Source: Ensifer adhaerens (GTDB lineage Bacteria > Pseudomonadota > Alphaproteobacteria > Rhizobiales > Rhizobiaceae). From it: a stretch of 64,000 nucleotides of DNA. A model generated the notes under the pieces. That model was not told where the DNA came from and ran no database searches. It saw only the letters and a program-made list of their open reading frames with translations. The position numbers and the translations under genes were made by a program. The stretch covers positions 186,001 through 250,000 of the forward strand of contig NZ_LAZS01000006.1 in the NCBI RefSeq assembly GCF_002007205.1, read 5' to 3'. How positions within the stretch are numbered: position 1 is the stretch's first letter; the number at the start of each line of letters is the position of its first letter. Shown here one piece after another: positions 1-64,000 of the stretch.

Positions 1-1553
1 CCATAGAGCTGGTGCATGCGCTCATCCCAGTAGGCGACGTTGTTGTCGAGATCCGCTTCCCACATGCCGCAGCGATAGGAATCGAGCGCCAGGTCGAGCC
101 GGCGCGAAAGCAATTCCAGATCCTGTTCGCGCTCGTAAAGCCCCTTCAGGGCCTGTTCGAGTTCGAGGTTCTGCTGGTCGACCTGCGCCTTGGCCGCGCT
201 CAGCCGCTCGTTCTTCAGCACGTCGTCGCTGACATCCCAGCTGATGCCGGTAACCTTTGCGCGGCCATCGGGCCCGCGGTAGCTCGATCCGACATTGCGG
301 ATATGGCGTATGCTTCCGTCCGACAGGACGACGCGATATTGCGACCGGTACTCAAGCCCATCGTCCAGGCTGCGGAAGAGCGCGTTGGCGGCAATGCCGA
401 CATCGTCAGGATGCACCGTTGCGCGCCACTCGTCGTATGTCGGCTCCTCCAGGTGAACCTGCAGCCCGTGCAGATCGAACATCCGGTCGTCCCAGGAGCG
501 CTGCTGCGTCTCGACGTCGATCTCCCATATCCCGATCTTCGACGCGTCGAGCGCCAGGTTCAGGCGATGGGACAGCGTCATCACCTCCCCTTCCCGCGCC
601 TTCAGCTTGGCGATGTTGCGCTGCCGTTCGTTGACGAGGCCACCGGCCAGCAGGATCGGAATGACGACCACGGTGACAGCGGCCGCGATCGCCAATTGGA
701 TGAAGCCGCTGTTTTCGGGAAGCTGCCGCCAGCCGCCGACCGGCATGGCCGCAAGCTCCCAAACGCCGCCCGCGAGCTCGAGCCGGCGCGTGACCGGCGC
801 GGCGCGAAAGAGAGCGTCGTCGCCATAGAACGCATCCTGTATGCGCTCCGGCTCGGAGATGTCGCGGATCGCCAGGTGAACGTCGATGTGGCGGTGATCC
901 CGCGCCAGTTCCGGCGCCTCGCCGCCCGACTCGAGCAGGCGCGCCGCGCGGTAAAGCGCCTTCTCGTCGATGATCGCCTCGACATACCCCCAGCGCTCCA
1001 TGCGTCCCTGGATTTTCGAGAACACCGGCAGGAACAGTTCAAAACCGCTGCGGCCGCTCGGCAGACGAATCGGACCGATCATCACCGGCCTCACCGTCGA
1101 CGAAGCGCGCTCGACGGCATGCCGCGTGGCGCCGAATCTGTTGAAATCACTGCCGACGAACCATTGCTGGCTCTCGCGCGGGAAGGCGATCCGCACCACC
1201 CCGCCGGGCGCGGCCGAGGCCCGCGCCATCTGCGGATTCTGCAAAAGCAGTTTCGTAGCCATGACGGTGAAATCGTCAGGCGTCATGGCCGGGTGAACGC
1301 CAATGCTGTTGGCAAAGCCGTTCAGCGCCGCGATGTTGGTGTTTACCTCCGATTGCAGCCGGTTGGCGATGAGGTTCAGCTCATTCTCCGCGTCGATCCT
1401 GAGGTCGTTCTGGAAGTTTTCCCGATTCTGCCGCTCGTAAGTGTGCCCGCCGGTAAAGACGACAAGGCCGGCGATCGCTGCCGGTATGAGCGATGGTCTC
1501 GCAAACCTGGCGGCCGCCCGAATACGGTGGCGCAGAACGTCAATGATTTTCAA
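1..1553 (-). CDS. CHASE/PAS sensor protein, 3' end outside window (partial)
   Basis: The reading frame stays open on the minus strand from a TTG at 1553 to the left edge, giving 517 residues without a stop. A GAGGG ribosome binding site lies 8 nt before the TTG. I read a membrane segment at about residues 20-38, a periplasmic region of about 240 residues rich in CHASE-like signatures, a second membrane segment near 280-303, one complete PAS/PAC unit (about 330-445, with WEIDV and HPDD), a short coiled stretch, and the start of a second PAS (WEADLD). CHASE-PAS proteins end in a histidine kinase, GGDEF/EAL or other output domain; that part is missing here. It is probably an inner-membrane receptor for a small extracellular ligand. 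Ligand and output are unknown. Confidence 0.8.
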   Translation of the reverse strand, partial: MKIIDVLRHRIRAAARFARPSLIPAAIAGLVVFTGGHTYERQNRENFQNDLRIDAENELNLIANRLQSEVNTNIAALNGFANSIGVHPAMTPDDFTVMATKLLLQNPQMARASAAPGGVVRIAFPRESQQWFVGSDFNRFGATRHAVERASSTVRPVMIGPIRLPSGRSGFELFLPVFSKIQGRMERWGYVEAIIDEKALYRAARLLESGGEAPELARDHRHIDVHLAIRDISEPERIQDAFYGDDALFRAAPVTRRLELAGGVWELAAMPVGGWRQLPENSGFIQLAIAAAVTVVVIPILLAGGLVNERQRNIAKLKAREGEVMTLSHRLNLALDASKIGIWEIDVETQQRSWDDRMFDLHGLQVHLEEPTYDEWRATVHPDDVGIAANALFRSLDDGLEYRSQYRVVLSDGSIRHIRNVGSSYRGPDGRAKVTGISWDVSDDVLKNERLSAAKAQVDQQNLELEQALKGLYEREQDLELLSRRLDLALDSYRCGMWEADLDNNVAYWDERMHQLY

Positions 1554-1848
1554 TGTAATTCCCTCAGTCCCCAACCAAAGGTAGCGGCCGAGTCTTAAGA
1601 TTGGCTTTCGTCACAAATCCTTGGAAAACCCCACAATTCATGGGGAAACTTTGCCGCGATCGATCCGTCGGCAGCGCTCACCCGCTTGAAAAATACGGTA
1701 TCGCCGTCCAGTCTTCCCGTGTCGGCCAGACCATCAAAAATGCGGGGTTGCCCGGCCAAAAGCCAAGTAGCAGGGCAATTTTTGCCACAATCGGGGATCA
1801 AAGGAAGTGACAAGAATGTTCGCAGTTTCGTTGAAGAGGGCAAGAAGA

Positions 1849-2109
1849 ATGCGTTTTGTTATTGCCGCGCTCATGGCCACCGCAGGCCTGCTCTCGCCCT
1901 TGTCAGCCCTGGCCGAAAGCGCCGATGTGGAAGCTACCATTACGGGTGTCGATACCGAACGCCTGAGCCTGTCCCTCGACGACGGCAAGAACTATCAGGC
2001 ACCCGAGGAGTTCAACTTCGAAGGCCTGAAGGCCGGCGTGAAGGTTCTCGTCTTCTATACGGAAGTGGACGGCAAGCGGGTGATCAACGATCTCGAAATC
2101 GTCCAGTAG
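1849..2109 (+). CDS. DUF1344 family small secreted protein
   Basis: An 86-residue protein with an obvious signal peptide (MRFVIAALMATAGLLSPLSA) followed by a compact beta-rich domain of about 60 residues (VEATITGVDTERLSLSLDD, YQAPEEF, VKVLVFY) typical of DUF1344, a small periplasmic family of unknown function common in Rhizobiales. I chose the ATG at 1849 because AAGAGGG sits 8 nt upstream and the signal peptide starts there. An in-frame ATG at 1816 with AAGGAA before it would add 11 residues and is the alternative. It is a single gene, divergent from the CHASE/PAS sensor across about 295 bp in which I see no other gene. Confidence 0.75.
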   Translation: MRFVIAALMATAGLLSPLSALAESADVEATITGVDTERLSLSLDDGKNYQAPEEFNFEGLKAGVKVLVFYTEVDGKRVINDLEIVQ

Positions 2110-2180
2110 GAAAAGGCACCCCGTCCTTCTGGCTGCCGGACAAAAACCGCGCTTCGTTTTATCGGAACTCTTCTATACTC

Positions 2181-2224
2181 GGATGCCTCTGGCACAGGCA
2201 TCCCTTGAGAGCGCGTGGCGCTCT
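2181..2224. other. two tandem perfect hairpins in the DUF1344/phosphatase gap
   Basis: GGATGCCT (2181-2188) pairs with AGGCATCC (2196-2203) around a 7-nt loop, and AGAGCG (2208-2213) pairs with CGCTCT (2219-2224). The stems lie 4 nt apart between two convergent genes. Neither is followed by a clear T run, so they may be a factor-assisted or bidirectional terminator region or part of a small RNA. Confidence 0.4.
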
Positions 2225-2337
2225 GCGGCGCTGATCTAAGCACCACGTCCTAAAGCGCCTCGCGAACTTGCAGATTCGCGCCTTGAGTTTCTGACGTTTC
2301 GCAAGTCGTACCGGCAGCCGCTGCGCGTATCAGGCCG

Positions 2338-2922
2338 TCAGATCCAGCCGATGGCACTACCGGAGATACGCAGGAGGCGGTCCTGCGGGATCGCCGCCGT
2401 CGCGGCCTCCTCCGCTTCCATTTCCCCGAAAAGCTTGAAGAGCACGCGGATGACGCCGCCATGGCTGACGCAGACCGTCGGCTTCGTCACGTCCCTGAGC
2501 CAGGCGGCGATACGCCAGGACAGAATTTCGTAGCTCTCGGCGTCCTCGCCGGGCGGAATGAAATCCCATTTCACCGCACGCCTTTCGGCAATCCTCTGAG
2601 GCGCCGAGCGCTTGAGCTCCGGCAGCGTATGCCCTTCCCAGTCGCCGAAGGAAACTTCCTTGAGCCGCTCGTCGGTCCGGTAGGATTCGGGCGCGAGCCC
2701 CATGGCCAGCCTGACGCGCTCCATGGTCTCGCGCGTGCGGCCGAGCGGACTGGCGACGAAGTCGAAATGCCGGGCATCGGCGCCGAGGATGCCTGCAAGC
2801 GCCACGCCGTTGCCGGTCGCCTGCTGGCGACCGAAGTCATTGAGAGGGATATCCTTTTGCCCCTGGAGCCGGCTTTCGGCATTCCAGTCGGTCTGTCCGT
2901 GACGGATCACATAGATCAGCAC
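2338..2922 (-). CDS. histidine phosphatase family protein (phosphoglycerate mutase-like)
   Basis: A 194-residue protein whose N-terminus carries the RHG signature (YVIRHGQTDWNAE) holding the phosphorylated histidine, with the second catalytic histidine in CVSHGGVIRVL. This is the two-histidine phosphatase/phosphomutase superfamily; the length fits cofactor-dependent mutase-like phosphatases such as CobC or GpmB types. The substrate cannot be read from sequence. The start is a GTG at 2922: GGAGAC lies 6 nt upstream and the nearby ATG at 2927 is out of frame. It follows fabI on the same strand with a 47-bp gap, so the two may be co-transcribed. Confidence 0.85.
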   Translation of the reverse strand: MLIYVIRHGQTDWNAESRLQGQKDIPLNDFGRQQATGNGVALAGILGADARHFDFVASPLGRTRETMERVRLAMGLAPESYRTDERLKEVSFGDWEGHTLPELKRSAPQRIAERRAVKWDFIPPGEDAESYEILSWRIAAWLRDVTKPTVCVSHGGVIRVLFKLFGEMEAEEAATAAIPQDRLLRISGSAIGWI

Positions 2923-2969
2923 AACATGTCTCCGGGCAGCAGGCTGCCGAACCGGTCCCTACGGTTCGG

Positions 2970-3788
2970 TCAGTCCTTGATCACGGAGATATCGGGCGCG
3001 TCCACGGCCTTCATGCCGACGACATGATAGCCGCTGTCGGCATGATGCACTTCGCCGGTAACCGAGCGCGAAAGATCCGAGAGCATGTAGAGGCCGACGT
3101 CGCCGACTTCCTCGATGGTCACGGTGCGACGCAGCGGCGCGTTGTACTCGTTCCACTTGAGGATATAGCGGAAGTCGCCGATGCCGGAGGCGGCCAGTGT
3201 CTTGATCGGACCGGCGGAAATCGCGTTGACGCGGATGTTCTTCGGGCCGAGGTCGACGGCCAGGTACTTGACGCTGGCTTCGAGAGCCGCCTTGGCGACA
3301 CCCATGACGTTGTAGTTCGGCATGACCTTCTCGGCGCCGTAATAGGTCAGCGTCAGCATCGAGCCACCGTCGGTCATCAGCTTTTCAGCGCGACGGGCAA
3401 CCGAGGTGAAGGAGTAGACCGAGATCTGCATCGTCTTGGCGAAGTTGTCGGGCGTCGTGTCGACGTAGCGGCCGGTCAGTTCGTCCTTATCGGAGAAACC
3501 GATCGCGTGCACCACGAAGTCGATCTTGCCCCACTTCTTCTCGAGCGTGTCGAAGACCGCGTCGATAGTGGCTTCGTCGCTGACGTCGCAATGGCCGGCC
3601 ATGAAGCCGTCGATTTCCGCGAGCAGCGGCTCGACGCGCTTCTTCAGGGCGTCGCCCTGATAGGTCAACGCAACTTCACCACCCTGCGCGTGGATGGCCT
3701 TGGCAATGCCCCATGCGATGGAACGGTTGTTTGCGACGCCCATGATGACGCCGCGCTTGCCCTTCATCAGACCGGATGCCTGAGCCAT
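2970..3788 (-). CDS. fabI: enoyl-[acyl-carrier-protein] reductase (NADH), FabI
   Basis: A 272-residue short-chain dehydrogenase/reductase of the FabI type. It catalyses the last reduction of each fatty-acid elongation cycle, trans-2-enoyl-ACP to acyl-ACP, in the cytosol. The FabI-style cofactor loop (GVANNRSIAWGIAKA) replaces the usual GxxxGxG, and the catalytic Tyr-x6-Lys is visible (YNVMGVAK). Length and ends are normal for FabI. Sinorhizobium chromosomes carry more than one fabI copy; this neighbourhood (phosphatase, fabI, J-domain protein, pdxH) matches the one usually called fabI1, which is recall rather than a computed match. It lies downstream of the J-domain gene with a 208-bp gap and probably has its own promoter there. 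Confidence 0.95.
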   Translation of the reverse strand: MAQASGLMKGKRGVIMGVANNRSIAWGIAKAIHAQGGEVALTYQGDALKKRVEPLLAEIDGFMAGHCDVSDEATIDAVFDTLEKKWGKIDFVVHAIGFSDKDELTGRYVDTTPDNFAKTMQISVYSFTSVARRAEKLMTDGGSMLTLTYYGAEKVMPNYNVMGVAKAALEASVKYLAVDLGPKNIRVNAISAGPIKTLAASGIGDFRYILKWNEYNAPLRRTVTIEEVGDVGLYMLSDLSRSVTGEVHHADSGYHVVGMKAVDAPDISVIKD

Positions 3789-3996
3789 GGTAAGTCCCCA
3801 ATACTATTCCAGCATCGGCCGTCGCCGGTGCCAAAGATCAAAAATGTCACAGACGCCCCACGAGAACGGGTGCGGCAAAATGTCGAGAATTGCCTATGGC
3901 ATAGCCGCAAGGGTGGTTCAAGCACGGCTGAGATCAGGAACTGTTAGTCCCCGTAATATTGGTTCAGTGTGTCAGCGAACTGTCACAAACGGCCTA

Positions 3997-5076
3997 TCAC
4001 AGATAGAGACCGTCGCGCTGCGACTTCATCAGATCGGTGATCTTATCGTCGGGCGCCTCGGGCAGGACCAGCCGCAGTTCGACCAGCAGGTCGCCATGCG
4101 TTCCGTAGGCCCCGGGCATTCCCCTGCCCGCAAGACGGATGACCTTGTCCGAACCGGACCAGGCGGGCACGACCACCGTAACTTGCCCAACCGGTGTCTC
4201 GATGACCTGCTCGCAACCGAGAACCGCGCCCTGCAGATCGATCGGCAAGGTGGTCATGAGGTCGAGACCACGGGTTCGAAAGGCCCCGCCCTGATCGACC
4301 CTGAGCGTGACGACGACGTCGCCACGGGTCATGCCGGTCACCCGATAGCCCTGCTCCGCCAGACGAATGCTCTGACCGTCGACGGCGCCCGGAGGGATCT
4401 GCACCTTCAGGCTTTCGCCGTCGGGAAGCTCGACGCTGAGGCGCTGGCGATTGATCAGGTCGTCAACGCTGACGGCGAGATCAATGGGAAGATCCGGGAC
4501 CTTCTCGGCAGTCTTTGCCGCGCGACCCCGGATCCGCCGGACGATTGCGGCCACAAGCTCGGCTGCCGGTGCGGCTGCACGCTGCATCAGCGGCGTCTCT
4601 GTCTTGAGAGCGCTTTCCTGCTGCGGTTCGGGGGCTGGTTCCGGCTTGCTTTCGGAAGCCTGGGCCGGGCGCTCCGGCTCCTTTGCTGCCGCAGCCGGCT
4701 TCGGTGCCGGCTTGGGTGCCGGCTTCGGCGACGGACGGGCCGACTTGGCGCGGACCTCCGCACCAAAAATCTGTGAAATGGCATCCTCGGCGGTTTCAGC
4801 GTCGACCGGCGGCTCCTCCTGAGGCCGCATCTTCGCCTTCATCGCCTCCATGCGGCGAAGCTCGGCCTCGCGGCGGGCATAGTCGTAGCGGCTTCTGAGC
4901 TTCGGATCGCGCAGGAGTTCATAGGCCTTTCCGGCCTCGGCAAAACGCTCGGCGGCGTTTGGATCGTCCTGGTTATGGTCCGGATGCACGGCCTTTGCCA
5001 GCGAACGCCAGGCCGCCTTGATTTCGTCCTGCCCGGCGTTGCGCCGGACCCCGAGGATCACATAGGGATCACGCAT
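3997..5076 (-). CDS. J-domain (DnaJ C-terminal class) co-chaperone
   Basis: About 359 residues. The N-terminal J domain (about 1-70) begins MRDPYVILGV and holds the HPD tripeptide (AVHPDHNQDDPN) needed to stimulate Hsp70 ATPase. A long low-complexity linker rich in Pro, Ala, Lys and Glu follows (about 75-190), then a C-terminal substrate-binding domain (VELPDGESLKVQIPPG, YGTHGDLLVELRL). There is no Cys-rich zinc finger, so it is a CbpA-like type rather than the main DnaJ. It presumably partners DnaK in the cytosol. An ATG four codons upstream (5088) is an alternative start; I prefer 5076 because J domains usually begin at the MRDPY segment. Confidence 0.88.
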   Translation of the reverse strand: MRDPYVILGVRRNAGQDEIKAAWRSLAKAVHPDHNQDDPNAAERFAEAGKAYELLRDPKLRSRYDYARREAELRRMEAMKAKMRPQEEPPVDAETAEDAISQIFGAEVRAKSARPSPKPAPKPAPKPAAAAKEPERPAQASESKPEPAPEPQQESALKTETPLMQRAAAPAAELVAAIVRRIRGRAAKTAEKVPDLPIDLAVSVDDLINRQRLSVELPDGESLKVQIPPGAVDGQSIRLAEQGYRVTGMTRGDVVVTLRVDQGGAFRTRGLDLMTTLPIDLQGAVLGCEQVIETPVGQVTVVVPAWSGSDKVIRLAGRGMPGAYGTHGDLLVELRLVLPEAPDDKITDLMKSQRDGLYL

Positions 5077-5295
5077 GGTTTCTACCATCTTCTCTGATCG
5101 GCGGCCTCTCCCTGACGCCCGCCGCTGCCCCGATTGCAGGCGTCATCGCCGCCCGTCCATTGAACGCCGATGATCCGGAGAAGTTGCTAAATAGTGGTTA
5201 GCCACGAGACCGCCGGCGGCCATAGAAGCGGCATCGCCGGCCGTCATGCGCGCATTTGCCGAATCGTGGTTAATCGTGAATTTCCGAGGCTGACC

Positions 5296-5748
5296 TCAGG
5301 CGCGCGGGCCGAAGCTCGTCAGATACCAGGCGCCGTCGCCGCCTTGGCACGTGCTGCCGTCGAACTTGGCGATGCCTTCGTAGGAATGACGCGTCGTGGT
5401 GAAACGGCGGCAGAGCATGCCGCTCGCACGGTCTTCCTGAATAGTGCTGATGACACCGGCGCTACCGGAGGTCGCATTGGCCCAGGGAATAGGATTGATG
5501 GCGCCGCTGTTGAGCTCGGCCGATGTGACGGCGTTGCGAACCATCACCGCATCGGAAAGACCATCGGAAGTCTTGGCGACGGGAACGGTGCCTGTCGAGA
5601 CCGTGCGGTCGACGCCGCTACCGAAAAGGTCGAGCCCGGCTCCCATGCAGCCGGACAGTGCCAGAACCGGCAGGCAAATTGCCGCGCTACGCAGCAAGGC
5701 GAAGGAATACCCCTTCTTGGCATCGATCCACTTTGCTATGTCTTGCAC
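5296..5748 (-). CDS. outer-membrane-type lipoprotein, RT0821/Lpp0805-like surface protein
   Basis: A 150-residue protein with a hydrophobic N-terminal segment ending in a lipobox-like ALSGC, so it is probably lipidated and periplasmic-facing. The mature part resembles the alphaproteobacterial RT0821/Lpp0805 surface protein family ([40 protein letters not shown]), which shares the short fold of 17-kDa surface antigens. The start is a GTG at 5748 with AGGA 6 nt upstream. The role is unknown beyond envelope association. It is divergent from pdxH with a 140-bp shared upstream region. Confidence 0.75.
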
Positions 5749-5888
5749 GGCAATCCTGTCAGACTCGCTGGAGCCGCACGTTTCTCGACAAGGTCAACAT
5801 ACAGGCTCCGACATTTTCGATGCGGAAACACCGGTCGGGCTCATCCCGAAGCATTTCCGCGCCAGACATCACGGCATTGGAACGCAAT

Positions 5889-6509
5889 ATGGCGGCGAAT
5901 GAGTTAACAAGCGGTGACTTCACCGAATCAAATGAACCCTTTTCCCTGTTTGGCACATGGCTGAAGGACGCGGAAGGCAGCGAGATCAACGACCCGAACG
6001 CGGTCGCGCTTGCCACTGTCGATGCGGACGGGCTGCCGAATGTGCGTATGGTCCTGCTGAAAGGCTTCGACGAACGCGGCTTCGTTTTCTACACGAATTT
6101 CGAAAGCCAGAAGGGCCAGGAGATCCTTGGCGCCCGCAAGGCCGCCATGTGCTTCCACTGGAAATCGCTTCGGCGGCAGGTGCGCGTGCGCGGCCCGGTC
6201 GAGATCGTCACCGACGAGGAAGCCGACGAATATTTCAAGAGCCGTCCGCGCGGCAGCCGCATCGGCGCCTGGGCCTCGAAGCAGTCGCGGCCGCTCGAAG
6301 GCCGTTTCGCGCTGGAAAAGGCCGTTGCCGAATACACGGCCCGCCACGCGCTCGGCGAGATCCCGCGCCCGAGCTACTGGTCCGGCTTCCGCATTCGCCC
6401 GACGTCGATCGAGTTCTGGCACGACCGCCCGTTCCGCCTGCACGACCGCATGGAGTTTCGCCGCGAAGCTCCCGAAGGCGGCTGGGAAAAGGTGCGCATG
6501 TACCCCTAA
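5889..6509 (+). CDS. pdxH: pyridoxamine 5'-phosphate oxidase
   Basis: A 206-residue FMN-dependent enzyme oxidising pyridoxine- or pyridoxamine-5'-phosphate to pyridoxal 5'-phosphate, the last step of vitamin B6 synthesis and salvage. The family core is clear: the FMN-binding N-terminal half ([23 protein letters not shown], then [10 protein letters not shown]) and the C-terminal PNPOx dimerisation segment ([26 protein letters not shown]), ending in the conserved R-x-YP. I placed the start at the ATG at 5889, giving [14 protein letters not shown], because an upstream extension would run into sequence unlike the family. Confidence 0.95.
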
Positions 6510-6571
6510 GGGTGCGGCGGCCTGCCTCTCCAGGGGTTAGACACCAATGCAGTCGCAATGTTCGGCCATTC

Positions 6572-7603
6572 CTAACCAGCCGCCAGGCGGAAGGGGATGC
6601 CCGATGCCAGCGCCGAGACGTAGCGTGCACGCTGGAAATGGCCGTTCAGCGAAATGCGCGGCAACGCATTGAGGCTGCATTGCGTCCGCGCGGCGAGCGT
6701 GCCGGGTTGGGTCGTGACCGCCAGGGTAAAGCCGAGATCGGCGATGATGCGATGGTCGCGTGCCGAAACCGCCGGCGCGTCGCCATAGGGATAGGCAAAG
6801 GTCAGAGGCCGGCGACCGGTGATCGCCTCGACGCGCTGCAGCGATTCCTCAATCTCCCGCCTCGCCTCGGCATCCGTCAGACGCGCGACGGACCGGTGGC
6901 TGATCGTGTGGGCGCCGAGGCTTGCGAGAGGACTTTCCACCAGGCGCCGCAATCCGGCCTCATCCAGCGTCAGCCGGTCGGTGATGGCCAGGGGATCGAT
7001 GCCGCGGTCAAGCGCTGCGGCATTCAGGGAAGCGATCGCCTTCGCCTCGTCGTGGCTGTGAATGAAAGCCGCGATGCGATTGAAGGCGGCCTGCCTTTCT
7101 ACCGCAGCACGGAGCTGCAGCGTCTCCAGACCGCGGCCGAAGTCAAAGCGCAGCGTCTCGTTCGTTGCGAGCATGTCGGCAAGCGTCTCCCACCAAAGCG
7201 TATGGGTGCGATCGACGAAACCACCCGCAACGAACACCGTGAACGGCGCCTGATGGCGCTCGAAGACCGGCAGCGCATGTTCGAGATTGTTCCTGTAGCC
7301 GTCGTCGAGGGTAAGGCAGGCGACCGGTCCGCCTTTGGCGGCCAGCGCATCCGGCAATTGTTCGAGCGGGACGAAGCGATAGCCGTCGCGCTTCAGCGTC
7401 CGCAGCGCTACGTCGAGAAAATCCGGCGTGATCTCCAGATGCGCATTCGGATCGAACGCACGGGCAGGTTTCGGCCGGACATGGTGCAGGGTAAAGATCG
7501 CCCCCTGCCCGCGCGCGCCGGCCATCAGCCCGGCGCGGCTCAAGCCACCGGAGACTTCCAGCCCGCCGGCGATCACGGCGCGGCGCACAATTGTCCTGAT
7601 CAT
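6572..7603 (-). CDS. polysaccharide deacetylase family protein (NodB homology)
   Basis: About 343 residues. The NodB-homology metal site is recognisable: TLDDGY (catalytic and metal-binding Asp pair) and HTISH (metal-ligand histidines). Such enzymes remove N- or O-acetyl groups from chitin-like oligomers, peptidoglycan or exopolysaccharide. The N-terminus lacks a strong signal peptide but has a weakly hydrophobic region (RRAVIAGGLEVSGGL). I prefer the ATG at 7603; an upstream in-frame TTG at 7639 would add 12 residues. It is divergent from the D,D-carboxypeptidase gene across about 250 bp. The substrate is not determinable; there is no polysaccharide cluster beside it. Confidence 0.85.
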   Translation of the reverse strand: MIRTIVRRAVIAGGLEVSGGLSRAGLMAGARGQGAIFTLHHVRPKPARAFDPNAHLEITPDFLDVALRTLKRDGYRFVPLEQLPDALAAKGGPVACLTLDDGYRNNLEHALPVFERHQAPFTVFVAGGFVDRTHTLWWETLADMLATNETLRFDFGRGLETLQLRAAVERQAAFNRIAAFIHSHDEAKAIASLNAAALDRGIDPLAITDRLTLDEAGLRRLVESPLASLGAHTISHRSVARLTDAEARREIEESLQRVEAITGRRPLTFAYPYGDAPAVSARDHRIIADLGFTLAVTTQPGTLAARTQCSLNALPRISLNGHFQRARYVSALASGIPFRLAAG

Positions 7604-7850
7604 GCTGTTGATGGTCGGCCCCCAAAATCTGGCCCGCAAGTTTCCTGCGCGGCGTACGAGTCTGGAAAGTTAACGACAGGGGCGTTAAACCTTGTTGAAT
7701 GCGGAGGGCGTTCACCGGCCATTTACCACAACCCCGAAAACAAGGTCGAATCGCCACATTCCGCCCTAAAGTTGCAACAAAGACACGGATCTTGTCACAA
7801 AACGAAACAGCTTTGCGCCTGGGCGACGGCGCTCTTCGACGGGGATCGAC

Positions 7851-9128
7851 ATGAAAACTCTGCGCTGCCTCCTGCTGGCGACCTTTGCTCTGGCGCTCGG
7901 GACCGCGACGGCCGTCGCCGGAAGCGCGTCGCTGGTGCTCGACGCGCGCACCGGCAAAGTCCTTTCGGCCGAAAATCCTGACGTCCTCAACCATCCGGCA
8001 TCTCTGACGAAGATGATGACGGTCTACATGGCCTTCGAGGCGCTGAAGAGCGGCAAGCTTTCCTGGGACAGCAAGATCAAGGTTTCGAAGGCGGCGGCGG
8101 CGAAACCGCCGATGCGCCTCGGCCTCAGGTCCGGCATGACGATCACGGTTCGTGAGGCCGTGCTCGGCATGATCGTGCGCTCCGGCAACGACGCGGCGGC
8201 GGCCATGGCCGAGAAGCTTGGTGGTTCGGAGGCGAACTTCGCCCGGATGATGACCGCCAAGGCGCGGCAACTGGGGATGCGCAAGACCGTCTTCATCAAC
8301 TCCTCCGGTCTGCCGGCAAGCAGGCAGGTGACGACCGCGCGCGAAATGTCGACGCTCGCCGTTGCGCTGATGCGCGATTTTCCGCGGGAGTACCGGCTGT
8401 TTGCGACCGAGAGCTTCAATTTCCGCGGCCGCAAGGTCCGCGGCCACAATAACCTGATGTATCGCTACGACGGCATGGACGGCATCAAGACCGGCTACAC
8501 CAATGCCTCCGGCTTCAACCTCGTCAGCGCCGTCAAGGACGGCAATCGCCGGGTCGTCGGCGTCGTTCTCGGCGGCAAGACGGCGCGCAGCCGCGACGCC
8601 AAGATGGCAGCACTACTCGACCGCCATGTCGGCAAGGCGGCCAAGGGCGGCCGCCAGCTCGTGGCGTCGACGCGCGGCGGCAAGGCGGTCGAAGCGCCGG
8701 TCGAGGTTGCAGCGGTCGCAACATCAGACGTCCCGATGCCCTATGCAGCACCTCAGCGGGCCAGGCAGGATTCGGTTGCTGCCTTGATTGCGGCGACGTC
8801 CACGGCGGCCATCCCCGCGGAACGCCCGACGGAGGTTGCCGAGATCGAGACGACGACAGCGGTGCCGGTTGCGGGCGGCGGCTGGCAGATCCAGATTTCC
8901 GCCGCGCCGTCCGCTGAGGCTGCCCGCATGCTGCTCGCCCAGGCGCGCTCGGAAGCCGGTGCACCGCTCGCAGGCGCCACACCTTATACGGAAGCGGTCG
9001 GCAAGGGCGCCAAGGCGATCTACCGCGCCCGCTTCGTCGGTTTTTCGACCCGCGATGCGGCAGCCGCGGCATGCGACGCGCTCAAAGAGCGGTCCTATGA
9101 CTGCATGATGCTGCCGTCGCGCGGCTGA
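7851..9128 (+). CDS. D-alanyl-D-alanine carboxypeptidase (penicillin-binding protein) with SPOR domain
   Basis: A 425-residue exported serine hydrolase trimming the terminal D-Ala of peptidoglycan stem peptides. Signal peptide about 1-23; catalytic SxxK as SLTK (Ser51, Lys54); SGN at about 109-111 (VRSGNDAAA); KTG at about 212-214 (GIKTGYTNASG). These are the three motifs of the DacA/PBP5 class. A variable Ala/Pro-rich linker follows from about residue 285, and residues about 345-425 look like a SPOR domain (WQIQISAAPSAEAARMLLAQ, YRARFVGFSTRDAAAAAC), which binds denuded glycan strands at the division site. That architecture suggests a septum-targeted carboxypeptidase. Confidence 0.92.
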   Translation: MKTLRCLLLATFALALGTATAVAGSASLVLDARTGKVLSAENPDVLNHPASLTKMMTVYMAFEALKSGKLSWDSKIKVSKAAAAKPPMRLGLRSGMTITVREAVLGMIVRSGNDAAAAMAEKLGGSEANFARMMTAKARQLGMRKTVFINSSGLPASRQVTTAREMSTLAVALMRDFPREYRLFATESFNFRGRKVRGHNNLMYRYDGMDGIKTGYTNASGFNLVSAVKDGNRRVVGVVLGGKTARSRDAKMAALLDRHVGKAAKGGRQLVASTRGGKAVEAPVEVAAVATSDVPMPYAAPQRARQDSVAALIAATSTAAIPAERPTEVAEIETTTAVPVAGGGWQIQISAAPSAEAARMLLAQARSEAGAPLAGATPYTEAVGKGAKAIYRARFVGFSTRDAAAAACDALKERSYDCMMLPSRG

Positions 9129-9183
9129 GCCTTAGAAGCCCCGTGCTACTTCGTGCTTTGAACGAGGGCTGACTGCGATCAGG

Positions 9184-9214
9184 ACAAAACAGCAGGCGAG
9201 AGAACTTCGCCTGC
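9184..9214 (-). terminator. rho-independent terminator after tldD
   Basis: GCAGGCGA (9192-9199) pairs with TCGCCTGC (9207-9214) around a 7-nt loop. Read on the minus strand, the stem is followed by TGTTTTG, the expected T-rich tail, 43 nt after the tldD stop. Confidence 0.65.
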
Positions 9215-9256
9215 CAATAGCAGGGCCGTAGCGCACAGGATCAACAGCAACGCCTC

Positions 9257-10672
9257 TTACGCCTGCGTGCCGCCGACCGTGATCTGGTCCATGCGCAGAT
9301 GCGGCTGGCCGACGCCGACAGGCACCCATTGGCCGGCCTTGCCGCAATTGCCGATGCCGGTGTCGAGCTTGGTGTCGTTGCCGACCATGGTCACGCGCTT
9401 CATCGCATCCGGGCCGTTGCCGATCAGCATAGCGCCCTTGACCGGCGCGCCGATCTTGCCGTTCTCGATCAGGTAGGCCTCGGTGCAGCCGAAGACGAAC
9501 TTTCCGGAGGTGATGTCCACCTGTCCGCCGCCGAAGGAAACGGCATAGATACCCTTCTTGACCGAGGCGATGATTTCCTCCGGCGTCTTGTCGCCCGAGA
9601 GCATGTAGGTGTTGGTCATGCGCGGCATCGGCACATGGGCATAGCCCTGGCGGCGGCCGTTGCCGGTGGGCTGCATGCCCATGAGACGGGCGTTCTGGCG
9701 GTCCTGCATGTAGCCGACCAGCTTACCGTCTTCGATCAGCACGTTGTAGCCGGAGGGCGTGCCTTCGTCGTCGATGGAAATGGAACCACGGCGCGCCTCG
9801 ATGGTACCGTCGTCGACGACGGTGACGCCCTTGGCGGCGACCTGCTCGCCCAGCAGCCCGGCAAAGGCCGAGGTCTTCTTGCGGTTGAAATCGCCTTCGA
9901 GGCCGTGGCCGACAGCCTCATGCAGCATGACGCCCGGCCAGCCGGAAGCAAGCACCACGTCCATGGTGCCGGCCGGCGCATCGATCGCTTCGAGATTGAC
10001 CAGCGCCTGGCGCAGCGCCTCGTCGGCGCCCTGCTTCCAGTTTTCCGCGGTGACAAAGTCGCCGAAGCCGCGACGGCCGCCGGTGCCGAAGGAGCCGCTT
10101 TCCTGGCGGTCGCCATCGCCGGTAACGACGGAGATGTTGATGCGGGTCATCGGTCGGACATCATGCACCCGATGGCCATCGGCCCTGAGGATATCGACGA
10201 CCTGCCAGCTTGCGGCGATCGTGGCGGTGACCTGGCGGACCTTCGGGTCCTTGGCGCGCAGATAGGCGTCGATCTCTTGCAGAAGAGCCACCTTCGCCTC
10301 GAAGCTCGGCTCGCCGATCGGGTTCTCGTCGCCGTAAAGCTTCTTGTTGGTGCGCTGCGGGGCTGCGGCGTAGGAGCCGGCATAGCCGCGCGTGACCTGC
10401 GCGACCGCATCGGAGGCGCGGCGCAGAGCCGACAGCGAAAGCTCGCCGGAATGGGCATAGCCGACCGCTTCGCCGGCCACGGCACGGAGGCCAAAGCCCT
10501 GGTCGGTGTTGAAGCTGCCGCCCTTCAGACGGCCGTTATCGAAGGACAGCACCTCGGCTTGCGCATGTTCGAGGAACAGTTCGCCATCGTCGGCGCCGGC
10601 GAGCGTTTCCGAGAGAACCTTGCGGACCGTTGCCTCGTCGGCATCGAAGAGGCTCATCAGATCGGTGTTCAT
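9257..10672 (-). CDS. tldD: metalloprotease TldD
   Basis: A 471-residue protein of the TldD/PmbA (U62) family. TldD works with TldE/PmbA as a heterodimeric zinc protease that degrades unfolded peptides and processes some ribosomal peptides (microcins) and CcdA antitoxin. The HExxxH zinc site is visible near residue 250 (LHEAVGHGLEGD), with the glycine-rich region behind it (DDEGTPSGYNVLIEDGKLVGY). Length is normal. The partner pmbA/tldE is not in this window, as is usual. It terminates at a hairpin at 9184-9214. Confidence 0.95.
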   Translation of the reverse strand: MNTDLMSLFDADEATVRKVLSETLAGADDGELFLEHAQAEVLSFDNGRLKGGSFNTDQGFGLRAVAGEAVGYAHSGELSLSALRRASDAVAQVTRGYAGSYAAAPQRTNKKLYGDENPIGEPSFEAKVALLQEIDAYLRAKDPKVRQVTATIAASWQVVDILRADGHRVHDVRPMTRINISVVTGDGDRQESGSFGTGGRRGFGDFVTAENWKQGADEALRQALVNLEAIDAPAGTMDVVLASGWPGVMLHEAVGHGLEGDFNRKKTSAFAGLLGEQVAAKGVTVVDDGTIEARRGSISIDDEGTPSGYNVLIEDGKLVGYMQDRQNARLMGMQPTGNGRRQGYAHVPMPRMTNTYMLSGDKTPEEIIASVKKGIYAVSFGGGQVDITSGKFVFGCTEAYLIENGKIGAPVKGAMLIGNGPDAMKRVTMVGNDTKLDTGIGNCGKAGQWVPVGVGQPHLRMDQITVGGTQA

Positions 10673-10830
10673 AGTGGCACGCTCCCGCGTCAGGAATTTC
10701 TATCGCCTCCATTTAGGAAGGCGGCGGGTTCAAGCCAAGGAAAATATCACGTGCGACAGGATTCCGGTGAGCAGGATCGACCTGCGGAACTGTGCTGCGC
10801 CACGACGCACCATGGTGATGTCAGCGGGCA

Positions 10831-12033
10831 TCAGGCCTTAAGCGATGCGTTCCACCCTTCGAGACGCTCGACGCTTTCGACACCGGCGAAACGGGCAATC
10901 CGTTCGAGCTCGGCGTCGATGCGCTCAAGGCGGCCAGCCGATGCCCTGACACCCTTTTCGAGCCAGAGCCTGCGGACATCGAGGCTGCCGCGCTTGCGAT
11001 CCGCCTTCATGTCGATGCGGCCAATCAGCCGGTCGCCCTCGATCAATGGAAAGACGTAGTAGCCGTACTCGCGCTTGGCCTCGGGCACGAAGACCTCGAT
11101 GCGATAATAAAACCCGAACAGGCGCTCGGTGCGGTTGCGGTCGCGCAGGAGCGGATCGAAGGGGCTGAGGACCCGGACCCGGCCCGGGGGCTCAGGGATT
11201 TCGCCGAGAGCCCCCGGAAATCCGGCAAAGGCATAGGCGACGCGCGGGCGCCCACCATCGATCGCCTCGATCGCAACTTCTTCCAGTTCGTCGCGATGCT
11301 CGGCCACCCAGGACTTCGCCTCATCCGGGGACACCAGATCCCAGAACGCGGCGATCTCACCATGGGTAGCAAAACCCAGTCGCTCCAGCGCGCTGCGACA
11401 GGCCCAGTCAACGAACTCCGGGTGGCTGACATCGCCCTCGTGGTGATGCGACGGGATCACTCTTTCGGTGAGATCGTAGACCTTCTGGAAATTCTCGCGG
11501 CGCGCGATCGCGAGCTTGCCGGTACGCCACAGCACCTCCAGCGCCGTCTTCGACGGATGCCAGTTCCACCAGCCACCGGATTCGTGCTCGGCTTCCTTGA
11601 GATCGCGGGCGAGTACCGGTCCGCCCTCGGCAATGCGCTGATAGGTGTCGTCGCAACCCTTTTCGAAGCCCTCGCCGCGCCACGCCTTCCAGCGCTCGAC
11701 GATCGTCTCGCCTTCCCATTTGAAGCGGTGCTTCCAGTAGCGAAAGAAGCTGCTCGGAATGATCGAGGCGTCGTGCGTCCAATGTTCGAAGAGGTCGCGG
11801 TCGTCCTCCAGCAGCGCCGTCAGATGTTCGCGGCGGTAAGTCTGGTTGCGGGAAAACAGGATCTGGTGATGGGCGCGCTCCACCGTCGAGATGCTGTCGA
11901 CCTGCACGAAACCGATGTCATGGATGAGCTTCAGGAGCCCTTCCTTGCCGAGCGCGCGGTTGGGCGCGCCTGAAAGGCCCTGCTTGGCGAGGAAGATGCG
12001 ACGGGCGTCGCTGTTGGAAAGGCGAATCGTCAT
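10831..12033 (-). CDS. YcaQ/AlkZ-like winged-helix DNA glycosylase family protein
   Basis: A 400-residue protein of the HTH_42 (YcaQ/AlkZ) family. Recognisable stretches are the N-terminal NSDARRIFLAKQGL, the conserved IGFVQVDSIS segment carrying the QVD sequence linked to catalysis in YcaQ-type enzymes, FEHWTHDAS, and the C-terminal SPFDPLLRDRNR and LIGRIDMKADR. Characterised members unhook DNA interstrand crosslinks or excise bulky alkyl adducts from DNA. The substrate here is unknown. It lies on the same strand as tldD with a 158-bp gap, so probably not one operon. Confidence 0.85.
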   Translation of the reverse strand: MTIRLSNSDARRIFLAKQGLSGAPNRALGKEGLLKLIHDIGFVQVDSISTVERAHHQILFSRNQTYRREHLTALLEDDRDLFEHWTHDASIIPSSFFRYWKHRFKWEGETIVERWKAWRGEGFEKGCDDTYQRIAEGGPVLARDLKEAEHESGGWWNWHPSKTALEVLWRTGKLAIARRENFQKVYDLTERVIPSHHHEGDVSHPEFVDWACRSALERLGFATHGEIAAFWDLVSPDEAKSWVAEHRDELEEVAIEAIDGGRPRVAYAFAGFPGALGEIPEPPGRVRVLSPFDPLLRDRNRTERLFGFYYRIEVFVPEAKREYGYYVFPLIEGDRLIGRIDMKADRKRGSLDVRRLWLEKGVRASAGRLERIDAELERIARFAGVESVERLEGWNASLKA

Positions 12034-12070
12034 GGCGACAAGAGTAGGCTTTTATTCCCATAATTCAAAT

Positions 12071-12127
12071 AGAGCATCGGTTCGCGGAGCGCATTGCTCT
12101 TGTCGTTGCTCTTGGCCTATAGAGCAA
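12071..12127 (+). promoter_or_regulatory. cluster of TGCTCT/AGAGCA hexamers upstream of bioM
   Basis: Four copies of one hexamer lie in the 132 bp before bioM: AGAGCA at 12071-12076, TGCTCT at 12095-12100 and 12107-12112, AGAGCA at 12121-12126. The last two form an inverted repeat, TTGCTCT-N8-AGAGCAA, around GGCCTAT, which could be a -10 region. This looks like an operator for a dimeric regulator, but it does not match the BioR box I know from Rhizobiales. Function is inferred only from position and symmetry. Confidence 0.35.
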
Positions 12128-12165
12128 CGCGAAAACGGCGCGGGCCGAAGACAACGAGGAACGGA

Positions 12166-12846
12166 ATGGACATCCGCTTTACCGATTGCGCGGTCCGCTT
12201 CGGCGAGCGGGTGGCCTTGCAGCCTCTGACGCTGACCCTCAACGAAAAGCGCATCGGCATCATCGGCCTCAACGGTTCCGGCAAGACCACCTTTGCCCGA
12301 CTGATCAACGGTCTGGTCAAACCTTCAACCGGCAGCGTTACCGTCAACGGCCTCGACACCGTCAAGGACGATCGCGCCGTGCTTTCCGAGGCCGGCTTCA
12401 TCTTCCAGAACCCGCAGCACCAGCTGATCATGCCCGTGGTCGCCGAAGACATTGCCTTCGGCCTGAAGAACCGCGGCCTTTCGCGCGATGAGATCGACCG
12501 CCGCATGCAGGCGGCACTCTCGCGCTTCGGCATCGAACATCTGGCAAGGCGCCGCGTGCATGAGCTTTCGGGCGGCGAAACCCAGCTCGTCGCCATGGCA
12601 AGCGTCGTCGTCACCGACCCAAAGATCCTGATCCTCGACGAGCCGACGAACCAGCTCGACCTGAAGAACCGCCGCCGCGTCGCCGGGGCTATCGATGACC
12701 TGCCCGAGGATACGGTGGTCATCACCCACGATCTCGCCCTTGTCGAAAACGTCGAGCGGCTGCTGCTCTTCCACGAGGGCCGACTTGCCTTTGATGGCAA
12801 CCCGCAAGGCGCGATCCACCGCTATCACGAGATCGCCGGATGCTGA
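12166..12846 (+). CDS. bioM: biotin ECF transporter ATPase BioM
   Basis: A 226-residue ABC ATPase that powers biotin uptake with BioN and BioY. Walker A is GLNGSGKTTFAR, the Q-loop FQNPQHQL is the form seen in energy-coupling-factor ATPases, the signature is LSGGETQLVAMA (an ETQ variant of LSGGQ), Walker B is ILILDEPTNQLD, and the switch His lies in VVITHDL. The start ATG at 12166 has GAGGAACGG directly upstream. The stop overlaps the bioN start (ATGCTGA), indicating translational coupling. Only one ATPase gene is present, as in other proteobacterial BioMNY systems. Confidence 0.95.
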   Translation: MDIRFTDCAVRFGERVALQPLTLTLNEKRIGIIGLNGSGKTTFARLINGLVKPSTGSVTVNGLDTVKDDRAVLSEAGFIFQNPQHQLIMPVVAEDIAFGLKNRGLSRDEIDRRMQAALSRFGIEHLARRRVHELSGGETQLVAMASVVVTDPKILILDEPTNQLDLKNRRRVAGAIDDLPEDTVVITHDLALVENVERLLLFHEGRLAFDGNPQGAIHRYHEIAGC

Positions 12847-13445
12847 CGAGCCTGCACATCGAGGGCAACAGCCTGCTCCACCGGCTGTCGGTGAGAGCCA
12901 AGCTGATTGCGCTTGTGGCGTCGAGCATTGGGCTTTTTCTCAGCGGCTCGCTCGCGGTTCAGGCAATCGCCTTCGTGATCGCTGCCGCTCTCTATCTCTC
13001 CGTCGGTCTCTCACCGAAGGAAGCGCTGAAGCGCGTCGGCTTCGTCTTCCTGACGATCTTCTTCCTGGCCGCCGTCAATCTCTTCTACCTGTCCGTTGCC
13101 GAGGTCGCGACTTTGACCTTGCGGCTGATGGCGCTGGTGACGTTTGCAGCCGCCGTCACCGCGACGACGACGATCAGCGCCTTCATGGACGAGATCACAA
13201 TCCTTTTGCTGCCGCTCGAACGGCTTGGCTGGCTGAAGGCGGCCGATGTCAGCCTGGCGCTCGGGCTGGTACTGCGCTTCGTCCCGGATATCTTTGCGCG
13301 ATATCAGGCAATCCGCGAAGCCCATCGGGCGCGCGGCCTGCCGGTCCGGCCGTTGACGATCATCGGGCCGCTGATCATCCTGACGCTGAAGGATGCCGAT
13401 ACGATTGCTGCCGCGATTGACACGCGCGGATTTCGCCGTCAATAA
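12840..13445 (+). CDS. bioN: biotin ECF transporter transmembrane protein BioN
   Basis: A 201-residue integral membrane protein of the ECF T-component (CbiQ-like) family. Several membrane segments are evident (LIALVASSIGLFLSG, FVFLTIFFLAAVNLF, LALGLVLRFVP), and the C-terminal half carries the Arg-containing coupling motif (EAHRARGLPV) plus an additional Arg-Gly element near the end (AIDTRGFRRQ) that contact the ATPase. It overlaps bioM by 7 bp and is followed 36 bp later by bioY. It couples ATP hydrolysis by BioM to substrate release by BioY. Confidence 0.93.
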   Translation: MLTSLHIEGNSLLHRLSVRAKLIALVASSIGLFLSGSLAVQAIAFVIAAALYLSVGLSPKEALKRVGFVFLTIFFLAAVNLFYLSVAEVATLTLRLMALVTFAAAVTATTTISAFMDEITILLLPLERLGWLKAADVSLALGLVLRFVPDIFARYQAIREAHRARGLPVRPLTIIGPLIILTLKDADTIAAAIDTRGFRRQ

Positions 13446-13481
13446 ATTCGCGAACTCTAATAGACAGGGAACCGGAAGCAC

Positions 13482-14045
13482 ATGAACACCAGAGATCTCG
13501 TCCTCATCGCCCTCTTTGCCGCGATCGTCGTCGTGCTCGGCCTCATCCCGCCGATCACGCTCGGCTTCATTCCGGTGCCGATCACTGCGCAGTCCATGGG
13601 TGTGATGCTTGCCGGCTGCATTCTCGGCGCCAAGCGCGGCGCGCTCGCCTTTCTCCTGTTCCTGCTGCTTGTCGCAATCGGCCTGCCGGTGCTTTCGGGC
13701 GGCCGCGGTGGTCTCGCCGTCCTTGCCGGCCCGTCGGGCGGCTTCATCATCGGCTGGGTCGTTGCCACCTTCGTCACGGGCCTGATTGCCGAACGCACTG
13801 TGCGCGAGAGCCAGGCGGAAATGCGCCAGTTCATCGGCTTCTTCCTCGCCTCCGTCCTAGGCGGCATCGTCGTGCTCTATGCGATCGGCATGCCCTGGGT
13901 TTCCGCCGTTACCGGCACGCCGCTCCTGACGGTCGCCACCGGTTCGCTCGCCTTCATCCCGGGCGACCTCCTGAAGGCGGCGATCGCGACGCTGGCCGCG
14001 CGCGCCGTCTACGCCGGCTACCCGCTGCTCCCGGCCCGCGCCTGA
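13482..14045 (+). CDS. bioY: biotin transporter substrate-binding component BioY
   Basis: A 187-residue membrane protein of the BioY S-component family, which binds biotin within a six-helix bundle. Family landmarks: the N-terminal helix with PITLGFIPVPITAQ, then MGVMLAGCILGAKRGALAFLLF, the loop GLPVLSGGRGGLAVLAGPSGGF, and the late helix FIPGDLLKAAIA. GGAAG precedes the ATG. It completes the BioMNY transporter. The acyl-CoA ligase gene starts 4 bp after its stop, so all five genes are probably one transcript. Confidence 0.95.
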   Translation: MNTRDLVLIALFAAIVVVLGLIPPITLGFIPVPITAQSMGVMLAGCILGAKRGALAFLLFLLLVAIGLPVLSGGRGGLAVLAGPSGGFIIGWVVATFVTGLIAERTVRESQAEMRQFIGFFLASVLGGIVVLYAIGMPWVSAVTGTPLLTVATGSLAFIPGDLLKAAIATLAARAVYAGYPLLPARA

Positions 14046-14049
14046 GCCG

Positions 14050-15552
14050 ATGCCCTTTGCCGCCGCGATCCATCGCCACGCGGAAGACCATCCGCATGCC
14101 CCGGCCTTCCGAATCGAGGGCCGGGTTTTCACTTTCGGTGAACTCGCGCACATTGCTGGCGCACTTGCCAAAGCTTTCGACGATTTGGCCGGACGCGCCG
14201 GGCATCGTAGCGCGCTTGGCGATCGTGCGCGCCTGATCGCGCTGGAAGCGGGCAATCATCCGCTCTTTGCCGCCGCTTTTCTCGCAGCTACCAACGGCGG
14301 CAACTGTGTCGCGCTGATCGACCCGCACCTTCCGGAAGCGACACGCAAGACCATGCGCGATCGCCTGTCTCCCGATCTCATCATCAGTGCCAACAGCGAT
14401 GGACTTACGCTCCATGCCCCGGCAAACGGCGAGACCCGGTCCTTCCATGCGAGCGATGACGCGGAGCACGCGCCACTCGCAATTGGAGATGACAGCGAGC
14501 CGTTTCTGGTCGTCTTCACCTCAGGCACGACGGGAACGCCAAAGGCGATCATCCGCAATCGCGGCTCGTGGCGGAGGAGCCTTGCCACCGGCGAGCGCTT
14601 CTTCGGCATCGACCGCAACACCCGCACCTTCGCGCCCGGTCCGCTGGCGCACGGGCTGACGCTCTACGCGCTTGCCGAAGTGCTCGTCGCCGGCGCCGAG
14701 TTCATCGGGGCCGCGCATTTCGAGGCGAACCGGGCGATTTCCATCATCGAGACGGAGAAGGTCCAACGTCTGGTGCTCGTGCCGACGATGCTCAGGCGGC
14801 TCTGCACGGCAGCCACCGGCCGGCCGCAAACATCGGTCACGCAGATCACCGTTGCAGGCGCCAAGCTGACGACGAGCGACCGCGCCCGCGCCGCGCTTGC
14901 TTTTCCGCGAGCCGATATCATCGAGTATTACGGCGCCTCGGAACTGGGCTTCATCAGCGTTGCGACCAAGACCGACACCGCTTCGGCAACTGCCGTCGGC
15001 CGCGCCTTTCCGGGCGTCACGCTCAGCGTTCGCGACGACAAAGGACGCGAAATGCCCACCGGCGAGACGGGGACGATCTTCGTCGACAGCGCGCTCATCT
15101 CCGACGGCTATGTCGGCACCGCGGATGGCGCCGGCTTCCGCCGCCTTGGCGAACTCGCGACGGTCGGCGATCTCGGCTTTCTCGGCGAAGACGGCACGCT
15201 GCACCTGCTTGGCCGCGCCGGTGGCATGGTGCTCTCGGGCGGCAACAACATCTACCCGCAGGAGGTGGAAGCGGTGCTCATCGCCGATGCGAGCGTGCAC
15301 GCAGCTCTCGTCCTCGGCCTCGATCACCCCGATCTCGGCAGCGAACTCGTCGCCGTCATCGAGCTTGAGGGCAGCGATTTTGACCGGGAAACGCTTTACC
15401 GTCATCTCGCCGCCCATCTGCCGCGCTACAAGCATCCGCGCCGCATCTGGCTTTGCGGAAAAATACCCATGACGCAGTCGGGCAAGGTAGCGGCCGGCAC
15501 GCTCAGGCAATGGATCGCAGATGGAAACGATGCTCTCGAACGCCTCGACTGA
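14050..15552 (+). CDS. class I adenylate-forming acyl-CoA ligase in the biotin locus
   Basis: A 500-residue ANL-superfamily enzyme that activates a carboxylic acid to acyl-AMP and then usually acyl-CoA. The P-loop is FTSGTTGTPKAI; A5 is YYGASELGF; A7/A8 is GDLGFLGEDGTLHLLGRAGGM; the catalytic Lys lies near the C-terminus in PMTQSGKVAAG. It starts 4 bp after bioY and overlaps the thiolase gene. The same linkage, bioY followed by a ligase and a thiolase, occurs in Bacillus subtilis as yhfU-yhfT-yhfS under BirA control (from memory). A role with a biotin precursor such as a pimelate-type or longer dicarboxylic acid is a reasonable inference, not shown. Confidence 0.85.
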   Translation: MPFAAAIHRHAEDHPHAPAFRIEGRVFTFGELAHIAGALAKAFDDLAGRAGHRSALGDRARLIALEAGNHPLFAAAFLAATNGGNCVALIDPHLPEATRKTMRDRLSPDLIISANSDGLTLHAPANGETRSFHASDDAEHAPLAIGDDSEPFLVVFTSGTTGTPKAIIRNRGSWRRSLATGERFFGIDRNTRTFAPGPLAHGLTLYALAEVLVAGAEFIGAAHFEANRAISIIETEKVQRLVLVPTMLRRLCTAATGRPQTSVTQITVAGAKLTTSDRARAALAFPRADIIEYYGASELGFISVATKTDTASATAVGRAFPGVTLSVRDDKGREMPTGETGTIFVDSALISDGYVGTADGAGFRRLGELATVGDLGFLGEDGTLHLLGRAGGMVLSGGNNIYPQEVEAVLIADASVHAALVLGLDHPDLGSELVAVIELEGSDFDRETLYRHLAAHLPRYKHPRRIWLCGKIPMTQSGKVAAGTLRQWIADGNDALERLD

Positions 15553-16723
15553 CCCAGCACGCACGCCTGTCATCATCGCCGCGCTCCGGACGCCGATCGG
15601 CCGGGTCAACGGCGTGCTTCGGGACATCGAGCCCTCGCAACTCGCGGCACCGCTGATCGCCCGTATTCTTGCCAACATTGGGCTGGAGCCGACCGAGATC
15701 GACGACGTCATTCTCGGCAATGCCGCCAACAGCGCCGGCAATCTTGCCCGACTCGCGGCCCTCGAGGCAGGCCTGCCGGTCTCGACGCCGGGTGTCACGG
15801 TTGACCGACAATGCGGCTCGGGGCTCGAGGCGATCACGCTTGCGGCGCGCATGATCCAGGCAGGCGCCGGCCGCTTCTATCTTGCCGGCGGCACGGAGAG
15901 CGCCAGCCGTGCCCATATCCGTCTGAGGCCGCCACTGGAACGCGGTGGTGAGCTCGCGCCGGTCAAGCGCGCCCGCATGGCGCCCGACGAGATCGGCGAT
16001 CCGGACATGGGCGTTGCCGCCGAAAACGTCGCGACGGCCTGCGGGATCTCTCGTGAACGGCAGGATGCCTTTGCGCTTCAAAGCCATCGCCGCGCGGTCG
16101 AGGCCGCGCTTGCCGGCCGCTTCTCCCGCGAAATCGTGCCGATCGAAACGGCGGCGGGCCCCGTCCTGCAAGACGAATGCCCTCGCGCCAATGCCTCGAT
16201 GGAAACGCTGCAGCGGCTGAAGCCGGTGTTCGTCGAGGGCGGCACGGTGACCGCCGGCAACGCCTGCCCGATCAACGACGGCGCGGCGGTGGTGCTGGTG
16301 ACGAGCCTTGCAGAAGCGCGGCTGCGTGGCGTTCCCTCCGCGCTCGAATTCGTCGACGCGGCGACGGCGGGCTTCGATCCCAATCTGCTCGGCCTCGGCC
16401 CGGTTCCGGCAATGCAGAAGCTCAAAAGCCGGCAACCCACGCTCGACCCTCAGAAAGTCGATTTCATCGAATTCAATGAAGCCTTCGCCTCGCAGGTGCT
16501 CGGCAGTCTCGACGAGTTGGACATTCGCGCGGAGAAGGTCAATCTCGACGGCGGCGCTATTGCGCTCGGCCATCCCTATGGCGCCTCCGGGGCGATCCTC
16601 GCCGTCAGGCTGTTCTCGCAGATGTCGAGCGCGCCTGCCGGCACGGAAGGACTGGCGATGATGGGCGTCGGCGGTGGCATGGGCATTGTCGCGCTGTTTC
16701 GCACGGTTCGCGTGCCTGGTTAA
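15521..16723 (+). CDS. thiolase family protein lacking the second catalytic cysteine
   Basis: A 400-residue thiolase-fold protein. The nucleophilic Cys is present (DRQCGSGLEAI, Cys98), as are the NEAF motif (FNEAFASQ) and the catalytic His (GGAIALGHPYGASGA). The C-terminal motif, usually LCxGGGxG, reads MMGVGGGMG here, so the Cys acting as general acid/base is a Gly; the codon is GGC. Such a protein may not run normal thiolysis or Claisen condensation, or may work on another acyl transfer. It overlaps the ligase gene by 32 bp (ATG at 15521; an ATG at 15530 is also possible), pointing to coupled translation. Its B. subtilis counterpart by context would be YhfS. Confidence 0.88.
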   Translation: METMLSNASTDPARTPVIIAALRTPIGRVNGVLRDIEPSQLAAPLIARILANIGLEPTEIDDVILGNAANSAGNLARLAALEAGLPVSTPGVTVDRQCGSGLEAITLAARMIQAGAGRFYLAGGTESASRAHIRLRPPLERGGELAPVKRARMAPDEIGDPDMGVAAENVATACGISRERQDAFALQSHRRAVEAALAGRFSREIVPIETAAGPVLQDECPRANASMETLQRLKPVFVEGGTVTAGNACPINDGAAVVLVTSLAEARLRGVPSALEFVDAATAGFDPNLLGLGPVPAMQKLKSRQPTLDPQKVDFIEFNEAFASQVLGSLDELDIRAEKVNLDGGAIALGHPYGASGAILAVRLFSQMSSAPAGTEGLAMMGVGGGMGIVALFRTVRVPG

Positions 16724-17121
16724 ACAGAATAGGCCGCCAGCCACTCCCGCGTCGCCGTCGGCAGCGGCAGTGGCGTGTGGCGTTGCGGATCGACGGCGAC
16801 CCAGACGACCTCTACCTCCGCCGCCAATTGGCCGCGCGCTTCGACCTTCACGGCAAAGCTGATCGAGCTGCCGCCGACCTTCGCCACATTGACCGTGAAA
16901 CGAGCCGGCTCGTCGTAGCGCAGGCCCCGGTGATAGACGCAAGCCGAACGGCGGACGAGGTAGCTCGGCTCGTTGACCACATGCGGACGGTGGCGCCAAA
17001 GGGTGGAAAGTGCGGCTTCCGCATGGGCATAATAGGCGGCATTGTGCATGTGGCCGTGCATGTCTATATCGCGAAACGGAATACGGATTTCCGTGACGTT
17101 CTCCAGCTCCCTGCCGTCCAT
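16720..17121 (-). CDS. acyl-CoA thioesterase, 4HBT hotdog family
   Basis: A 133-residue single hotdog-fold protein. The active-site segment is typical of the 4-hydroxybenzoyl-CoA thioesterase/YbgC group: FRDIDMHGHMHNAAYYAHAE, with the catalytic Asp. It probably hydrolyses short or branched acyl-CoA in the cytosol. I placed the start at the ATG at 17121, preceded by GGGAG. It is convergent with the thiolase gene (stops overlap by 4 bp) and divergent from the MDR oxidoreductase with only 16 bp between start codons. Being wedged between acyl-CoA genes suggests a related substrate, though it is on the opposite strand. Confidence 0.85.
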   Translation of the reverse strand: MDGRELENVTEIRIPFRDIDMHGHMHNAAYYAHAEAALSTLWRHRPHVVNEPSYLVRRSACVYHRGLRYDEPARFTVNVAKVGGSSISFAVKVEARGQLAAEVEVVWVAVDPQRHTPLPLPTATREWLAAYSV

Positions 17122-17137
17122 GCGAGGCTCCCTGACG

Positions 17138-18109
17138 ATGCGCTCCACCCTCGTTAGCCAGTTCGGCGATCCCCGGCAAGCGATTGCGCTCGTCGACGCG
17201 GATCGCGTTGCGCCCGGCCCCGGCGAAGTCGAGGTGGCGGTGGCGCTCACCGCGATCAACCCGTCCGATCTGATCCCGGTGACCGGGGCCTATAGCGCCC
17301 GCACAACGCTGCCCTTCGTGCCAGGCTTTGAAGGTTTCGGCACGGTGACGCGCATCGGCGCCGGCGTCATATCGCTGAAGCCCGGAGACCGTGTGGTGCC
17401 GATCGGCGCCAGCGGCCTGTGGCAGGAATATCTGATCAGGCCGGCCGAATGGTGCTTCATCCTACCCGATGAAATCGGCGAAACCGATGCGGCGACCTGC
17501 TACGTCAATCCGCTGACGGCGTTGCAACTGATCGAGGCGCTGCGCCAACATTTCGGCCTGCTCGCACGGCGCCGTATCGGCGTCACCGCCGCAGGATCGG
17601 CCATCGGCGGCATGCTGATGAAGCTGCTTGCCGGCGAAGGGGCCGATGCCACCGGCATCGTGCGCAGTCAGCGCAGCGCCGAGCGCCTGTCGCTCGAATT
17701 TCCCGGCCGGGTCGCACTCGGCGACGAACGCCATCCGCCGGGGCTCCGCGTCGATGCGATCATCGACGCGGTTGGCGGTCCATTTGCCGGAGATCTTATC
17801 GTTCGCACGCTCGAGCCCGGTGGCACCTTCATCCAGTATGGGGCGCTGAGCGGTGTTCCCGTCTCGCAAGCGGCGATCCAGGCGCGGGCGGATATCCACT
17901 TCTCCTTCCTGTGGCTGCGTACCTGGGTGCATTCGGCCGGGCGGTCATCGATCGAAGCGGCCTTTGCGAAGAGTTTCGACGGCCTGCGATCCGGCCTCTT
18001 TTCCAGCCGGATTGCCGAAATCTACCCCTTGAGCCGGCTCGACGCGGCGCTCGCGCACCAGGCGGATCCGGGCCGCGACGGCAAGCTGCTTATCGATCCG
18101 CGCTGTTGA
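17138..18109 (+). CDS. MDR-family zinc-free NADPH oxidoreductase (quinone reductase / enoyl reductase-like)
   Basis: A 323-residue medium-chain dehydrogenase/reductase. The N-terminal GroES-like part holds INPSDLIPVTGAY and PFVPGFEGFGTVTRIG, the usual cytosolic quinone-reductase/enoyl-reductase signature; the Rossmann part holds GVTAAGSAIGGMLMKLL. The structural-zinc cysteines are absent. Members related to trans-2-enoyl-CoA reductases (MECR type) share this pattern, so an acyl-CoA substrate is plausible. The start at 17138 has GAGG 10 nt upstream; an ATG at 17120 is an alternative. It follows the bioMNY-ligase-thiolase genes in the same direction, separated by the antisense thioesterase gene. 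Confidence 0.82.
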   Translation: MRSTLVSQFGDPRQAIALVDADRVAPGPGEVEVAVALTAINPSDLIPVTGAYSARTTLPFVPGFEGFGTVTRIGAGVISLKPGDRVVPIGASGLWQEYLIRPAEWCFILPDEIGETDAATCYVNPLTALQLIEALRQHFGLLARRRIGVTAAGSAIGGMLMKLLAGEGADATGIVRSQRSAERLSLEFPGRVALGDERHPPGLRVDAIIDAVGGPFAGDLIVRTLEPGGTFIQYGALSGVPVSQAAIQARADIHFSFLWLRTWVHSAGRSSIEAAFAKSFDGLRSGLFSSRIAEIYPLSRLDAALAHQADPGRDGKLLIDPRC

Positions 18110-18171
18110 AAGTTCCGCCTTTCAGCGGCCTCGCCATGGACCTTCAGGGGTGGGCGCACTAGGTTTGCGGC

Positions 18172-19101
18172 ATGACCACGTTCCTCTACGAAAATCCGGT
18201 CTTTCTGGAACACGAGGTTCCGGAAGGGCATCCCGAACGGCCGGACCGGCTGAAGGCGCTGAACCTTGCGCTAGAGCATCCGAACTTCGCCGATCTCAAA
18301 CGGATCGAGGCCAAGAAGGCGAGCGAAGATCTGGTTCTGCTTGTGCACCCGGAAGAACACTTGCGCGACGTCAAGCGCGCCATTCCGGAGGAAGGGCTCA
18401 ACCATTTCGAGGCGGATACCTATGCGAGCCCCTTGAGCCTCGACGCTGCGCTGACCGGCATCGGCGGGGCGACCGCTGCGGTCGACGCTGTCTTTACCGG
18501 CGAGACGGACAACGCCTTCGTCGCGGCCCGGCCGCCGGGACACCACGCCGAGAAGAACAAGGCGATGGGCTTCTGTCTTTTCAACACGGTGGCGATCGCC
18601 GCGCGATATGCCCAGAAGGTCCACGGCGCCGAACGCGTCGCGATCGTCGACTGGGACGTGCACCACGGCAACGGCACGCAGGACATCTTTTGGGACGACC
18701 CGTCCGTGCTCTTCTGCTCGACCCATCAGATGCCGCTCTATCCCGGCACCGGCGCCAAGGACGAGACAGGCGTCAAGGGCAACATCGTCAACGCGCCGCT
18801 GTCGCCGAACATGGGCAGCGACCATTTCCGCGAAGCGTTTCGCTCTCGCGTGCTTACGGCACTCACCAACTTCCGGCCCGACTTCATCCTGATCTCCGCC
18901 GGCTTCGACGCGCACCACCGCGATCCGCTGGCGCAGATCAATCTCGTCGCCGAGGATTTCGACTGGGCGACCGGGCGGCTGCACGAGATCGCCGACCGCA
19001 GCGCCGGCAACCGCATGGTCAGCCTGCTCGAAGGCGGCTATGACCTTCAGGGGCTCGCCGAATCGGCCGGTCTGCACATCTTGAGACTGATGAGAGGGTA
19101 G
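18172..19101 (+). CDS. histone deacetylase family protein (acetoin-utilisation/APAH type)
   Basis: A 309-residue arginase/deacetylase-fold protein. The conserved metal and catalytic elements are visible: [19 protein letters not shown] (tandem His), [12 protein letters not shown] (metal-binding Asp and His) and [12 protein letters not shown] (second metal Asp). Bacterial members deacetylate small amines such as acetylpolyamines or act on acetylated lysines; the substrate here is unknown. A PotD-like binding protein gene is in the window but 32 kb away, so I draw no link. The xseB gene starts 2 bp after its stop. Confidence 0.9.
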
Positions 19102-19103
19102 AC

Positions 19104-19355
19104 ATGAACACCACCACGCAACCGGACGTTTCCGCCCTCTCCTTCGAGCAGGCCGTCGAAGAGCTGGAGCGGATCGTTTCGGCGCTGGAGCGCGGCGACG
19201 TTGCCCTCGACAAGTCGATCGAGATCTACGAGCGCGGCGAAGCCCTGAAGAAACATTGCGAGGCGCTGTTGAAGGCGGCCGAAGATCGCATCGAAAAGAT
19301 CCGGCTCGACCGCGCCGGCAGGCTGCAGGGCGTGGAGCCGCTCGACGCCGACTAG
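19104..19355 (+). CDS. xseB: exodeoxyribonuclease VII small subunit
   Basis: An 83-residue protein with the XseB core: [20 protein letters not shown], then [19 protein letters not shown] and a charged C-terminal helix. It forms a high-copy sheath on XseA; the complex degrades single-stranded DNA from both ends to short oligonucleotides. Length is usual. It is 2 bp downstream of the deacetylase-family gene, so the two are co-transcribed. xseA is not in the window. Confidence 0.93.
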
Positions 19356-19359
19356 ATCA

Positions 19360-19412
19360 TTTCATTGCAATTCCGGACAGAAAGCCGCTTAAAGCTTTTC
19401 CCGGAATTGACG
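19360..19412. repeat. palindromic intergenic repeat, rhizobial CAATTCCGG...CCGGAATTG type
   Basis: CAATTCCGG (19368-19376) and CCGGAATTG (19401-19409) form a 9-bp stem enclosing a 24-nt region with an inner GAAAGC/GCTTTT pairing. I recognise this pattern from a dispersed intergenic palindrome family in Rhizobiales chromosomes. It lies 12 bp after the xseB stop and may also help terminate the transcript. Confidence 0.55.
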
Positions 19413-19518
19413 TCGGATTGATCGCCGCGCGGAAACACTGCGTCTTTGCCTCGCCTCTACCCGCCTGATGTCTTAGGCTTTAGTACTTGATGCGACAGCA
19501 TAAACGGGAGCACGCGCC

Positions 19519-20442
19519 ATGTCTTTCTTTCCAGGCCCCGACCCGCTCGCCGGCGACAAGCCCGCCTGCGACGCCATCGAACATCTGATCGTTCCACGCA
19601 CCAGCGATATCGGCGGGCTGCAGGTTCGCCGTGCCTTGCCGACGGCCAAGCGCCGCCTGGTCGGCCCCTTCATCTTCTTCGATCGCATGGGTCCGGCGCT
19701 GCTTCGCGCCGGCGAGGCGATCGACGTGCGCCCGCACCCGCATATCGGCCTTTCGACGGTCACCTATCTCTTCGACGGCGAGATCAAGCACCGCGACAGC
19801 CTCGGCACCGAGATGGTCATCCGCCCCGGCGACGTGAACCTGATGACCGCCGGCCGCGGCATCGTGCATTCCGAGCGTTCGCCCGAAAACCAGCGCGGCC
19901 ACGACCGCTCGATCTCGGGTCTGCAGACCTGGCTGGCACTGCCCGACCACAAGGAAGAAATCGACCCGATCTTCAGCCACACCGAAGAACGCATTCTGCC
20001 GCATATGAGCGACGACGGCATCAAGGCGCGGGTGGTGATCGGCAACTTCGAAGGCGCGAAGTCGCCCGTCTCGGTCTTCACCGACACGATCTACGTCGAT
20101 CTCAACATCGCCCCGGGCAAAAGCGCGCCCTTCGCCGCCCAATGGGAAGAGCGTGCCCTCTATATCCTCTCGGGCGAGGCGATCATTGCCGGCGACCATT
20201 TTGCCGACAACCAACTGCTCGTCTTCCGCGCCGGCGACGAGATCACGGTGACGGCGGGGCCTCAGGGCTGTCATGTCATGCTCTTCGGCGGTGCGGCCCT
20301 CGGGTCTGCCCGCCACATCTGGTGGAACTTCGTCTCCTCTTCCAAGGAGCGTATCGACAAGGCGAAGGAAGAGTGGCGCACAGGCCGCTTCGACATCGTG
20401 CCCGGCGACGAGGAAGAGTTCGTTCCACTGCCCGAAGGGTAA
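19519..20442 (+). CDS. pirin family protein
   Basis: A 307-residue bicupin. The pirin N-terminal domain is clear: RVGPFIFFDRMGP-like segment, VRPHPHIGLSTVTYLFDGEIKHRDS with metal-binding His residues, GDVNLMTAGRGIVHSER, and the C-terminal pirin domain (LYILSGEAIIAGDHF, FGGAALG). Bacterial pirins bind Fe or other metals and include quercetin 2,3-dioxygenases and redox-linked regulators. The specific role is unknown. It stands alone between xseB and dxs. Confidence 0.9.
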   Translation: MSFFPGPDPLAGDKPACDAIEHLIVPRTSDIGGLQVRRALPTAKRRLVGPFIFFDRMGPALLRAGEAIDVRPHPHIGLSTVTYLFDGEIKHRDSLGTEMVIRPGDVNLMTAGRGIVHSERSPENQRGHDRSISGLQTWLALPDHKEEIDPIFSHTEERILPHMSDDGIKARVVIGNFEGAKSPVSVFTDTIYVDLNIAPGKSAPFAAQWEERALYILSGEAIIAGDHFADNQLLVFRAGDEITVTAGPQGCHVMLFGGAALGSARHIWWNFVSSSKERIDKAKEEWRTGRFDIVPGDEEEFVPLPEG

Positions 20443-20502
20443 TTCGACCTAAAGTGGAACAGAATGCCCCAGGAAAACCGCGCAACATTGCCTCATGGCG
20501 CT

Positions 20503-20520
20503 TGAATCGATTTCGATTCA
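20503..20520. promoter_or_regulatory. perfect inverted repeat upstream of dxs
   Basis: TGAATCGA-TT-TCGATTCA is an 8-bp perfect inverted repeat 145 bp before the dxs start. Symmetry and position suit a regulator binding site or part of a dispersed repeat. I cannot assign a regulator. Confidence 0.3.
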
Positions 20521-20664
20521 CAGAATCATGCGCTAGTCTCTTGGTCTGTGACGCAGGAATGCCTAGTTTTGCATTCAGCAACGATTGCGTCTAAAGAGCC
20601 GCTTCGACGGTACCCACCAACTATCGCGCGCCCGACCTTCTGGGGCGCGCATGAGGCATGCAGC

Positions 20665-22602
20665 GTGACACAACTGCCAACCAATCCGATGCCGGCTACT
20701 CCCTTGCTCGACAAGGTGACCTATCCCGACGATCTGAAGAAGGTCGACGACAAGGATCTGCCGCAGCTTGCCGGAGAAGTCCGGGCGGAAATGATCGACG
20801 CAGTGTCGCGCACCGGCGGCCATCTCGGCGCGGGCCTCGGCGTCGTCGAGCTGACGATTGCCATCCACAAGGTCTTCAACACGCCGCATGACCGGCTGAT
20901 CTTCGACGTCGGCCACCAGTGCTATCCGCACAAAATCCTGACCGGCCGCCGCGACCGCATCCGCACGCTGCGCCAGGAAGGCGGCCTCTCGGGCTTCACC
21001 CGCCGCGCCGAGAGCGAATACGACCCCTTTGGCGCCGCACACTCTTCGACCTCGATTTCCGCCGGCCTCGGCATGGCGGTTGCAGCCGATCTCGACGGCA
21101 AGAACCGCAATGTCATCGCCGTCATCGGCGACGGCGCGCTTTCGGCCGGCATGGCCTATGAGGCGCTGAACAATGCCGGCGCGCTCGACGCCCGGCTGAT
21201 CGTCATCCTCAATGACAACGACATGTCGATCGCGCCGCCGACCGGGGCCATGAGCGCCTATCTGGCCCGCCTTGCGTCCGGCCGCACCTATATGGGCATC
21301 CGCGAAGTCGGCAAGAAGCTGACCGCCTATCTCGGCAAGACCGTCGACCGGGCGATCACCCGCGCGGTCGAGCATGCCCGTGGCTACGTCACCGGCGGCA
21401 CGCTTTTCGAAGAGATGGGCTTTTACCATATCGGCCCGATCGACGGGCATTCCTTCGACCATCTTCTGCCGGTGCTGCGCAATGTGCGCGACAACGCCAA
21501 GGGACCGGTGCTGATCCATGTGGTGACGCAGAAGGGCAAGGGCTATCCGCCGGCCGAGGCCGCCGCCGACAAATACCACGGCGTCAACAAGTTCGACGTC
21601 ATTACCGGCGCGCAGGCGAAAGCCAAGCCGAATGCGCCGGCCTATACCTCGGTCTTTGCCGACGCGCTGACGCAGGAAGCCGGCTTCGACGACAAGATCG
21701 TCGCCGTCACCGCCGCCATGCCTTCGGGCACCGGGCTCGACAGGTTCGCCAAGGTGCACCCGTCGCGCTGCTTCGATGTCGGCATTGCCGAACAGCACGC
21801 GGTGACTTTCGCCGCCGGCCTTGCCGCCGAGGGCTACAAACCTTTCGCAGCGCTCTATTCGACCTTCCTGCAGCGCGGCTACGACCAGGTGGTGCATGAC
21901 GTGGCAATCCAGGGCCTGCCGGTGCGCTTCCCGATCGACCGCGCCGGCTTCGTCGGTGCCGACGGTCCGACCCATGCGGGTTCCTTCGACACGACCTATC
22001 TTGCGACGCTTCCCGGCTTCGTGGTGATGGCAGCGGCCGACGAGGCGGAACTGAAGCACATGGTGCGCACCGCCGCTGCCTATGACGCCGGACCGATCTC
22101 GTTCCGCTATCCGCGCGGCGAAGGGGTTGGCGTCGAGATGCCGGAACGCGGTGAAATTCTCGAAATCGGCAAGGGCCGCGTCGTCAAGCAAGGCTCCAAG
22201 GTGGCGCTGCTCTCCTTCGGCACCCGCCTTGCCGACTGTCTGGCGGCTGCCGAAGACCTCGACGCCGCCGGGCTTTCGACCACCGTTGCCGACGCCCGTT
22301 TCGCCAAACCGCTCGACCACGACCTTATCCGTGAGCTTGCGCGCAACCACGAAGTGCTGATCACCATCGAGGAAGGTGCGGTCGGCGGCTTTGCCAGCCA
22401 CGTGCTGCAGTTCCTGGCCGAAGAGGGCCTGCTCGACGGCGGCCTCAAGGTCCGCCCGATGGTCATGCCCGATGTCTGGATGGAACAGGCAAAGCCCGAA
22501 GCGATGTACGCCGCCGCCGGCCTCGACCGCGCCGGCATCGTCTCGACCGTTTTCAAGGCGCTCGGCCAGAAGCAGGATATCGATATCGGCGCCGCCGGCT
22601 GA
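20665..22602 (+). CDS. dxs: 1-deoxy-D-xylulose-5-phosphate synthase
   Basis: A 645-residue thiamin-diphosphate enzyme condensing pyruvate with glyceraldehyde 3-phosphate, the entry to the MEP isoprenoid pathway (also feeding B1 and B6 synthesis). The N-terminal part holds [15 protein letters not shown]; the ThDP motif is [18 protein letters not shown] to NDNDMS; the transketolase pyrimidine-binding domain holds [18 protein letters not shown] placed the start at the GTG at 20665, 10 nt after a GAGG; an ATG at 20689 ([10 protein letters not shown]) is the alternative and matches where many homologues begin. It ends at a strong terminator at 22627-22656. Confidence 0.95.
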
Positions 22603-22626
22603 GGCTGCACGCGCATCGATCACAAA

Positions 22627-22656
22627 AGAAAACCCCGGCTCATCACCGGGGTTTTT
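22627..22656. terminator. bidirectional rho-independent terminator between dxs and the HBM chemoreceptor
   Basis: AACCCCGG (22631-22638) pairs with CCGGGGTT (22646-22653), preceded by an A-rich and followed by a T-rich run (AAAAGAAA and TTTTTC), so it can end transcripts from dxs and from the convergent chemoreceptor gene. Confidence 0.85.
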
Positions 22657-22673
22657 CGTGTCAGCGGTATCGA

Positions 22674-24881
22674 TCAGAATTCCTGCCAGTCGTCCTGCGC
22701 CACCGCCGTATTGCCGCGAGACACGGAACGGGCCGGGCTCATCCGCTGCGCCGGTCCGGCCGGTGTAGCCATGGCGCGGGCGGCGCTGCGCAGATCCGCA
22801 GTCGTTACGGCGCGAGCCTGGCCTGGAAGCGTGAAGCCCGTGATCAGCTCGCGCAGGCGGACCGCTTCGTTGGCAAGCTGGGCGCTTGCGGCATTGGCTT
22901 CCTCGACCATGGCCGCGTTCTTCTGGGTCACCTGGTCCATCTGGTTGACGGCCGTGTTGACTTCGCTCAAGCCCACCGACTGTTCGCGGGCCGAGACGGC
23001 GATCGCGCTCATATGCTCGTTGATGGTCACCACATGATCCCCAATCGCCTGCAAGGCGGTACCGGTTTCGCGCACCAGCCGGACGCCGCCTTCGACCTCG
23101 ACGCTCGAATTGCGGATCAGCGCCTTGATTTCCTTGGCGGCCTGCGCCGAACGCTGGGCAAGCTCGCGCACCTCCTGCGCAACGACCGCAAAGCCCTTGC
23201 CGGCTTCACCGGCGCGCGCCGCTTCGACCCCGGCGTTGAGCGCCAGCAGGTTCGTCTGGAAGGCAATCTCGTCGATGACGCCGATGATGTTGGAGATCTG
23301 GCCGGAGGAATGCTCGATCCGGCGCATCGCCTCGACCGCATCGGCAACGACGGCGCCCGACTTGGCGGCGCTGGCATTGGCTTCGGCCGCGACGTGACGG
23401 GCTTCCTCCGCCCGCTTCGTCGAGTTCGTGACGTTTGCGGTGATCTCGTCGAGCGCGGCGGCGGTCTGTTCGAGGGCGGCCGCCTGCTGTTCGGTCCGGC
23501 GCGACAGATCATCGGCGCTCTCGCTGATTTCGCGCGAGCCGCCGTCGATCGAGCGGCTGCTATCGGCGACCGCCGACAAGGCGTCGCCGAGCTGGGCGAC
23601 GGCCGAGTTCAAGTCGTGGCGCAACTGTTCGAAATCCGGCGCGAAGGGTTCGGTGAGCTGGAAGGCGAGATCGCCGGCAGCAAGCCGCTTGAGACCGCCG
23701 GCAAGGCCGGAAGTCGCCTGGATCAGGCGTGTTTGCGCCGCGGCTTCGGCTTCCTGCTGCAGGCGAATGCGTTCCGCTTCGGCGCGGCTGCGGTTTTCGG
23801 CTGCTTCCGCCTCGAGCCTCTGGTTGGCGATCGCTGCCTGACGGAAGATTTCGACGGCACCCGCCATTTCGCCGATCTCGTCCCTGCGGCCGGCATAGGG
23901 GATCGACGAGGCGACATCGCCTTCGGCAAGCCGCGTCATGGAACGGGTCGTGGCGACGATCGGCCGCGAAATCGTGCGACCGACCAGGAACACCGTCGCC
24001 GCGATTACAGCTATTGCGGCAAGTACGGCTGCGAGCGCGATCGCCTCGATCGATTTCTGCGTGGCAACGCTTTCCGTCTCGGCCTCGGCTGTCTCGGCCT
24101 CGATGGCGCCCGACATCTGTTCGAACACCGGCTCGACATCGGCGAAGGCGTTCGACATCGCGGCCCTCAGCTCGGTCTCGCCTTCGGCAAGCGCTGCATA
24201 GTCGTTGAAGGCCGTCGCATAGTCGTTGAGCGCCGCCAGGACCTTGGCCTGAACGTCAGCCCCGCCGAACGCCTCGGCCGGTGTCCCGGCAAAGGCCTTC
24301 ACTTCGGCGGCGTGCTTCTCCACGTATTTGTGGTCGCGCCGCATGATGAAGTCCTTCTCGTGGCGGCGCATCGTCAGCATGCTCGCCTGCAGGCCCTTGT
24401 CCTTCACCGACTTCAGCAGTTCTTCGATTGCATGCACGGCGGCGCGCATTGCGCCTTCCTTGCCGTTTGAGGGATCGAGGCCGAGCGTGCGATTGGCCTC
24501 GGCGACAGTGCCGAAGGCCTTCAGGTAGCTGGCGTAACCCTCGGAGATCACCTGAAGCTGCTGACGGGTCGAAGAGCTATCGAGCAGTTTGCCAAGGGCT
24601 GCCATCGTCTCCTGGGCCTTGGCAGCGGTCTCGGCGTGAGAGGCTACATATTTGTCGTCCCGGCGCAGCAGAAAGTCCTTTTCCGCGCGGCGGATCTGCA
24701 GGAACTGAACTTCCAGCGTCAGCAAGGTGCGCTCGGCGTCGCGATGCACCTGGACCTGCCGGCGATAATCCTCCTCGATCCCCTTCTCCACGACGAAGAT
24801 TGCGACGATCGCGAGGATGCCGGCGACGGCGATCGGCACGAGCAGGCCGATGCGATGGGAAAGCCTGAGGTGAAAGCGCAT
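22674..24881 (-). CDS. methyl-accepting chemotaxis protein with helical bimodular (HBM) sensor
   Basis: A 735-residue chemoreceptor. Membrane segment 1 is at about 9-31 (GLLVPIAVAGILAIVAIFVV). The periplasmic region of about 250 residues repeats LTMRRHEKDFIMRRDHKYVE-like and FLQIRRAEKDFLLRRDDKY elements, characteristic of HBM domains that bind organic acids. Then come a second membrane segment (near 290-310), HAMP, and the signalling domain with the hairpin tip [20 protein letters not shown]. The protein ends DDWQEF, matching the x-W-x-x-F tether that docks CheR/CheB. The ATG at 24881 has AAGGAG 9 nt upstream; longer frames add an unlikely soluble leader. Confidence 0.92.
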   Translation of the reverse strand: MRFHLRLSHRIGLLVPIAVAGILAIVAIFVVEKGIEEDYRRQVQVHRDAERTLLTLEVQFLQIRRAEKDFLLRRDDKYVASHAETAAKAQETMAALGKLLDSSSTRQQLQVISEGYASYLKAFGTVAEANRTLGLDPSNGKEGAMRAAVHAIEELLKSVKDKGLQASMLTMRRHEKDFIMRRDHKYVEKHAAEVKAFAGTPAEAFGGADVQAKVLAALNDYATAFNDYAALAEGETELRAAMSNAFADVEPVFEQMSGAIEAETAEAETESVATQKSIEAIALAAVLAAIAVIAATVFLVGRTISRPIVATTRSMTRLAEGDVASSIPYAGRRDEIGEMAGAVEIFRQAAIANQRLEAEAAENRSRAEAERIRLQQEAEAAAQTRLIQATSGLAGGLKRLAAGDLAFQLTEPFAPDFEQLRHDLNSAVAQLGDALSAVADSSRSIDGGSREISESADDLSRRTEQQAAALEQTAAALDEITANVTNSTKRAEEARHVAAEANASAAKSGAVVADAVEAMRRIEHSSGQISNIIGVIDEIAFQTNLLALNAGVEAARAGEAGKGFAVVAQEVRELAQRSAQAAKEIKALIRNSSVEVEGGVRLVRETGTALQAIGDHVVTINEHMSAIAVSAREQSVGLSEVNTAVNQMDQVTQKNAAMVEEANAASAQLANEAVRLRELITGFTLPGQARAVTTADLRSAARAMATPAGPAQRMSPARSVSRGNTAVAQDDWQEF

Positions 24882-25128
24882 GCAACAACTCCTTGCGCCT
24901 GGAGGCGTCAGGTGAGGAAAAGACCAGGTTTTGTCGGGAGATTCCGGTTTGCGGCGGAGGTCCTGCATCATGCAGGTGCGACATTGCCGCAAATTCGCAT
25001 CCATCATTTAAGGATGGATGAATATTCAGTTTCTTTTTAGGGTTTCCGCATTGTTGAGCCCGGATGCAACGGCGCTGCGAGCGCGGGGGGGGCTTGCCAT
25101 TGCGCCGGCAAGTCGCCATGAGAAACAC

Positions 25129-25911
25129 ATGTCAGAAGATCGCCAGAATGAAGAACACAAGAACCGGGTCCGCCTTGATCAGTTGCTGCTGAACTCGGGG
25201 CTGGTCGCAAGCCGCGCGCGTGCCCGTGACGCAATCCAGCGCGGCACCGTCAAGGTCGACGGCCGCACGGTCACCAAGGCAGCGTCGATGTTTGCCGAGA
25301 GCGTCACGATCACCATCGATGACCCGGCACAGGACTATGTCTCCCGCGCAGCATTGAAGCTTGTCGCGGCACTCGACCATTTCGCGCTCGATCCCTCAGG
25401 AGACAGCTGTCTCGATATCGGCGCCTCGACCGGCGGCTTCACCGAAGTGCTGTTGAAGCGTGGCGCCGAGCACGTGGTTGCGATCGACGTCGGCCATGGC
25501 CAGATCCATCCGCGCATCGCCGGCGACGAGCGGGTCACCAGCATCGAGGGCCTCAACGCCCGGGCGATGACAGAGGACGACATCGACAACCGCGAGGTCA
25601 CCTTCGTCGTCTCCGACGTTTCCTTCATCTCGCTGAAACTCGCGCTGCCCCCGGCGCTCGACATGGCGCTTCCCGGTGCCCACTGCATCCTGCTGGTAAA
25701 GCCGCAGTTCGAGGCGGGGCGCGACGCGATCAGCAAGGCCGGGCTGCTCAAGGATCCCGACAGCGCACCTGATGTCGCCGCCGAGCTCGAGCGCTGGCTT
25801 ACCGAGGACATGGGCTGGCAGAGCCTCGGTCTCATCCCCTCCCCGATTGCGGGCGGCGACGGCAATGTCGAATTCCTGCTGGCGGGCAAGAAGCCCGAGG
25901 AAGAGCAATGA
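25129..25911 (+). CDS. tlyA: TlyA-family rRNA 2'-O-methyltransferase / hemolysin-like protein
   Basis: A 260-residue protein: N-terminal S4 RNA-binding domain (about 12-72, VRLDQLLLNSGLVASRARAR) and an FtsJ-like Rossmann methyltransferase (DIGASTGGFTEVLLKRGAEH, then FVVSDVSFISLK). TlyA in mycobacteria methylates 16S and 23S rRNA; hemolysin naming is historical. The start ATG at 25129 lacks a strong ribosome binding site. It is divergent from the HBM receptor and overlaps the next methyltransferase gene (ATGA). Confidence 0.9.
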   Translation: MSEDRQNEEHKNRVRLDQLLLNSGLVASRARARDAIQRGTVKVDGRTVTKAASMFAESVTITIDDPAQDYVSRAALKLVAALDHFALDPSGDSCLDIGASTGGFTEVLLKRGAEHVVAIDVGHGQIHPRIAGDERVTSIEGLNARAMTEDDIDNREVTFVVSDVSFISLKLALPPALDMALPGAHCILLVKPQFEAGRDAISKAGLLKDPDSAPDVAAELERWLTEDMGWQSLGLIPSPIAGGDGNVEFLLAGKKPEEEQ

Positions 25912-27158
25912 GCACCCAGACGGTTACGATCGCCCGTCTTGGCGCCCAGGGCGACGGCATTGCCGAAGGCGACGAAGGCCCGATCTATGCACCGTTCACC
26001 CTGCCCGGCGAAAGCGTGGCTCTGGCCGTCAACAAGTCGCACGGCACCCTGATATCTTTGAAGGAGCCGTCGGCCGAGCGCGCCGAGCCACTCTGTCGGC
26101 ATTTCGGGCCTGACGGTATCAACGGCACCTGTGGCGGCTGCACGCTTCAGCACGCGTCGGACACGCTCTATCACGGCTTCAAGCGCGATCTCGTCATCGC
26201 CGCTTTGAAGTCGAAGGGGCTGAAGCCAGAGGTCGCTCCGCTCATCACCGCGGAACCCGGCCAGCGCCGGCGTGCGGTCTTCACCGCCCGCAAGACCGAG
26301 AAGGACCTGCTTCTCGGCTTCAACCAGGCGGAAAGCCACCACATCGTCGCGATCTCGGAATGTACGATCGCGAGCCCGGGCATCGTCTCGAAGCTCGCGA
26401 CCATCGCCAGGATCGGCGCGGCCATGGCGGTCAATGCCGAGCCTTTCCGCATTACTGTGCTCGAAACGCTCTCCGGGCTCGATCTCAACGTCGACGGCAT
26501 CAAGAAGCTGGACGACCGCGAACGTCGGCGTACGGTCGAAGCCGTGCTCGGCGAGCGTGGCATCGCCCGCGTCAGCCTCAACGGCGAGATCATCGTCGAG
26601 CCGGTAAAGCCGGTGATCGACTTCGGCGGCGTCTCGGTCTCGCCGCCCCCCGGCAGCTTTACCCAGGCGACGGCGCAAGCCGAGGAGGCGATGGCGAAGC
26701 TGGTGCTCGACCATCTCGGCAAGTCCAAGCGTGTGGCCGATCTCTTTGCCGGCTGCGGCACATTCGCGCTGCGCATCGCCCGCAAGGCGCGGGTGCACGC
26801 GGTCGAGGGCGAAGACAAGGCGCTGAAGGCGCTCGATCTCGCCGCGCGCAACACGCAAGGGCTGAAACCGGTGACGGTCGAGAAACGCGACCTCTTCCGC
26901 CGTCCCGTCATGGCGCAGGAACTGAAGGTCTTTGACGCCATCGTCTTCGATCCGCCGCGCGCCGGCGCCGAGGCGCAATGTCACGAGATCGCCCGCTCGG
27001 GCGTGAAGAAGATCGTGGCCGTTTCCTGCAATCCGGTCACGCTCGCGCGCGACCTCTCGATCCTGACCGCCGCCGGCTACCGCATCATCTCGGTCACGCC
27101 GATCGACCAGTTCCTCTGGTCCGCCCATGTCGAGGCGGTGGCAACGCTGGAGAAATGA
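25908..27158 (+). CDS. TrmA/RlmD-family RNA m5U methyltransferase
   Basis: A 416-residue class I SAM-dependent RNA methyltransferase making 5-methyluridine in rRNA or tRNA. A short TRAM-like N-terminus is followed by a Cys cluster (CRHFGPDGINGTCGGCTLQ) like the 4Fe-4S ligands of RlmD, the SAM motif LFAGCGTFAL, FDPPRAGAEAQC, and the catalytic SCNPVTLARD with the nucleophilic Cys. The 4-bp ATGA overlap with tlyA implies coupled translation of two RNA modification enzymes. Which uridine it targets (23S rRNA U1939 or U747) cannot be told. Confidence 0.9.
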   Translation: MSTQTVTIARLGAQGDGIAEGDEGPIYAPFTLPGESVALAVNKSHGTLISLKEPSAERAEPLCRHFGPDGINGTCGGCTLQHASDTLYHGFKRDLVIAALKSKGLKPEVAPLITAEPGQRRRAVFTARKTEKDLLLGFNQAESHHIVAISECTIASPGIVSKLATIARIGAAMAVNAEPFRITVLETLSGLDLNVDGIKKLDDRERRRTVEAVLGERGIARVSLNGEIIVEPVKPVIDFGGVSVSPPPGSFTQATAQAEEAMAKLVLDHLGKSKRVADLFAGCGTFALRIARKARVHAVEGEDKALKALDLAARNTQGLKPVTVEKRDLFRRPVMAQELKVFDAIVFDPPRAGAEAQCHEIARSGVKKIVAVSCNPVTLARDLSILTAAGYRIISVTPIDQFLWSAHVEAVATLEK

Positions 27159-27174
27159 GGAGGCTCGGGAGCCG

Positions 27175-27266
27175 CTACCTCCTCCCTCCATGCTCGCGCT
27201 CGACCCGAGCATCCATCTCCGGGCCTCGACCTCCACGCACTGGATCCTCGGGCCGAGCCCGAGGAC
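27175..27266. repeat. intergenic palindromic repeat element
   Basis: A patch of dyads: TCCTCGGGC (27245-27253) pairs with GCCCGAGGA (27257-27265) around CGA, and TGCTCG...CGAGCA lies just upstream. CCTCGGG-spacer-CCCGAGG palindromes are a common dispersed intergenic motif in Rhizobiales as I know them. It sits in the 267-bp gap between two convergent genes. Confidence 0.5.
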
Positions 27267-27309
27267 GACCGGCGGATAACGCGGCGGACGAAGAACAAGT
27301 ATCCCAATG

Positions 27310-27337
27310 ACAAAGGCCCGGTTTCCCGGGCCTTTGT
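27310..27337. terminator. strong hairpin terminator between RNA methyltransferase and mcpU
   Basis: ACAAAGGCCCGG (27310-27321) pairs perfectly over 12 bp with CCGGGCCTTTGT (27326-27337) around TTTC. The stem arms are symmetric, so it can serve both convergent genes. Confidence 0.7.
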
Positions 27338-27425
27338 CATCTCAAGCTTGAAGCACTTGCCATCCTGATTCACGGCGGCGGCCTTATCGCCTTGTTATTA
27401 CAGTGTTCTGTCGATCCGCACGCGT

Positions 27426-29513
27426 CTAAGCCGCGCGACGACGACCACCGCCAGCGACCTGAACTTCGCCGAGGTTGAACTGGGCGAGCAGCGCGTTGAG
27501 CGAGGCGGCCTCCGAAGCCAAGCCATGGCTTGCAGCGGTCTGCTCCTCGACCATCGCCGCGTTCTGCTGCGTGCCCTGGTCCATGGTGTTGACTGCCGTG
27601 TTGATCTCCTGGAGACCGGTCGACTGTTCGCGCGTCGCCGTCACGATCGCGCTCACATGCTTGTTGATCTCCTGAACTTCGGAAACGATCGTCTGCAGCG
27701 CCTTGCCGGTATCGCCGACGAGCGTCACGCCGTTCCTCACCTGGTTGCCCGAGGTGGTGATCAGCGCCTTGATCTCCTTGGCGGCATTGGCCGAGCGCTG
27801 CGCCAGTTCGCGCACTTCCTGGGCGACGACGGCAAAGCCCTTGCCGGCTTCACCGGCGCGGGCGGCTTCCACGCCGGCATTCAGCGCCAGCAAGTTCGTC
27901 TGGAAGGCGATGTCGTCGATGACGCCGATGATGTTGGAGATTTCGCCCGACGACTTCTCGATCGCATGCATCGCATCGACGGCGTTGGCCACGACTTCGC
28001 CGGACTTCTCGGCGCCAGCGCGGGTGCGGGCGACGAGCGCGCCCACTTCCTCGGCCCGGCGGGCGGAGTCCTTGACGGTCGTGGTGATCTCTTCGAGCGC
28101 TGCGGCCGTCTCCTCGACCGAAGCTGCCTGTTGCTCGGTGCGGCGGGCGAGATCGTCGGCGGCCGAACGGATTTCCGTCGCGCCGGCATCGATGCCGCGG
28201 GCGTTGGCGCCGACGGCGCAGAGCGTGTCGTGCAGCTTGGCGACCGAGTTGTTGAAGTCGGCGCGCAGGCGGTCGAGACGATCGGCGAACGGATTGTCGA
28301 TACGGTAGGCGAGATCGCCATCGGCCAGGCGGCCGAGGCCGGACGCCAAGCCATCGACGGCCTGTTGGATTTCGGCCGCGTCGCGGGCCTTCTGCGCCTC
28401 GCGCTCCAGACGCTCGCGCTCCGACAGCGAGCGGTTCGCGTCCGCTTCGCTTTCGAGGCGGGCACGTTCGACGGCGTTCGCCTTGAACACGGCGACGGCA
28501 GCAGCCATCGAGCCGATCTGGTCGGTGCGGTCTTCACCGGGGATTTCGACGTTGTGGTTGCCCGAAGCGAGCTTTTCCATCGCGCCCGTCATGTCGGTGA
28601 CCGGACGGATGACCAGACGGTTGAGGAAGGTCGCGAGGAAGACGAGCATCACGCCGACCGCGAGGATCGTCGCGATGGTGGCTGCGATGCGGAACTGGTC
28701 GATCGCGGAATAAGCGGCATCGGCGTCGATGACGAAGCCGACATACCATTCGACCGAGGGCAGCCCCTGGACCGGAACGAAGCTTACCAGCATCGGCTTG
28801 CCGCCGAGTTCCGTGTTCATGATGCCGGAGCCGATTGCCGGCGTGTCGATCGGGAAGGCGTCGGCGAGCGACTTGGTGACGAGCTTGGAATCGGGGTGAA
28901 CGAGGATCTGGCCGTCCTTGCTGGCGAGGAAGGCAAAGCCTTCGCCGCCGACGTCGACGCCCTTGATCATCGTGACCAGCGTATCGAGCGAGAAGTCGCT
29001 GGCCGCAACGCCATAGAGCTTGCCTTCACGCTTGACCGGAACGGCCGCACTGATGATCAGCGCGCCACTGGAGGCATCGACATAGGGCTCGGTCAGCACG
29101 CGGGCATCGGCCTTTACGGCCTGCTGGTACCAGGGACGCTGGCGCGGATCGTAGCCGGCCGGCATCGGGTTGTCCGGCCAGGTGATGAACTTGCCGCTCT
29201 CGTTGCCGACATAGGTCGACATGAACTCGCTGGTCAGAACGTCGTTCTTCAGGATCGGCTGGATGGCGCTGTCGTCTGCGACGTTGCCGGTGGCGTCACT
29301 CACCATCGCCGTCAGCGTGACGCGGCCGTTCAGCCACTTGGCAACGCTCTGGGCGGCCTGGGTGCCGGAGGAAGCAATGTTCTCCTCGACGGCCCTGGTG
29401 GTCGTGTCGCGCTGCAGGCTGTCGATGTAAACGGAAAAGCCGGCGAAGGCGCCGACGACGACACAGGACGCGGCAACCAGGATGCGCGTCATGAGGTTCG
29501 ATCGCTTGGACAA
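27426..29513 (-). CDS. mcpU: methyl-accepting chemotaxis protein, dCache type (McpU-like)
   Basis: A 695-residue chemoreceptor. Membrane segment 1 near 8-28 ([20 protein letters not shown]), a large periplasmic double-Cache region ([62 protein letters not shown]), membrane segment 2 near 280-300, HAMP, and the signalling hairpin with [20 protein letters not shown]. The RxxWYQ and YxDxxTG-like elements are amino-acid-binding Cache signatures. Position beside the tlyA/RNA methyltransferase pair and ahead of an enoyl-CoA hydratase matches my memory of S. meliloti mcpU, a proline/amino-acid receptor. It lacks a CheR tail. The start is TTG at 29513 (GGGAG upstream); ATG 29492 is possible. Confidence 0.88.
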
Positions 29514-29815
29514 GATGGGCTCCCAAAAGGTGCCGGCGCTCTTTCGCCGGACATGAGCTCTTAATGATTTTCGCGCAGCATCCTTCGTCCGTCGGAGGGA
29601 CGGAGCGGTTACGCTTACGGGAAAACGTTGAACATGCCAGAAGGCGGGGCCAGCCATGCTTCATGCGGCCGGGGCCATCCGAAAATGAGGATAGGCCTAT
29701 CGCGCCGCACGCTAGCGAGCGCTATTTAAGAAGCAATTAAAATTGGCCTATGCAAGTTCGCGATGCCGGCGGCAACGGGATCTTTACCGCCGGGCGGCTA
29801 GGAGCTTGCCCCCGA
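29514..29815. other. intergenic region upstream of mcpU
   Basis: About 300 bp between the mcpU start and the terminator of the fatty-acid operon. It must hold the mcpU promoter on the minus strand. It includes an AT-rich stretch with AATTAAAATT near 29735-29745. I see no open frame with a credible ribosome binding site and no RNA structure. Confidence 0.5.
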
Positions 29816-29847
29816 ACGCAAAACGGGCGCCATGCGGCACCCGTTTC
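29816..29847 (-). terminator. rho-independent terminator after the acyl-CoA dehydrogenase/enoyl-CoA hydratase operon
   Basis: AAACGGGCGCC (29821-29831) pairs with GGCACCCGTTT (29836-29846), 11 bp with one mismatch. On the minus strand it is followed by TTTTGCG, as expected for a terminator 30 nt past the hydratase stop. Confidence 0.75.
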
Positions 29848-29875
29848 TCACCTCAGGCTGCATAGGGCGAACGCG

Positions 29876-30628
29876 TTAGCGGCGCATGAAAGCCTCGAAG
29901 GCGGCGCGCGCTTCGGCGCTCTTCAACTGTGCTGCGAAGTGCTTTGCCTCTTCGTCGATGCGCGCCAGGACGTCGCTACGGTCGCCGCGCACGAGATCGC
30001 GGGCGATGCGCAGCGCCTCCGGCGGCTTCTTGGCAAGACGAGCGGCAAGCGCCAGGGTTTCACTTTCAACGGCATCCGCGCCGACGACTTTCCAGATCAA
30101 CCCGGCGTCGAGTGCGCCCTTGGCATCGAGCGGCTCGCCGGCGGCGAGCAGCGCGAAGGCGCGCTGGTGACCCATGATGCGCGGAGCGATGAGGCTGGAG
30201 GCGGCTTCCGGCACCAGGGCCAGGTCGACGAAGGGGGTCTTGAACACCGAGCGCTCGGACGAGATCGTCAGGTCACAGTGGAGATGGATCGTCGTGCCGA
30301 TGCCGATCGCCAGGCCATCGACGCCCGAGACGATGGGCTTGGTCGCGGTCGCGAGCGCCTTCAGGAATTCGATGACCTCCATCCCCATGGAGCCGCCCAT
30401 GGCGAAGGCGAGGAAATCCGCCATGTCGTTGCCGGCGGAAAAGCAGCCATCCGTGCCGAGAAAGGCGGTGGCGCGCACGGCCGGGTCGCTTGAGGCGACG
30501 GTCAGCGCATGGGTCATCTTCGCATACATGTCGCGGGTGATGGCGTTCTTCTTTTCCGGCCGGTTGAAGCGGATCACCTGGACGCCGGGATGGGCCTCCG
30601 GCCGTTCGATGAGCACGTGGTCGGTCAT
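29876..30628 (-). CDS. enoyl-CoA hydratase/isomerase family protein
   Basis: A 250-residue crotonase-fold enzyme. The oxyanion-hole segments are FLGTDGCFSAGNDMADF and the later VDGLAIGIGTTIHLHCD; FKTPFVDLALVPEAASS follows. In place of the two classical Glu residues of hydratases only one acidic residue (PEAASS) is seen in the second region, so isomerase or another crotonase reaction is possible. It is 11 bp downstream of the acyl-CoA dehydrogenase gene, so both probably act in beta-oxidation of one substrate class. AAGGACC precedes the ATG at 30628. Confidence 0.88.
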   Translation of the reverse strand: MTDHVLIERPEAHPGVQVIRFNRPEKKNAITRDMYAKMTHALTVASSDPAVRATAFLGTDGCFSAGNDMADFLAFAMGGSMGMEVIEFLKALATATKPIVSGVDGLAIGIGTTIHLHCDLTISSERSVFKTPFVDLALVPEAASSLIAPRIMGHQRAFALLAAGEPLDAKGALDAGLIWKVVGADAVESETLALAARLAKKPPEALRIARDLVRGDRSDVLARIDEEAKHFAAQLKSAEARAAFEAFMRR

Positions 30629-30639
30629 GATGGGTCCTT

Positions 30640-32421
30640 TCAAGCGAGAACGGCGCGGGCGACGGCGAGGCTGTCGGCGCCGTTGACGACACGATCCTTA
30701 AGCGCCGCGGTCTCCGCCAGCAGGTTTTCGGCGGTAAAGCGGCAGAGCGCGATGCGCTGATCTTCCTTGCCGTCGGTCACCTCAGCCAAGCCGCCCTTCG
30801 CCAGATAGGCACCGGTCAGGGCCAGGCCGAAGAGGCGCTGGTAGGCGGTGGCGCCGGCGAGCGCTTCGGCGAGCTTGCCACCGGCGACGGCCGCGATCAG
30901 CCACTCGGTCGCGGCCGCAAGATCGTCCAGCGCCGCATCGAGCCGCGCCGCCGTCTCGCCGAAACCGTTGCGGTTCGAGGCGCGCACGGCCGAGGCGATT
31001 TCGCGCAACTCGCCGATGAAGCCGCGCACATGCCCACCGTCTGAGAGCGGCAGCTTGCGGGTGACGAGATCGATCGCCTGGATGCCGTTGGTGCCCTCGT
31101 AGATCGGCGCGATGCGGGCGTCGCGCAGGTAGCGGGCGGCACCGGTTTCCTCGATGAAGCCCATGCCGCCATGGACCTGGATGCCGAGCGAGGCGACGTC
31201 GACGCCGGCGTCGGTCGAGAAGGACTTGGCGATCGGCGTCAGCAGGCTGGAGCGTTCCTGCCAGAACTTCGCCTTTTCGCCTTCGGCTGCATGCCCCATG
31301 TCGACGGCGTGGGCGCAGGCGTAGGAAATCGCGCGCGAGCCCTGCGTCAGCGCCTTCATCGTCAGGAGCATGCGGGCAACATCCGGGTGCTCGATGATCG
31401 GGCTCATGCCCTGCCCCGTCCAGCCAGGCGCCTTACCCTGAGTGCGCTCCTTGGCAAAGGCGATCGCCTTCTGCGTCGCGGCGTCGGCAATGGCCACGCC
31501 CTGCATGCCGACGGCCAGACGGGCGTTGTTCATCATCGTGAACATGCAGGCGAGGCCGCGGTTCTCCTCGCCGATCAGATAGCCGATCGCGCCCTTTTCA
31601 GCGCCGAACTTGCCGTCGCCATAGATCATCGTGCAGGTCGGCGAGCCATGGATGCCGAGCTTGTGTTCGAGCGAATGGCAGAAGAGATCGTTGTGCGCGC
31701 CGAGCGAACCATCCGAATTGACCAGGAACTTCGGCACCAGGAAAAGCGAGATGCCGCGGGTGCCCGCCGGCGCATCGGGAAGGCGCGCCAGCACGAGATG
31801 GATGATGTTATCGGTAAAATCGTGTTCGCCCCAGGTGATGAAGATCTTCTGGCCGAGGATGCGGTAGCTGCCGTCATCGCGGCGCTCAGCGCGGGCCTTG
31901 AGCACACCGAGGTCGGAGCCGGCATGCGGCTCCGTCAAGTTCATCGTGCCGGTCCATTCGCCGGAGACCATCTTCGGCAGATAGGTGGCCTTGAGCTCAT
32001 CGGAGCCGTGTTTTTCCAGCGCCTCGACGGCGCCCATGGTGAGCGTGGGCCCGAGCGCGAAGGCCATGGAGCCGGCATTCCACATCTCCATGGCGGCGAC
32101 GTGCAGCATATGTGGCAGGTTCTGGCCGCCGAATTCCTCCGGCGCAGTCAGGCCGTTCCAGCCGCCGGCGATCCAGTTGTGGTAAAGGTCGCGCCAGCCG
32201 TCCGGGGTCTCGACCTTGCCTTCGACAAGACGCGAACCCTGCTTGTCGCCGATGTCGCCAAGCGGCGCCACCTCTTCCGTCGCGAACCGGCCAGCCTCCG
32301 AAAGGATGGCATCGACCAGGTCTTCACCGAGATCGCCCAGCGCGCCCGATTGCAGCGCGTCGCCCATGCCTGCCACGTGTTTCAGCGTGAACGCGATCTC
32401 GTCGACGGGTGCCTTGTACAT
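30640..32421 (-). CDS. acyl-CoA dehydrogenase (large, FadE-like with extra C-terminal domain)
   Basis: A 593-residue flavoenzyme, longer than the usual 380, with the additional C-terminal domain of AidB/FadE12-like bacterial dehydrogenases. Landmarks: NWIAGGWNGLTAPEEFGG, MNLTEPHAGSDLGVLKARAE (FAD and substrate loop), GQKIFITWGEHDFTDNI, IYGDGKFGAEKGAIGYLIGE, and QVHGGMGFIEETGAARYLRD in the helical domain. It makes the 2-enoyl-CoA that the downstream hydratase would use. GGGAGG precedes the ATG at 32421. The chain length of the substrate is not evident. Confidence 0.93.
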   Translation of the reverse strand: MYKAPVDEIAFTLKHVAGMGDALQSGALGDLGEDLVDAILSEAGRFATEEVAPLGDIGDKQGSRLVEGKVETPDGWRDLYHNWIAGGWNGLTAPEEFGGQNLPHMLHVAAMEMWNAGSMAFALGPTLTMGAVEALEKHGSDELKATYLPKMVSGEWTGTMNLTEPHAGSDLGVLKARAERRDDGSYRILGQKIFITWGEHDFTDNIIHLVLARLPDAPAGTRGISLFLVPKFLVNSDGSLGAHNDLFCHSLEHKLGIHGSPTCTMIYGDGKFGAEKGAIGYLIGEENRGLACMFTMMNNARLAVGMQGVAIADAATQKAIAFAKERTQGKAPGWTGQGMSPIIEHPDVARMLLTMKALTQGSRAISYACAHAVDMGHAAEGEKAKFWQERSSLLTPIAKSFSTDAGVDVASLGIQVHGGMGFIEETGAARYLRDARIAPIYEGTNGIQAIDLVTRKLPLSDGGHVRGFIGELREIASAVRASNRNGFGETAARLDAALDDLAAATEWLIAAVAGGKLAEALAGATAYQRLFGLALTGAYLAKGGLAEVTDGKEDQRIALCRFTAENLLAETAALKDRVVNGADSLAVARAVLA

Positions 32422-32705
32422 GATAATCCTCCCAGAATAGCCAGGTCGCGCAGGGCGCAGCCGCGTTGCGCCGAACACTATTGATTTTTACGTAAACGTC
32501 AACGTCAATTGCCGCATGCGTCCCGAACGTCAGGCTGCCGCCGCCTGTAACAAAACTGTCATCAACGGCGCATAGAAGCCAAGACAGACAGCGCTGCGCG
32601 CAGGGCGCGCGAAGGTCAATGTAGCACTTTGAATGGCTGCATGTTCCTCCCTCCATCCCAACCGATGGAAGGGAGCATGCGGCCGCCCCTTGCCAAGGCG
32701 TTCGG

Positions 32706-33695
32706 ATGAACCTGATTTCCCCCGAAATACCCGGCATCGTCTGGGCCTATCGTTTCCTGCCGGGCGAAAGCCGCTGCCAGCGCATCGCCACCGACGCTTC
32801 GATCGACAGCCTGCTTGAAGGGGAAGGATGGGTCTGGGTGCATCTGGCGCTTTCCGATGCGCGAACGCCCGCGCTCATCGAGCGCATCGGCAAGCTGCCA
32901 CCCCACGCCGTCGCCACGCTCACCAGCCACGACACGCAGGCGGCCATCACCGTCTCCGACGATATCGTGCACGGCACGCTCGTCGACTTCGAGCGCACCT
33001 TCGACGCCGTGACCAAGACGATCGGCTGGCTGCATTTCGCCGTCAGCGACCGGATCATCATCACCACCCGCCTGCACCCCTTGCGCAGCATCGACCGCGT
33101 CAAGGCGGCGGTGGAAAAGAGCGCCAAGTGCAGTCGCCCGATCGACCTCTTCGAAATGATCGTGGTCGAATTCCAGCGCACGCTGATCTCGCTGGTTCTG
33201 GAACTGACCGAGGATCTGAACGTCATCGAGGACCATGTCTACGGCGAGGCCGGGCACCGCCAGCAGCCGGGGCTCGCGCCGCTCCGCCGGACGGTGGTGC
33301 GGCTGCACCGGCACCTGCGCACGACCCTTGCCCTGCTCAGACGCGCGGGCGCATCGGATGAGGATGAAGTGCCGCCCGGTTTCATCGATGCCGCCGAGCG
33401 GCTGTCCGACCGGCTCGAAGCGGTCGATCGCGACGTTTTCGCGCTGCAGGAACGGGCGCGGCTGCTGCATGAGGAGATCGACAGCAAGATCTCGTCCGAG
33501 ACCAACCGGCATCTCTACATCCTGTCGCTGATGACCGCCTTCCTCTTGCCGCCGACACTCGTCACCGGTTTTTTCGGCATGAACACCGGGGCTCTGCCTT
33601 TTGCCGACGGCACCGGTACGCTCTACGCGGCGCTGTTCATCGCACTCTCGATGGGGCTTGCCTGGTGGATTCTCAGGCGGATCGGCATCCTCTGA
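32706..33695 (+). CDS. CorA-family divalent cation transporter (ZntB-like)
   Basis: A 329-residue protein with a large soluble N-terminal domain, a long coiled-coil helix (ALQERARLLHEEIDSKISSE), and two C-terminal membrane helices. The loop signature is GMNTGALPF, which is the ZntB-type GMNTGG form rather than the GMN-MPE of CorA; the final helix is LYAALFIALSMGLAWWIL. ZntB is a proton-coupled Zn2+ transporter. Single gene, divergent from the acyl-CoA dehydrogenase across 284 bp. Confidence 0.9.
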   Translation: MNLISPEIPGIVWAYRFLPGESRCQRIATDASIDSLLEGEGWVWVHLALSDARTPALIERIGKLPPHAVATLTSHDTQAAITVSDDIVHGTLVDFERTFDAVTKTIGWLHFAVSDRIIITTRLHPLRSIDRVKAAVEKSAKCSRPIDLFEMIVVEFQRTLISLVLELTEDLNVIEDHVYGEAGHRQQPGLAPLRRTVVRLHRHLRTTLALLRRAGASDEDEVPPGFIDAAERLSDRLEAVDRDVFALQERARLLHEEIDSKISSETNRHLYILSLMTAFLLPPTLVTGFFGMNTGALPFADGTGTLYAALFIALSMGLAWWILRRIGIL

Positions 33696-33803
33696 GACGA
33701 TATCGGAACGGATGGCCAAGCGCCCAGGTGGTTCTCGCCTCGGTTGTTCAAGGATAGGACAGCCTGTAGACTGGCCTGCAACGACACCTCAGGGATCGGA
33801 ACC

Positions 33804-34238
33804 ATGGCGCTCAAGCGAATGGACAATGTCGGGATCGTTGTCGAAGACCTCGTAGGCACGATTGAGTTCTTTCGCGAACTCGGCCTCGAGCTCGAAGGGC
33901 GGGCGACGATCGAGGGGGAATGGGCCGGGCGTGTCACCGGGCTTAGCGATCAGCGTGTGGAGATTGCCATGATGCGCACACCGGATGGCCACAGCAGGCT
34001 CGAGCTTTCCCGCTTCCTCGCGCCGAAGGTGATCGCCGATCACCGCAATGCCCCGGTCAACGCGCTTGGCTACCTTCGCGTGATGTTTGCCGTAGATGAC
34101 GTCGACGAGACGCTTGAGCGGCTGCGCAAACGCGGCGCGCAGCTTGTTGGCGAAGTGGTCGAATACAAGGACGCCTATCGGCTTTGCTACATCCGCGGGC
34201 CCGAACGTCTTCTCATCGGGCTCGCCCAAGAACTTTAG
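33804..34238 (+). CDS. VOC (glyoxalase/bleomycin-resistance) family protein
   Basis: A 144-residue single vicinal-oxygen-chelate domain protein made of paired beta-alpha-beta3 modules: MDNVGIVVEDLVGTIEFFRELG at the start, and VMFAVDDVDETLERLRKRGA, YKDAYRLCYIRGPERLLIGL in the second half. The pattern (metal ligands near HNAPVN, final Glu) suits an isomerase, dioxygenase or lyase, but the ligand is unknown. Single gene 108 bp downstream of the ZntB-like transporter. Confidence 0.85.
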   Translation: MALKRMDNVGIVVEDLVGTIEFFRELGLELEGRATIEGEWAGRVTGLSDQRVEIAMMRTPDGHSRLELSRFLAPKVIADHRNAPVNALGYLRVMFAVDDVDETLERLRKRGAQLVGEVVEYKDAYRLCYIRGPERLLIGLAQEL

Positions 34239-34306
34239 CCAATGCAAGACAGCTTCTCGCCCGGCCGGTGGCCCGCAGCAATGACATTCTCAGACGAACC
34301 CAAACG

Positions 34307-34338
34307 TAAAAGGGCCGGAAGCGAAGGCGTCCGGCCCT
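34307..34338 (-). terminator. rho-independent terminator after the BA14K gene
   Basis: AGGGCCGGA (34311-34319) pairs with TCCGGCCCT (34330-34338). On the minus strand the stem is followed by TTTTACG. It lies about 10 nt after the BA14K stop. Confidence 0.75.
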
Positions 34339-34347
34339 GCCCGGCCC

Positions 34348-34800
34348 TTAGCTATAGGGCGAATAGCATTGCTGGCGCGGGCCGCCATAGGGCTGATAGG
34401 TGTTGTCGTAGGCCCGGTACGAGCGATAGCGGTCGTAGCACCACTGCACATGGCGGCTGCCATAGACAGGGGCAGGACGCGTGTAGCGCGGCGGCTGGGC
34501 AATCGCCCCACCGATGATCACCCCGGTTCCGAAGGCTGCCATCGGATACCACCAGCCATTGTAGTAGCGATAGCCCGGGCGGCGATAGTTATAACCGCGG
34601 TAGCCGTTGTAATAGTAATAGCCGCCGCGTCGCTCCATGCCAGGCCGGCGATACTGGACGTTCTGCGCGTCGCTCTGCCGCTCGACGCGCGGCGGCGTCG
34701 GCGTGAAGGCCTGTGACGGGGCGGCCGACGTCACCAGCACCGCCGCGGCGACGGCCACGGAAAACCACCTGATCATCCCGGACTGCAGAAATTTCTTCAT
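34348..34800 (-). CDS. BA14K family secreted protein
   Basis: A 150-residue exported protein: signal peptide about 1-30 ([20 protein letters not shown]), a Tyr/Arg/Gly-rich middle ([20 protein letters not shown]), a short hydrophobic segment ([15 protein letters not shown]), and the C-terminal BA14K signature ([26 protein letters not shown]). BA14K was named for a Brucella immunoreactive protein with lectin-like properties. The ATG at 34800 has GGAGGG directly upstream. Expression probably comes from the EcfG-type promoter at 34939-34964, which links it to general stress. Confidence 0.88.
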
Positions 34801-34938
34801 CAAATCCCTCCATCACCGAAAGCATGTTGCACGGCCCCGGTCTCGAGCAGCCGCGACATTTCAACCTCTGCATGATTTCACCCGAACCGAGGCCGATACG
34901 GGGATGTCCCTCAGCCGGGAGATCCGAAATCGCCCGAT

Positions 34939-34964
34939 AACGCATAAGTCACCGGTTTTGTTCC
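34939..34964 (-). promoter_or_regulatory. EcfG (general stress sigma) promoter of the BA14K gene
   Basis: On the minus strand GGAAC (34964-34960) is followed after exactly 17 bp by CGTT (34942-34939). This is the alphaproteobacterial EcfG/RpoE2 consensus GGAAC-N16/17-CGTT. It points toward the BA14K gene and would give a leader of roughly 130 nt. Confidence 0.65.
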
Positions 34965-35194
34965 ATCTTCTGGCTCAGGTTGCCCCGGGGTTGCGCAGCC
35001 GACGATCGTTGCTACGGAATGCGTTGTGGCATCGCCGATCATTTTTCAGCGCGACGGTCGTCACAGCGGGAACAAGAAAGCGATTGCTTATATACAGCCG
35101 CAGGTCGGTATACATTCACGCGCCGCTCCCGCACAGTCCCGCACGGGGGCTGGGATTTACGATGCGTTAACGATACAGTCGGCAATCTCAGAGA
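34965..35194. other. intergenic region upstream of the GH25 gene
   Basis: Part of a 394-bp gap between divergent genes. Besides the EcfG site, I see only an AT-rich spot, GCTTATATACAG, near 35087-35098 that could be a -10 region for the GH25 gene. No gene or RNA is recognisable. Confidence 0.4.
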
Positions 35195-36346
35195 ATGGCA
35201 AAGCGGTGTATCTCCACGACAGGGATGATTCTGCGCCTCGCGACCTTCATCGGTCTGGCTTTCGCGGCGGCGATCGCACGCGCCGGTGAGCTGGAGCCCT
35301 GGAAGACCAAGGCGAACGCCATCATTGTCGATGCCTATGAGATGAACAGCATCGACTGGGAAACGATGCTTGCAGACAAGCGCGTTTCCGGCTTCATCGC
35401 CAAGGCCTCGGACGGCCTGCCCGAGAGCTTCTCCTGCACCGGCGACCACAACGGCGACACCTTCGCCCACTGCAAGACGATGTGGCGCAAATACGCCGTC
35501 AGCCGCGAGCTCTACCAGACACGCCGGATGCTCGCCCGCTCGCATGGGCTGCTCTGGGGCGCCTATCATCTTGCCCGTCCGGGCAATCCCGTCGACCAGG
35601 CAAACCATTTTCTCGACTATGCGGAGCCGCGCGACGACGAACTGATGGTGCTCGATATCGAGGGTATCGACCCGGAAAAATACATGTCGCTCGAGGATGC
35701 CGCCATCTTCGCTGGGCACATCAAGACCAGGACCGGGCGCTACCCGATCCTCTATACCAACCACATCACCGCCAAATACATCGCGACGCACCGCGCCAAG
35801 CACCGGCTGCTGTCGCGCCTGCCGCTCTGGTACGCCCGCTACAAGCCGGATATCCGCCAGGTCTTCCCCATGGGCAACTGGGACAGCTACGCGCTGTGGC
35901 AGTTCTCCTCCGGCATCAACTGCGGTAAGCGCCGCTGCCCATATCGCGTGCCGGGAACACTCGACGACATCGACGTGAATGTGGCCGCAAAGTCGCCGCT
36001 GGCGCTGAAGGCGACCTGGGCGCAGGGCGCATTGCTGCCAGAAAAGCCATTGCCGCTCACGCTCGTCGCTCAGGCCGAGCGGGGAACCGGCATGCACGCG
36101 GTCGCACGGGCGACGGCAATCTTCAGCGCGCCGCTGCTCGTCAGCCGGGCCGACGCCACGAGCGCCGCCGGCAGCGGCGTCGACATGCTGGTGACCGGCT
36201 CGATCGATTTCGCCCGTCAGGAGCGTGCCCTGCAGGTGGCGATTGCAGGCAAGGAGGCCGCGCAGGGCGCATGCCCGAAAGCGGCTGCCGGTACCGATGC
36301 GCCCGGAGGCGTTTCGGCCAATCCGATCGCCTGCAACGCGCCTTAA
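35195..36346 (+). CDS. glycoside hydrolase family 25 (lysozyme-type) exported protein
   Basis: A 383-residue protein with an N-terminal hydrophobic signal (ILRLATFIGLAFAAAIA). Family 25 features are visible over residues about 45-270: IIVDAYEMNSIDW (first catalytic Asp), SGFIAKASDG, WGAYHLARPGNP, LMVLDIEGID (catalytic Asp/Glu pair), RYPILYTNHI and LWQFSSGINC. GH25 muramidases cleave peptidoglycan. The last 100 residues are Ala-rich with no known domain. The ATG at 35195 is used; an ATG at 35225 would still keep the signal peptide. Such genes in Gram-negatives often come from phage or serve in cell-wall remodelling. Confidence 0.85.
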   Translation: MAKRCISTTGMILRLATFIGLAFAAAIARAGELEPWKTKANAIIVDAYEMNSIDWETMLADKRVSGFIAKASDGLPESFSCTGDHNGDTFAHCKTMWRKYAVSRELYQTRRMLARSHGLLWGAYHLARPGNPVDQANHFLDYAEPRDDELMVLDIEGIDPEKYMSLEDAAIFAGHIKTRTGRYPILYTNHITAKYIATHRAKHRLLSRLPLWYARYKPDIRQVFPMGNWDSYALWQFSSGINCGKRRCPYRVPGTLDDIDVNVAAKSPLALKATWAQGALLPEKPLPLTLVAQAERGTGMHAVARATAIFSAPLLVSRADATSAAGSGVDMLVTGSIDFARQERALQVAIAGKEAAQGACPKAAAGTDAPGGVSANPIACNAP

Positions 36347-36437
36347 AGCGCACCGCGATTGGCGCGCTTCAAGTTATTGATTTGTCGCATGTCGTAAGCG
36401 CAAACCGCAGCGCACTTTCGCGCGACTTGCATTCGCT
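36347..36437. repeat. dispersed rhizobial intergenic element (AAAGCGC...GCATGTCGT...GCGACTTGCAT)
   Basis: The gap between the convergent GH25 and gbcB genes begins with AAAGCGCACCGCGATT, then GCGCGCTTCAAGTTATTGAT, GTCGCATGTCGT and ends CGCGCGACTTGCAT. ATGTCG and CGACTTGCAT arms are complementary. I recognise the layout from a repeated intergenic element in Rhizobium/Sinorhizobium genomes. Confidence 0.55.
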
Positions 36438-36439
36438 CC

Positions 36440-37534
36440 TCACGCTTCGATCTGGACGTCACCGAGCGGCCGCGAGCAGCAGGCGAGGATGTAGCCCTCG
36501 TCAATCTCGTCGTCGAGAATGCCGCCATTGTGGTTCATCTCCACCTCGCCTGCGACCTTCATCACCCGACAGGTGCCGCAGATGCCGCCCTCGCAGGCCG
36601 CGCCGATGCGCACCCCGTTTGCGCGCGCCGCCTGCAGGATCGTCTGGCCGGGCTTGGCCTCGATTTCCTTGCCGCTCATGGTGAAGGCGATCTTGGCGGC
36701 CTGGACCTCGCCGTCGTCGCCACCGCCGGCGCGCACGGCGATCTCTTCCGCGGCGGGTGCTGCCGCCGGCTGGAAGCTCTCTTCGTGGTAGCGGCTCATG
36801 TCGAAGCCGGCCGATATCAGCATCTCGCGCACGCCACGCATGAAGGGCTCCGGACCGCAGCAGAAGACGGTGCGCTCCAGGAAATCGGGCGCGAGCAGCG
36901 GCAGCTTGGCGCCGTCGATGCGGCCGCGAAGCCCGTGCCAGCCATGGCGCGCCTCGTGCCCCTCGACGATGAAGCCAAGGTTCAGTCCGGTCATTTGCGT
37001 CGCCAGAACCTCCAACTCCGAGCGGAAGAGCAGATCCTCCGGCCGACGCGCGCAGGAGATGAAGGTGACATCGGTTTCCGGCACGCAATCGGCCATCCAG
37101 CGCGTCATCGACATCATCGGCGTAATGCCGGAGCCGGCCGAGATGAACAGGTACTTGTCGCCGGGGTGGCGCACGAAGCTGAAATCGCCGAGTGGGCCGA
37201 AGGCGCGGAGCTTCATGCCCGGCTTCAGATGATCGAACATCCAGCGGGTGCCGATGCTGTCGGCCTGCGCCTTCACCGTCACGGCGATCGAAAGCGGCCG
37301 CGATGGCGTCGATGAAAGCGTATAGGTGCGCATGACCGGCTCGTCGGCGGTCGGCAGTTCGAGGGTCACGAATTGCCCGGGCAGATAGCGGAACCAGGCC
37401 GGCTTTTCGGCCCGGAAGGTGAAGGTCATGACATCGGCGGTTTCGACGACCGCGGACGTGCATTCGAGCATCTGCTGCCGGTCGATCCAGACATGCAGCG
37501 CATCGAAGTGATGGAAGGAGGATGCCATCTGCAT
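36440..37534 (-). CDS. gbcB: glycine betaine demethylase reductase subunit GbcB-like
   Basis: A 364-residue flavoprotein reductase: FAD domain (MRTYTLSSTPSRP), NAD domain (YLFISAGSGITPMMSM, CCGPEPFM), and a C-terminal plant-type 2Fe-2S ferredoxin with CEGGICGTC and a later Cys (LACCSRP). It passes electrons from NAD(P)H to the Rieske oxygenase GbcA. The ATG at 37534 lies one nucleotide after the gbcA stop, so translation is coupled. Hmp-like and HCP-reductase relatives share this architecture; the gbcA neighbour makes GbcB the best reading. Confidence 0.88.
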   Translation of the reverse strand: MQMASSFHHFDALHVWIDRQQMLECTSAVVETADVMTFTFRAEKPAWFRYLPGQFVTLELPTADEPVMRTYTLSSTPSRPLSIAVTVKAQADSIGTRWMFDHLKPGMKLRAFGPLGDFSFVRHPGDKYLFISAGSGITPMMSMTRWMADCVPETDVTFISCARRPEDLLFRSELEVLATQMTGLNLGFIVEGHEARHGWHGLRGRIDGAKLPLLAPDFLERTVFCCGPEPFMRGVREMLISAGFDMSRYHEESFQPAAAPAAEEIAVRAGGGDDGEVQAAKIAFTMSGKEIEAKPGQTILQAARANGVRIGAACEGGICGTCRVMKVAGEVEMNHNGGILDDEIDEGYILACCSRPLGDVQIEA

Positions 37535-37535
37535 G

Positions 37536-38780
37536 TCAGGCGACCCTTGAAAGCGGAGCCGCATCGCCCTGCAGGCGCTGCTCCATGAACTTGCAGTACC
37601 ATTCGACGAACTGCATCACGCCACCCTCGTGCTCGGGCGAATAGGGTCCGGGCTGATAGGCAGGCGAGCGGATGCCGAAGGCATTCTCCTCGACGATCTG
37701 GCGATCCTGGTCGTTGGTCTCGGTCCAGACATGCGTCAGTTCTTCAAGATTGTAGTCGACCCCCTCGACCGCATCCTTGTTGACCAGCCACTTCGTCGTT
37801 ACCTGCGTCAGCTCGGGGCCGAGCGGCAGCACACGGAAGGTGATTGCGTGGTCGGCGAGCACGTGGTTCCAGGTGGTGGGATAATGGAACATCAAGAGCG
37901 TGCCGATCTGCTTTTGATGCACGTCGGCCGACAGCGCCTGCCTGACGGCGCGCGCGCCCGACATGGTGTAGCTCTCGGCATTGTCGACGAGCGGCATGCG
38001 CGCGGCGCGGAACTGGCCGGTCGGTGACATCCGGAATTCGCTCGGCAGGCCCTCCGCCTCGCACTTCGCCCAATGCTCGGCGATGACGGGATCGTCCTTG
38101 GCGCCCTGTACGCCGGTCGCGGTCGGAGCTTCCGGATAGGTGCGGCAGAGTTCCGGATGATTGGCGGCGCAATGGTAGCACTCGCGGTTGTTTTCCCAGA
38201 CGAGCTTCCAGTTGCCCTTTTCGACGATCGTGCTTTCGAAGGCGACCTTGGTTTCGCCGAGGCGATGCGGCGCCAGATAGGGCGTGACCAGCTCACGAAA
38301 CGCCGCGAAGTCCGCGGGCTTGTCCGACAGATTGATGAAGATATAGCCGCCGACCGTCTCGCAATGGATCGGCTTCAGGCTATGGGCCGCCTTGTCGAAA
38401 TCCTCGCCCATCTGGCGGGCAAAGAGCAGCGAGCCGTCGAGCTCGTAGGTCCACTGGTGATAGGGACAGACGAGTTTCGCCGACGAGCCCTTTGCTTGCG
38501 TGCAGACGCGGGAGCCGCGGTGGCGGCAGGAATTGTGCAAGGCGCGGATCGTGCCCTGGCGATCACGGGTAATGACGACGGGATAGTCGCCGACCTGGGC
38601 GGTGAAGTAATTGCCGGCCCGCGGGATCTCGCAGTCATGGCCGATGAACAGCCAGTCCTTGTACCAGATGTTTTCCAGATCCTGCCGATAGAAGTCGGGG
38701 TCGATGTAGAAGGCCCGATCGAGACTGTAACCGTCGCGGCGGCCCTTCAGCCTGCGAAGCATATCGTTTCTGGTGTCCAT
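37536..38780 (-). CDS. gbcA: glycine betaine monooxygenase oxygenase subunit GbcA-like (Rieske)
   Basis: A 414-residue Rieske non-heme iron oxygenase. The Rieske cluster is held by CRHRG and CPYHQW. The catalytic domain has NWKLVWENNRECYHCAANH with the iron ligands, and a Glu where most Rieske oxygenases have a bridging Asp, as in GbcA, stachydrine demethylase and carnitine oxygenase relatives. Expected reaction: oxidative N-demethylation of glycine betaine to dimethylglycine plus formaldehyde; a related quaternary amine is possible. GAGGACAG precedes the ATG. A cobalamin riboswitch lies about 115 nt upstream on the same strand. Confidence 0.88.
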   Translation of the reverse strand: MDTRNDMLRRLKGRRDGYSLDRAFYIDPDFYRQDLENIWYKDWLFIGHDCEIPRAGNYFTAQVGDYPVVITRDRQGTIRALHNSCRHRGSRVCTQAKGSSAKLVCPYHQWTYELDGSLLFARQMGEDFDKAAHSLKPIHCETVGGYIFINLSDKPADFAAFRELVTPYLAPHRLGETKVAFESTIVEKGNWKLVWENNRECYHCAANHPELCRTYPEAPTATGVQGAKDDPVIAEHWAKCEAEGLPSEFRMSPTGQFRAARMPLVDNAESYTMSGARAVRQALSADVHQKQIGTLLMFHYPTTWNHVLADHAITFRVLPLGPELTQVTTKWLVNKDAVEGVDYNLEELTHVWTETNDQDRQIVEENAFGIRSPAYQPGPYSPEHEGGVMQFVEWYCKFMEQRLQGDAAPLSRVA

Positions 38781-38894
38781 GTCCTGTCCTCATGCGCCAT
38801 GTTTCGGAGAGGCAGGACAGGAACCCGCACGGGCGCACGCCCATACGTTGTCGGCTCCGATCCGGCTGCCCGCCGCAACCCGTTACGGTTATGT

Positions 38895-39066
38895 CCGTCA
38901 AGGCTGGTTTCCGGGCTCAGGAGCCGTCCTTTCGGACCAGCCCGGCGCCTTCCCGGACGAACCGTCCAGTGGCCTTGCCGAGGCTTTCGCTCCACCACCG
39001 TTGCGGGGGCAGCGCCGGGATTTGACCGGCTTCCCAATTCTCCGCCTCCTCTTCGAAGACGGCACC
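38895..39066 (-). ncRNA. cobalamin (B12) riboswitch upstream of gbcA
   Basis: Read on the minus strand, all main conserved parts occur in order: GGGAAGCCGGTC near 39034-39023, TGCCCCCGCAACGGT near 39009-38995, GCCACTGG near 38974-38967, GGGAAGG near 38956-38950, and the B12 box GAGCCCGGAAACCAGCCTTG near 38919-38900. CCGTC near the 5' end pairs with GACGG after the B12 box, closing P1. The gbcA start is about 115 nt further on, and no other start codon intervenes with a credible ribosome binding site. Riboswitches of this class usually turn expression off when adenosylcobalamin is plentiful. Confidence 0.9.
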
Positions 39067-39401
39067 TTGAGTAAGGATATGTAAGCTTGGAACCCCGCTC
39101 GGGAGCTGCCGAATAGCGACATCCAATTCCAGAATGACGACACGGATAATTCGGATGATAACGATCCGTCTTTGCAATTTTATGCATTACAAACAAATGG
39201 ATAGTTTAAATATTGGGCATTTGCCGTCTTTTGCGCCCCGTCTGTCGCCGGCGCGTGAAGACTTCGCCCGTTTGCGACATCCGCTTCGACCGCCGGCCTG
39301 GGGTCCCGCATCGGATCGAAATCTTTCGTTAACCATGAGGCGTTAGCCTTGCGCGGCGGACGACAGGTCCGGCAAGGCAGGCAGATGGCGCGCTGACGAT
39401 C
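39067..39401. other. intergenic region between the riboswitch and the next gene
   Basis: 335 bp holding the promoter for the riboswitch-gbcAB transcript (minus strand) and that of the plus-strand hypothetical gene. The part 39110-39230 is clearly AT-richer than its surroundings (GCAATTTTATGCATTACAAA, GTTTAAATATTGGG). I see no gene. Confidence 0.5.
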
Positions 39402-40001
39402 ATGGCAAAGCTCAGATATTACGACGCGGCGGCCGAGAAGCCGCCGGCGATGCCGCCGAAGGCGGCAGTTCATACCGAATTCCTGCGCACCGGCCGGATC
39501 AATCGCCGGCAATGGGTGCCGAGCGAGCGCCGCTATCTCAGCTATGAAGAAGTGGCGGAACGGACGGCCAAGAAGCTTACCACCGCCGGCGATACCACGC
39601 ACAAGAGGATCAACGGCTTTCACGCGTCGATCCAGTTTCCGAAGATGATCTTCCACCGCACACTCGTCGGCAGGCCGCATCTTGGCTACTGTCACGTGAC
39701 GGCGGCGCGCACGCCGGTGGCACCATCCAGGGACATTACCTGGTCGTTCTACTTCGCCAATTTCTTTTGCGACCTCGGCGACGAGACGCATTTCTTCGAG
39801 CGCATCCAGACCGGCTACTCCCGCATGTATTTCGCCGTGGCCATCGAGCCGAACAGCGACGACGGACAAATGGTCATCAACCGCAATGTGAGCGACAACG
39901 GGCTGCTCTTTCGCACCGAAGATCCCAAGGTCGCGTTGAAGAACGTCCTGATGCTCGGCGCCAAGGACAACGCCTTGCGTCGCATCATCCGCAGCCTCTG
40001 A
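39402..40001 (+). CDS. hypothetical protein, rhizobial DUF6656-like
   Basis: A 199-residue protein without signal peptide or membrane segments, with many aromatic and basic residues (GFHASIQFPKMIFHR, GYCHVTAAR, WSFYFANFFCDLGDETHFF). I think it belongs to DUF6656, a family restricted to Rhizobiales, but this is from memory. No catalytic motif is evident. Single gene ahead of the Sua5-type gene by 77 bp; co-transcription is possible. Confidence 0.7.
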   Translation: MAKLRYYDAAAEKPPAMPPKAAVHTEFLRTGRINRRQWVPSERRYLSYEEVAERTAKKLTTAGDTTHKRINGFHASIQFPKMIFHRTLVGRPHLGYCHVTAARTPVAPSRDITWSFYFANFFCDLGDETHFFERIQTGYSRMYFAVAIEPNSDDGQMVINRNVSDNGLLFRTEDPKVALKNVLMLGAKDNALRRIIRSL

Positions 40002-40078
40002 GCCGTATCCGGTTCCACAAAGAAAATCGTTCTGTTTTGCCGGCGCGTCCGTTAAGGAAGCGTCGGAAAGGAAACGGC

Positions 40079-41053
40079 ATGGCTGAGATCATTGACACGG
40101 ACAAGGAACCGGACCGCGCGATCGAACGCGCCTGCGCCGTTCTCGCCGAAGGCGAGCCGGTCGCCATTCCGACCGAAACCGTCTATGGCCTTGCTGCCGA
40201 CGCCACCAATCCCGATGCGATCAGCCGCATCTACGAGATGAAGGGGCGGCCGCGCTTCAATCCGCTGATCTCGCATGTCTCGGACACGGCGATGGCCGAA
40301 GCGCATGTGACCTTCGACCCTCTGTCCCGACGCCTGGCCGAAGCTTTCTGGCCCGGACCGCTGACGCTGATCCTGCCGCAGCGGCGCGACAGCACCGTGC
40401 ATGCGCTGGCGTCTGCCGGCCTCGACACGCTTGGCATCCGCATGCCCGACGGCTTCTCGCGCCGGGTGATCGCCCGCTTCGGCCGGCCGCTCGCCGCACC
40501 CAGCGCCAACACCTCGGGCAAGATCAGCCCCACCAGTGCGGCCCATGTGGAGGCCGATCTCGGGGACAAGCTGAAACTGATCCTCGATGCCGGCCCGGCG
40601 CAAATCGGCCTGGAGTCGACGATCATCAAGGTCGATGGCGACGAGATCCGTCTGCTTCGGCCGGGTGGCCTCGATGCCGCCGCGATCGAACGCCTGCTTG
40701 ATCGTCCGGTGATCCGGCTGGAGAGCGCGGGGGCGACGATCGAGGCTCCGGGAATGCTCGCCTCGCACTATGCGCCCGGCGCCGCCGTCCGGCTCGATGC
40801 CGCCGAGGTGCACGCGGGCGAAGCCTTGATCCGTTTCGGCGGCGGCCGGATCCTCGGCGAGGAACAGGCGGCCATCGTTCTAGACCTTTCCCCGGCCGGA
40901 AATCTGCGCGAAGCAGCCGCCAATCTCTTCGACTACATGAAGCGGGCGGACGCCAGCGGCGCTCAGACGATCGCCTTCGGCCCGATCCCTTCGGAAGGAT
41001 TGGGAGAAGCCATCATCGACCGGCTGCAGCGGGCAGCGGCACCGCGAGCATGA
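40079..41053 (+). CDS. L-threonylcarbamoyladenylate synthase (Sua5/TsaC type)
   Basis: A 324-residue enzyme that makes threonylcarbamoyl-AMP from Thr, bicarbonate and ATP for the universal t6A37 tRNA modification. The YrdC/TsaC domain (about 15-205) shows IPTETVYGLAADATN, KGRPRFNPLISHV, RRLAEAFWPGPLTLIL and APSANTSGKISPTSA. The additional C-terminal domain (about 225-324, SHYAPGAAVRLD) marks the longer Sua5/YwlC form. GGAAAC precedes the ATG at 40079. Confidence 0.93.
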   Translation: MAEIIDTDKEPDRAIERACAVLAEGEPVAIPTETVYGLAADATNPDAISRIYEMKGRPRFNPLISHVSDTAMAEAHVTFDPLSRRLAEAFWPGPLTLILPQRRDSTVHALASAGLDTLGIRMPDGFSRRVIARFGRPLAAPSANTSGKISPTSAAHVEADLGDKLKLILDAGPAQIGLESTIIKVDGDEIRLLRPGGLDAAAIERLLDRPVIRLESAGATIEAPGMLASHYAPGAAVRLDAAEVHAGEALIRFGGGRILGEEQAAIVLDLSPAGNLREAAANLFDYMKRADASGAQTIAFGPIPSEGLGEAIIDRLQRAAAPRA

Positions 41054-41198
41054 GATGGCGGTGCGGCATCTTCTCCGCACTCTCCCTTCACCGAACGGCA
41101 GCAATTGCGATTATGATCGCAGCCGACACGAACCGAGGATCGCGTCCTCCGATCGACCGATCCGATAGCGCGCGCGAGCGCATTGCGAAGTGGGGCCC

Positions 41199-42632
41199 AT
41201 GACCATCCTTCCCTCTCCCGAACTCATCGCTTCCTTCATCGAGATCGTCGGCAGCGCCAATGTGCTGACGGCCGAAGCGGACAAGGCGCGCTACCTCGTC
41301 GAATCCCGCGGGCTTTACCGTGGCACGACGCCGATGGTGCTGCGCCCCGGCTCGGTCGACGAGGTCTCGCGCATCATGAAGCTCGCAAGCGCCACCCGCA
41401 CGGCGATCGTGCCGCAGGGCGGCAACACCGGCCACGTCGCCGGGCAGATCCCGCGGGAGGGTAAGGCTGATATCGTGCTTTCACTGGAACGACTCACCCG
41501 CATTCGCGACGTCGATCCGGTCGGCAACGTGATCGTGGCCGACGCCGGCTGCATTCTCGCCGACATCCAGAAGGCGGCGGACGATCACAACAGGCTGTTC
41601 CCGCTGTCGCTCGGATCGGAAGGCTCGGCCCGCATCGGCGGAAATCTCTCCACCAATGCCGGGGGCACGGCCGTGCTTGCCTATGGCAACATGCGCCAGC
41701 TCTGCCTCGGGCTTGAAGTGGTGCTGCCGACCGGCGAGATCTGGGACGGCCTGCGCCGGCTGAAGAAGGACAATACCGGCTACGATCTGCGCGATCTCTT
41801 CATCGGCGCGGAAGGCACGCTCGGCGTCATCACCGGCGCCGTGCTCAAGCTGTTTCCGAAGCCGCTCGGGCATCAGGTCGCTTTCGCCGGCGTCGGCAGC
41901 GTCGAGCATGCGCTCGCCCTGTTCGAAAAGGCGTCCAGCCTCTGCGGCCCGGCACTGACCGGCTTCGAACTGATGCCGCGGCTCGGCGTCGAGTTCACCA
42001 CCAGACACATTCCCGGTGTTCGCGACCCGATGGAAACGGTTCATCCCTGGTACGCGCTGATCGATATCTCGACCTCGGATTCGGCCGAAAGCGCCGAGCG
42101 CATGGTCAACGATCTCCTGGAACAGGGTTTTGCCGCCGGTCTCGTCGAAAATGCCGTGATCGCCGCCAACGAGACGCAGGCCAAGGGGCTGTGGCACATG
42201 CGCGAGAGCATGTCGCCAGCGCAAAAACCCGAGGGCGGCTCCATCAAGCACGATGTCTCCGTGCCCGTTTCCAGCATTCCGGCCTTCATGAAGGAGGCGG
42301 ATGCCGCCGTCATGAAGGCGATCCCTGGCGCGCGCATCTGCTCGTTCGGCCACATGGGCGACGGCAACATTCACTACAACATCTCGCAGCCGGTTGGCGC
42401 CGACAAACAGGCGTTCCTTGACCGCTGGCGCGAAATCAACGCGATCGTCCACGGCATCGTCCTGCGCTACAACGGCTCGATCTCAGCCGAACACGGCATC
42501 GGCCAGCTGAAGCGCGACGAGCTCGCCGAGGTGCGGTCGCCCATCGAGATCGAGCTGATGCAACGGATCAAACACGCGTTCGATCCCGCAGGCATCATGA
42601 ATCCGGACAAGGTTCTGCGCACGGAAGAGTGA
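41199..42632 (+). CDS. FAD-binding oxidoreductase (D-2-hydroxyacid dehydrogenase type)
   Basis: A 477-residue VAO/PCMH flavoenzyme: FAD_binding_4 domain (about 40-180, IVPQGGNTGHVAGQ, SLGSEGSARIGGNLSTNAGG, LFIGAEGTLGVITGAVLKL) and the FAD-linked oxidase C-terminal domain with CSFGHMGDGNIHYNISQP and the closing SISAEHGIGQLKRDEL and DPAGIMNPDKVL. This is the D-lactate/D-2-hydroxyglutarate dehydrogenase group. The substrate is not deducible. The ATG at 41199 is preferred over a GTG nine bases upstream. Confidence 0.92.
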   Translation: MTILPSPELIASFIEIVGSANVLTAEADKARYLVESRGLYRGTTPMVLRPGSVDEVSRIMKLASATRTAIVPQGGNTGHVAGQIPREGKADIVLSLERLTRIRDVDPVGNVIVADAGCILADIQKAADDHNRLFPLSLGSEGSARIGGNLSTNAGGTAVLAYGNMRQLCLGLEVVLPTGEIWDGLRRLKKDNTGYDLRDLFIGAEGTLGVITGAVLKLFPKPLGHQVAFAGVGSVEHALALFEKASSLCGPALTGFELMPRLGVEFTTRHIPGVRDPMETVHPWYALIDISTSDSAESAERMVNDLLEQGFAAGLVENAVIAANETQAKGLWHMRESMSPAQKPEGGSIKHDVSVPVSSIPAFMKEADAAVMKAIPGARICSFGHMGDGNIHYNISQPVGADKQAFLDRWREINAIVHGIVLRYNGSISAEHGIGQLKRDELAEVRSPIEIELMQRIKHAFDPAGIMNPDKVLRTEE

Positions 42633-42704
42633 TGGCGGTCGGCCTTGTGCGATCAGCTACGGTCTCGCCGGGCGCGATCGAGTTCAACCATTGGGTAGCC
42701 TGGG

Positions 42705-45179
42705 TCAGCGGCCACCCGATCGCAACTGCGAGAGCGACATCAGCGTCTCGGCACTGACGCCGCCACCGCCGCCGCCGGTGAGGATAGCAAGACCGGCCGA
42801 GACATCCGTGTTGTTTTCGACGTCATAGAGCGCCGTGAAGCGCTGCAGGAGCTTTTCGAGCTGCCCGGGCTCCTGCAGCTCCTTGATGTTGACGGTGCGC
42901 TCGATATAGGCCGCCTGCGCTTCGATCTTGGCGTTCTGCAGGCCTTCCGGCATGCTGTAGGCCGTCTTGATGACCTCGGACAAGGCGCGGTCGGCCAGGA
43001 TGTCGTAGGCCGTATTGATTTCCGGGGCCTTGCGCTTGAAGTAGAGCGCCAGGCGAACGCCGCCGTTATCGGCGCCTTCCTTCTCCTCGAGCGACTGGTT
43101 GAGGAACAGATCTACCGTGGTGATGAGACCGCGGCGGGTCTGGATCTGCCCTGCCTCGCCCCGGACGATCTTGCCCTCCTTGTCGAAATTGAAGGAAGCG
43201 ACGATCTCGCGATACTTCAGCCCGTTCGGATCCTTGTTGATGAAGCTCTTCGGATCGTCGAGGTCCGACGTAAACATATCCCTGAGATAATCGGTCTTGA
43301 CCGTCGCCGGATCGATGCCCGAGCCGACAAGAACAAGGTCGACCAGCCGCCGGTTTTTGAGGAAGTCATCCAGCGTTTCGATCTTTGCGATCTCGGCGGT
43401 GTAATATTTGGCTTCGTCCTGGGCCTTTTCCTTGGCGACCTTCTTCTCCTCGTCCGTGCCGAAGCGGGACTTGGCGATGATATAATCCCTCGCCGTGCTC
43501 ATGATGTCGGCGTCGCTTTGTGCGAGCTTCGGCGCGCCGAGCGTTCCGTCCGGATTGAAGTTGAATGCCTTCACGAGCTTGACGTAGCGCTCGTCGCGCA
43601 GCGTGTTGGCGTAGCTCCTGGGATCGTTGAGATCGCTGGTCAGGATGCGCTTCAGTTCGCGCGCGCTCAGGTCCTCGCCTTCGAGCCCGAAGGCGCTCAG
43701 CGTGAATTCCAGTACGCCCTTGTCGGCGAGCAGCTTGTCGACCGACTCCATCGAATTGACCAGAAGCTTGAATCTCCTGACCACGGCTTCGTCTTCGGCA
43801 TCGCCCTTGTCGTTGTAGCGCACCATGTAGCTGTCGGACGTCTTCTTCAACTGATCGGCGTCCTGGGCCGTCTTGCCCGGCTGCAGCGTGCCGTCAGGCT
43901 GGAAGTTGAAAGCCTTGTGCAGTTCCTTAAAGGCGGCATTGTACTCGCCGCCCTGTGTGTTGACGTAGCTGTTCGGGTCGTTGATGTCACTCGTGAGGAT
44001 GTTTTCAATCGTCGACGGCATCGTCGTCGATGCCTTGAGACCGAAGGCCGTGACGATGTAATTGAACAGCCGGGTTTCGCTTGTCAGCTCGGCGATGGTG
44101 GTGATGCCGGCGATCTTCTGTTCGTAGTATTCCTTGTTGAGCAGCGCCCCGGCGCCCGTCAGGCGCGCGCCCCCCAATGGCGTCTCCCCGGGTTTCTTGA
44201 AGACGTAGATATTGTTGAGTTCCGTCTTCTTTGCGTCGCTGATCGCCTTCCCGCCAGCCGGCACGCTACCGTCGGGGTTGAAGTTGAAGAAATTCTTCAT
44301 GGCGATATAGGTGTCGAGATTGCGGATGCGTCCGTTCAGCGTGTTCAATTCCTGTCCGAGCGACGTCATCAGCGCCGGCGCCTGGTCGCGTGGCGGCAGC
44401 TTGGCATCGAGATCGGCGACGATCGCGTTCTGTTCGTCGATCTTCGCCTGAATCGCCGGCTTGTCGGCAGCGGGCGCCGCCGCCAGTTCGGCGGTCAGCT
44501 TGTCGATCGCCCCGAGAGTCTTGATCCGCGTGTCGAGATCCGTATACAGCTTGAGCGCTTCATCCCGTCTCGTCGCTGCGGCGAGCCTGGCGTTGCCCAG
44601 GTCCGCAGAACTGGTGGTCAGCCCGTCGCGAACTTCCGTGTAGTTGAATGTCTTCGGGTCCAGGTCGAAAACCGTAAACGCAAACGAGCGCAGCCTTTCG
44701 TTGCCGAGGAATTGATCGACATCGGTGACGAGGTCCATGGCCGCGCCAAAATAGGCCATCTCGCCCCGCATGACCGTGTCGAGACTGGCGATGCGCTCGT
44801 TGTAGAGACCGATCAGTGCATCCTGCTGTGCGTTGGTTTGAGCCATCGGCTTCGACGAACTGAAGCTGAAGGCCTGCGCGAAGTTGCGATAGCGTTCATC
44901 GGTGAGACGGTTGGCAAAGCTGTTTTCGTCGGAAAGATCGCTTTCCAGGACCTTGCGCATGAAGGCCTTGGCATAGGTCATGTCCTCGAGGCCATGCGCC
45001 TTCATCGCGTAGGAGTAGAGACGATAGTCGCCCAGAAACTCCTCGACAGTTTTCACGTTGCCGATGTTCTCTTTATAATACTCGGCTTCACGGGCGATCT
45101 GCGGCTGCTGGGCGACGCGGTTTAGGCTGCTCCTCATGTCCCGCGTAATGCGACTGTAGTCGAGATAGGTCGATACCAT
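42705..45179 (-). CDS. DUF1217 repeat protein, flagellum-associated in rhizobia
   Basis: An 824-residue soluble protein made of about five copies of a 100-130-residue DUF1217 unit. Each unit shows a helix (EYYKENIGNVKTVEEFL), RLxxYxxxAFGLE, a hallmark turn such as ILTSDLNDPRSYANTL or MFTSDLDDPKSFIN, and a closing KAFNFNPDGTL. DUF1217 proteins in Rhizobiales are encoded mostly in or near flagellar clusters and the family includes short (about 280 aa) forms; this one is far longer. No flagellar genes are adjacent. Units differ in spacing and sequence, so they are old duplications. No signal peptide. Confidence 0.85.
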   Translation of the reverse strand: MVSTYLDYSRITRDMRSSLNRVAQQPQIAREAEYYKENIGNVKTVEEFLGDYRLYSYAMKAHGLEDMTYAKAFMRKVLESDLSDENSFANRLTDERYRNFAQAFSFSSSKPMAQTNAQQDALIGLYNERIASLDTVMRGEMAYFGAAMDLVTDVDQFLGNERLRSFAFTVFDLDPKTFNYTEVRDGLTTSSADLGNARLAAATRRDEALKLYTDLDTRIKTLGAIDKLTAELAAAPAADKPAIQAKIDEQNAIVADLDAKLPPRDQAPALMTSLGQELNTLNGRIRNLDTYIAMKNFFNFNPDGSVPAGGKAISDAKKTELNNIYVFKKPGETPLGGARLTGAGALLNKEYYEQKIAGITTIAELTSETRLFNYIVTAFGLKASTTMPSTIENILTSDINDPNSYVNTQGGEYNAAFKELHKAFNFQPDGTLQPGKTAQDADQLKKTSDSYMVRYNDKGDAEDEAVVRRFKLLVNSMESVDKLLADKGVLEFTLSAFGLEGEDLSARELKRILTSDLNDPRSYANTLRDERYVKLVKAFNFNPDGTLGAPKLAQSDADIMSTARDYIIAKSRFGTDEEKKVAKEKAQDEAKYYTAEIAKIETLDDFLKNRRLVDLVLVGSGIDPATVKTDYLRDMFTSDLDDPKSFINKDPNGLKYREIVASFNFDKEGKIVRGEAGQIQTRRGLITTVDLFLNQSLEEKEGADNGGVRLALYFKRKAPEINTAYDILADRALSEVIKTAYSMPEGLQNAKIEAQAAYIERTVNIKELQEPGQLEKLLQRFTALYDVENNTDVSAGLAILTGGGGGGVSAETLMSLSQLRSGGR

Positions 45180-45522
45180 GCCCTGGCGCCTCGTCGGTTA
45201 CCCAAGGGGAAAGGCCGGACCCGATCCCCGAAACAGAATTCTGACGCGTCATGATTGCAGGAGTGGCTTGCGTGTGGCTTTTGCCAGCAACCCGAGCGTC
45301 AGCGCAGTTGCGCCTGATCGGAACGAACCCGCCGGCGGCGTTGACGAAACGGAAACCCTGACCGGTCGGCTTTTGCTAACCATCGAAAAACGCAAAGTTT
45401 TCTTAACCGCGAATTTTAAGTCGTTCGGAAAGGGCGCCGCCTATTCTCCCGCACATAGAGGACGAAAAGTCCCGACGAGAAGACCGGAAACCGGCTCTCA
45501 AGGAAAAACAAGGGCGATTGAA
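45180..45522. other. intergenic region between DUF1217 gene and DUF6101-like gene
   Basis: 343 bp holding promoters of two divergent genes. An AT-rich stretch with GCTAACCATCG and AAAACGCAAAGTTTTC lies at about 45375-45402. No gene, hairpin terminator or recognised operator is seen. Confidence 0.45.
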
Positions 45523-46089
45523 ATGCGCAACACACTCTCTCAACCCGCATGGGTCGAAAACACGCTCCGTCTTGATCCGCAGCGCTTTCCACAGCAGGCA
45601 AGCTACGCGTTGCGTGGTCACACGGGTAATGTCACGATCAGCCTGGACGAGCGTGGCGCAGTTCTGCGCAAGGTGCTACCATCGAGCGGCCTGCCGCTTT
45701 CGATCGCACTGCCGGCGCGGGCATTCAAGGGGGTCGCGGCTCGCGCGATCGATCACGGCGACGGAGACGTTACAGTGACGCTGGAACTTCATCACGACGA
45801 CCCGGACCTCTGCGTCCCGCTGCTCGTCGCACACGACCTGTCCGACATCGCGGCCGACTGGCGCGCCTGGGCAGAAGCTTACCGCATTCCGATGCTGATG
45901 GTCGAAGCGGATGGCGTGGCAAGGCCGCTCGAAGAACACCTCGGCGACGTGCGCACGGCGCCCGTCAAGCCGCGCCGCCGCCATTCCTTCTTCGCAGAGC
46001 GCCGGCCGCGCTTCCTCGTGCGCCGCTCCACCGGCACGCTTGGCGTTCACATGAAGATCGACGGCCGCGAAATCATCGCCCGCAGCTAA
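45523..46089 (+). CDS. DUF6101-like hypothetical protein
   Basis: A 188-residue soluble protein. I recognise similarity to an alphaproteobacterial family I remember as DUF6101, often beside ubiA. Visible features are a beta-rich N-terminal half (YALRGHTGNVTISLDERGAV, GDVTVTLELHHDDPDL) and a basic C-terminal half (KPRRRHSFFAERRPRFLVRR). No catalytic motif. The ATG at 45523 follows AAGGG. It ends 21 nt before a 13-bp terminator hairpin. Divergent from the DUF1217 gene and followed by ubiA on the other strand. Confidence 0.72.
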   Translation: MRNTLSQPAWVENTLRLDPQRFPQQASYALRGHTGNVTISLDERGAVLRKVLPSSGLPLSIALPARAFKGVAARAIDHGDGDVTVTLELHHDDPDLCVPLLVAHDLSDIAADWRAWAEAYRIPMLMVEADGVARPLEEHLGDVRTAPVKPRRRHSFFAERRPRFLVRRSTGTLGVHMKIDGREIIARS

Positions 46090-46110
46090 TTCCCAAGCAT
46101 ACCTCCAGCA

Positions 46111-46150
46111 CAACAGCCGGCCGTTCCCTGCGGCCGGCTGTTGGCGTTTG
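46111..46150 (+). terminator. rho-independent terminator after the DUF6101-like gene
   Basis: CAACAGCCGGCCG (46111-46123) pairs perfectly with CGGCCGGCTGTTG (46131-46143), a 13-bp stem with a 7-nt loop, followed by GCGTTTG. Confidence 0.75.
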
Positions 46151-46337
46151 GCACGCCGGCGCCAGATCTGTCGCAGAAGCCATGCCTGGCGTATCGCGCA
46201 TTACCTTCGCGCTCTCGTGCCATTGGGGCTGCAAGCTTCCCGGAGAATTATCGGGATGTTCCCACGGAAACAGCCGCATCGCCTTCTTCGTGCCATATCG
46301 GGTTCATAGCCAAGACCACGAAGAAGGAGAAACCCGA

Positions 46338-46442
46338 TGCGCAAGCACATCGCCTCAGCCGTTGCCGCCGTCCTGTCCAGCTTCCGTGCACGTCACGAGG
46401 CGAAGAAGCGCAAGGCCGCTCGCGAGATCAGCTGGGCCTGAG
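46338..46442 (+). CDS. small basic protein, 34 residues, unknown
   Basis: ATG at 46338 preceded at 8 nt by a consensus AAGGAG (46324-46329), giving MRKHIASAVAAVLSSF followed by a strongly basic helix (RARHEAKKRKAAREISWA) and TGA. The start context is among the best in the window, and a terminator hairpin follows about 50 nt later. The first half is hydrophobic and amphipathic, the second positively charged, which suits a small membrane- or nucleic-acid-associated peptide. I do not know a family for it. Confidence 0.6.
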
Positions 46443-46489
46443 CCTTCGCGGCCCGCCAAGGGCGACACCGACGGTATAGCATGAAGACG

Positions 46490-46516
46490 ATCCTCCGCCG
46501 CGACGGAGGATTTTTC
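46490..46516. terminator. rho-independent terminator after the small basic protein gene, overlapping ubiA 3' end
   Basis: TCCTCCG and CGGAGGA flank CCGCGA (about 46492-46511) and are followed by TTTTTC on the plus strand. It ends the small-protein transcript and touches the 3' end of ubiA. Confidence 0.8.
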
Positions 46517-47474
46517 ATATCAGGCGCAGCACAAGCGCCAGCACGAGCCCGCCAAAGATAATCAGACCGACGATGCCGTTGAACTTGAACAGCGCCAGGC
46601 ACTGCGCGGGATCGTGGATGTTCAACACGAGGATCTGATAGGTCAGCATCGCGGCTGCAATCAGAAGGCCGAGATAGGCAACGGCCCCTGCCCCGGCTGC
46701 AAGAAACGACAAAAGGACGAGCAGCGTCGCAATGCCGTAGAGGCCTATCAGCCATGGCCGCGGATTTTCCCCGAACCGACGCGCCGTCGAGCGCACGCCG
46801 ATCAACTCGTCATCCTCCTTGTCCTGGTAGGCATAGATCGTGTCGTAACCGATCGTCCAGGCGATGGCCGCGCCGTAGAGCGGAACGGCGGCAAGCGACA
46901 GCGTGCCGAATTCGGCGGCCCATCCCATCAACGCCCCCCAGGAAAAGGCGAGCCCCAGGAAGAACTGCGGCCAATCGGTGAACCGCTTGGCGAAGGGATA
47001 GATCGCGACGATTGCCAGCGACAGGATGCCGAGCACGATCGAGAAAGTGTTGAACTGCAGCAGCACGACGAGCCCGACGAGCGCCTGAAGCACCATGAAC
47101 ACCTTGGCCTGCAAGCGCGAGACGCGGCCCGACGGCAGCGGCCGCGAGCGCGTGCGGGCCACTTCCATATCGATGTCGTGATCGACGATGTCGTTGTAGG
47201 TGCAGCCAGCGCCGCGCATGGCGATGGCGCCGACAGTGAACAGGAAACAATGGAACAGCAAGCGGCCGAACGAGAAGGTACCGGCGCTTGCCGCCGCACC
47301 CGACGCCAGAGCCACGGACCAGAGGCAGGGCAACAGCAGCAGTTGCCATCCGATCGGGCGGTCCCAGCGGGCAAGCTGCGCATAGGGCCAAAGCGCCCGC
47401 GGCAGCACGCGATAGACCCAATTGTTGGACGGCGCGTCCTGAACGCGGCCGGAATCGGCAGAGATTGTGTTCAT
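46515..47474 (-). CDS. ubiA: 4-hydroxybenzoate polyprenyltransferase
   Basis: A 319-residue membrane prenyltransferase attaching the polyprenyl tail to 4-hydroxybenzoate in ubiquinone synthesis. The first Asp-rich prenyl-diphosphate motif is NDIVDHDIDMEVARTRSRPL, the second YDTIYAYQDKEDDELIGVRS; seven to nine hydrophobic helices are evident (QLLLLPCLWSVALASG, FMVLQALVGLVVLLQF). The N-terminal WDRPIGW segment is typical of UbiA. AGGG precedes the ATG. The product feeds the quinone pool of the inner membrane. Confidence 0.95.
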   Translation of the reverse strand: MNTISADSGRVQDAPSNNWVYRVLPRALWPYAQLARWDRPIGWQLLLLPCLWSVALASGAAASAGTFSFGRLLFHCFLFTVGAIAMRGAGCTYNDIVDHDIDMEVARTRSRPLPSGRVSRLQAKVFMVLQALVGLVVLLQFNTFSIVLGILSLAIVAIYPFAKRFTDWPQFFLGLAFSWGALMGWAAEFGTLSLAAVPLYGAAIAWTIGYDTIYAYQDKEDDELIGVRSTARRFGENPRPWLIGLYGIATLLVLLSFLAAGAGAVAYLGLLIAAAMLTYQILVLNIHDPAQCLALFKFNGIVGLIIFGGLVLALVLRLI

Positions 47475-47548
47475 ATCCCTGTTTGACCCCGCAGGCCCGG
47501 CCGGTCAAGCGGCGAGATCGCCGCAGACCGTGGGGGCCAAGCGCCAAA

Positions 47549-48355
47549 TCAGGGGAGTGTGAAGTCGAAGCGGTAGGTGGCCGACAGCCCGACGAGAACC
47601 TGGTTGCGGCTGCCGCGCTCGCGAACGAGGCTGGAATCGGCCGCCGGGCCAAGCAGGCGCTTGTACTCGGCATAAGCGCTCGTCTCGAGCTTTTCCGTCG
47701 CCTGCCAGGTGATCGCGGCACCGACGCCGGCGGAGCCGATGCCGCCATGCGGCGAGTATTCGTTGAGGCCCGAGGCTGCAGCCTCGCGGCCATTCACGCC
47801 GTAATAGGCCGTGTAGTAGCCGCTGGTAGCCGCCGATAGGCGCGGGCCGCCGGAAATGCGCACATTGCTGCTGACGTCGGTGAAGGCGTCCGCCGCAACG
47901 TCGGCAACGACGCCGTGATGGCTGCGAATGCCCTGTCGAACCTCGGCGCGCACACGCAACCAGTCGGTCGGATAGACCTCGGCAAAGCCGCCGGCTTCGC
48001 CGCCGAACTTGACCGGATCAAGTCCCTTGAGATCGCTGGACGTGCCGGCATCGCGCTCGAAAATCAGCTTGCCGACGAGACCGGCGCGGAAGCTGCCCTG
48101 GTCGACCAGCGCATAGGACATGTTGTCGTTGCGCGAGGAGAAGCGGACCGTGCTGCCAGCTTTTCCGAGCGAGATCAGCGGCGCCGCCTGGAACATGCGC
48201 TTGGAAGCGCCTTCGTATTTCGGGCCGTAGAAGCCGGTGGCACCGACCTTCAGATACCAGTCACCGGACCAGAAATGTTGGCCGTCGCCGGCGGAGGCGG
48301 CATTTGCCGACAGCAAAAGGGTTCCAGAAAGGAGAACAAGAGAACGGATACGCAA
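47549..48355 (-). CDS. MipA/OmpV family outer membrane protein
   Basis: A 268-residue exported beta-barrel. Signal peptide about 1-22 (LVLLSGTLLLSANAASA); a typical MipA opening (DWYLKVGATGFYGPKYEGA), alternating amphipathic strands throughout, and a C-terminal aromatic strand ending (LVGLSATYRFDFTLP), as used by the outer-membrane assembly machinery. MipA is a scaffold for murein-synthesising machinery in E. coli; other members are porin-like. The start is a TTG at 48355 with GGAG 8 nt upstream. Confidence 0.88.
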   Translation of the reverse strand: MRIRSLVLLSGTLLLSANAASAGDGQHFWSGDWYLKVGATGFYGPKYEGASKRMFQAAPLISLGKAGSTVRFSSRNDNMSYALVDQGSFRAGLVGKLIFERDAGTSSDLKGLDPVKFGGEAGGFAEVYPTDWLRVRAEVRQGIRSHHGVVADVAADAFTDVSSNVRISGGPRLSAATSGYYTAYYGVNGREAAASGLNEYSPHGGIGSAGVGAAITWQATEKLETSAYAEYKRLLGPAADSSLVRERGSRNQVLVGLSATYRFDFTLP

Positions 48356-48527
48356 GAAACAACTCCGGAAGAATCATTCGCCGGGGCGAAGTTTTGAACG
48401 TGCCGACAGGCCGAGGGAGGGCAATGGACTGGAACGGCACAGGGCGACTTATTGCGGCTTGTTCCTACGATTCCGTTAACCAGGTCAATTCAGCGTTCCT
48501 TTGCCATACCCGGTTGCCCGGCGCGGA

Positions 48528-49343
48528 TCACTGGCCGAGATAGGTCTTCAGATAGACGCTCGGCGGGCTTCCGAGCATGCGGCGAAACATCGTCGTAAAG
48601 GCAGCAACGTTCTCATAGCCGGCATCGAGCGCAACGTTGATGATCGGCTCGCCGTCGGCCAGAAGCGGCAGCGAGGCGAAGATGCAGGCCTGCTGGCGCC
48701 AGGTGACGAAACTGACGCCCGTCTCGTTGCGAAACAGCCGCGTGAACGACCGCCGGCTAAGGCTGAGCCTGTCCGCCCATTGATCGATGCTCGCCGCCGC
48801 CGAGGGCCTCTGCAGGAACTGGCGGCAGAGCGCCGCCAGCCGCTCGTCGCGCGGAAACGGCAAGCCGAGCGGCCGCTCCTTCAGCCGCCCGATTTCTTCC
48901 AGCAGCAGATCGGTGACCAGTTGTTCGCGCCGCTCTGACATCGTCTCGTTTTCGACGCTGACGAGCGCATCGACGAGGCTGCCGGCAAGCGGGTTGATTT
49001 CCATCACCATCGGCCGTTCGGCGCGCAACAGATCCGGGGCGAAATAGATCGAGTGCATGCGCACGTCGCTGATCATCTCGGCAGAATGTTCCATGCCCGC
49101 CGGGATCAGCAGGGCGTGACCGGGCGGAACCATCCAGCGTCCGCGCTCGGTGCGCATCAGTACAACGCCGCCGCGCGCCCACCAGAGCTGGGTGCGGGTG
49201 TGTTTGTGGAACGGCACCAGAAGGCCGGCATTGTAGTCCCGGCCGAGTGCGAGCACCGGGGCGTTTCCCGTCTCGACCCAGTCGAGATTGCGGAAATGGT
49301 CCTCGTCGGGAAGCTGCGGCAGCGGAAATCGGCGGATCGGCAT
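48528..49343 (-). CDS. AraC family transcriptional regulator
   Basis: A 271-residue regulator: N-terminal cupin-like effector domain (LVPFHKHTRTQLWWARGGVVL, PPGHALLIPAGMEHSAEM) and C-terminal double helix-turn-helix of AraC type (IDQWADRLSLSRRSFTRLF, NVALDAGYENVAAFTTMFRRMLGSP). I start at the ATG at 49343; a GTG nine nt upstream is possible. It is divergent from the MFS gene with a 108-bp gap, so it most likely controls that transporter and itself. Confidence 0.9.
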   Translation of the reverse strand: MPIRRFPLPQLPDEDHFRNLDWVETGNAPVLALGRDYNAGLLVPFHKHTRTQLWWARGGVVLMRTERGRWMVPPGHALLIPAGMEHSAEMISDVRMHSIYFAPDLLRAERPMVMEINPLAGSLVDALVSVENETMSERREQLVTDLLLEEIGRLKERPLGLPFPRDERLAALCRQFLQRPSAAASIDQWADRLSLSRRSFTRLFRNETGVSFVTWRQQACIFASLPLLADGEPIINVALDAGYENVAAFTTMFRRMLGSPPSVYLKTYLGQ

Positions 49344-49451
49344 TTGGCCCACTCACGAAAGAATTCGACCAGATCACAAAAGCAGGCCAATCGCAACCTC
49401 AGTACAGATAGCCATGCCGCACACAACCTCCGAGACGGCAAGGAATCACCC

Positions 49452-50648
49452 ATGTCTACCGTGACCTCAACTTCCGGGATCTCCCCGGAGAAGACGGCCT
49501 TCTCCGTCATCCTGGCCGTCAGCTTCTGCCATATGCTGAACGACATCATGCAGTCGCTGCTGACCGCGCTCTATCCGCTGCTGAAAGCGAACTATTCGCT
49601 CGACTTCGTGCAGATCGGCCTTTTGACCTTTACCTTCCAGCTGACGGCATCGATGCTGCAGCCGGCCGTCGGCATCGTTACCGACCGCTGGGCGCTGCCC
49701 TATTCGCTGCCGCTTGCCATGCTGTCGACCTGCAGCGGCCTGATCCTGCTCGCCAACGCCCATGATTTCTGGGTGCTGCTCGTGGCAGCAAGCCTGATCG
49801 GCGTCGGCTCGGCGATCTTCCATCCGGAATCCTCGCGCATCGCCCGGCTCGCCTCCGGCGGCCGCCACGGGCTCGCGCAGTCGCTGTTCCAGGTGGGCGG
49901 CAATGCCGGTAGCGCCATGGGCCCGCTGCTTGCCGCCTTCATCGTCATTCCCTTCGGCCAGGGCAGCCTCAGCTGGTTCTCGATCGTCGCGATCATCGGC
50001 TTCTTCGTGCTCTCCTGGGTCAGCACCTGGTATGTGCGCCATCGCCGCACGACCATGAGCCGCGCAGCGCCGAGCCGCGCCCTGCCGCTGCCGAAGGGCC
50101 GGGTGATGTGGGCCGTTGCCGTGCTCGTGCTTTTGACGGCCACCAAGAACGTCTACATGGCGAGCATCTCCAGCTACTTCACCTTCTTCGTCATCGAGAA
50201 GTTCGGTGTCGACGTGCAGCAGGCGCAGCTGATGCTGTTCCTGTTCCTTGGTGCTGCCGCTGCCGGCACTTTCCTCGGCGGTCCGATCGGCGACCGCTAC
50301 GGTGCCCGCTTCGTCATCTGGTTCTCGATCCTCGGCGTCATCCCCTTCGCGCTGATCCTGCCCTATGCGAACCTCTTCTGGACCGGCGTACTCTCCGTCG
50401 TCATCGGCCTGATCTTCTCCTCGGCCTTCTCGGCGATCGTCGTCTTCGCCCAGGAACTGGTGCCGGGCCGCGTCGGACTGATTGCCGGCGTCTTCTTCGG
50501 TTTCGCCTTCGGGTTCGGTGGCATGGGAGCTGCCGTGCTCGGCATCTTTGCCGACCGGCAGGGCATCGAGTTCGTCTATACGATCTGCTCCTATCTGCCG
50601 CTGCTCGGCATCCTCACGATCCTGTTGCCGAAGATTCCGGCGCGATAG
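49452..50648 (+). CDS. MFS efflux transporter (fosmidomycin-resistance Fsr-like)
   Basis: A 398-residue major facilitator with about 12 hydrophobic helices. The early sequence (SFCHMLNDIMQSLLTALYPLL) and PESSRIARLASGGRHGLAQS match the Fsr/YfnC branch of drug/H+ antiporters; the loop GGPIGDRYGAR repeats the MFS motif. It probably exports a small antibiotic-like compound. AAGGA precedes the ATG. It is controlled presumably by the divergent AraC regulator and ends at a strong terminator. Confidence 0.9.
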   Translation: MSTVTSTSGISPEKTAFSVILAVSFCHMLNDIMQSLLTALYPLLKANYSLDFVQIGLLTFTFQLTASMLQPAVGIVTDRWALPYSLPLAMLSTCSGLILLANAHDFWVLLVAASLIGVGSAIFHPESSRIARLASGGRHGLAQSLFQVGGNAGSAMGPLLAAFIVIPFGQGSLSWFSIVAIIGFFVLSWVSTWYVRHRRTTMSRAAPSRALPLPKGRVMWAVAVLVLLTATKNVYMASISSYFTFFVIEKFGVDVQQAQLMLFLFLGAAAAGTFLGGPIGDRYGARFVIWFSILGVIPFALILPYANLFWTGVLSVVIGLIFSSAFSAIVVFAQELVPGRVGLIAGVFFGFAFGFGGMGAAVLGIFADRQGIEFVYTICSYLPLLGILTILLPKIPAR

Positions 50649-50679
50649 CCGATCCGGCAGAAAAACTCAGGAAATCGGA

Positions 50680-50709
50680 CCGGGCGCCGCCCTGCGGCGC
50701 CCGGTTTTC
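50680..50709 (+). terminator. rho-independent terminator after the MFS gene
   Basis: CCGGGCGCCGC (50680-50690) pairs perfectly with GCGGCGCCCGG (50694-50704) around CCT, followed by TTTTC. It insulates the sensor genes downstream. Confidence 0.85.
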
Positions 50710-50821
50710 GTCTGCGCGGCAATCGGCACGCGGCACCCCGGCCACTCGTCGCAGCCCTACGTAATCATTCATCAATTTTTGCGCGCTACGGTCGTCTGCA
50801 GGGCTTGGGCAGGGGTATACA

Positions 50822-51862
50822 ATGCAGGGGCGAACGGCGATTCCGGCCTTACTGGCGACGTTGCTATTCGCAACGGCGGTAAAGGCCGAGACCCTGAACC
50901 TCCTCATCTGGGAATCCTATATCGACCAGAAGATCCTCGACCGCTGGACGTCGATCACCGGCGTCGCGGTGCATCAGGTCTATTACGACAGCGGCGATAC
51001 CCGCGACGAGGTGCTGGCCGATCCGAACAGCCGGGTCGATCTGGTGGTGACCGGCGAAAACAGTGCTGCCCTCTTCGGCCGCAAGGGCGTGCTCGAAAAG
51101 CTCGACGAGAGCAACGTCGCCTCGCTCAGGGACTATGACGAAAGCTGGCGCAAGCGCTGCTCTGGCCGGGGTCTTCCCTATCTCTGGGGCACGATGGGCA
51201 TTCTCTACCGCTCGGATGTCGTGCCCGCAGCGCCGACCTCCTGGCAGGATCTGATGCACCCCGCCCCTGCACTCGCCAAGCATGTGGCCATGTACGACGA
51301 CCACAACGAGGCCTTCGTCGCCCCGTTGATGCTGCTCGGCCAATCGATCAATACCAACGACAGCAGCACGCTGAAGGCCGCCTTCACGCTGATGAAGGAA
51401 CAGGCCCCTTCGGTGCTCACTTACGAATACATCATCAGCGCGATCCAGAACCCTGCAGTCAGCAAAGACATCTACATGGCGCTCGGCTACAGCGGCGACC
51501 AGCACGTCCTGAACGACAAGGTTGGAACGCCGGGCGTGTGGCGCTACGCCGTCCCAAAGGAAGGCACGCTTTCCTGGCTCGACTGCATGTCCGTCGTCGC
51601 CAATTCGCAAAACAAGGATCGGGCGCTGGCGCTGCTCGACTATCTCGGTTCGCCGGGAAGCGCTGCCGCCAACGCGCTCGCGCTCAACATGCCGACGGCA
51701 AGCCGGGCGGCCCACGCACTGCTGCCGGAAGAGGTCCGCTCCGATCCGGCAATCTACCCCTCGCCCGACATTCTGGCCAGGAGCCAGTATCAACAGGAAC
51801 TGTCCACAGAGTCGGTGCAGCTGCGCCGGCGCATCATCAGCACATTGGCGAATTTCCAGTGA
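50822..51862 (+). CDS. PotD/NspS-like polyamine-type periplasmic binding protein
   Basis: A 346-residue exported solute-binding protein (signal peptide about 1-22). It has the polyamine-binder layout: NLLIWESYIDQ (Trp and Tyr spaced as in PotD), GRGLPYLWGTMGILYRSDVV, MYDDHNEAFVAPLMLLGQSI (Asp/Glu that contact amines), LGYSGDQHVL and EGTLSWLDCMSVVANSQN (Trp/Asp). No permease or ATPase gene is nearby. Its stop overlaps the GTG start of the GGDEF/EAL gene, so it is more likely a sensory partner than a transport component, as NspS is for MbaA in Vibrio cholerae. The ligand (spermidine or a related amine) is inferred. Confidence 0.88.
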   Translation: MQGRTAIPALLATLLFATAVKAETLNLLIWESYIDQKILDRWTSITGVAVHQVYYDSGDTRDEVLADPNSRVDLVVTGENSAALFGRKGVLEKLDESNVASLRDYDESWRKRCSGRGLPYLWGTMGILYRSDVVPAAPTSWQDLMHPAPALAKHVAMYDDHNEAFVAPLMLLGQSINTNDSSTLKAAFTLMKEQAPSVLTYEYIISAIQNPAVSKDIYMALGYSGDQHVLNDKVGTPGVWRYAVPKEGTLSWLDCMSVVANSQNKDRALALLDYLGSPGSAAANALALNMPTASRAAHALLPEEVRSDPAIYPSPDILARSQYQQELSTESVQLRRRIISTLANFQ

Positions 51863-54228
51863 ACCTCGGCAAACGCGCGCTCATCCTGATCTTTCCCGTG
51901 GTGCTTGCCGGCTATCTGCTGGCGGCCGTCTCGGTCCACGTCACGCAGAGCCGCTCGATCCGCGCGCTCGAACATGCCAAGCTGTCGCAGCGTCTCGAAC
52001 ATGCGGCCGCCGTCTTCCAGAACGAGATCGGCCGCAGCAAAGGCTTCCTCAATGCGCTCTTGAACGGCAATTCGCTGCGCCAGTACGTTTCAGAAACCGA
52101 TGCAAGCTACCGCGCCAATGCGCTCGGCGTCCGGCTGCAGGAAAGCGTCAAGTCGCTGCTCGACGATCCGACGGGCTACGTCTCGCTCGCGCTTTTGAGT
52201 TCGGAACTCAAGTCCGAATACTATTTCGAAAACAGCTGGGATCCGTTCGCCGAGATCGACGAGGCGCAGCTCAACCTCGCCCGCCGGCTGATCCGGGAAG
52301 ACAAGCTCGCCGACTGGACCTATCTTTACGAAGCCGGCCAGAGACCGCGCATCGTCTACTCCTTCTTCCTCGATCCCATCGCGTTTACCCGGCCGCTGCC
52401 GAGCAAGAAGTCGAACGCCCTGCTCGTCCAGGTCGCGATCCAGCCCGATCGTTTCCTCGACATGCAGCAGGCGCTGAAGAAGGAATACGGCTCCGACATC
52501 GTTCTCCAGCCCTGGCCGCAGGCGATTACCGACGACCTTTCGGCCAGCGTGCATCTCGGGCCGTCGCTCTATGCGACGCTGACGGTTTCGAGCGAGCATT
52601 TCGACGCGCTGATGGCGCGGCAGAAGTTCCTGCTGGCGCTCGGCGCCGTCGCCATGAGCCTGTTCTCGATCTGGCTGATCATCATGCTGATCCGCCGCTT
52701 CATCACCGATCCGATCGCCACCCTCGACGCCAACGTGATGGCGGTCATGGTGGGGGCGCGCGACGAAATCCGCGACATGGACGAAAAGGGCGAGATCGGG
52801 CGGCTCACCGAAAACATCCGCGAACTGCACCGCCAGTCGGTGCAATCGCTGAAGCTCGTGCAGCGCAGCTCCTGGACCGATACGCTGACCGGGATCAGCA
52901 ACCGCGGCCATTTCAATGCACTCGCCGCCGGCGTCGTGCGCGAGGCGATCGCGGCCGGCGAGAAGTGCAGCCTGCTGTTCATCGACATCGACAACTTCAA
53001 GTTCGTCAACGACAAGCATGGTCACGAGATCGGCGACGAACTCCTGAAGACCTTGGCAACCCGCATCGCCGAGCGGGTCGACGCCATCACCGAGCGCCGT
53101 GGCCAGAAGCCTGCCATCCTTGCGCGCCTCTCGGGCGACGAGTTTGCCGTGCTGGTGCGCTCACGGCCGGGCGACGGGACGGTCCGGGAGATTTCGGCAG
53201 CCATTCTTGCCCTGTTCGAGGATGGCTTCGAGGTGTCGGACAAGCGCTATCCGGTGACCGCGAGCATCGGGGCCGCGATCTGCCCGGATGACGCCACCAA
53301 TCTCGCCGAACTGATCTCGAATGCCGATGCCGCGATGTACCAGGCCAAGACCAGCGGCAAGAACCGCTCGGCCCGCTACTCGCGCGCGCTTCACGACAAG
53401 CGCACGCGGCTGCGCCAGATCCAGGACGAGCTGCGCTCGCTCGATCCGGACGAGCAGTTCCATCTCGTCTATATGCCGATGGTGGACACTGAGGGGCGGG
53501 TGACGGGTTGCGAGGCGCTGCTGCGCTGGTACTCGCCGGTGCTGGGCAACGTTACCCCGGACGAATTCGTGCCTATCGCCGAAAGCTCGGGGCTCTTTAC
53601 CAAGATCGACTGGTGGGTGATCAACAAGGCGATGTCCGACTGCGGCCAGCTGAAGGCCCTGTTCGGCCCCGAAACCGTGCTCGCCATCAACATTTCCTCG
53701 GCCGAACTGCATTCCAAGGCGATCGCCGACCACTTCGCCGACTGCCTGGAGCGGCATGGGCTGGAGGCACGCTCGATCGAGATCGAACTTACCGAAACCT
53801 TCGCCGTCAAGTTCAGCGACCAGCTTCGCCGCAACATCGACGCGCTGCGCCAGAACGGCTTCCGGCTTTCGATCGACGATTTCGGCGCCGGCTACACGTC
53901 CGTGCAGCAGATCATCGAATACACCGCCGATACCATCAAGCTCGACCGGGCGCTGGTGTCGAACCTCACCGCATCGCACTCGCTGCCGGTCTTGAAGGCG
54001 CTGATCGCGCTCTGCCACGCCAAGGACGTCGCGGTCGTCGGCGAAGGTATCGACACGCCGGAGAAGCTCGCCATGCTGACGGCGGCCGGCTGCGACCTGT
54101 TCCAGGGCTACCTCATCAGCAAGCCGCTGCCGATCGAGGATCTGGCGATCTGGGCGCTGACACGCACCGCCCGCTACGCGCACGGCGAAGCGCTGGACGA
54201 CCAACAGGGCCGCCAGGCCATCGCCTGA
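51859..54228 (+). CDS. membrane GGDEF/EAL c-di-GMP enzyme (MbaA-like)
   Basis: A 789-residue inner-membrane protein. TM1 about 7-27, periplasmic domain about 35-250, TM2 about 255-280 ([20 protein letters not shown]), HAMP-like linker, GGDEF about 335-505, EAL about 520-770. The diguanylate cyclase signature reads SGDEF (near residue 425) instead of GGDEF. The EAL side looks intact: [40 protein letters not shown]. So phosphodiesterase activity is likely and cyclase activity uncertain. The GTG start overlaps the stop of the binding-protein gene (GTGA). AraC and purD neighbours are unrelated. Confidence 0.93.
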
Positions 54229-54230
54229 GA

Positions 54231-54255
54231 GGTGGCGATTGCGAGAATCGCCACC
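54231..54255 (+). terminator. hairpin after the GGDEF/EAL gene
   Basis: GGTGGCGATT (54231-54240) pairs perfectly with AATCGCCACC (54246-54255) around GCGAG. No immediate T run, so it may be a weak terminator or an RNA-stabilising stem. Confidence 0.5.
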
Positions 54256-54271
54256 CGTACTCCCGTTTTCC

Positions 54272-54300
54272 CTTGACCTTGCCGCCCTGCCGTCCTAACC
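54272..54300 (+). promoter_or_regulatory. sigma-70 promoter of purD
   Basis: CTTGAC (54272-54277) and CTAACC (54295-54300) are separated by exactly 17 bp. This fits the Sinorhizobium housekeeping consensus CTTGAC-N17-CTATAT (weaker -10). The purD start follows 36 nt later. Confidence 0.6.
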
Positions 54301-54335
54301 GCAGCGCAACATTTTTCGGGATATCGGGGGCTCAA

Positions 54336-55607
54336 ATGAAGGTTCTTCTGATCGGATCGGGTGGGCGCGAACACGCCCTTGCATGGAAGATCGCGCAGTC
54401 GCCGAAACTGACGAAACTCTACGCTGCGCCGGGCAATCCGGGCATCGCCGAAGAAGCTGAAATCGTCGCCCTCGACACGGACGACCATGCGGCCGTCGCC
54501 GACTTCTGCCGCAAGGAGAAGATCGATTTCGTCGTGGTCGGCCCCGAAGGACCGCTGGTTGCCGGCCTTGCTGACGTCCTGCGCGCAGCCGGCATCGCCG
54601 TCTTCGGTCCCTCGGCCGCTGCCGCCCAGCTCGAAGGCTCCAAGGGATTCACCAAGGATCTCTGCGCACGCTACGACATCCCGACCGGCGCCTATGGCCG
54701 CTTCACCGATGCAGAGAGCGCCAAGGCCTATGTGCGCGAACAGGGCGCGCCGATCGTCATCAAGGCCGATGGCCTGGCTGCCGGCAAGGGTGTCACCGTC
54801 GCCATGACGCTCGACGAGGCGCTTGACGCCGTCGAGGATTGCTTTGCCGGCGCCTTTGGCGCTGCCGGCGCCGAAGTCGTGGTGGAGGCCTATCTCGACG
54901 GCGAAGAGGCGAGCTTCTTCTGCCTCTCAGACGGCAAGACGGCGCTGGCGCTCGCGTCCGCCCAGGACCACAAGCGCGTCGGCGACGGCGACACCGGACC
55001 AAACACCGGCGGCATGGGCGCCTACTCGCCGGCCCCGGTCATGACATCAGAGATGATCGAGCGCACGATGAAGGAAATCATCGAGCCGACGATGCGCGGC
55101 ATGGCGGAAAGCGGCCATCCCTTCTCCGGCGTGTTCTTCGCCGGCCTGATGATCACCGCCAAGGGGCCGGAACTCATCGAATACAACGTCCGCTTCGGCG
55201 ACCCGGAATGCCAGGTATTGATGATGCGGATGAAGAGCGATCTTCTGCCGCTGCTCTACGCCGCGGCGACGGGCACGCTCGCCGGCATGACCGTGGAGTG
55301 GCGCGACGAGACGGCGCTGACTGTCGTGATGGCCTCCAAGGGCTATCCGGGCAGCTACGCGAAGAACACGCCGATCGCCGCCCTTCCCGCGGCCGCGGCC
55401 ACCACCAAGGTGTTCCATGCCGGCACAGCGATGAAGGACGGAAGCCTGGTCGCAACCGGCGGCCGCGTGCTCAACATCACGGCAACGGGGGCAAGCGCCG
55501 GCGCTGCCAAGGATGGGGCCTATGCCGCCGTTTCCGCGGTCGCCTGGGACAACGGCTTCTACCGTCACGATATCGGCTGGCGCGCGGTCGCCCGCGAGAA
55601 GGCGTAA
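54336..55607 (+). CDS. purD: phosphoribosylamine-glycine ligase (GAR synthetase)
   Basis: A 423-residue ATP-grasp enzyme of de novo purine synthesis joining glycine to 5-phosphoribosylamine. N-terminal [32 protein letters not shown], then the ATP-grasp core ([33 protein letters not shown]) and [15 protein letters not shown] with metal ligands. Length is normal. It has its own promoter upstream, separate from the GGDEF/EAL gene. Confidence 0.96.
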
Positions 55608-55712
55608 CCGGCGACAGGTCCAATTCGCGGATCATTCTATTTTTACCAATTCTCCTGACGGGAAAGTAAGGGAGAGCGCATATTCTTGCCGGCAACGATC
55701 CGGGAGGAAACA

Positions 55713-56234
55713 ATGCGCCTGTTGCTGATCACTACCGTGCTTGGGCTTGCCGCAGGCAACGCGGCAGCGTCATCGATCGAAGCGATCGCATCCGGCACGA
55801 CCGACAATGCCAGTGTTTCCACGGTTTCCTGCGCCGATTGCCCGCCGTTGCAGTCGCGGAAGAAGGTCACCTATGTCGTCCCCACGATCGCGGCGGGCGA
55901 CGAAACGGTCGAGCTCAAGAAGATCAACGGCGAGATGAAGATGGTGCGCACCGAGGCCTGGCTCGGGGGCTCGCCGGTGGTGTTCGTCAGCAAACCGTCT
56001 CATGAGATGATCAAGACGGCCGATGCCGAAACCGACGATGCTGCAACGGTGACCGTCTCGAACATCGCGAACGACCAGAACCCGCAGGACGACAACGCGG
56101 AGCTTATTTCGATCGACGAGACGGCACAGACCGCGGCGGTAACGCCGATCGGCGCCTCCATGGCGGCTTCGCCCGCGGCCGACGAGGGCTCACAGCATTT
56201 TGATCCGGCCACGCTCGAACTTCGGCTAAACTGA
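55713..56234 (+). CDS. exported protein, HPE1-like (plant virulence effector-like domain)
   Basis: A 173-residue protein with a signal peptide (MRLLLITTVLGLAAGNAAA). The mature N-terminus has IEAIASGTTDNASVSTVSC, CADCPPLQSRKK and TYVVPTI, which I recall as a domain named HPE1-like, a Rhizobiales/Agrobacterium secreted family linked to plant virulence effectors. The match is from memory. The C-terminal half is acidic and Ser/Thr/Asp-rich, likely disordered. GGAGG precedes the ATG at 55713. Confidence 0.7.
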   Translation: MRLLLITTVLGLAAGNAAASSIEAIASGTTDNASVSTVSCADCPPLQSRKKVTYVVPTIAAGDETVELKKINGEMKMVRTEAWLGGSPVVFVSKPSHEMIKTADAETDDAATVTVSNIANDQNPQDDNAELISIDETAQTAAVTPIGASMAASPAADEGSQHFDPATLELRLN

Positions 56235-56263
56235 GCGCCTACCGGGAAAGTTCCCTGCCCCGT

Positions 56264-56854
56264 TCAGCCGTCCCCTGCATCTAAAGGCTGACGGGCGTTT
56301 CGCTGCATAGCGAGAGATTGCGCCCCTGAGAGAAGCAGGGGCGTAGTCTTTTGTCGCGGCTCTTCCAACGCTTCGATCCGCGCGATCAGCGCGTCGATCT
56401 GCCTGTCCGAATAGACTTCGACACCGTTGGCGGCGAGCAATGCGGCCGTAACGCCCTCACCCGGATGGCGCGCGCCGGAAAAGCTGCCGTCATAGACGAA
56501 ACCGGAACCGCAGGACGGGCTGCCGTCGATCAGCAGCGCGAAGCGACAGTCGGTTTCCTTCGCCAGCGAGAGCGCGTTTTCGGCGGCCCGCAAGAAACCG
56601 TCGGTGACGTCGCGGCCGTTGTTCTCGACCACCCTTGCCTTGCCGGCCAGCACGTCCTTGCCGACCGCTCCGGCGGCGATTTCGGCCGGCGGACGCGGCA
56701 CCGGCATGCCGGCCGACATTTCCGGACAGATGGTCACGAGACGGCCCTCGGCCCGCCAGCGCTCGATCGCCGGATGAACAAGCGGTTTTGACTGACCATC
56801 ATAACGAACGGCATGGCCCATGAGACAGGCGCTGACGAGGATTTTTGCGGGCAT
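56264..56854 (-). CDS. DUF523 domain-containing protein
   Basis: A 196-residue protein. DUF523 signatures: KILVSACLMGHAVRYDGQSK, TICPEMSAGMPVPRPPAE, AKETDCRFALLIDGSPSCGSGFVYDG and GVTAALLAANGVEVYS. Conserved cysteines in SACLMG, CPEM and SPSCGS suggest a metal- or thiol-based site; function unknown. The family is normally about 150-165 residues, so the last 35 residues (from EEPRQKTTPLLL) are an extra tail and contain a strong inverted repeat in the DNA (56321-56343). GAGGGAG precedes the ATG at 56854. Confidence 0.85.
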   Translation of the reverse strand: MPAKILVSACLMGHAVRYDGQSKPLVHPAIERWRAEGRLVTICPEMSAGMPVPRPPAEIAAGAVGKDVLAGKARVVENNGRDVTDGFLRAAENALSLAKETDCRFALLIDGSPSCGSGFVYDGSFSGARHPGEGVTAALLAANGVEVYSDRQIDALIARIEALEEPRQKTTPLLLSGAQSLAMQRNARQPLDAGDG

Positions 56855-56919
56855 GTCTCCCTCTACCCCGAGGCCATGCCGGTCAGCAAGCGCGATCATG
56901 ACACCACCAGCCCGGCACC

Positions 56920-57300
56920 TCAGATCCAGCGGTCGTTTTCCGCGGTGCGTTCGCCGCCCTCGTGACCGGTGTTGAGCGTGCCGCGCGGCTCGATCAAGAG
57001 CATCTTCACCTCGCGCTCCGCATAGGGCTTGTGCTCGACGCCCTTCGGCACGACGTACATTTCGCCGGTGCCGAGCGTCACGGACCCGTCGCGAAAATCG
57101 ATCCGCAACGTGCCTTCGAGCACGATGAAGGCCTCGTCGGTATCCTTGTGATCGTGCCAGACGAAGTCGCCCTCGATGCGCACGATCTTGAACTGGTAGT
57201 CGTTGAGTTCGGCAATGACCCGCGGCTGCCATTGGTCGCTGAACAGCGAGAGCTTCTCAGTGAAACTGATCGGCTTGTAGGTCTTCGTCGCGATATTCAT
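56920..57300 (-). CDS. cupin domain-containing protein
   Basis: A 126-residue single cupin. Metal-binding signatures: VWHDHKDTDEAFIVLEGTLRI (His, His, Glu) and YVVPKGVEHKPYAEREV (His). It may be a small isomerase, dioxygenase or ligand-binding protein; the function is unknown. It is 119 bp downstream of glyS on the same strand and 65 bp upstream of the DUF523 gene. Confidence 0.88.
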   Translation of the reverse strand: MNIATKTYKPISFTEKLSLFSDQWQPRVIAELNDYQFKIVRIEGDFVWHDHKDTDEAFIVLEGTLRIDFRDGSVTLGTGEMYVVPKGVEHKPYAEREVKMLLIEPRGTLNTGHEGGERTAENDRWI

Positions 57301-57419
57301 CGGCTGTCTCCATCTTGATGATGGAGACAGGATATAGGGCGCCCGCTCGCAACCAGCTTGAACGTTTGTGCGCGAGGGACCGACGGGGCCGCCAGAGAGC
57401 CGGCGGCAGGCAGGTCGGC

Positions 57420-59585
57420 TTAGCCGGCGATCTTTGAAAAGTCGGCGACCGTGCCGGTGGCCGAGCGGATGAGCCCCAGCAACGCCAGGCGGTTGGCCCG
57501 GATCGCGGCGTCGTCGTCATTGACCAGCACATCATTAAAGAACTGGTCGACCGGCTGGCGCAGCTTTGCGAGGGCCTCCATGGCCGAGCGGAAGTCTTCC
57601 TTGGCGATCGCGTCGCGCGCCTCGCCCGAGCCGGCTTCGACGGCTTGGTGCAGCGCCTTTTCGGCGTCAAGGCGGAAGAGGCCGGCGTCAACGGCGTCGG
57701 CGACGGTCGTTCCCTTCTTCTCTTCAGCCGCCAGGATCTGCGTCGCGCGCTTGGTGCCGGCGAGCAGGTTCCTGCCCTCTTCGTCGGTGATGAAGGCCGT
57801 CAACGCCTCGACCCGGCGGGCGACCATCAGCAGATCGTCCGCATCCGGCGTTACCACCGCGTCGATCAGGTCGTGACGGGCGCCGAGATCGCGCAGATAG
57901 ACCTTGAGGCGATCATGGAAGAAGGACAGCAGGTCCGCAGAAACGTCGGCCGACAGTGCCGGCTTTTGCGCCCGAAGCGCGACGAGCGCTGCCTCGAAGG
58001 CCGGCAACAGCGCGAGGCGCGCCTTGCCTTCCAGAATCAGGCGGATGACACCGAGTGCTGCACGGCGCAGCGCGTAGGGGTCCTTCGAACCGGTCGGCTT
58101 CTCGTCGATCGCCCAGAAGCCGACGAGCGTGTCGAGCTTGTCGGCAAGTGCGACGGTCACCGCCACAGGATCGGTTGGCGCGCGGTCCGAGGGACCGTTC
58201 GGCTTCCAGTGGTCTTCGATCGCCGTGGCGACGGAATCGTTCTCGCCCTGAAGCAGGGCATACTTGCGGCCCATGATGCCCTGAAGCTCGGGGAATTCGC
58301 CGACGGCCTCGGTGCGCAGGTCCGCCTTGGCAAGCACCACGGCGCGGTCGACGAGCTTGGCGTCGGCGCCAGTCACCTTGGCAAGTTCGGCAGCCAGCGC
58401 CCGGAGGCGGGCGACGCGCTCGCCCTGGGTGCCGAGCTTGGCGTGGAAGGTGACGTTCAGCGCATCGAGCTTGGCCATGCGCTGGTCGAGCGGCTTGTTG
58501 AGGTCCAGATCGAACTTCGTCGCCGACGCTTCCAGCGTTTCGAGGTCCGGCAGGTTACCTTGGTCGCGGTGCCAGAAATGGGCGGCGTCCGAAAGGCGGG
58601 CGCGCACGACCTTGCCGTTGCCGTGCACGATCTCCTTGCCGCCATCCTTCGCTTCGATGTTCGAGACGAGGATGAACTTGTTGGAGAGCGTTTCGGCGCC
58701 CGGCGCACGGGTCACGAAGCACTTCTGGTTGGTCTTGATGGTCAAGCGGATGATTTCCGAGGGGATTTCGAGATAGGCGTCCTCGAAGCTGCCCATCAGG
58801 ACCTGCGGCCATTCGACGAGGCCGGAGACCTCTTCGAGCAGGCCTTCGTCTTCGACGAGCTCCAGCCCGTTGGCGAAGGCGACGTTGCGCGCATCGGCAA
58901 GGATCATTTCCTTGCGGCGCTCGCCGTCGAGAACGACCTTCGCCTTTTCGAGCTTTTCGGCATAGTCGGCAAAGCGGCGAACCGTGATCGCTTCCGGCGC
59001 GTGGAAGCGGTGACCATAGGTGACGTTCGAGGCGACGATGCCATCGACCTCAAACGGGATCACATGGGTTTCCTCGGTTTCCGAACCGAAGGTGCAGACG
59101 ATCGACTGCAGCGGACGCACCCAGCGCAGCGCGCCGGGCTTGGCCGAGGCCACGCCGGAGCGCATCGGCTTCGGCCAGGGGAAGTTGCGGATGATGTCGG
59201 GCATCGCTTCGGCGACGATCTCTTCGGCGGGACGGCCCGGCTTGACGATGTGGGCGACGTAGAAGTCGCCCTTCTTCGGATCGCTGTGGACATGCGCCTC
59301 GCTGATCGAGGAAAGCCCGGCGCCGCGCAGGAAGCCTTCGATCGCCTTCTCGTTGGCGTCGGTGCGCGGGCCCTTGCGCTCTTCGCGAATGTCGGCGGAG
59401 CGCGCGTTGAGGCCACGGATGTCGAGCGTCAGCCGGCGCGGCGTCCAGTATTCGCGCGCACCCTCATAGGTCAGACCCGCTTCGACCAGGGCATCGGTCA
59501 GCAGCTTCTTGAGGTCGCCGGCCGCCTTGCGCTGCAGGCGGGCAGGAATTTCCTCGGAGCGGAGTTCGATAAGAAGATCGGGCAT
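57420..59585 (-). CDS. glyS: glycyl-tRNA synthetase beta subunit
   Basis: A 721-residue beta chain of the alpha2-beta2 bacterial glycyl-tRNA synthetase. Landmarks: [16 protein letters not shown] at the start, [10 protein letters not shown] and [10 protein letters not shown] in the first third, [20 protein letters not shown] in the HD-type middle domain, and a C-terminal DALR anticodon-binding region. It supports tRNA charging with GlyQ. I chose the ATG at 59585. The usual partner glyQ is not directly upstream: the preceding same-strand gene is the DUF2207 protein. Confidence 0.95.
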
Positions 59586-59696
59586 GGGAGTGACTTTTTC
59601 TGTTCCTGACGGTTGCGGCGGACTTAGCAATCTCTGGCAAGAATGTCACCAAGCCCGTCGATGAATTTGGCTGTCGAGGCGCGGACGCGCGGGCGG

Positions 59697-61637
59697 TTAC
59701 CAGCCGCCGCCACCCCCGCCGCCTCCGCCGCCGCCGGAAAAGCCGCCGCCGGAAGAAAAGCCCGACGAGGACGATTTGGGCGGAGGCGGCAGCGACGAGG
59801 TCATCGTATCGGCCATCGAGCCGGCGAAGCCGCCGATGCGGTCGCCGAAGGTGCTGGAGCCAAAACCGTCGCCCTGATACCAGCCCGGCTGATAGGCCGC
59901 CGCCGCAGCAGCCCCGGCCGCAGCGGCGAGCAGCCAGCGATCGAAGGTCGCGGTCCAGGGCTTCTCGACGCCGAGCGCCACCGCATAGGGCAGCAGCGTC
60001 TCGAAATGCCGGGGCGACATCTCGGGCGCCCCTTGCATGTTCATCCGGTCCTTCTCGGCGAGCGTCATATATTGCCTGAGCCCGTCGACGCCATCCATCA
60101 TCCGCGTTCCGAGCGGCGTTGGTGCGCCCATCAGGAAGAAGAACAGCACATTGACGAGAACGATGGCGCCGATCACGAAGAGCAGCGGCAGTTCGTCCGT
60201 TTCGGCTGCAGAATAGAAGACGGCGGCGAGGATGGTCGAGAAGATCGTGAAGGCGACGAAGCCGATGAAGGCAACCACCACGATCGACATGATCCGGCTC
60301 ATCAGGCTCCTTTCGCGCCGCAGCGACTTGCCGAAGGAGACGGCAAGGATCGATACGAAAAAGGCGATGAAGACGGGAACGATCACCAGCGGCAGGCTGT
60401 CCTCGCTCAGATCGCCGAACAGGAATACCGCCACGACAGAAAGCACCGAAAGAATGACGCCGGCGACAATGTAGCCGCTGTTGGCTTGGTAATATTTGCC
60501 GCGATGCTCGCGCTCCATGGCGTTGCGGAAATCGGCGCCGGTCGCCTGCACCCGCGTGCCGTGGGCACGGTCGATGGTGAGCTTGCCGCCAGCGGCATTG
60601 ACCGCCTTCATGACGGCCGCCTCGCCGGTGGGCAGTTTTTCGTCGCCCTTCTTGCCGGTCGCGGCAATGACGATGGCGTTCTTCAGGTCTTCGAGGACGA
60701 CGTGGCCCTTGACCGCAAGATTGAGTGCCGCCGCCGACAGCGCCGTCCAGCCCTCGCCGGAAAAGCCCTTGTTGTCGATATAGTTGACGAGCGCCGGCGA
60801 GATGCCGTCCGGCGGGTCCCAGCGCGGCACCATGACGCCGCGGTCCGGGTCACGCCCGACCCTGAGCCAGGCCTGGCCATAGTAGAGCAGGACGAGCGCG
60901 AGTCCGGCACCGGCGATGACGAGGGCCAGATGGTCACGCAGCCACCAGGCATTCTCCTGGCTCGAGGACGGCCTGATGATGCTGCCCTTCGGCATCTTGA
61001 TGGCAATCGTCAGCCCTTCGCGCGGGGCAAGGCGGCGGGTGGTGGCAAAGAAGATTTCGCTGCCGTCGCGAGACGCGCGGGCGTTCTTACCGGTCGCGCC
61101 ATAGCTGCCAGTGAAGAAATCCAGCGCTTCGGCCCGCACACCCTCCGGCAGCGTCACCGTCGCGCTCGCCTCGTCGATCGGGAAGTCCCACTCCGTGCCG
61201 GTCACGTTCCAGTGGAGTTCGTCATGATCGTCGAAGAAGCGGATCTGCCGGCCGGTCTCGTAGGTGAACTGGAAGGTATGTTCGCCCGGCTCCAGGAAAA
61301 CCTCGGCCGAGCCGGTGTAGATGCGGATGCCACCGCTGATCGTCTCCGTGCGGTAGGGCTCCTCCTCACCGTCGCGCTCGACCGAGAGCAGCTTGAAATC
61401 GACCTTACTGCGCTTGCCCTTCGCATCGGTGAAGGTCAAAGGCATGTCGCGATAGATGCCGCGGCGGATCCTGTTGCCTTCAACCGTCGCCGTGATCGTC
61501 TCGGTGACCGTCATCGTGCCGTCCTTGGCGACATCGATGACGGAGCGATAGGCGGAGAAGACCTCCTCCGCCCGACCGATGCCCGCCGTTGCCAGCAAGA
61601 AGACCAGGATGGCAAATGCGGCAGCGAGACGGACCAT
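59697..61637 (-). CDS. DUF2207 membrane protein with Gly-rich tail
   Basis: A 646-residue protein. Signal peptide ([20 protein letters not shown]), an N-terminal extracytoplasmic DUF2207 domain ([37 protein letters not shown]), membrane segments near 245-265 and two more near 395-480, then a cytoplasmic part and a tail ending in Gly/Ser repeats ([18 protein letters not shown], final Trp). Proteins of this layout are often encoded next to LemA genes. The function is unknown. I chose the ATG at 61637 over an upstream TTG. Confidence 0.85.
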
Positions 61638-61685
61638 GCGGATCAAGCTTTCCTGTCGTTGACGTTCAAGGCACAGCGCCGTGCG

Positions 61686-62957
61686 TCAGGGCCGATCGCC
61701 GGTGAATTCGACGCCGAGCGAGGCGAGCGCGTCCCAATAGGCCGGGTAGGTTTTGGCAACGCAGCCGGGATCCTCGATGGTAATGCCGTGGATCTTCAGG
61801 CCGGCAAGCGCGAAGCTCATGGCAATACGATGATCGGCGAAAGTGTCGATCGATGCCGGCAGGGTCTGTCCGGCAAGCGTGGGATCGGAAGAGACGATCA
61901 GGTCGTCACCCTCCTCATGCGCCAGATCCGGACGGATCGCCGTCAGGCCAAGCGAAAGCGCGCGCACGCGGTCGCACTCCTTGACGCGCAGGTTGGCAAG
62001 ACCAACGAAGCGCACCGGCGTGTTGTTGAAGGCGGCGAGCACGGCGATCGTCGGGATCGCGTCCTGCATCTGCGAACCGTCGATGACGGCGGGCAGGTTC
62101 GGAAAGCTTGCGATCACCTGATGGGCACGCGCATCCGGCTGGGAGAAGGCGTTCGCCGGAACGCCGAGATCGATGGCGCCGCCGGTCAGCACTTCCGCCG
62201 CCCAGAGATAGGTGGCAGCCGAAGCGTCCGGCTCGATGACGTACTCCGCCGCGCGGTAGCCGGTTGGGGCGACCTGCCAGACCGACGGGCTCAGCTGCTC
62301 GACTTCGGCGCCGAAGGCGCGCATGGCGGCGACCGTCAGGTCGATATAGCCGCGTGCGCCGATCTCGTCGCCGGCAAGCTCGATGCTGACCGGGCCCTTG
62401 GCGCCGGGCGCTGCCATCAGCAAGGCAGAGACATACTGGCTGGAGAGGCCGGCATCGATGACGACACGGCCGGCAGGGAACCCGCCCGTACCCTTGACGG
62501 TGACCGGCGGGCAGCCGGTTTCGGCGGTAACCTCGACGCCGAGCGTGCCGAGCGCTTCCACCAACGGCTTGATCGGCCGCTTGCGCATATGCTGGTCGCC
62601 GTCGACGACGACAGTGCCATCGACGAGGGCGGCTGCGGCCGTCAGGAAGCGTGTCGCGGTTCCGGCGTTGCCGAGGAACAGGGGGGCTTCCGGCGGAAGC
62701 AGCTTCCCAGTGCTGGTGACGACGAAGGTCGTTTCATCCGGCTCGCTGACTTCGACGCCCATCGCGCGCAAGGCTTCCGCCATGTAGCGGGTGTCGTCGC
62801 TCTTCAAGGCACCCGTCAGCCGGCTCGTGCCCTTGGCAAGGCCAGCAAGCAACAGCGCGCGGTTGGTGATCGACTTCGAACCCGGCGGGCGGACATGGCC
62901 GCTGAGCGGATGATCGGTCGGCAGGATGGTCAGCTTTTTCATGCTATCGGTGGTCAT
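61686..62957 (-). CDS. aroA: 5-enolpyruvylshikimate-3-phosphate synthase
   Basis: A 423-residue EPSP synthase, the sixth shikimate pathway step, joining PEP to shikimate 3-phosphate. Signatures: PPGSKSITNRALLLAGLA, FLGNAGTATRFLTAA in place of the common GTAMRPL, VDGDQHMRKRPIKPL, and NLRVKECDRVRAL. The residue pattern in the PEP-binding loop (Thr and Phe where Met and Pro are usual) is atypical. It lies between lemA and the DUF2207 gene. The ATG at 62957 is preferred; MKKLTILPT (62942) is an alternative. Confidence 0.93.
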   Translation of the reverse strand: MTTDSMKKLTILPTDHPLSGHVRPPGSKSITNRALLLAGLAKGTSRLTGALKSDDTRYMAEALRAMGVEVSEPDETTFVVTSTGKLLPPEAPLFLGNAGTATRFLTAAAALVDGTVVVDGDQHMRKRPIKPLVEALGTLGVEVTAETGCPPVTVKGTGGFPAGRVVIDAGLSSQYVSALLMAAPGAKGPVSIELAGDEIGARGYIDLTVAAMRAFGAEVEQLSPSVWQVAPTGYRAAEYVIEPDASAATYLWAAEVLTGGAIDLGVPANAFSQPDARAHQVIASFPNLPAVIDGSQMQDAIPTIAVLAAFNNTPVRFVGLANLRVKECDRVRALSLGLTAIRPDLAHEEGDDLIVSSDPTLAGQTLPASIDTFADHRIAMSFALAGLKIHGITIEDPGCVAKTYPAYWDALASLGVEFTGDRP

Positions 62958-63037
62958 CGAATGGGTCTCTTGATGCGAATGGCGCCGCGGCGGGATCCCG
63001 CGACGAGGAATGTTCGGGGAAGCGTCCGCGTCGAGGG

Positions 63038-63586
63038 TCAGAACTTGACCTGCGGCACCGCGCGATCGGCTTCGTTGGTGATCTCGAAGTAGCCGGCTTT
63101 CACGAAGCGGAAGGCATTGGCGATGAGGTTCGAGGGGAAGCTCTCGACCTTGACGTTCAGGTCGCGGGCAGCGCCGTTGTAGTAGCGGCGCGACATCTGG
63201 ATCTCGCCCTCGATCGTCTCCAGCGAGCGCTGCAACTCGGCGAAATTCTCGTTGGCCTTCAGGTCCGGATAGGCTTCGGCCAGCGCAAACAGCTTGCCGA
63301 GCGCCTGGGAGAGAGCGCCTTCCGCCTGGGCGCGGCCCTCGACATCGCCTGCCGGTACCGCCTGCGCCCGGTTGCGCATGGCGATCACCTCTTCGAGCGT
63401 CGACTTCTCGTGCGCGGCGTAGCCCTTCACCGTCTCGATCAGGTTCGGGATCAGATCGGCGCGGCGCTTCAACTGCACATCGATACCGGACCACGCCTCC
63501 TCGGCGATCTGCCGCGCCTTGACGAGGCCGTTATAGACGAAAACCAGATACAGGATCACGACGACGGCGATTGCCAGGCCGATCAT
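63038..63586 (-). CDS. lemA: LemA family protein
   Basis: A 182-residue membrane-anchored protein. One N-terminal transmembrane helix (LAIAVVVILYLVFVYNGLV) and a long helical bundle: WSGIDVQLKRRADLIPNLIE, TVKGYAAHEKSTLEEVIAMR, the conserved FAELQRSLETIEGEIQMSRR, YYNGAARDLN and FPSNLIANAF. LemA proteins are of unknown role and often pair with DUF2207/TPM-type proteins. The neighbour order lemA-aroA-DUF2207 separates it from its usual partner by one gene. Confidence 0.92.
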   Translation of the reverse strand: MIGLAIAVVVILYLVFVYNGLVKARQIAEEAWSGIDVQLKRRADLIPNLIETVKGYAAHEKSTLEEVIAMRNRAQAVPAGDVEGRAQAEGALSQALGKLFALAEAYPDLKANENFAELQRSLETIEGEIQMSRRYYNGAARDLNVKVESFPSNLIANAFRFVKAGYFEITNEADRAVPQVKF

Positions 63587-63832
63587 AGGGCACCCTCCAA
63601 AAAACTCGCGCAGAGATTAGCATTCGCTTCTCAGCTTCATAGCGCTTTCTGCAGCATTCGGGCCGAGAAACACACTCCTCCCCAATTGCCATTGCCGCGT
63701 GAACACACTGTTCACCGCATCGACACCCCGTCAGGCGAAAACCTCCCGGTTCCTGTTCCAACGGTAACGGCGATCCCGCCGGCGATCGGCGATAGTCGGC
63801 TCATCGAACAACCCGGAACCGAAGTGAAGACC

Positions 63833-64000
63833 ATGAAAACGCTCGCAACTCTCATCAACGTGATCGCCTTTACGGCGCTCTTCGTTGCCTATGCGAGCGC
63901 TCACTCGCCCGAACGGCCGACCGGTGTTCGCCGCGCCCTGCAGACCTATTCGGGTCAGGTCTATACCGGTGCCTATCCGACGATGAAGCCGTACTGCAAG
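63833..64000 (+). CDS. exported protein, 5' end only (cut by window end)
   Basis: ATG at 63833 opens a frame that remains open to the end of the window: 56 residues starting MKTLATLINVIAFTALFVAY, a likely signal peptide, then ASAHSPERPTGVRRALQTYS and further hydrophilic sequence. The upstream context is GGAACCGAAGTGAAGACC. I do not recognise the family; the remainder lies outside. Confidence 0.55.
   Translation, partial: MKTLATLINVIAFTALFVAYASAHSPERPTGVRRALQTYSGQVYTGAYPTMKPYCK

Follow-up and report, generated by a model that had tools for sequence, protein, structure and literature searches.

Which function does a cobalamin riboswitch serve in front of a gene for a betaine demethylase? The question is raised by a stretch of 64,000 nucleotides of Ensifer adhaerens DNA (the window), in which such an RNA precedes a gene pair resembling gbcAB. 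The known targets of cobalamin riboswitches have been sorted into genes for B12 synthesis, for transport of B12 or of cobalt, and for isozymes of B12-dependent enzymes (PMC3766115). An earlier note on this DNA had held that no B12 riboswitch was known for a betaine demethylase. This needs correcting in one respect, as Rfam-based surveys (PMC2245857, PMC2573895) already list a cobalamin riboswitch before S. meliloti SMc00982, probably the ortholog of the gbcA-like gene of the window; in the available text of these surveys its function is left unexplained. A literature search over partial texts returned no link of a cobalamin riboswitch to glycine betaine demethylase, gbcA or Rieske betaine enzymes, and the available part of PMC12478193, which deals with the corrinoid-dependent betaine methyltransferase system Mtg, contains the word riboswitch just once, within a glycine-riboswitch reference. 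While the RNA is already catalogued, what is new on our best reading is the reason for it, namely that the gene pair serves as a backup for Mtg.

Results

The locus comprises the following features:

38885..39084, minus strand: cobalamin riboswitch aptamer RF00174 (cmscan 115.4 bits, E 3.2e-28)
38973-38966, minus strand: GCCACTGG within the aptamer, candidate B12 box
38864..38880, minus strand: hairpin directly 3' of the aptamer with conserved loop GCGGCGGG (from sequence)
38772..38825, minus strand: predicted hairpin in which GGTTCCTGTCCTGCCTC pairs with the Shine-Dalgarno and start region (AGGACAGGACATGG) (RNA fold)
37536..38780, minus strand: gbcA-like gene, group Vb Rieske oxygenase, 414 aa (NF058607, 517.1 bits)
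36440..37534, minus strand: gbcB-like gene, FAD/ferredoxin reductase partner, 364 aa (NF058606, 390.5 bits)

The covariance-model search proposed in the earlier note gave a significant RF00174 match spanning model positions 1-189 of 189 (gathering score 31.5 bits), the sole gathering-level Rfam match within the 64 kb. The predicted cobalamin riboswitch in the gbcAB leader is thereby confirmed as a complete minus-strand element, as the earlier note had read it. Its 5' edge at 39084 lies slightly beyond the 39066 given there, and its 3' end is separated from the gbcA-like ATG (38780) by 104 nt instead of about 115, with no gene in between. The next gene-like ORF upstream (39402-40001, plus strand) is divergent. 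We take GCCACTGG to be the B12 box. The loop of the adjoining hairpin is partly complementary to CCCCGC of the aptamer, and a GCGGHGGG loop motif was found in 64 of 83 riboswitch leaders compared with 0 of 29 leaders lacking a riboswitch; this is probably the kissing-loop hairpin, presumably equivalent to P13 in name and role.

The hairpin covering the start region is a candidate translational expression platform based on RNA folding (38884-38760: -54.3 kcal/mol, z -2.71). In 65 of the 83 riboswitch leaders, the start region was less accessible than after shuffling of the upstream sequence, and over all 83 the unpaired values were 0.337 vs 0.410 (Wilcoxon 2.4e-8; the leaders are related), whereas leaders without riboswitch showed 0.407 vs 0.416 (n = 29, p 0.69). 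Occlusion differed between the two groups with p 0.024, again among related leaders. For the leader of the window itself, values were 0.283 vs 0.409, with 4 of 20 shuffles being equally low. A scan of the gbcAB leader covering one promoter type gave no promoter or terminator match.

Both genes form a tight pair, the gbcB-like protein starting at an ATG just 3' of the gbcA stop codon (the mechanical ORF begins at 37564). The gbcA-like protein carries the features of group Vb enzymes, which carry out oxidative betaine N-demethylation (PMC7948474, PMC10952381): a Rieske CxH..CxxH motif (from C85), the bridging Glu (E200), a Cys pair (C201/C204) and an Asn replacing CntA Tyr203 (N198, two residues ahead of E200), with ECYHC present in 92 of 92 sequences. 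The enzyme is a probable betaine N-demethylase, and the target type proposed in the earlier note is supported. The names gbcA and gbcB have to be used with caution, because both proteins stay below the NCBI equivalog cut-offs (517.1 vs 670 bits for GbcA, 390.5 vs 500 bits for GbcB).

Having missed these cut-offs, the pair could act on another betaine such as stachydrine, in which case its B12-dependent counterpart would be a relative of MttB. The closeness of 3n0q (538.7 bits) and Stc2 (3vca, 523.7 bits) to the gbcA-like protein, as well as four MttB-family genes in the host genome, would fit this idea. However, the S. meliloti Stc2-type gene, located beside a stc4-annotated gene, falls into a three-row clade (support 99/95) that is excluded from the 16-row fork of the window gene with moderate support (90/90, not starred). 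Further, the relatives found in Paracoccus and Agrobacterium have fdhA and a gene for a BCCT or glycine-betaine-binding transporter in their neighbourhood. We regard a different substrate as unlikely. By pattern search only, riboswitch motifs preceded 0 of 8 Stc2-like genes (54-57% identity) in the family sample. For the orthologs of Paracoccus (70% identity) and Agrobacterium (60%), ca. 11 kb each gave no gathering-level cobalamin match, and a permissive Rfam scan for an element remnant in Neorhizobium galegae (L094) gave no cobalamin match. In R. lusitanum SEMIA 4060 and R. freirei PRF 81, the core of the riboswitch is deleted. A class-wide sample of 240 genomes contributed 2 further relatives at E <= 1e-165.

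Elsewhere in the host genome, an MttB-family gene adjoins a corrinoid-protein gene (C18:632 kb), and these are homologs of MtgB and MtgC. MetH is also encoded, and further cobalamin riboswitches precede metE and nrdHIEF-like ORFs (named by eye), while none was found near the mtg copy of this genome. In Ruegeria, glycine betaine demethylation needs MtgC and MtgD, and in S. meliloti mtgBCDE is said to sit with the cobalamin operon (PMC12478193).

We compared leaders across 119 Rhizobiaceae genomes having a gbcA ortholog, a comparison that the earlier note had suggested. As putative counterparts of the proven Ruegeria proteins, we scored MtgB and MtgC on the basis of Pfam family, gene adjacency and resemblance to the copies of the host genome. 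The riboswitch is kept on the same strand ahead of 84 of the 119 orthologs (45 Rfam-confirmed, 39 called by motif pattern alone); one fragment (G245) with just 176 nt upstream on its contig was left unjudged. It occurs in 80 of 82 genomes bearing MtgBC and is missing in 33 of 37 without (riboswitch without Mtg 4, Mtg without riboswitch 2; Fisher 1.4e-22, a raw value that overstates the evidence as the genomes are related). MtgB alone gives the identical split across all 119 genomes.

Given this relatedness, riboswitch and Mtg could be mere clade markers inherited together by chance. On a tree of 90 gbcA orthologs (strand assigned per row by alignment score; a gene tree, not a species tree), the riboswitch changed 10 times and Mtg 9 times. 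In 7 supported independent pairs, 6.7 changed in the same and 0.0 in the opposite direction (sign test median p 0.0156, range 0.0156-0.125). Contrasts also exist inside single genus codes: in g107, G237 has both traits and G107 and G289 neither, and in g48, G047 and G140 have both and G204 neither. Together with the control traits described below, which show nothing comparable, this makes chance inheritance highly improbable. Two exceptions were found, four g94 genomes with riboswitch and without Mtg (two of them were scanned, scoring 57.3 and 57.9 bits) and two g102 genomes with Mtg and without riboswitch. Since both g102 genomes lack MetH, Mtg may serve methionine synthesis there.

Control traits were compared in 80 genomes. 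The riboswitch does not track CobN (35 with and 10 without CobN among riboswitch carriers, 26 and 9 among the others; p 0.79), and its use as a marker of B12 producers was rejected on this ground. MetE (p 0.56) and MetH were likewise rejected as partners. Independent pairs gave no significant association of CobN, MetE or MetH with the riboswitch (MetH, n = 5: 0.4 same, 1.0 opposite, 3.7 none; MetE, n = 7: 1.5 same, 0.0 opposite, 5.5 none), few pairs being informative, so that small effects could escape. The riboswitch thus co-occurs specifically with MtgBC homologs.

These data bear on both explanations offered in the earlier note. According to the first, GbcAB at low B12 provides the glycine and C1 units from which ALA, tetrapyrroles and corrins are made. 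A riboswitch would indeed derepress gbcAB at low B12, and betaine feeding lifts B12 yield in Pseudomonas hosts, where it is credited to methyl supply (PMC9699165). However, CobN is absent in 10 of 43 tested genomes with Mtg, all 10 of which carry the riboswitch, and present in 24 of the 33 genomes lacking both Mtg and riboswitch. Corrinoid supply is left unsupported and appears very unlikely. According to the second, betaine is directed either to demethylation or to B12-independent methyl transfer to homocysteine, depending on B12 supply. This comes closer, but the S. meliloti 'BHMT' that it would be founded on has been reinterpreted as MtgE, a module of the Mtg system (PMC12478193), and the correlation favours B12-dependent Mtg. 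In a methyl-economy reading, the switch would divide betaine between oxidative breakdown and the making of methionine, its partner being methionine synthase and not betaine catabolism. Co-occurrence cannot fully separate the two roles, as Ruegeria MtgC and MtgD work in both methionine synthesis and betaine demethylation (PMC12478193). Yet MetH is also present in 64 of the 80 genomes with riboswitch and Mtg, and the riboswitch is missing in g102, whose methionine synthase would be Mtg. In all 33 genomes lacking both riboswitch and Mtg, MetH is retained along with 1-6 cobalamin riboswitches at other sites. We consider the methyl-economy reading improbable.

Discussion

We consider it quite likely that GbcAB is a B12-independent backup for Mtg under cobalamin-riboswitch repression. 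With plentiful cobalamin, the riboswitch would repress translation of gbcAB, an oxygen- and NADH-dependent betaine N-demethylase, and betaine would be demethylated by corrinoid-dependent Mtg, the methyl group being kept on tetrahydrofolate. When cobalamin falls, Mtg would fail, the riboswitch would empty and the ribosome-binding site would open, allowing GbcAB to take over and form dimethylglycine and formaldehyde. GbcAB would relate to Mtg as metE does to MetH. We infer that the RNA binds B12, that it is an OFF switch acting on translation and that glycine betaine is the substrate of both routes. More generally, Rhizobiaceae likely have two interchangeable first steps of betaine catabolism, cobalamin-dependent Mtg and oxygen-dependent GbcAB, with a cobalamin riboswitch choosing between them that is discarded upon Mtg loss; a riboswitch before gbcA would therefore predict Mtg. 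We know of no earlier riboswitch that decides whether a nutrient is broken down by a corrinoid-dependent or by an oxidative route.

This reading provides a candidate function for the riboswitch before SMc00982. It also adds GbcAB to the candidates for the additional betaine route reported for S. meliloti, which the authors of PMC12478193 credit to Mtg. The use of betaine, which is important both as an osmolyte and as a nutrient, would thereby be tied to B12 status, and the reading predicts under which conditions toxic formaldehyde is formed as a by-product. Betaine is fed to industrial B12 producers of Rhizobiaceae, in which its route of consumption would be set by the switch. Further, the co-loss pattern illustrates how the B12-dependent enzyme for which a gene stands in can be identified from a riboswitch.

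Compared with known systems, the RNA is a full-length RF00174 aptamer in a leader, as before SMc00982, and differs in its target, a Rieske betaine demethylase. The gene pair resembles GbcAB/BmoAB of Pseudomonas and Chromohalobacter in its best NCBIfam match for both subunits, group Vb residues and two-gene operon, but is below both equivalog cut-offs and preceded by a riboswitch leader; in Pseudomonas, glycine betaine monooxygenase genes are under GbdR regulation. With the S. meliloti stachydrine demethylase Stc2/Stc4 it shares ca. 55-56% identity and group Vb membership, while belonging to a separate clade. MtgBCD, a cobalamin-dependent glycine betaine methyltransferase (PMC12478193), is our proposed counterpart of GbcAB in this reaction step, though unrelated to it as an enzyme. 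The proposed logic is identical to that of cobalamin riboswitches on the B12-independent isozymes metE and nrd, whereas the step here is catabolic, and the two enzymes catalysing it are unrelated and differ in their co-products.

Riboswitch and target genes

The Rfam cobalamin model (RF00174; gathering score 31.5 bits) gave one full-length match upstream of gbcA (115.4 bits, E 3.2e-28), the sole RNA family at gathering level within the 64-kb window. The local arrangement is as follows:

39402-40001, upstream neighbour ORF, divergent from gbcA
39084-38885, minus strand, cobalamin riboswitch
38780-37536, minus strand, gbcA-like ORF, 414 aa
37534-36440, minus strand, gbcB-like ORF, 364 aa, start directly after the gbcA stop

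Given the full-length match, the 104 nt between the aptamer 3' end and the gbcA ATG and the divergent upstream neighbour, the B12 riboswitch that the earlier note had proposed is real at its place.

The best NCBI models for the two proteins were GbcA and GbcB, although both missed the equivalog cut-offs (517.1 vs 670 bits and 390.5 vs 500 bits); none of eight further alphaproteobacterial and betaproteobacterial relatives scanned reached the GbcA cut-off. Top PDB sequence matches of GbcA were 3n0q (538.7 bits) and 3vca (523.7 bits), the latter being S. meliloti Stc2. The window gene was placed apart from an S. meliloti Stc2-type gene in our tree, with moderate support. GbcA carries the Rieske motif, E200 as bridging glutamate, C201/C204 as cysteine pair and N198, which lies two residues ahead of E200 at the site of CntA Tyr203. 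According to PMC7948474 and PMC10952381, asparagine at this site is the mark of clade Vb, whose members N-demethylate glycine betaine and proline betaine. The motif ECYHC was present in 92/92 sequences (90 orthologs including the window's, and two outgroups). In Paracoccus versutus and Agrobacterium 1D1609, relatives are found close to fdhA, which encodes formaldehyde dehydrogenase, and to a gene for either a BCCT transporter or a glycine-betaine-binding protein. The window enzyme is probably a betaine N-demethylase.

Two nearer GbcA paralogs are also encoded in this genome, one at 42% identity (411 bits with the GbcA model) and one at 33% (264 bits), besides two that are distant and partial. 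The former of the nearer two belongs to a second gbcAB-like pair (L018:7703-10031, contig C4) adjoining a LysR-like ORF and an amidohydrolase-like gene, and an Rfam scan of this contig gave no cobalamin riboswitch match. The latter (L019:18-8279, contig C18, ca. 36-44 kb) has no reductase gene seen alongside and neighbours an MttB-family gene and two GcvT/sarcosine-oxidase-like genes, possibly a second methylamine or betaine cluster.

Genome-wide, seven cobalamin riboswitch matches were found, six above the gathering score and one, before cobP, below it (30.9 bits). Apart from the gbcA riboswitch, the matches lie in front of an ABC transporter, metE, nrdHIEF-like ORFs, a bluB-like gene, a cbtA-like gene and cobP-cobW-cobN (the 30.9-bit match), all named by eye from ORFs. 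The bluB-like case lies at L015:3744-4694 (C18:831744); the bluB product makes the lower ligand of B12. Since metE and nrdHIEF are B12-independent substitutes and carry riboswitches here, we tested whether the gbcA riboswitch co-occurs with a B12-dependent counterpart. This genome has MetH, four MttB-family genes and a B12-binding protein adjoining one of them; we took this pair (C18:632 kb, ca. 25 kb from the cobP riboswitch) as candidate MtgB and MtgC of the corrinoid-dependent betaine methyltransferase Mtg. According to PMC12478193, S. meliloti mtgBCDE is located with the cobalamin operon of that species.

Co-occurrence of riboswitch and Mtg

A gbcA match (E <= 1e-120) was present in 127/297 Rhizobiaceae genomes. 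Setting aside the window's own genome, six whose matches were all Stc2-like (54-57%) and one fragment genome left 119. The fragment (G245:C4:3464455-3465405) is a gbcA ortholog containing two TGA stops and lying close to the end of a contig; MtgC is present in its genome. The riboswitch motif pattern, used without Rfam, was found in 0/8 Stc2-like genes, two of them in genomes also bearing an ortholog. Riboswitches were scored by this pattern, and Rfam decided where both were applied: scanning every one of the 37 leaders negative by pattern rescued 2, and the remaining 35 had no cobalamin match at E <= 1, while 45/84 positive leaders were confirmed (5, then 20/20, then 20/20) and the other 39 scored by pattern alone.

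MtgC was detected in 215/297 and MtgB in 214/297 Rhizobiaceae genomes. Among the 119, 80 had both riboswitch and Mtg, 4 only the riboswitch, 2 only Mtg and 33 neither (Fisher 1.4e-22). Without Rfam correction the counts were 78, 4, 4 and 33 (p 1.4e-20), and using MtgB in place of MtgC gave an identical split.

Kinship was addressed with an IQ-TREE gene tree, not a species tree and built without a mixture model, of 90 orthologs (all 35 riboswitch-negative and 55/85 positive, window included) and two outgroups. The riboswitch changed at least 10 times and Mtg at least 9 times. Across 7 independent pairs on supported branches differing in Mtg, the riboswitch on average followed Mtg in 6.7 and moved against it in 0.0 (median sign-test p 0.0156, range 0.0156-0.125).

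MetH is present in all 33 genomes lacking both features, and each carries between 1 and 6 further cobalamin riboswitches (median 3), so these genomes still use B12 and regulate by it. In a control sample of 80 genomes (all 39 not doubly positive, 41/80 doubly positive), Mtg separated riboswitch-positive from riboswitch-negative genomes (41/45 vs 2/35, p 1e-15), CobN, with matches of two sizes both scored as present, gave 35/45 vs 26/35 (p 0.79), and MetE 7/45 vs 8/35 (p 0.56). Independent pairs (same/opposite/no change) were not significant for CobN (1.1/0.3/3.5), MetE (1.5/0.0/5.5) or MetH (0.4/1.0/3.7).

Exceptions fall under two genus codes, g94 and g102. Four g94 genomes have the riboswitch without Mtg, and the two scanned scored 57.3 and 57.9 bits, below the 84.6-118.8 of 40 other scanned leaders. 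Two g102 genomes have Mtg, and neither MetH nor the riboswitch. In 80 named loci, a looser motif pair was present in 71 (5/5 scanned confirmed by Rfam), absent in 8 (none with an Rfam cobalamin match) and one locus was cut too short. R. lusitanum SEMIA 4060 and R. freirei PRF 81 (L097, L098, ca. 4650-5003) share a ca. 105-nt deletion that removes the riboswitch core and keeps both aptamer ends and the next hairpin, so that absence here represents loss; the gbcA riboswitch of R. lusitanum Opo-234 is intact.

As a separate observation, the MetH activation domain (PF02965) is absent from 120/297 Rhizobiaceae genomes, a count that takes in reduced and incomplete genomes, and from 16/80 doubly positive ones, consistent with a split Mtg-type methionine synthase being widespread in the family.

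Judged from genome comparison, the riboswitch-Mtg link is statistical and specific, and gbcAB most likely backs up the Mtg betaine demethylase in a B12-independent way. Ligand, sign of regulation and substrate of the gbcAB system are predictions from sequence.

Candidate expression platform

RNA folding placed a hairpin between aptamer and gbcA in which GGTTCCTGTCCTGCCTC pairs with the Shine-Dalgarno and start region. Occlusion was compared in 111/119 leaders plus the window's, leaving out 8 that had no start codon where one was expected. Start regions of riboswitch-positive leaders gave unpaired values of 0.337 vs 0.410 when upstream-shuffled (more occluded in 65/83, Wilcoxon 2.4e-8), those of 29 negative leaders 0.407 vs 0.416 (p 0.69), and the two classes differed at p 0.024, all p values being too small because the leaders are related. 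For the window's own leader, 4/20 shuffles were equally occluded. A terminator was sought in the gbcA leader and none was found. Repression is the usual direction for cobalamin riboswitches, and bound cobalamin would repress gbcA translation.

Comparison with S. meliloti

Both PMC2245857 and PMC2573895 list an Rfam riboswitch upstream of S. meliloti SMc00982, and SMc00982 is a likely dioxygenase per PMC2848018; the passages on this locus propose no function for the riboswitch. From position, preceding riboswitch and annotation, not direct comparison, we infer that SMc00982 is the gbcA ortholog: it lies at ca. 955 kb, and the ortholog at 967 kb in the S. meliloti Ak57 record (CP090106, labelled pSymB, 3.7 Mb). 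The Ak57 ortholog shares 82.1% identity with the window gene and has an upstream cobalamin riboswitch (100.3 bits). The RNA itself is already known, as a catalogued element, in this relative.
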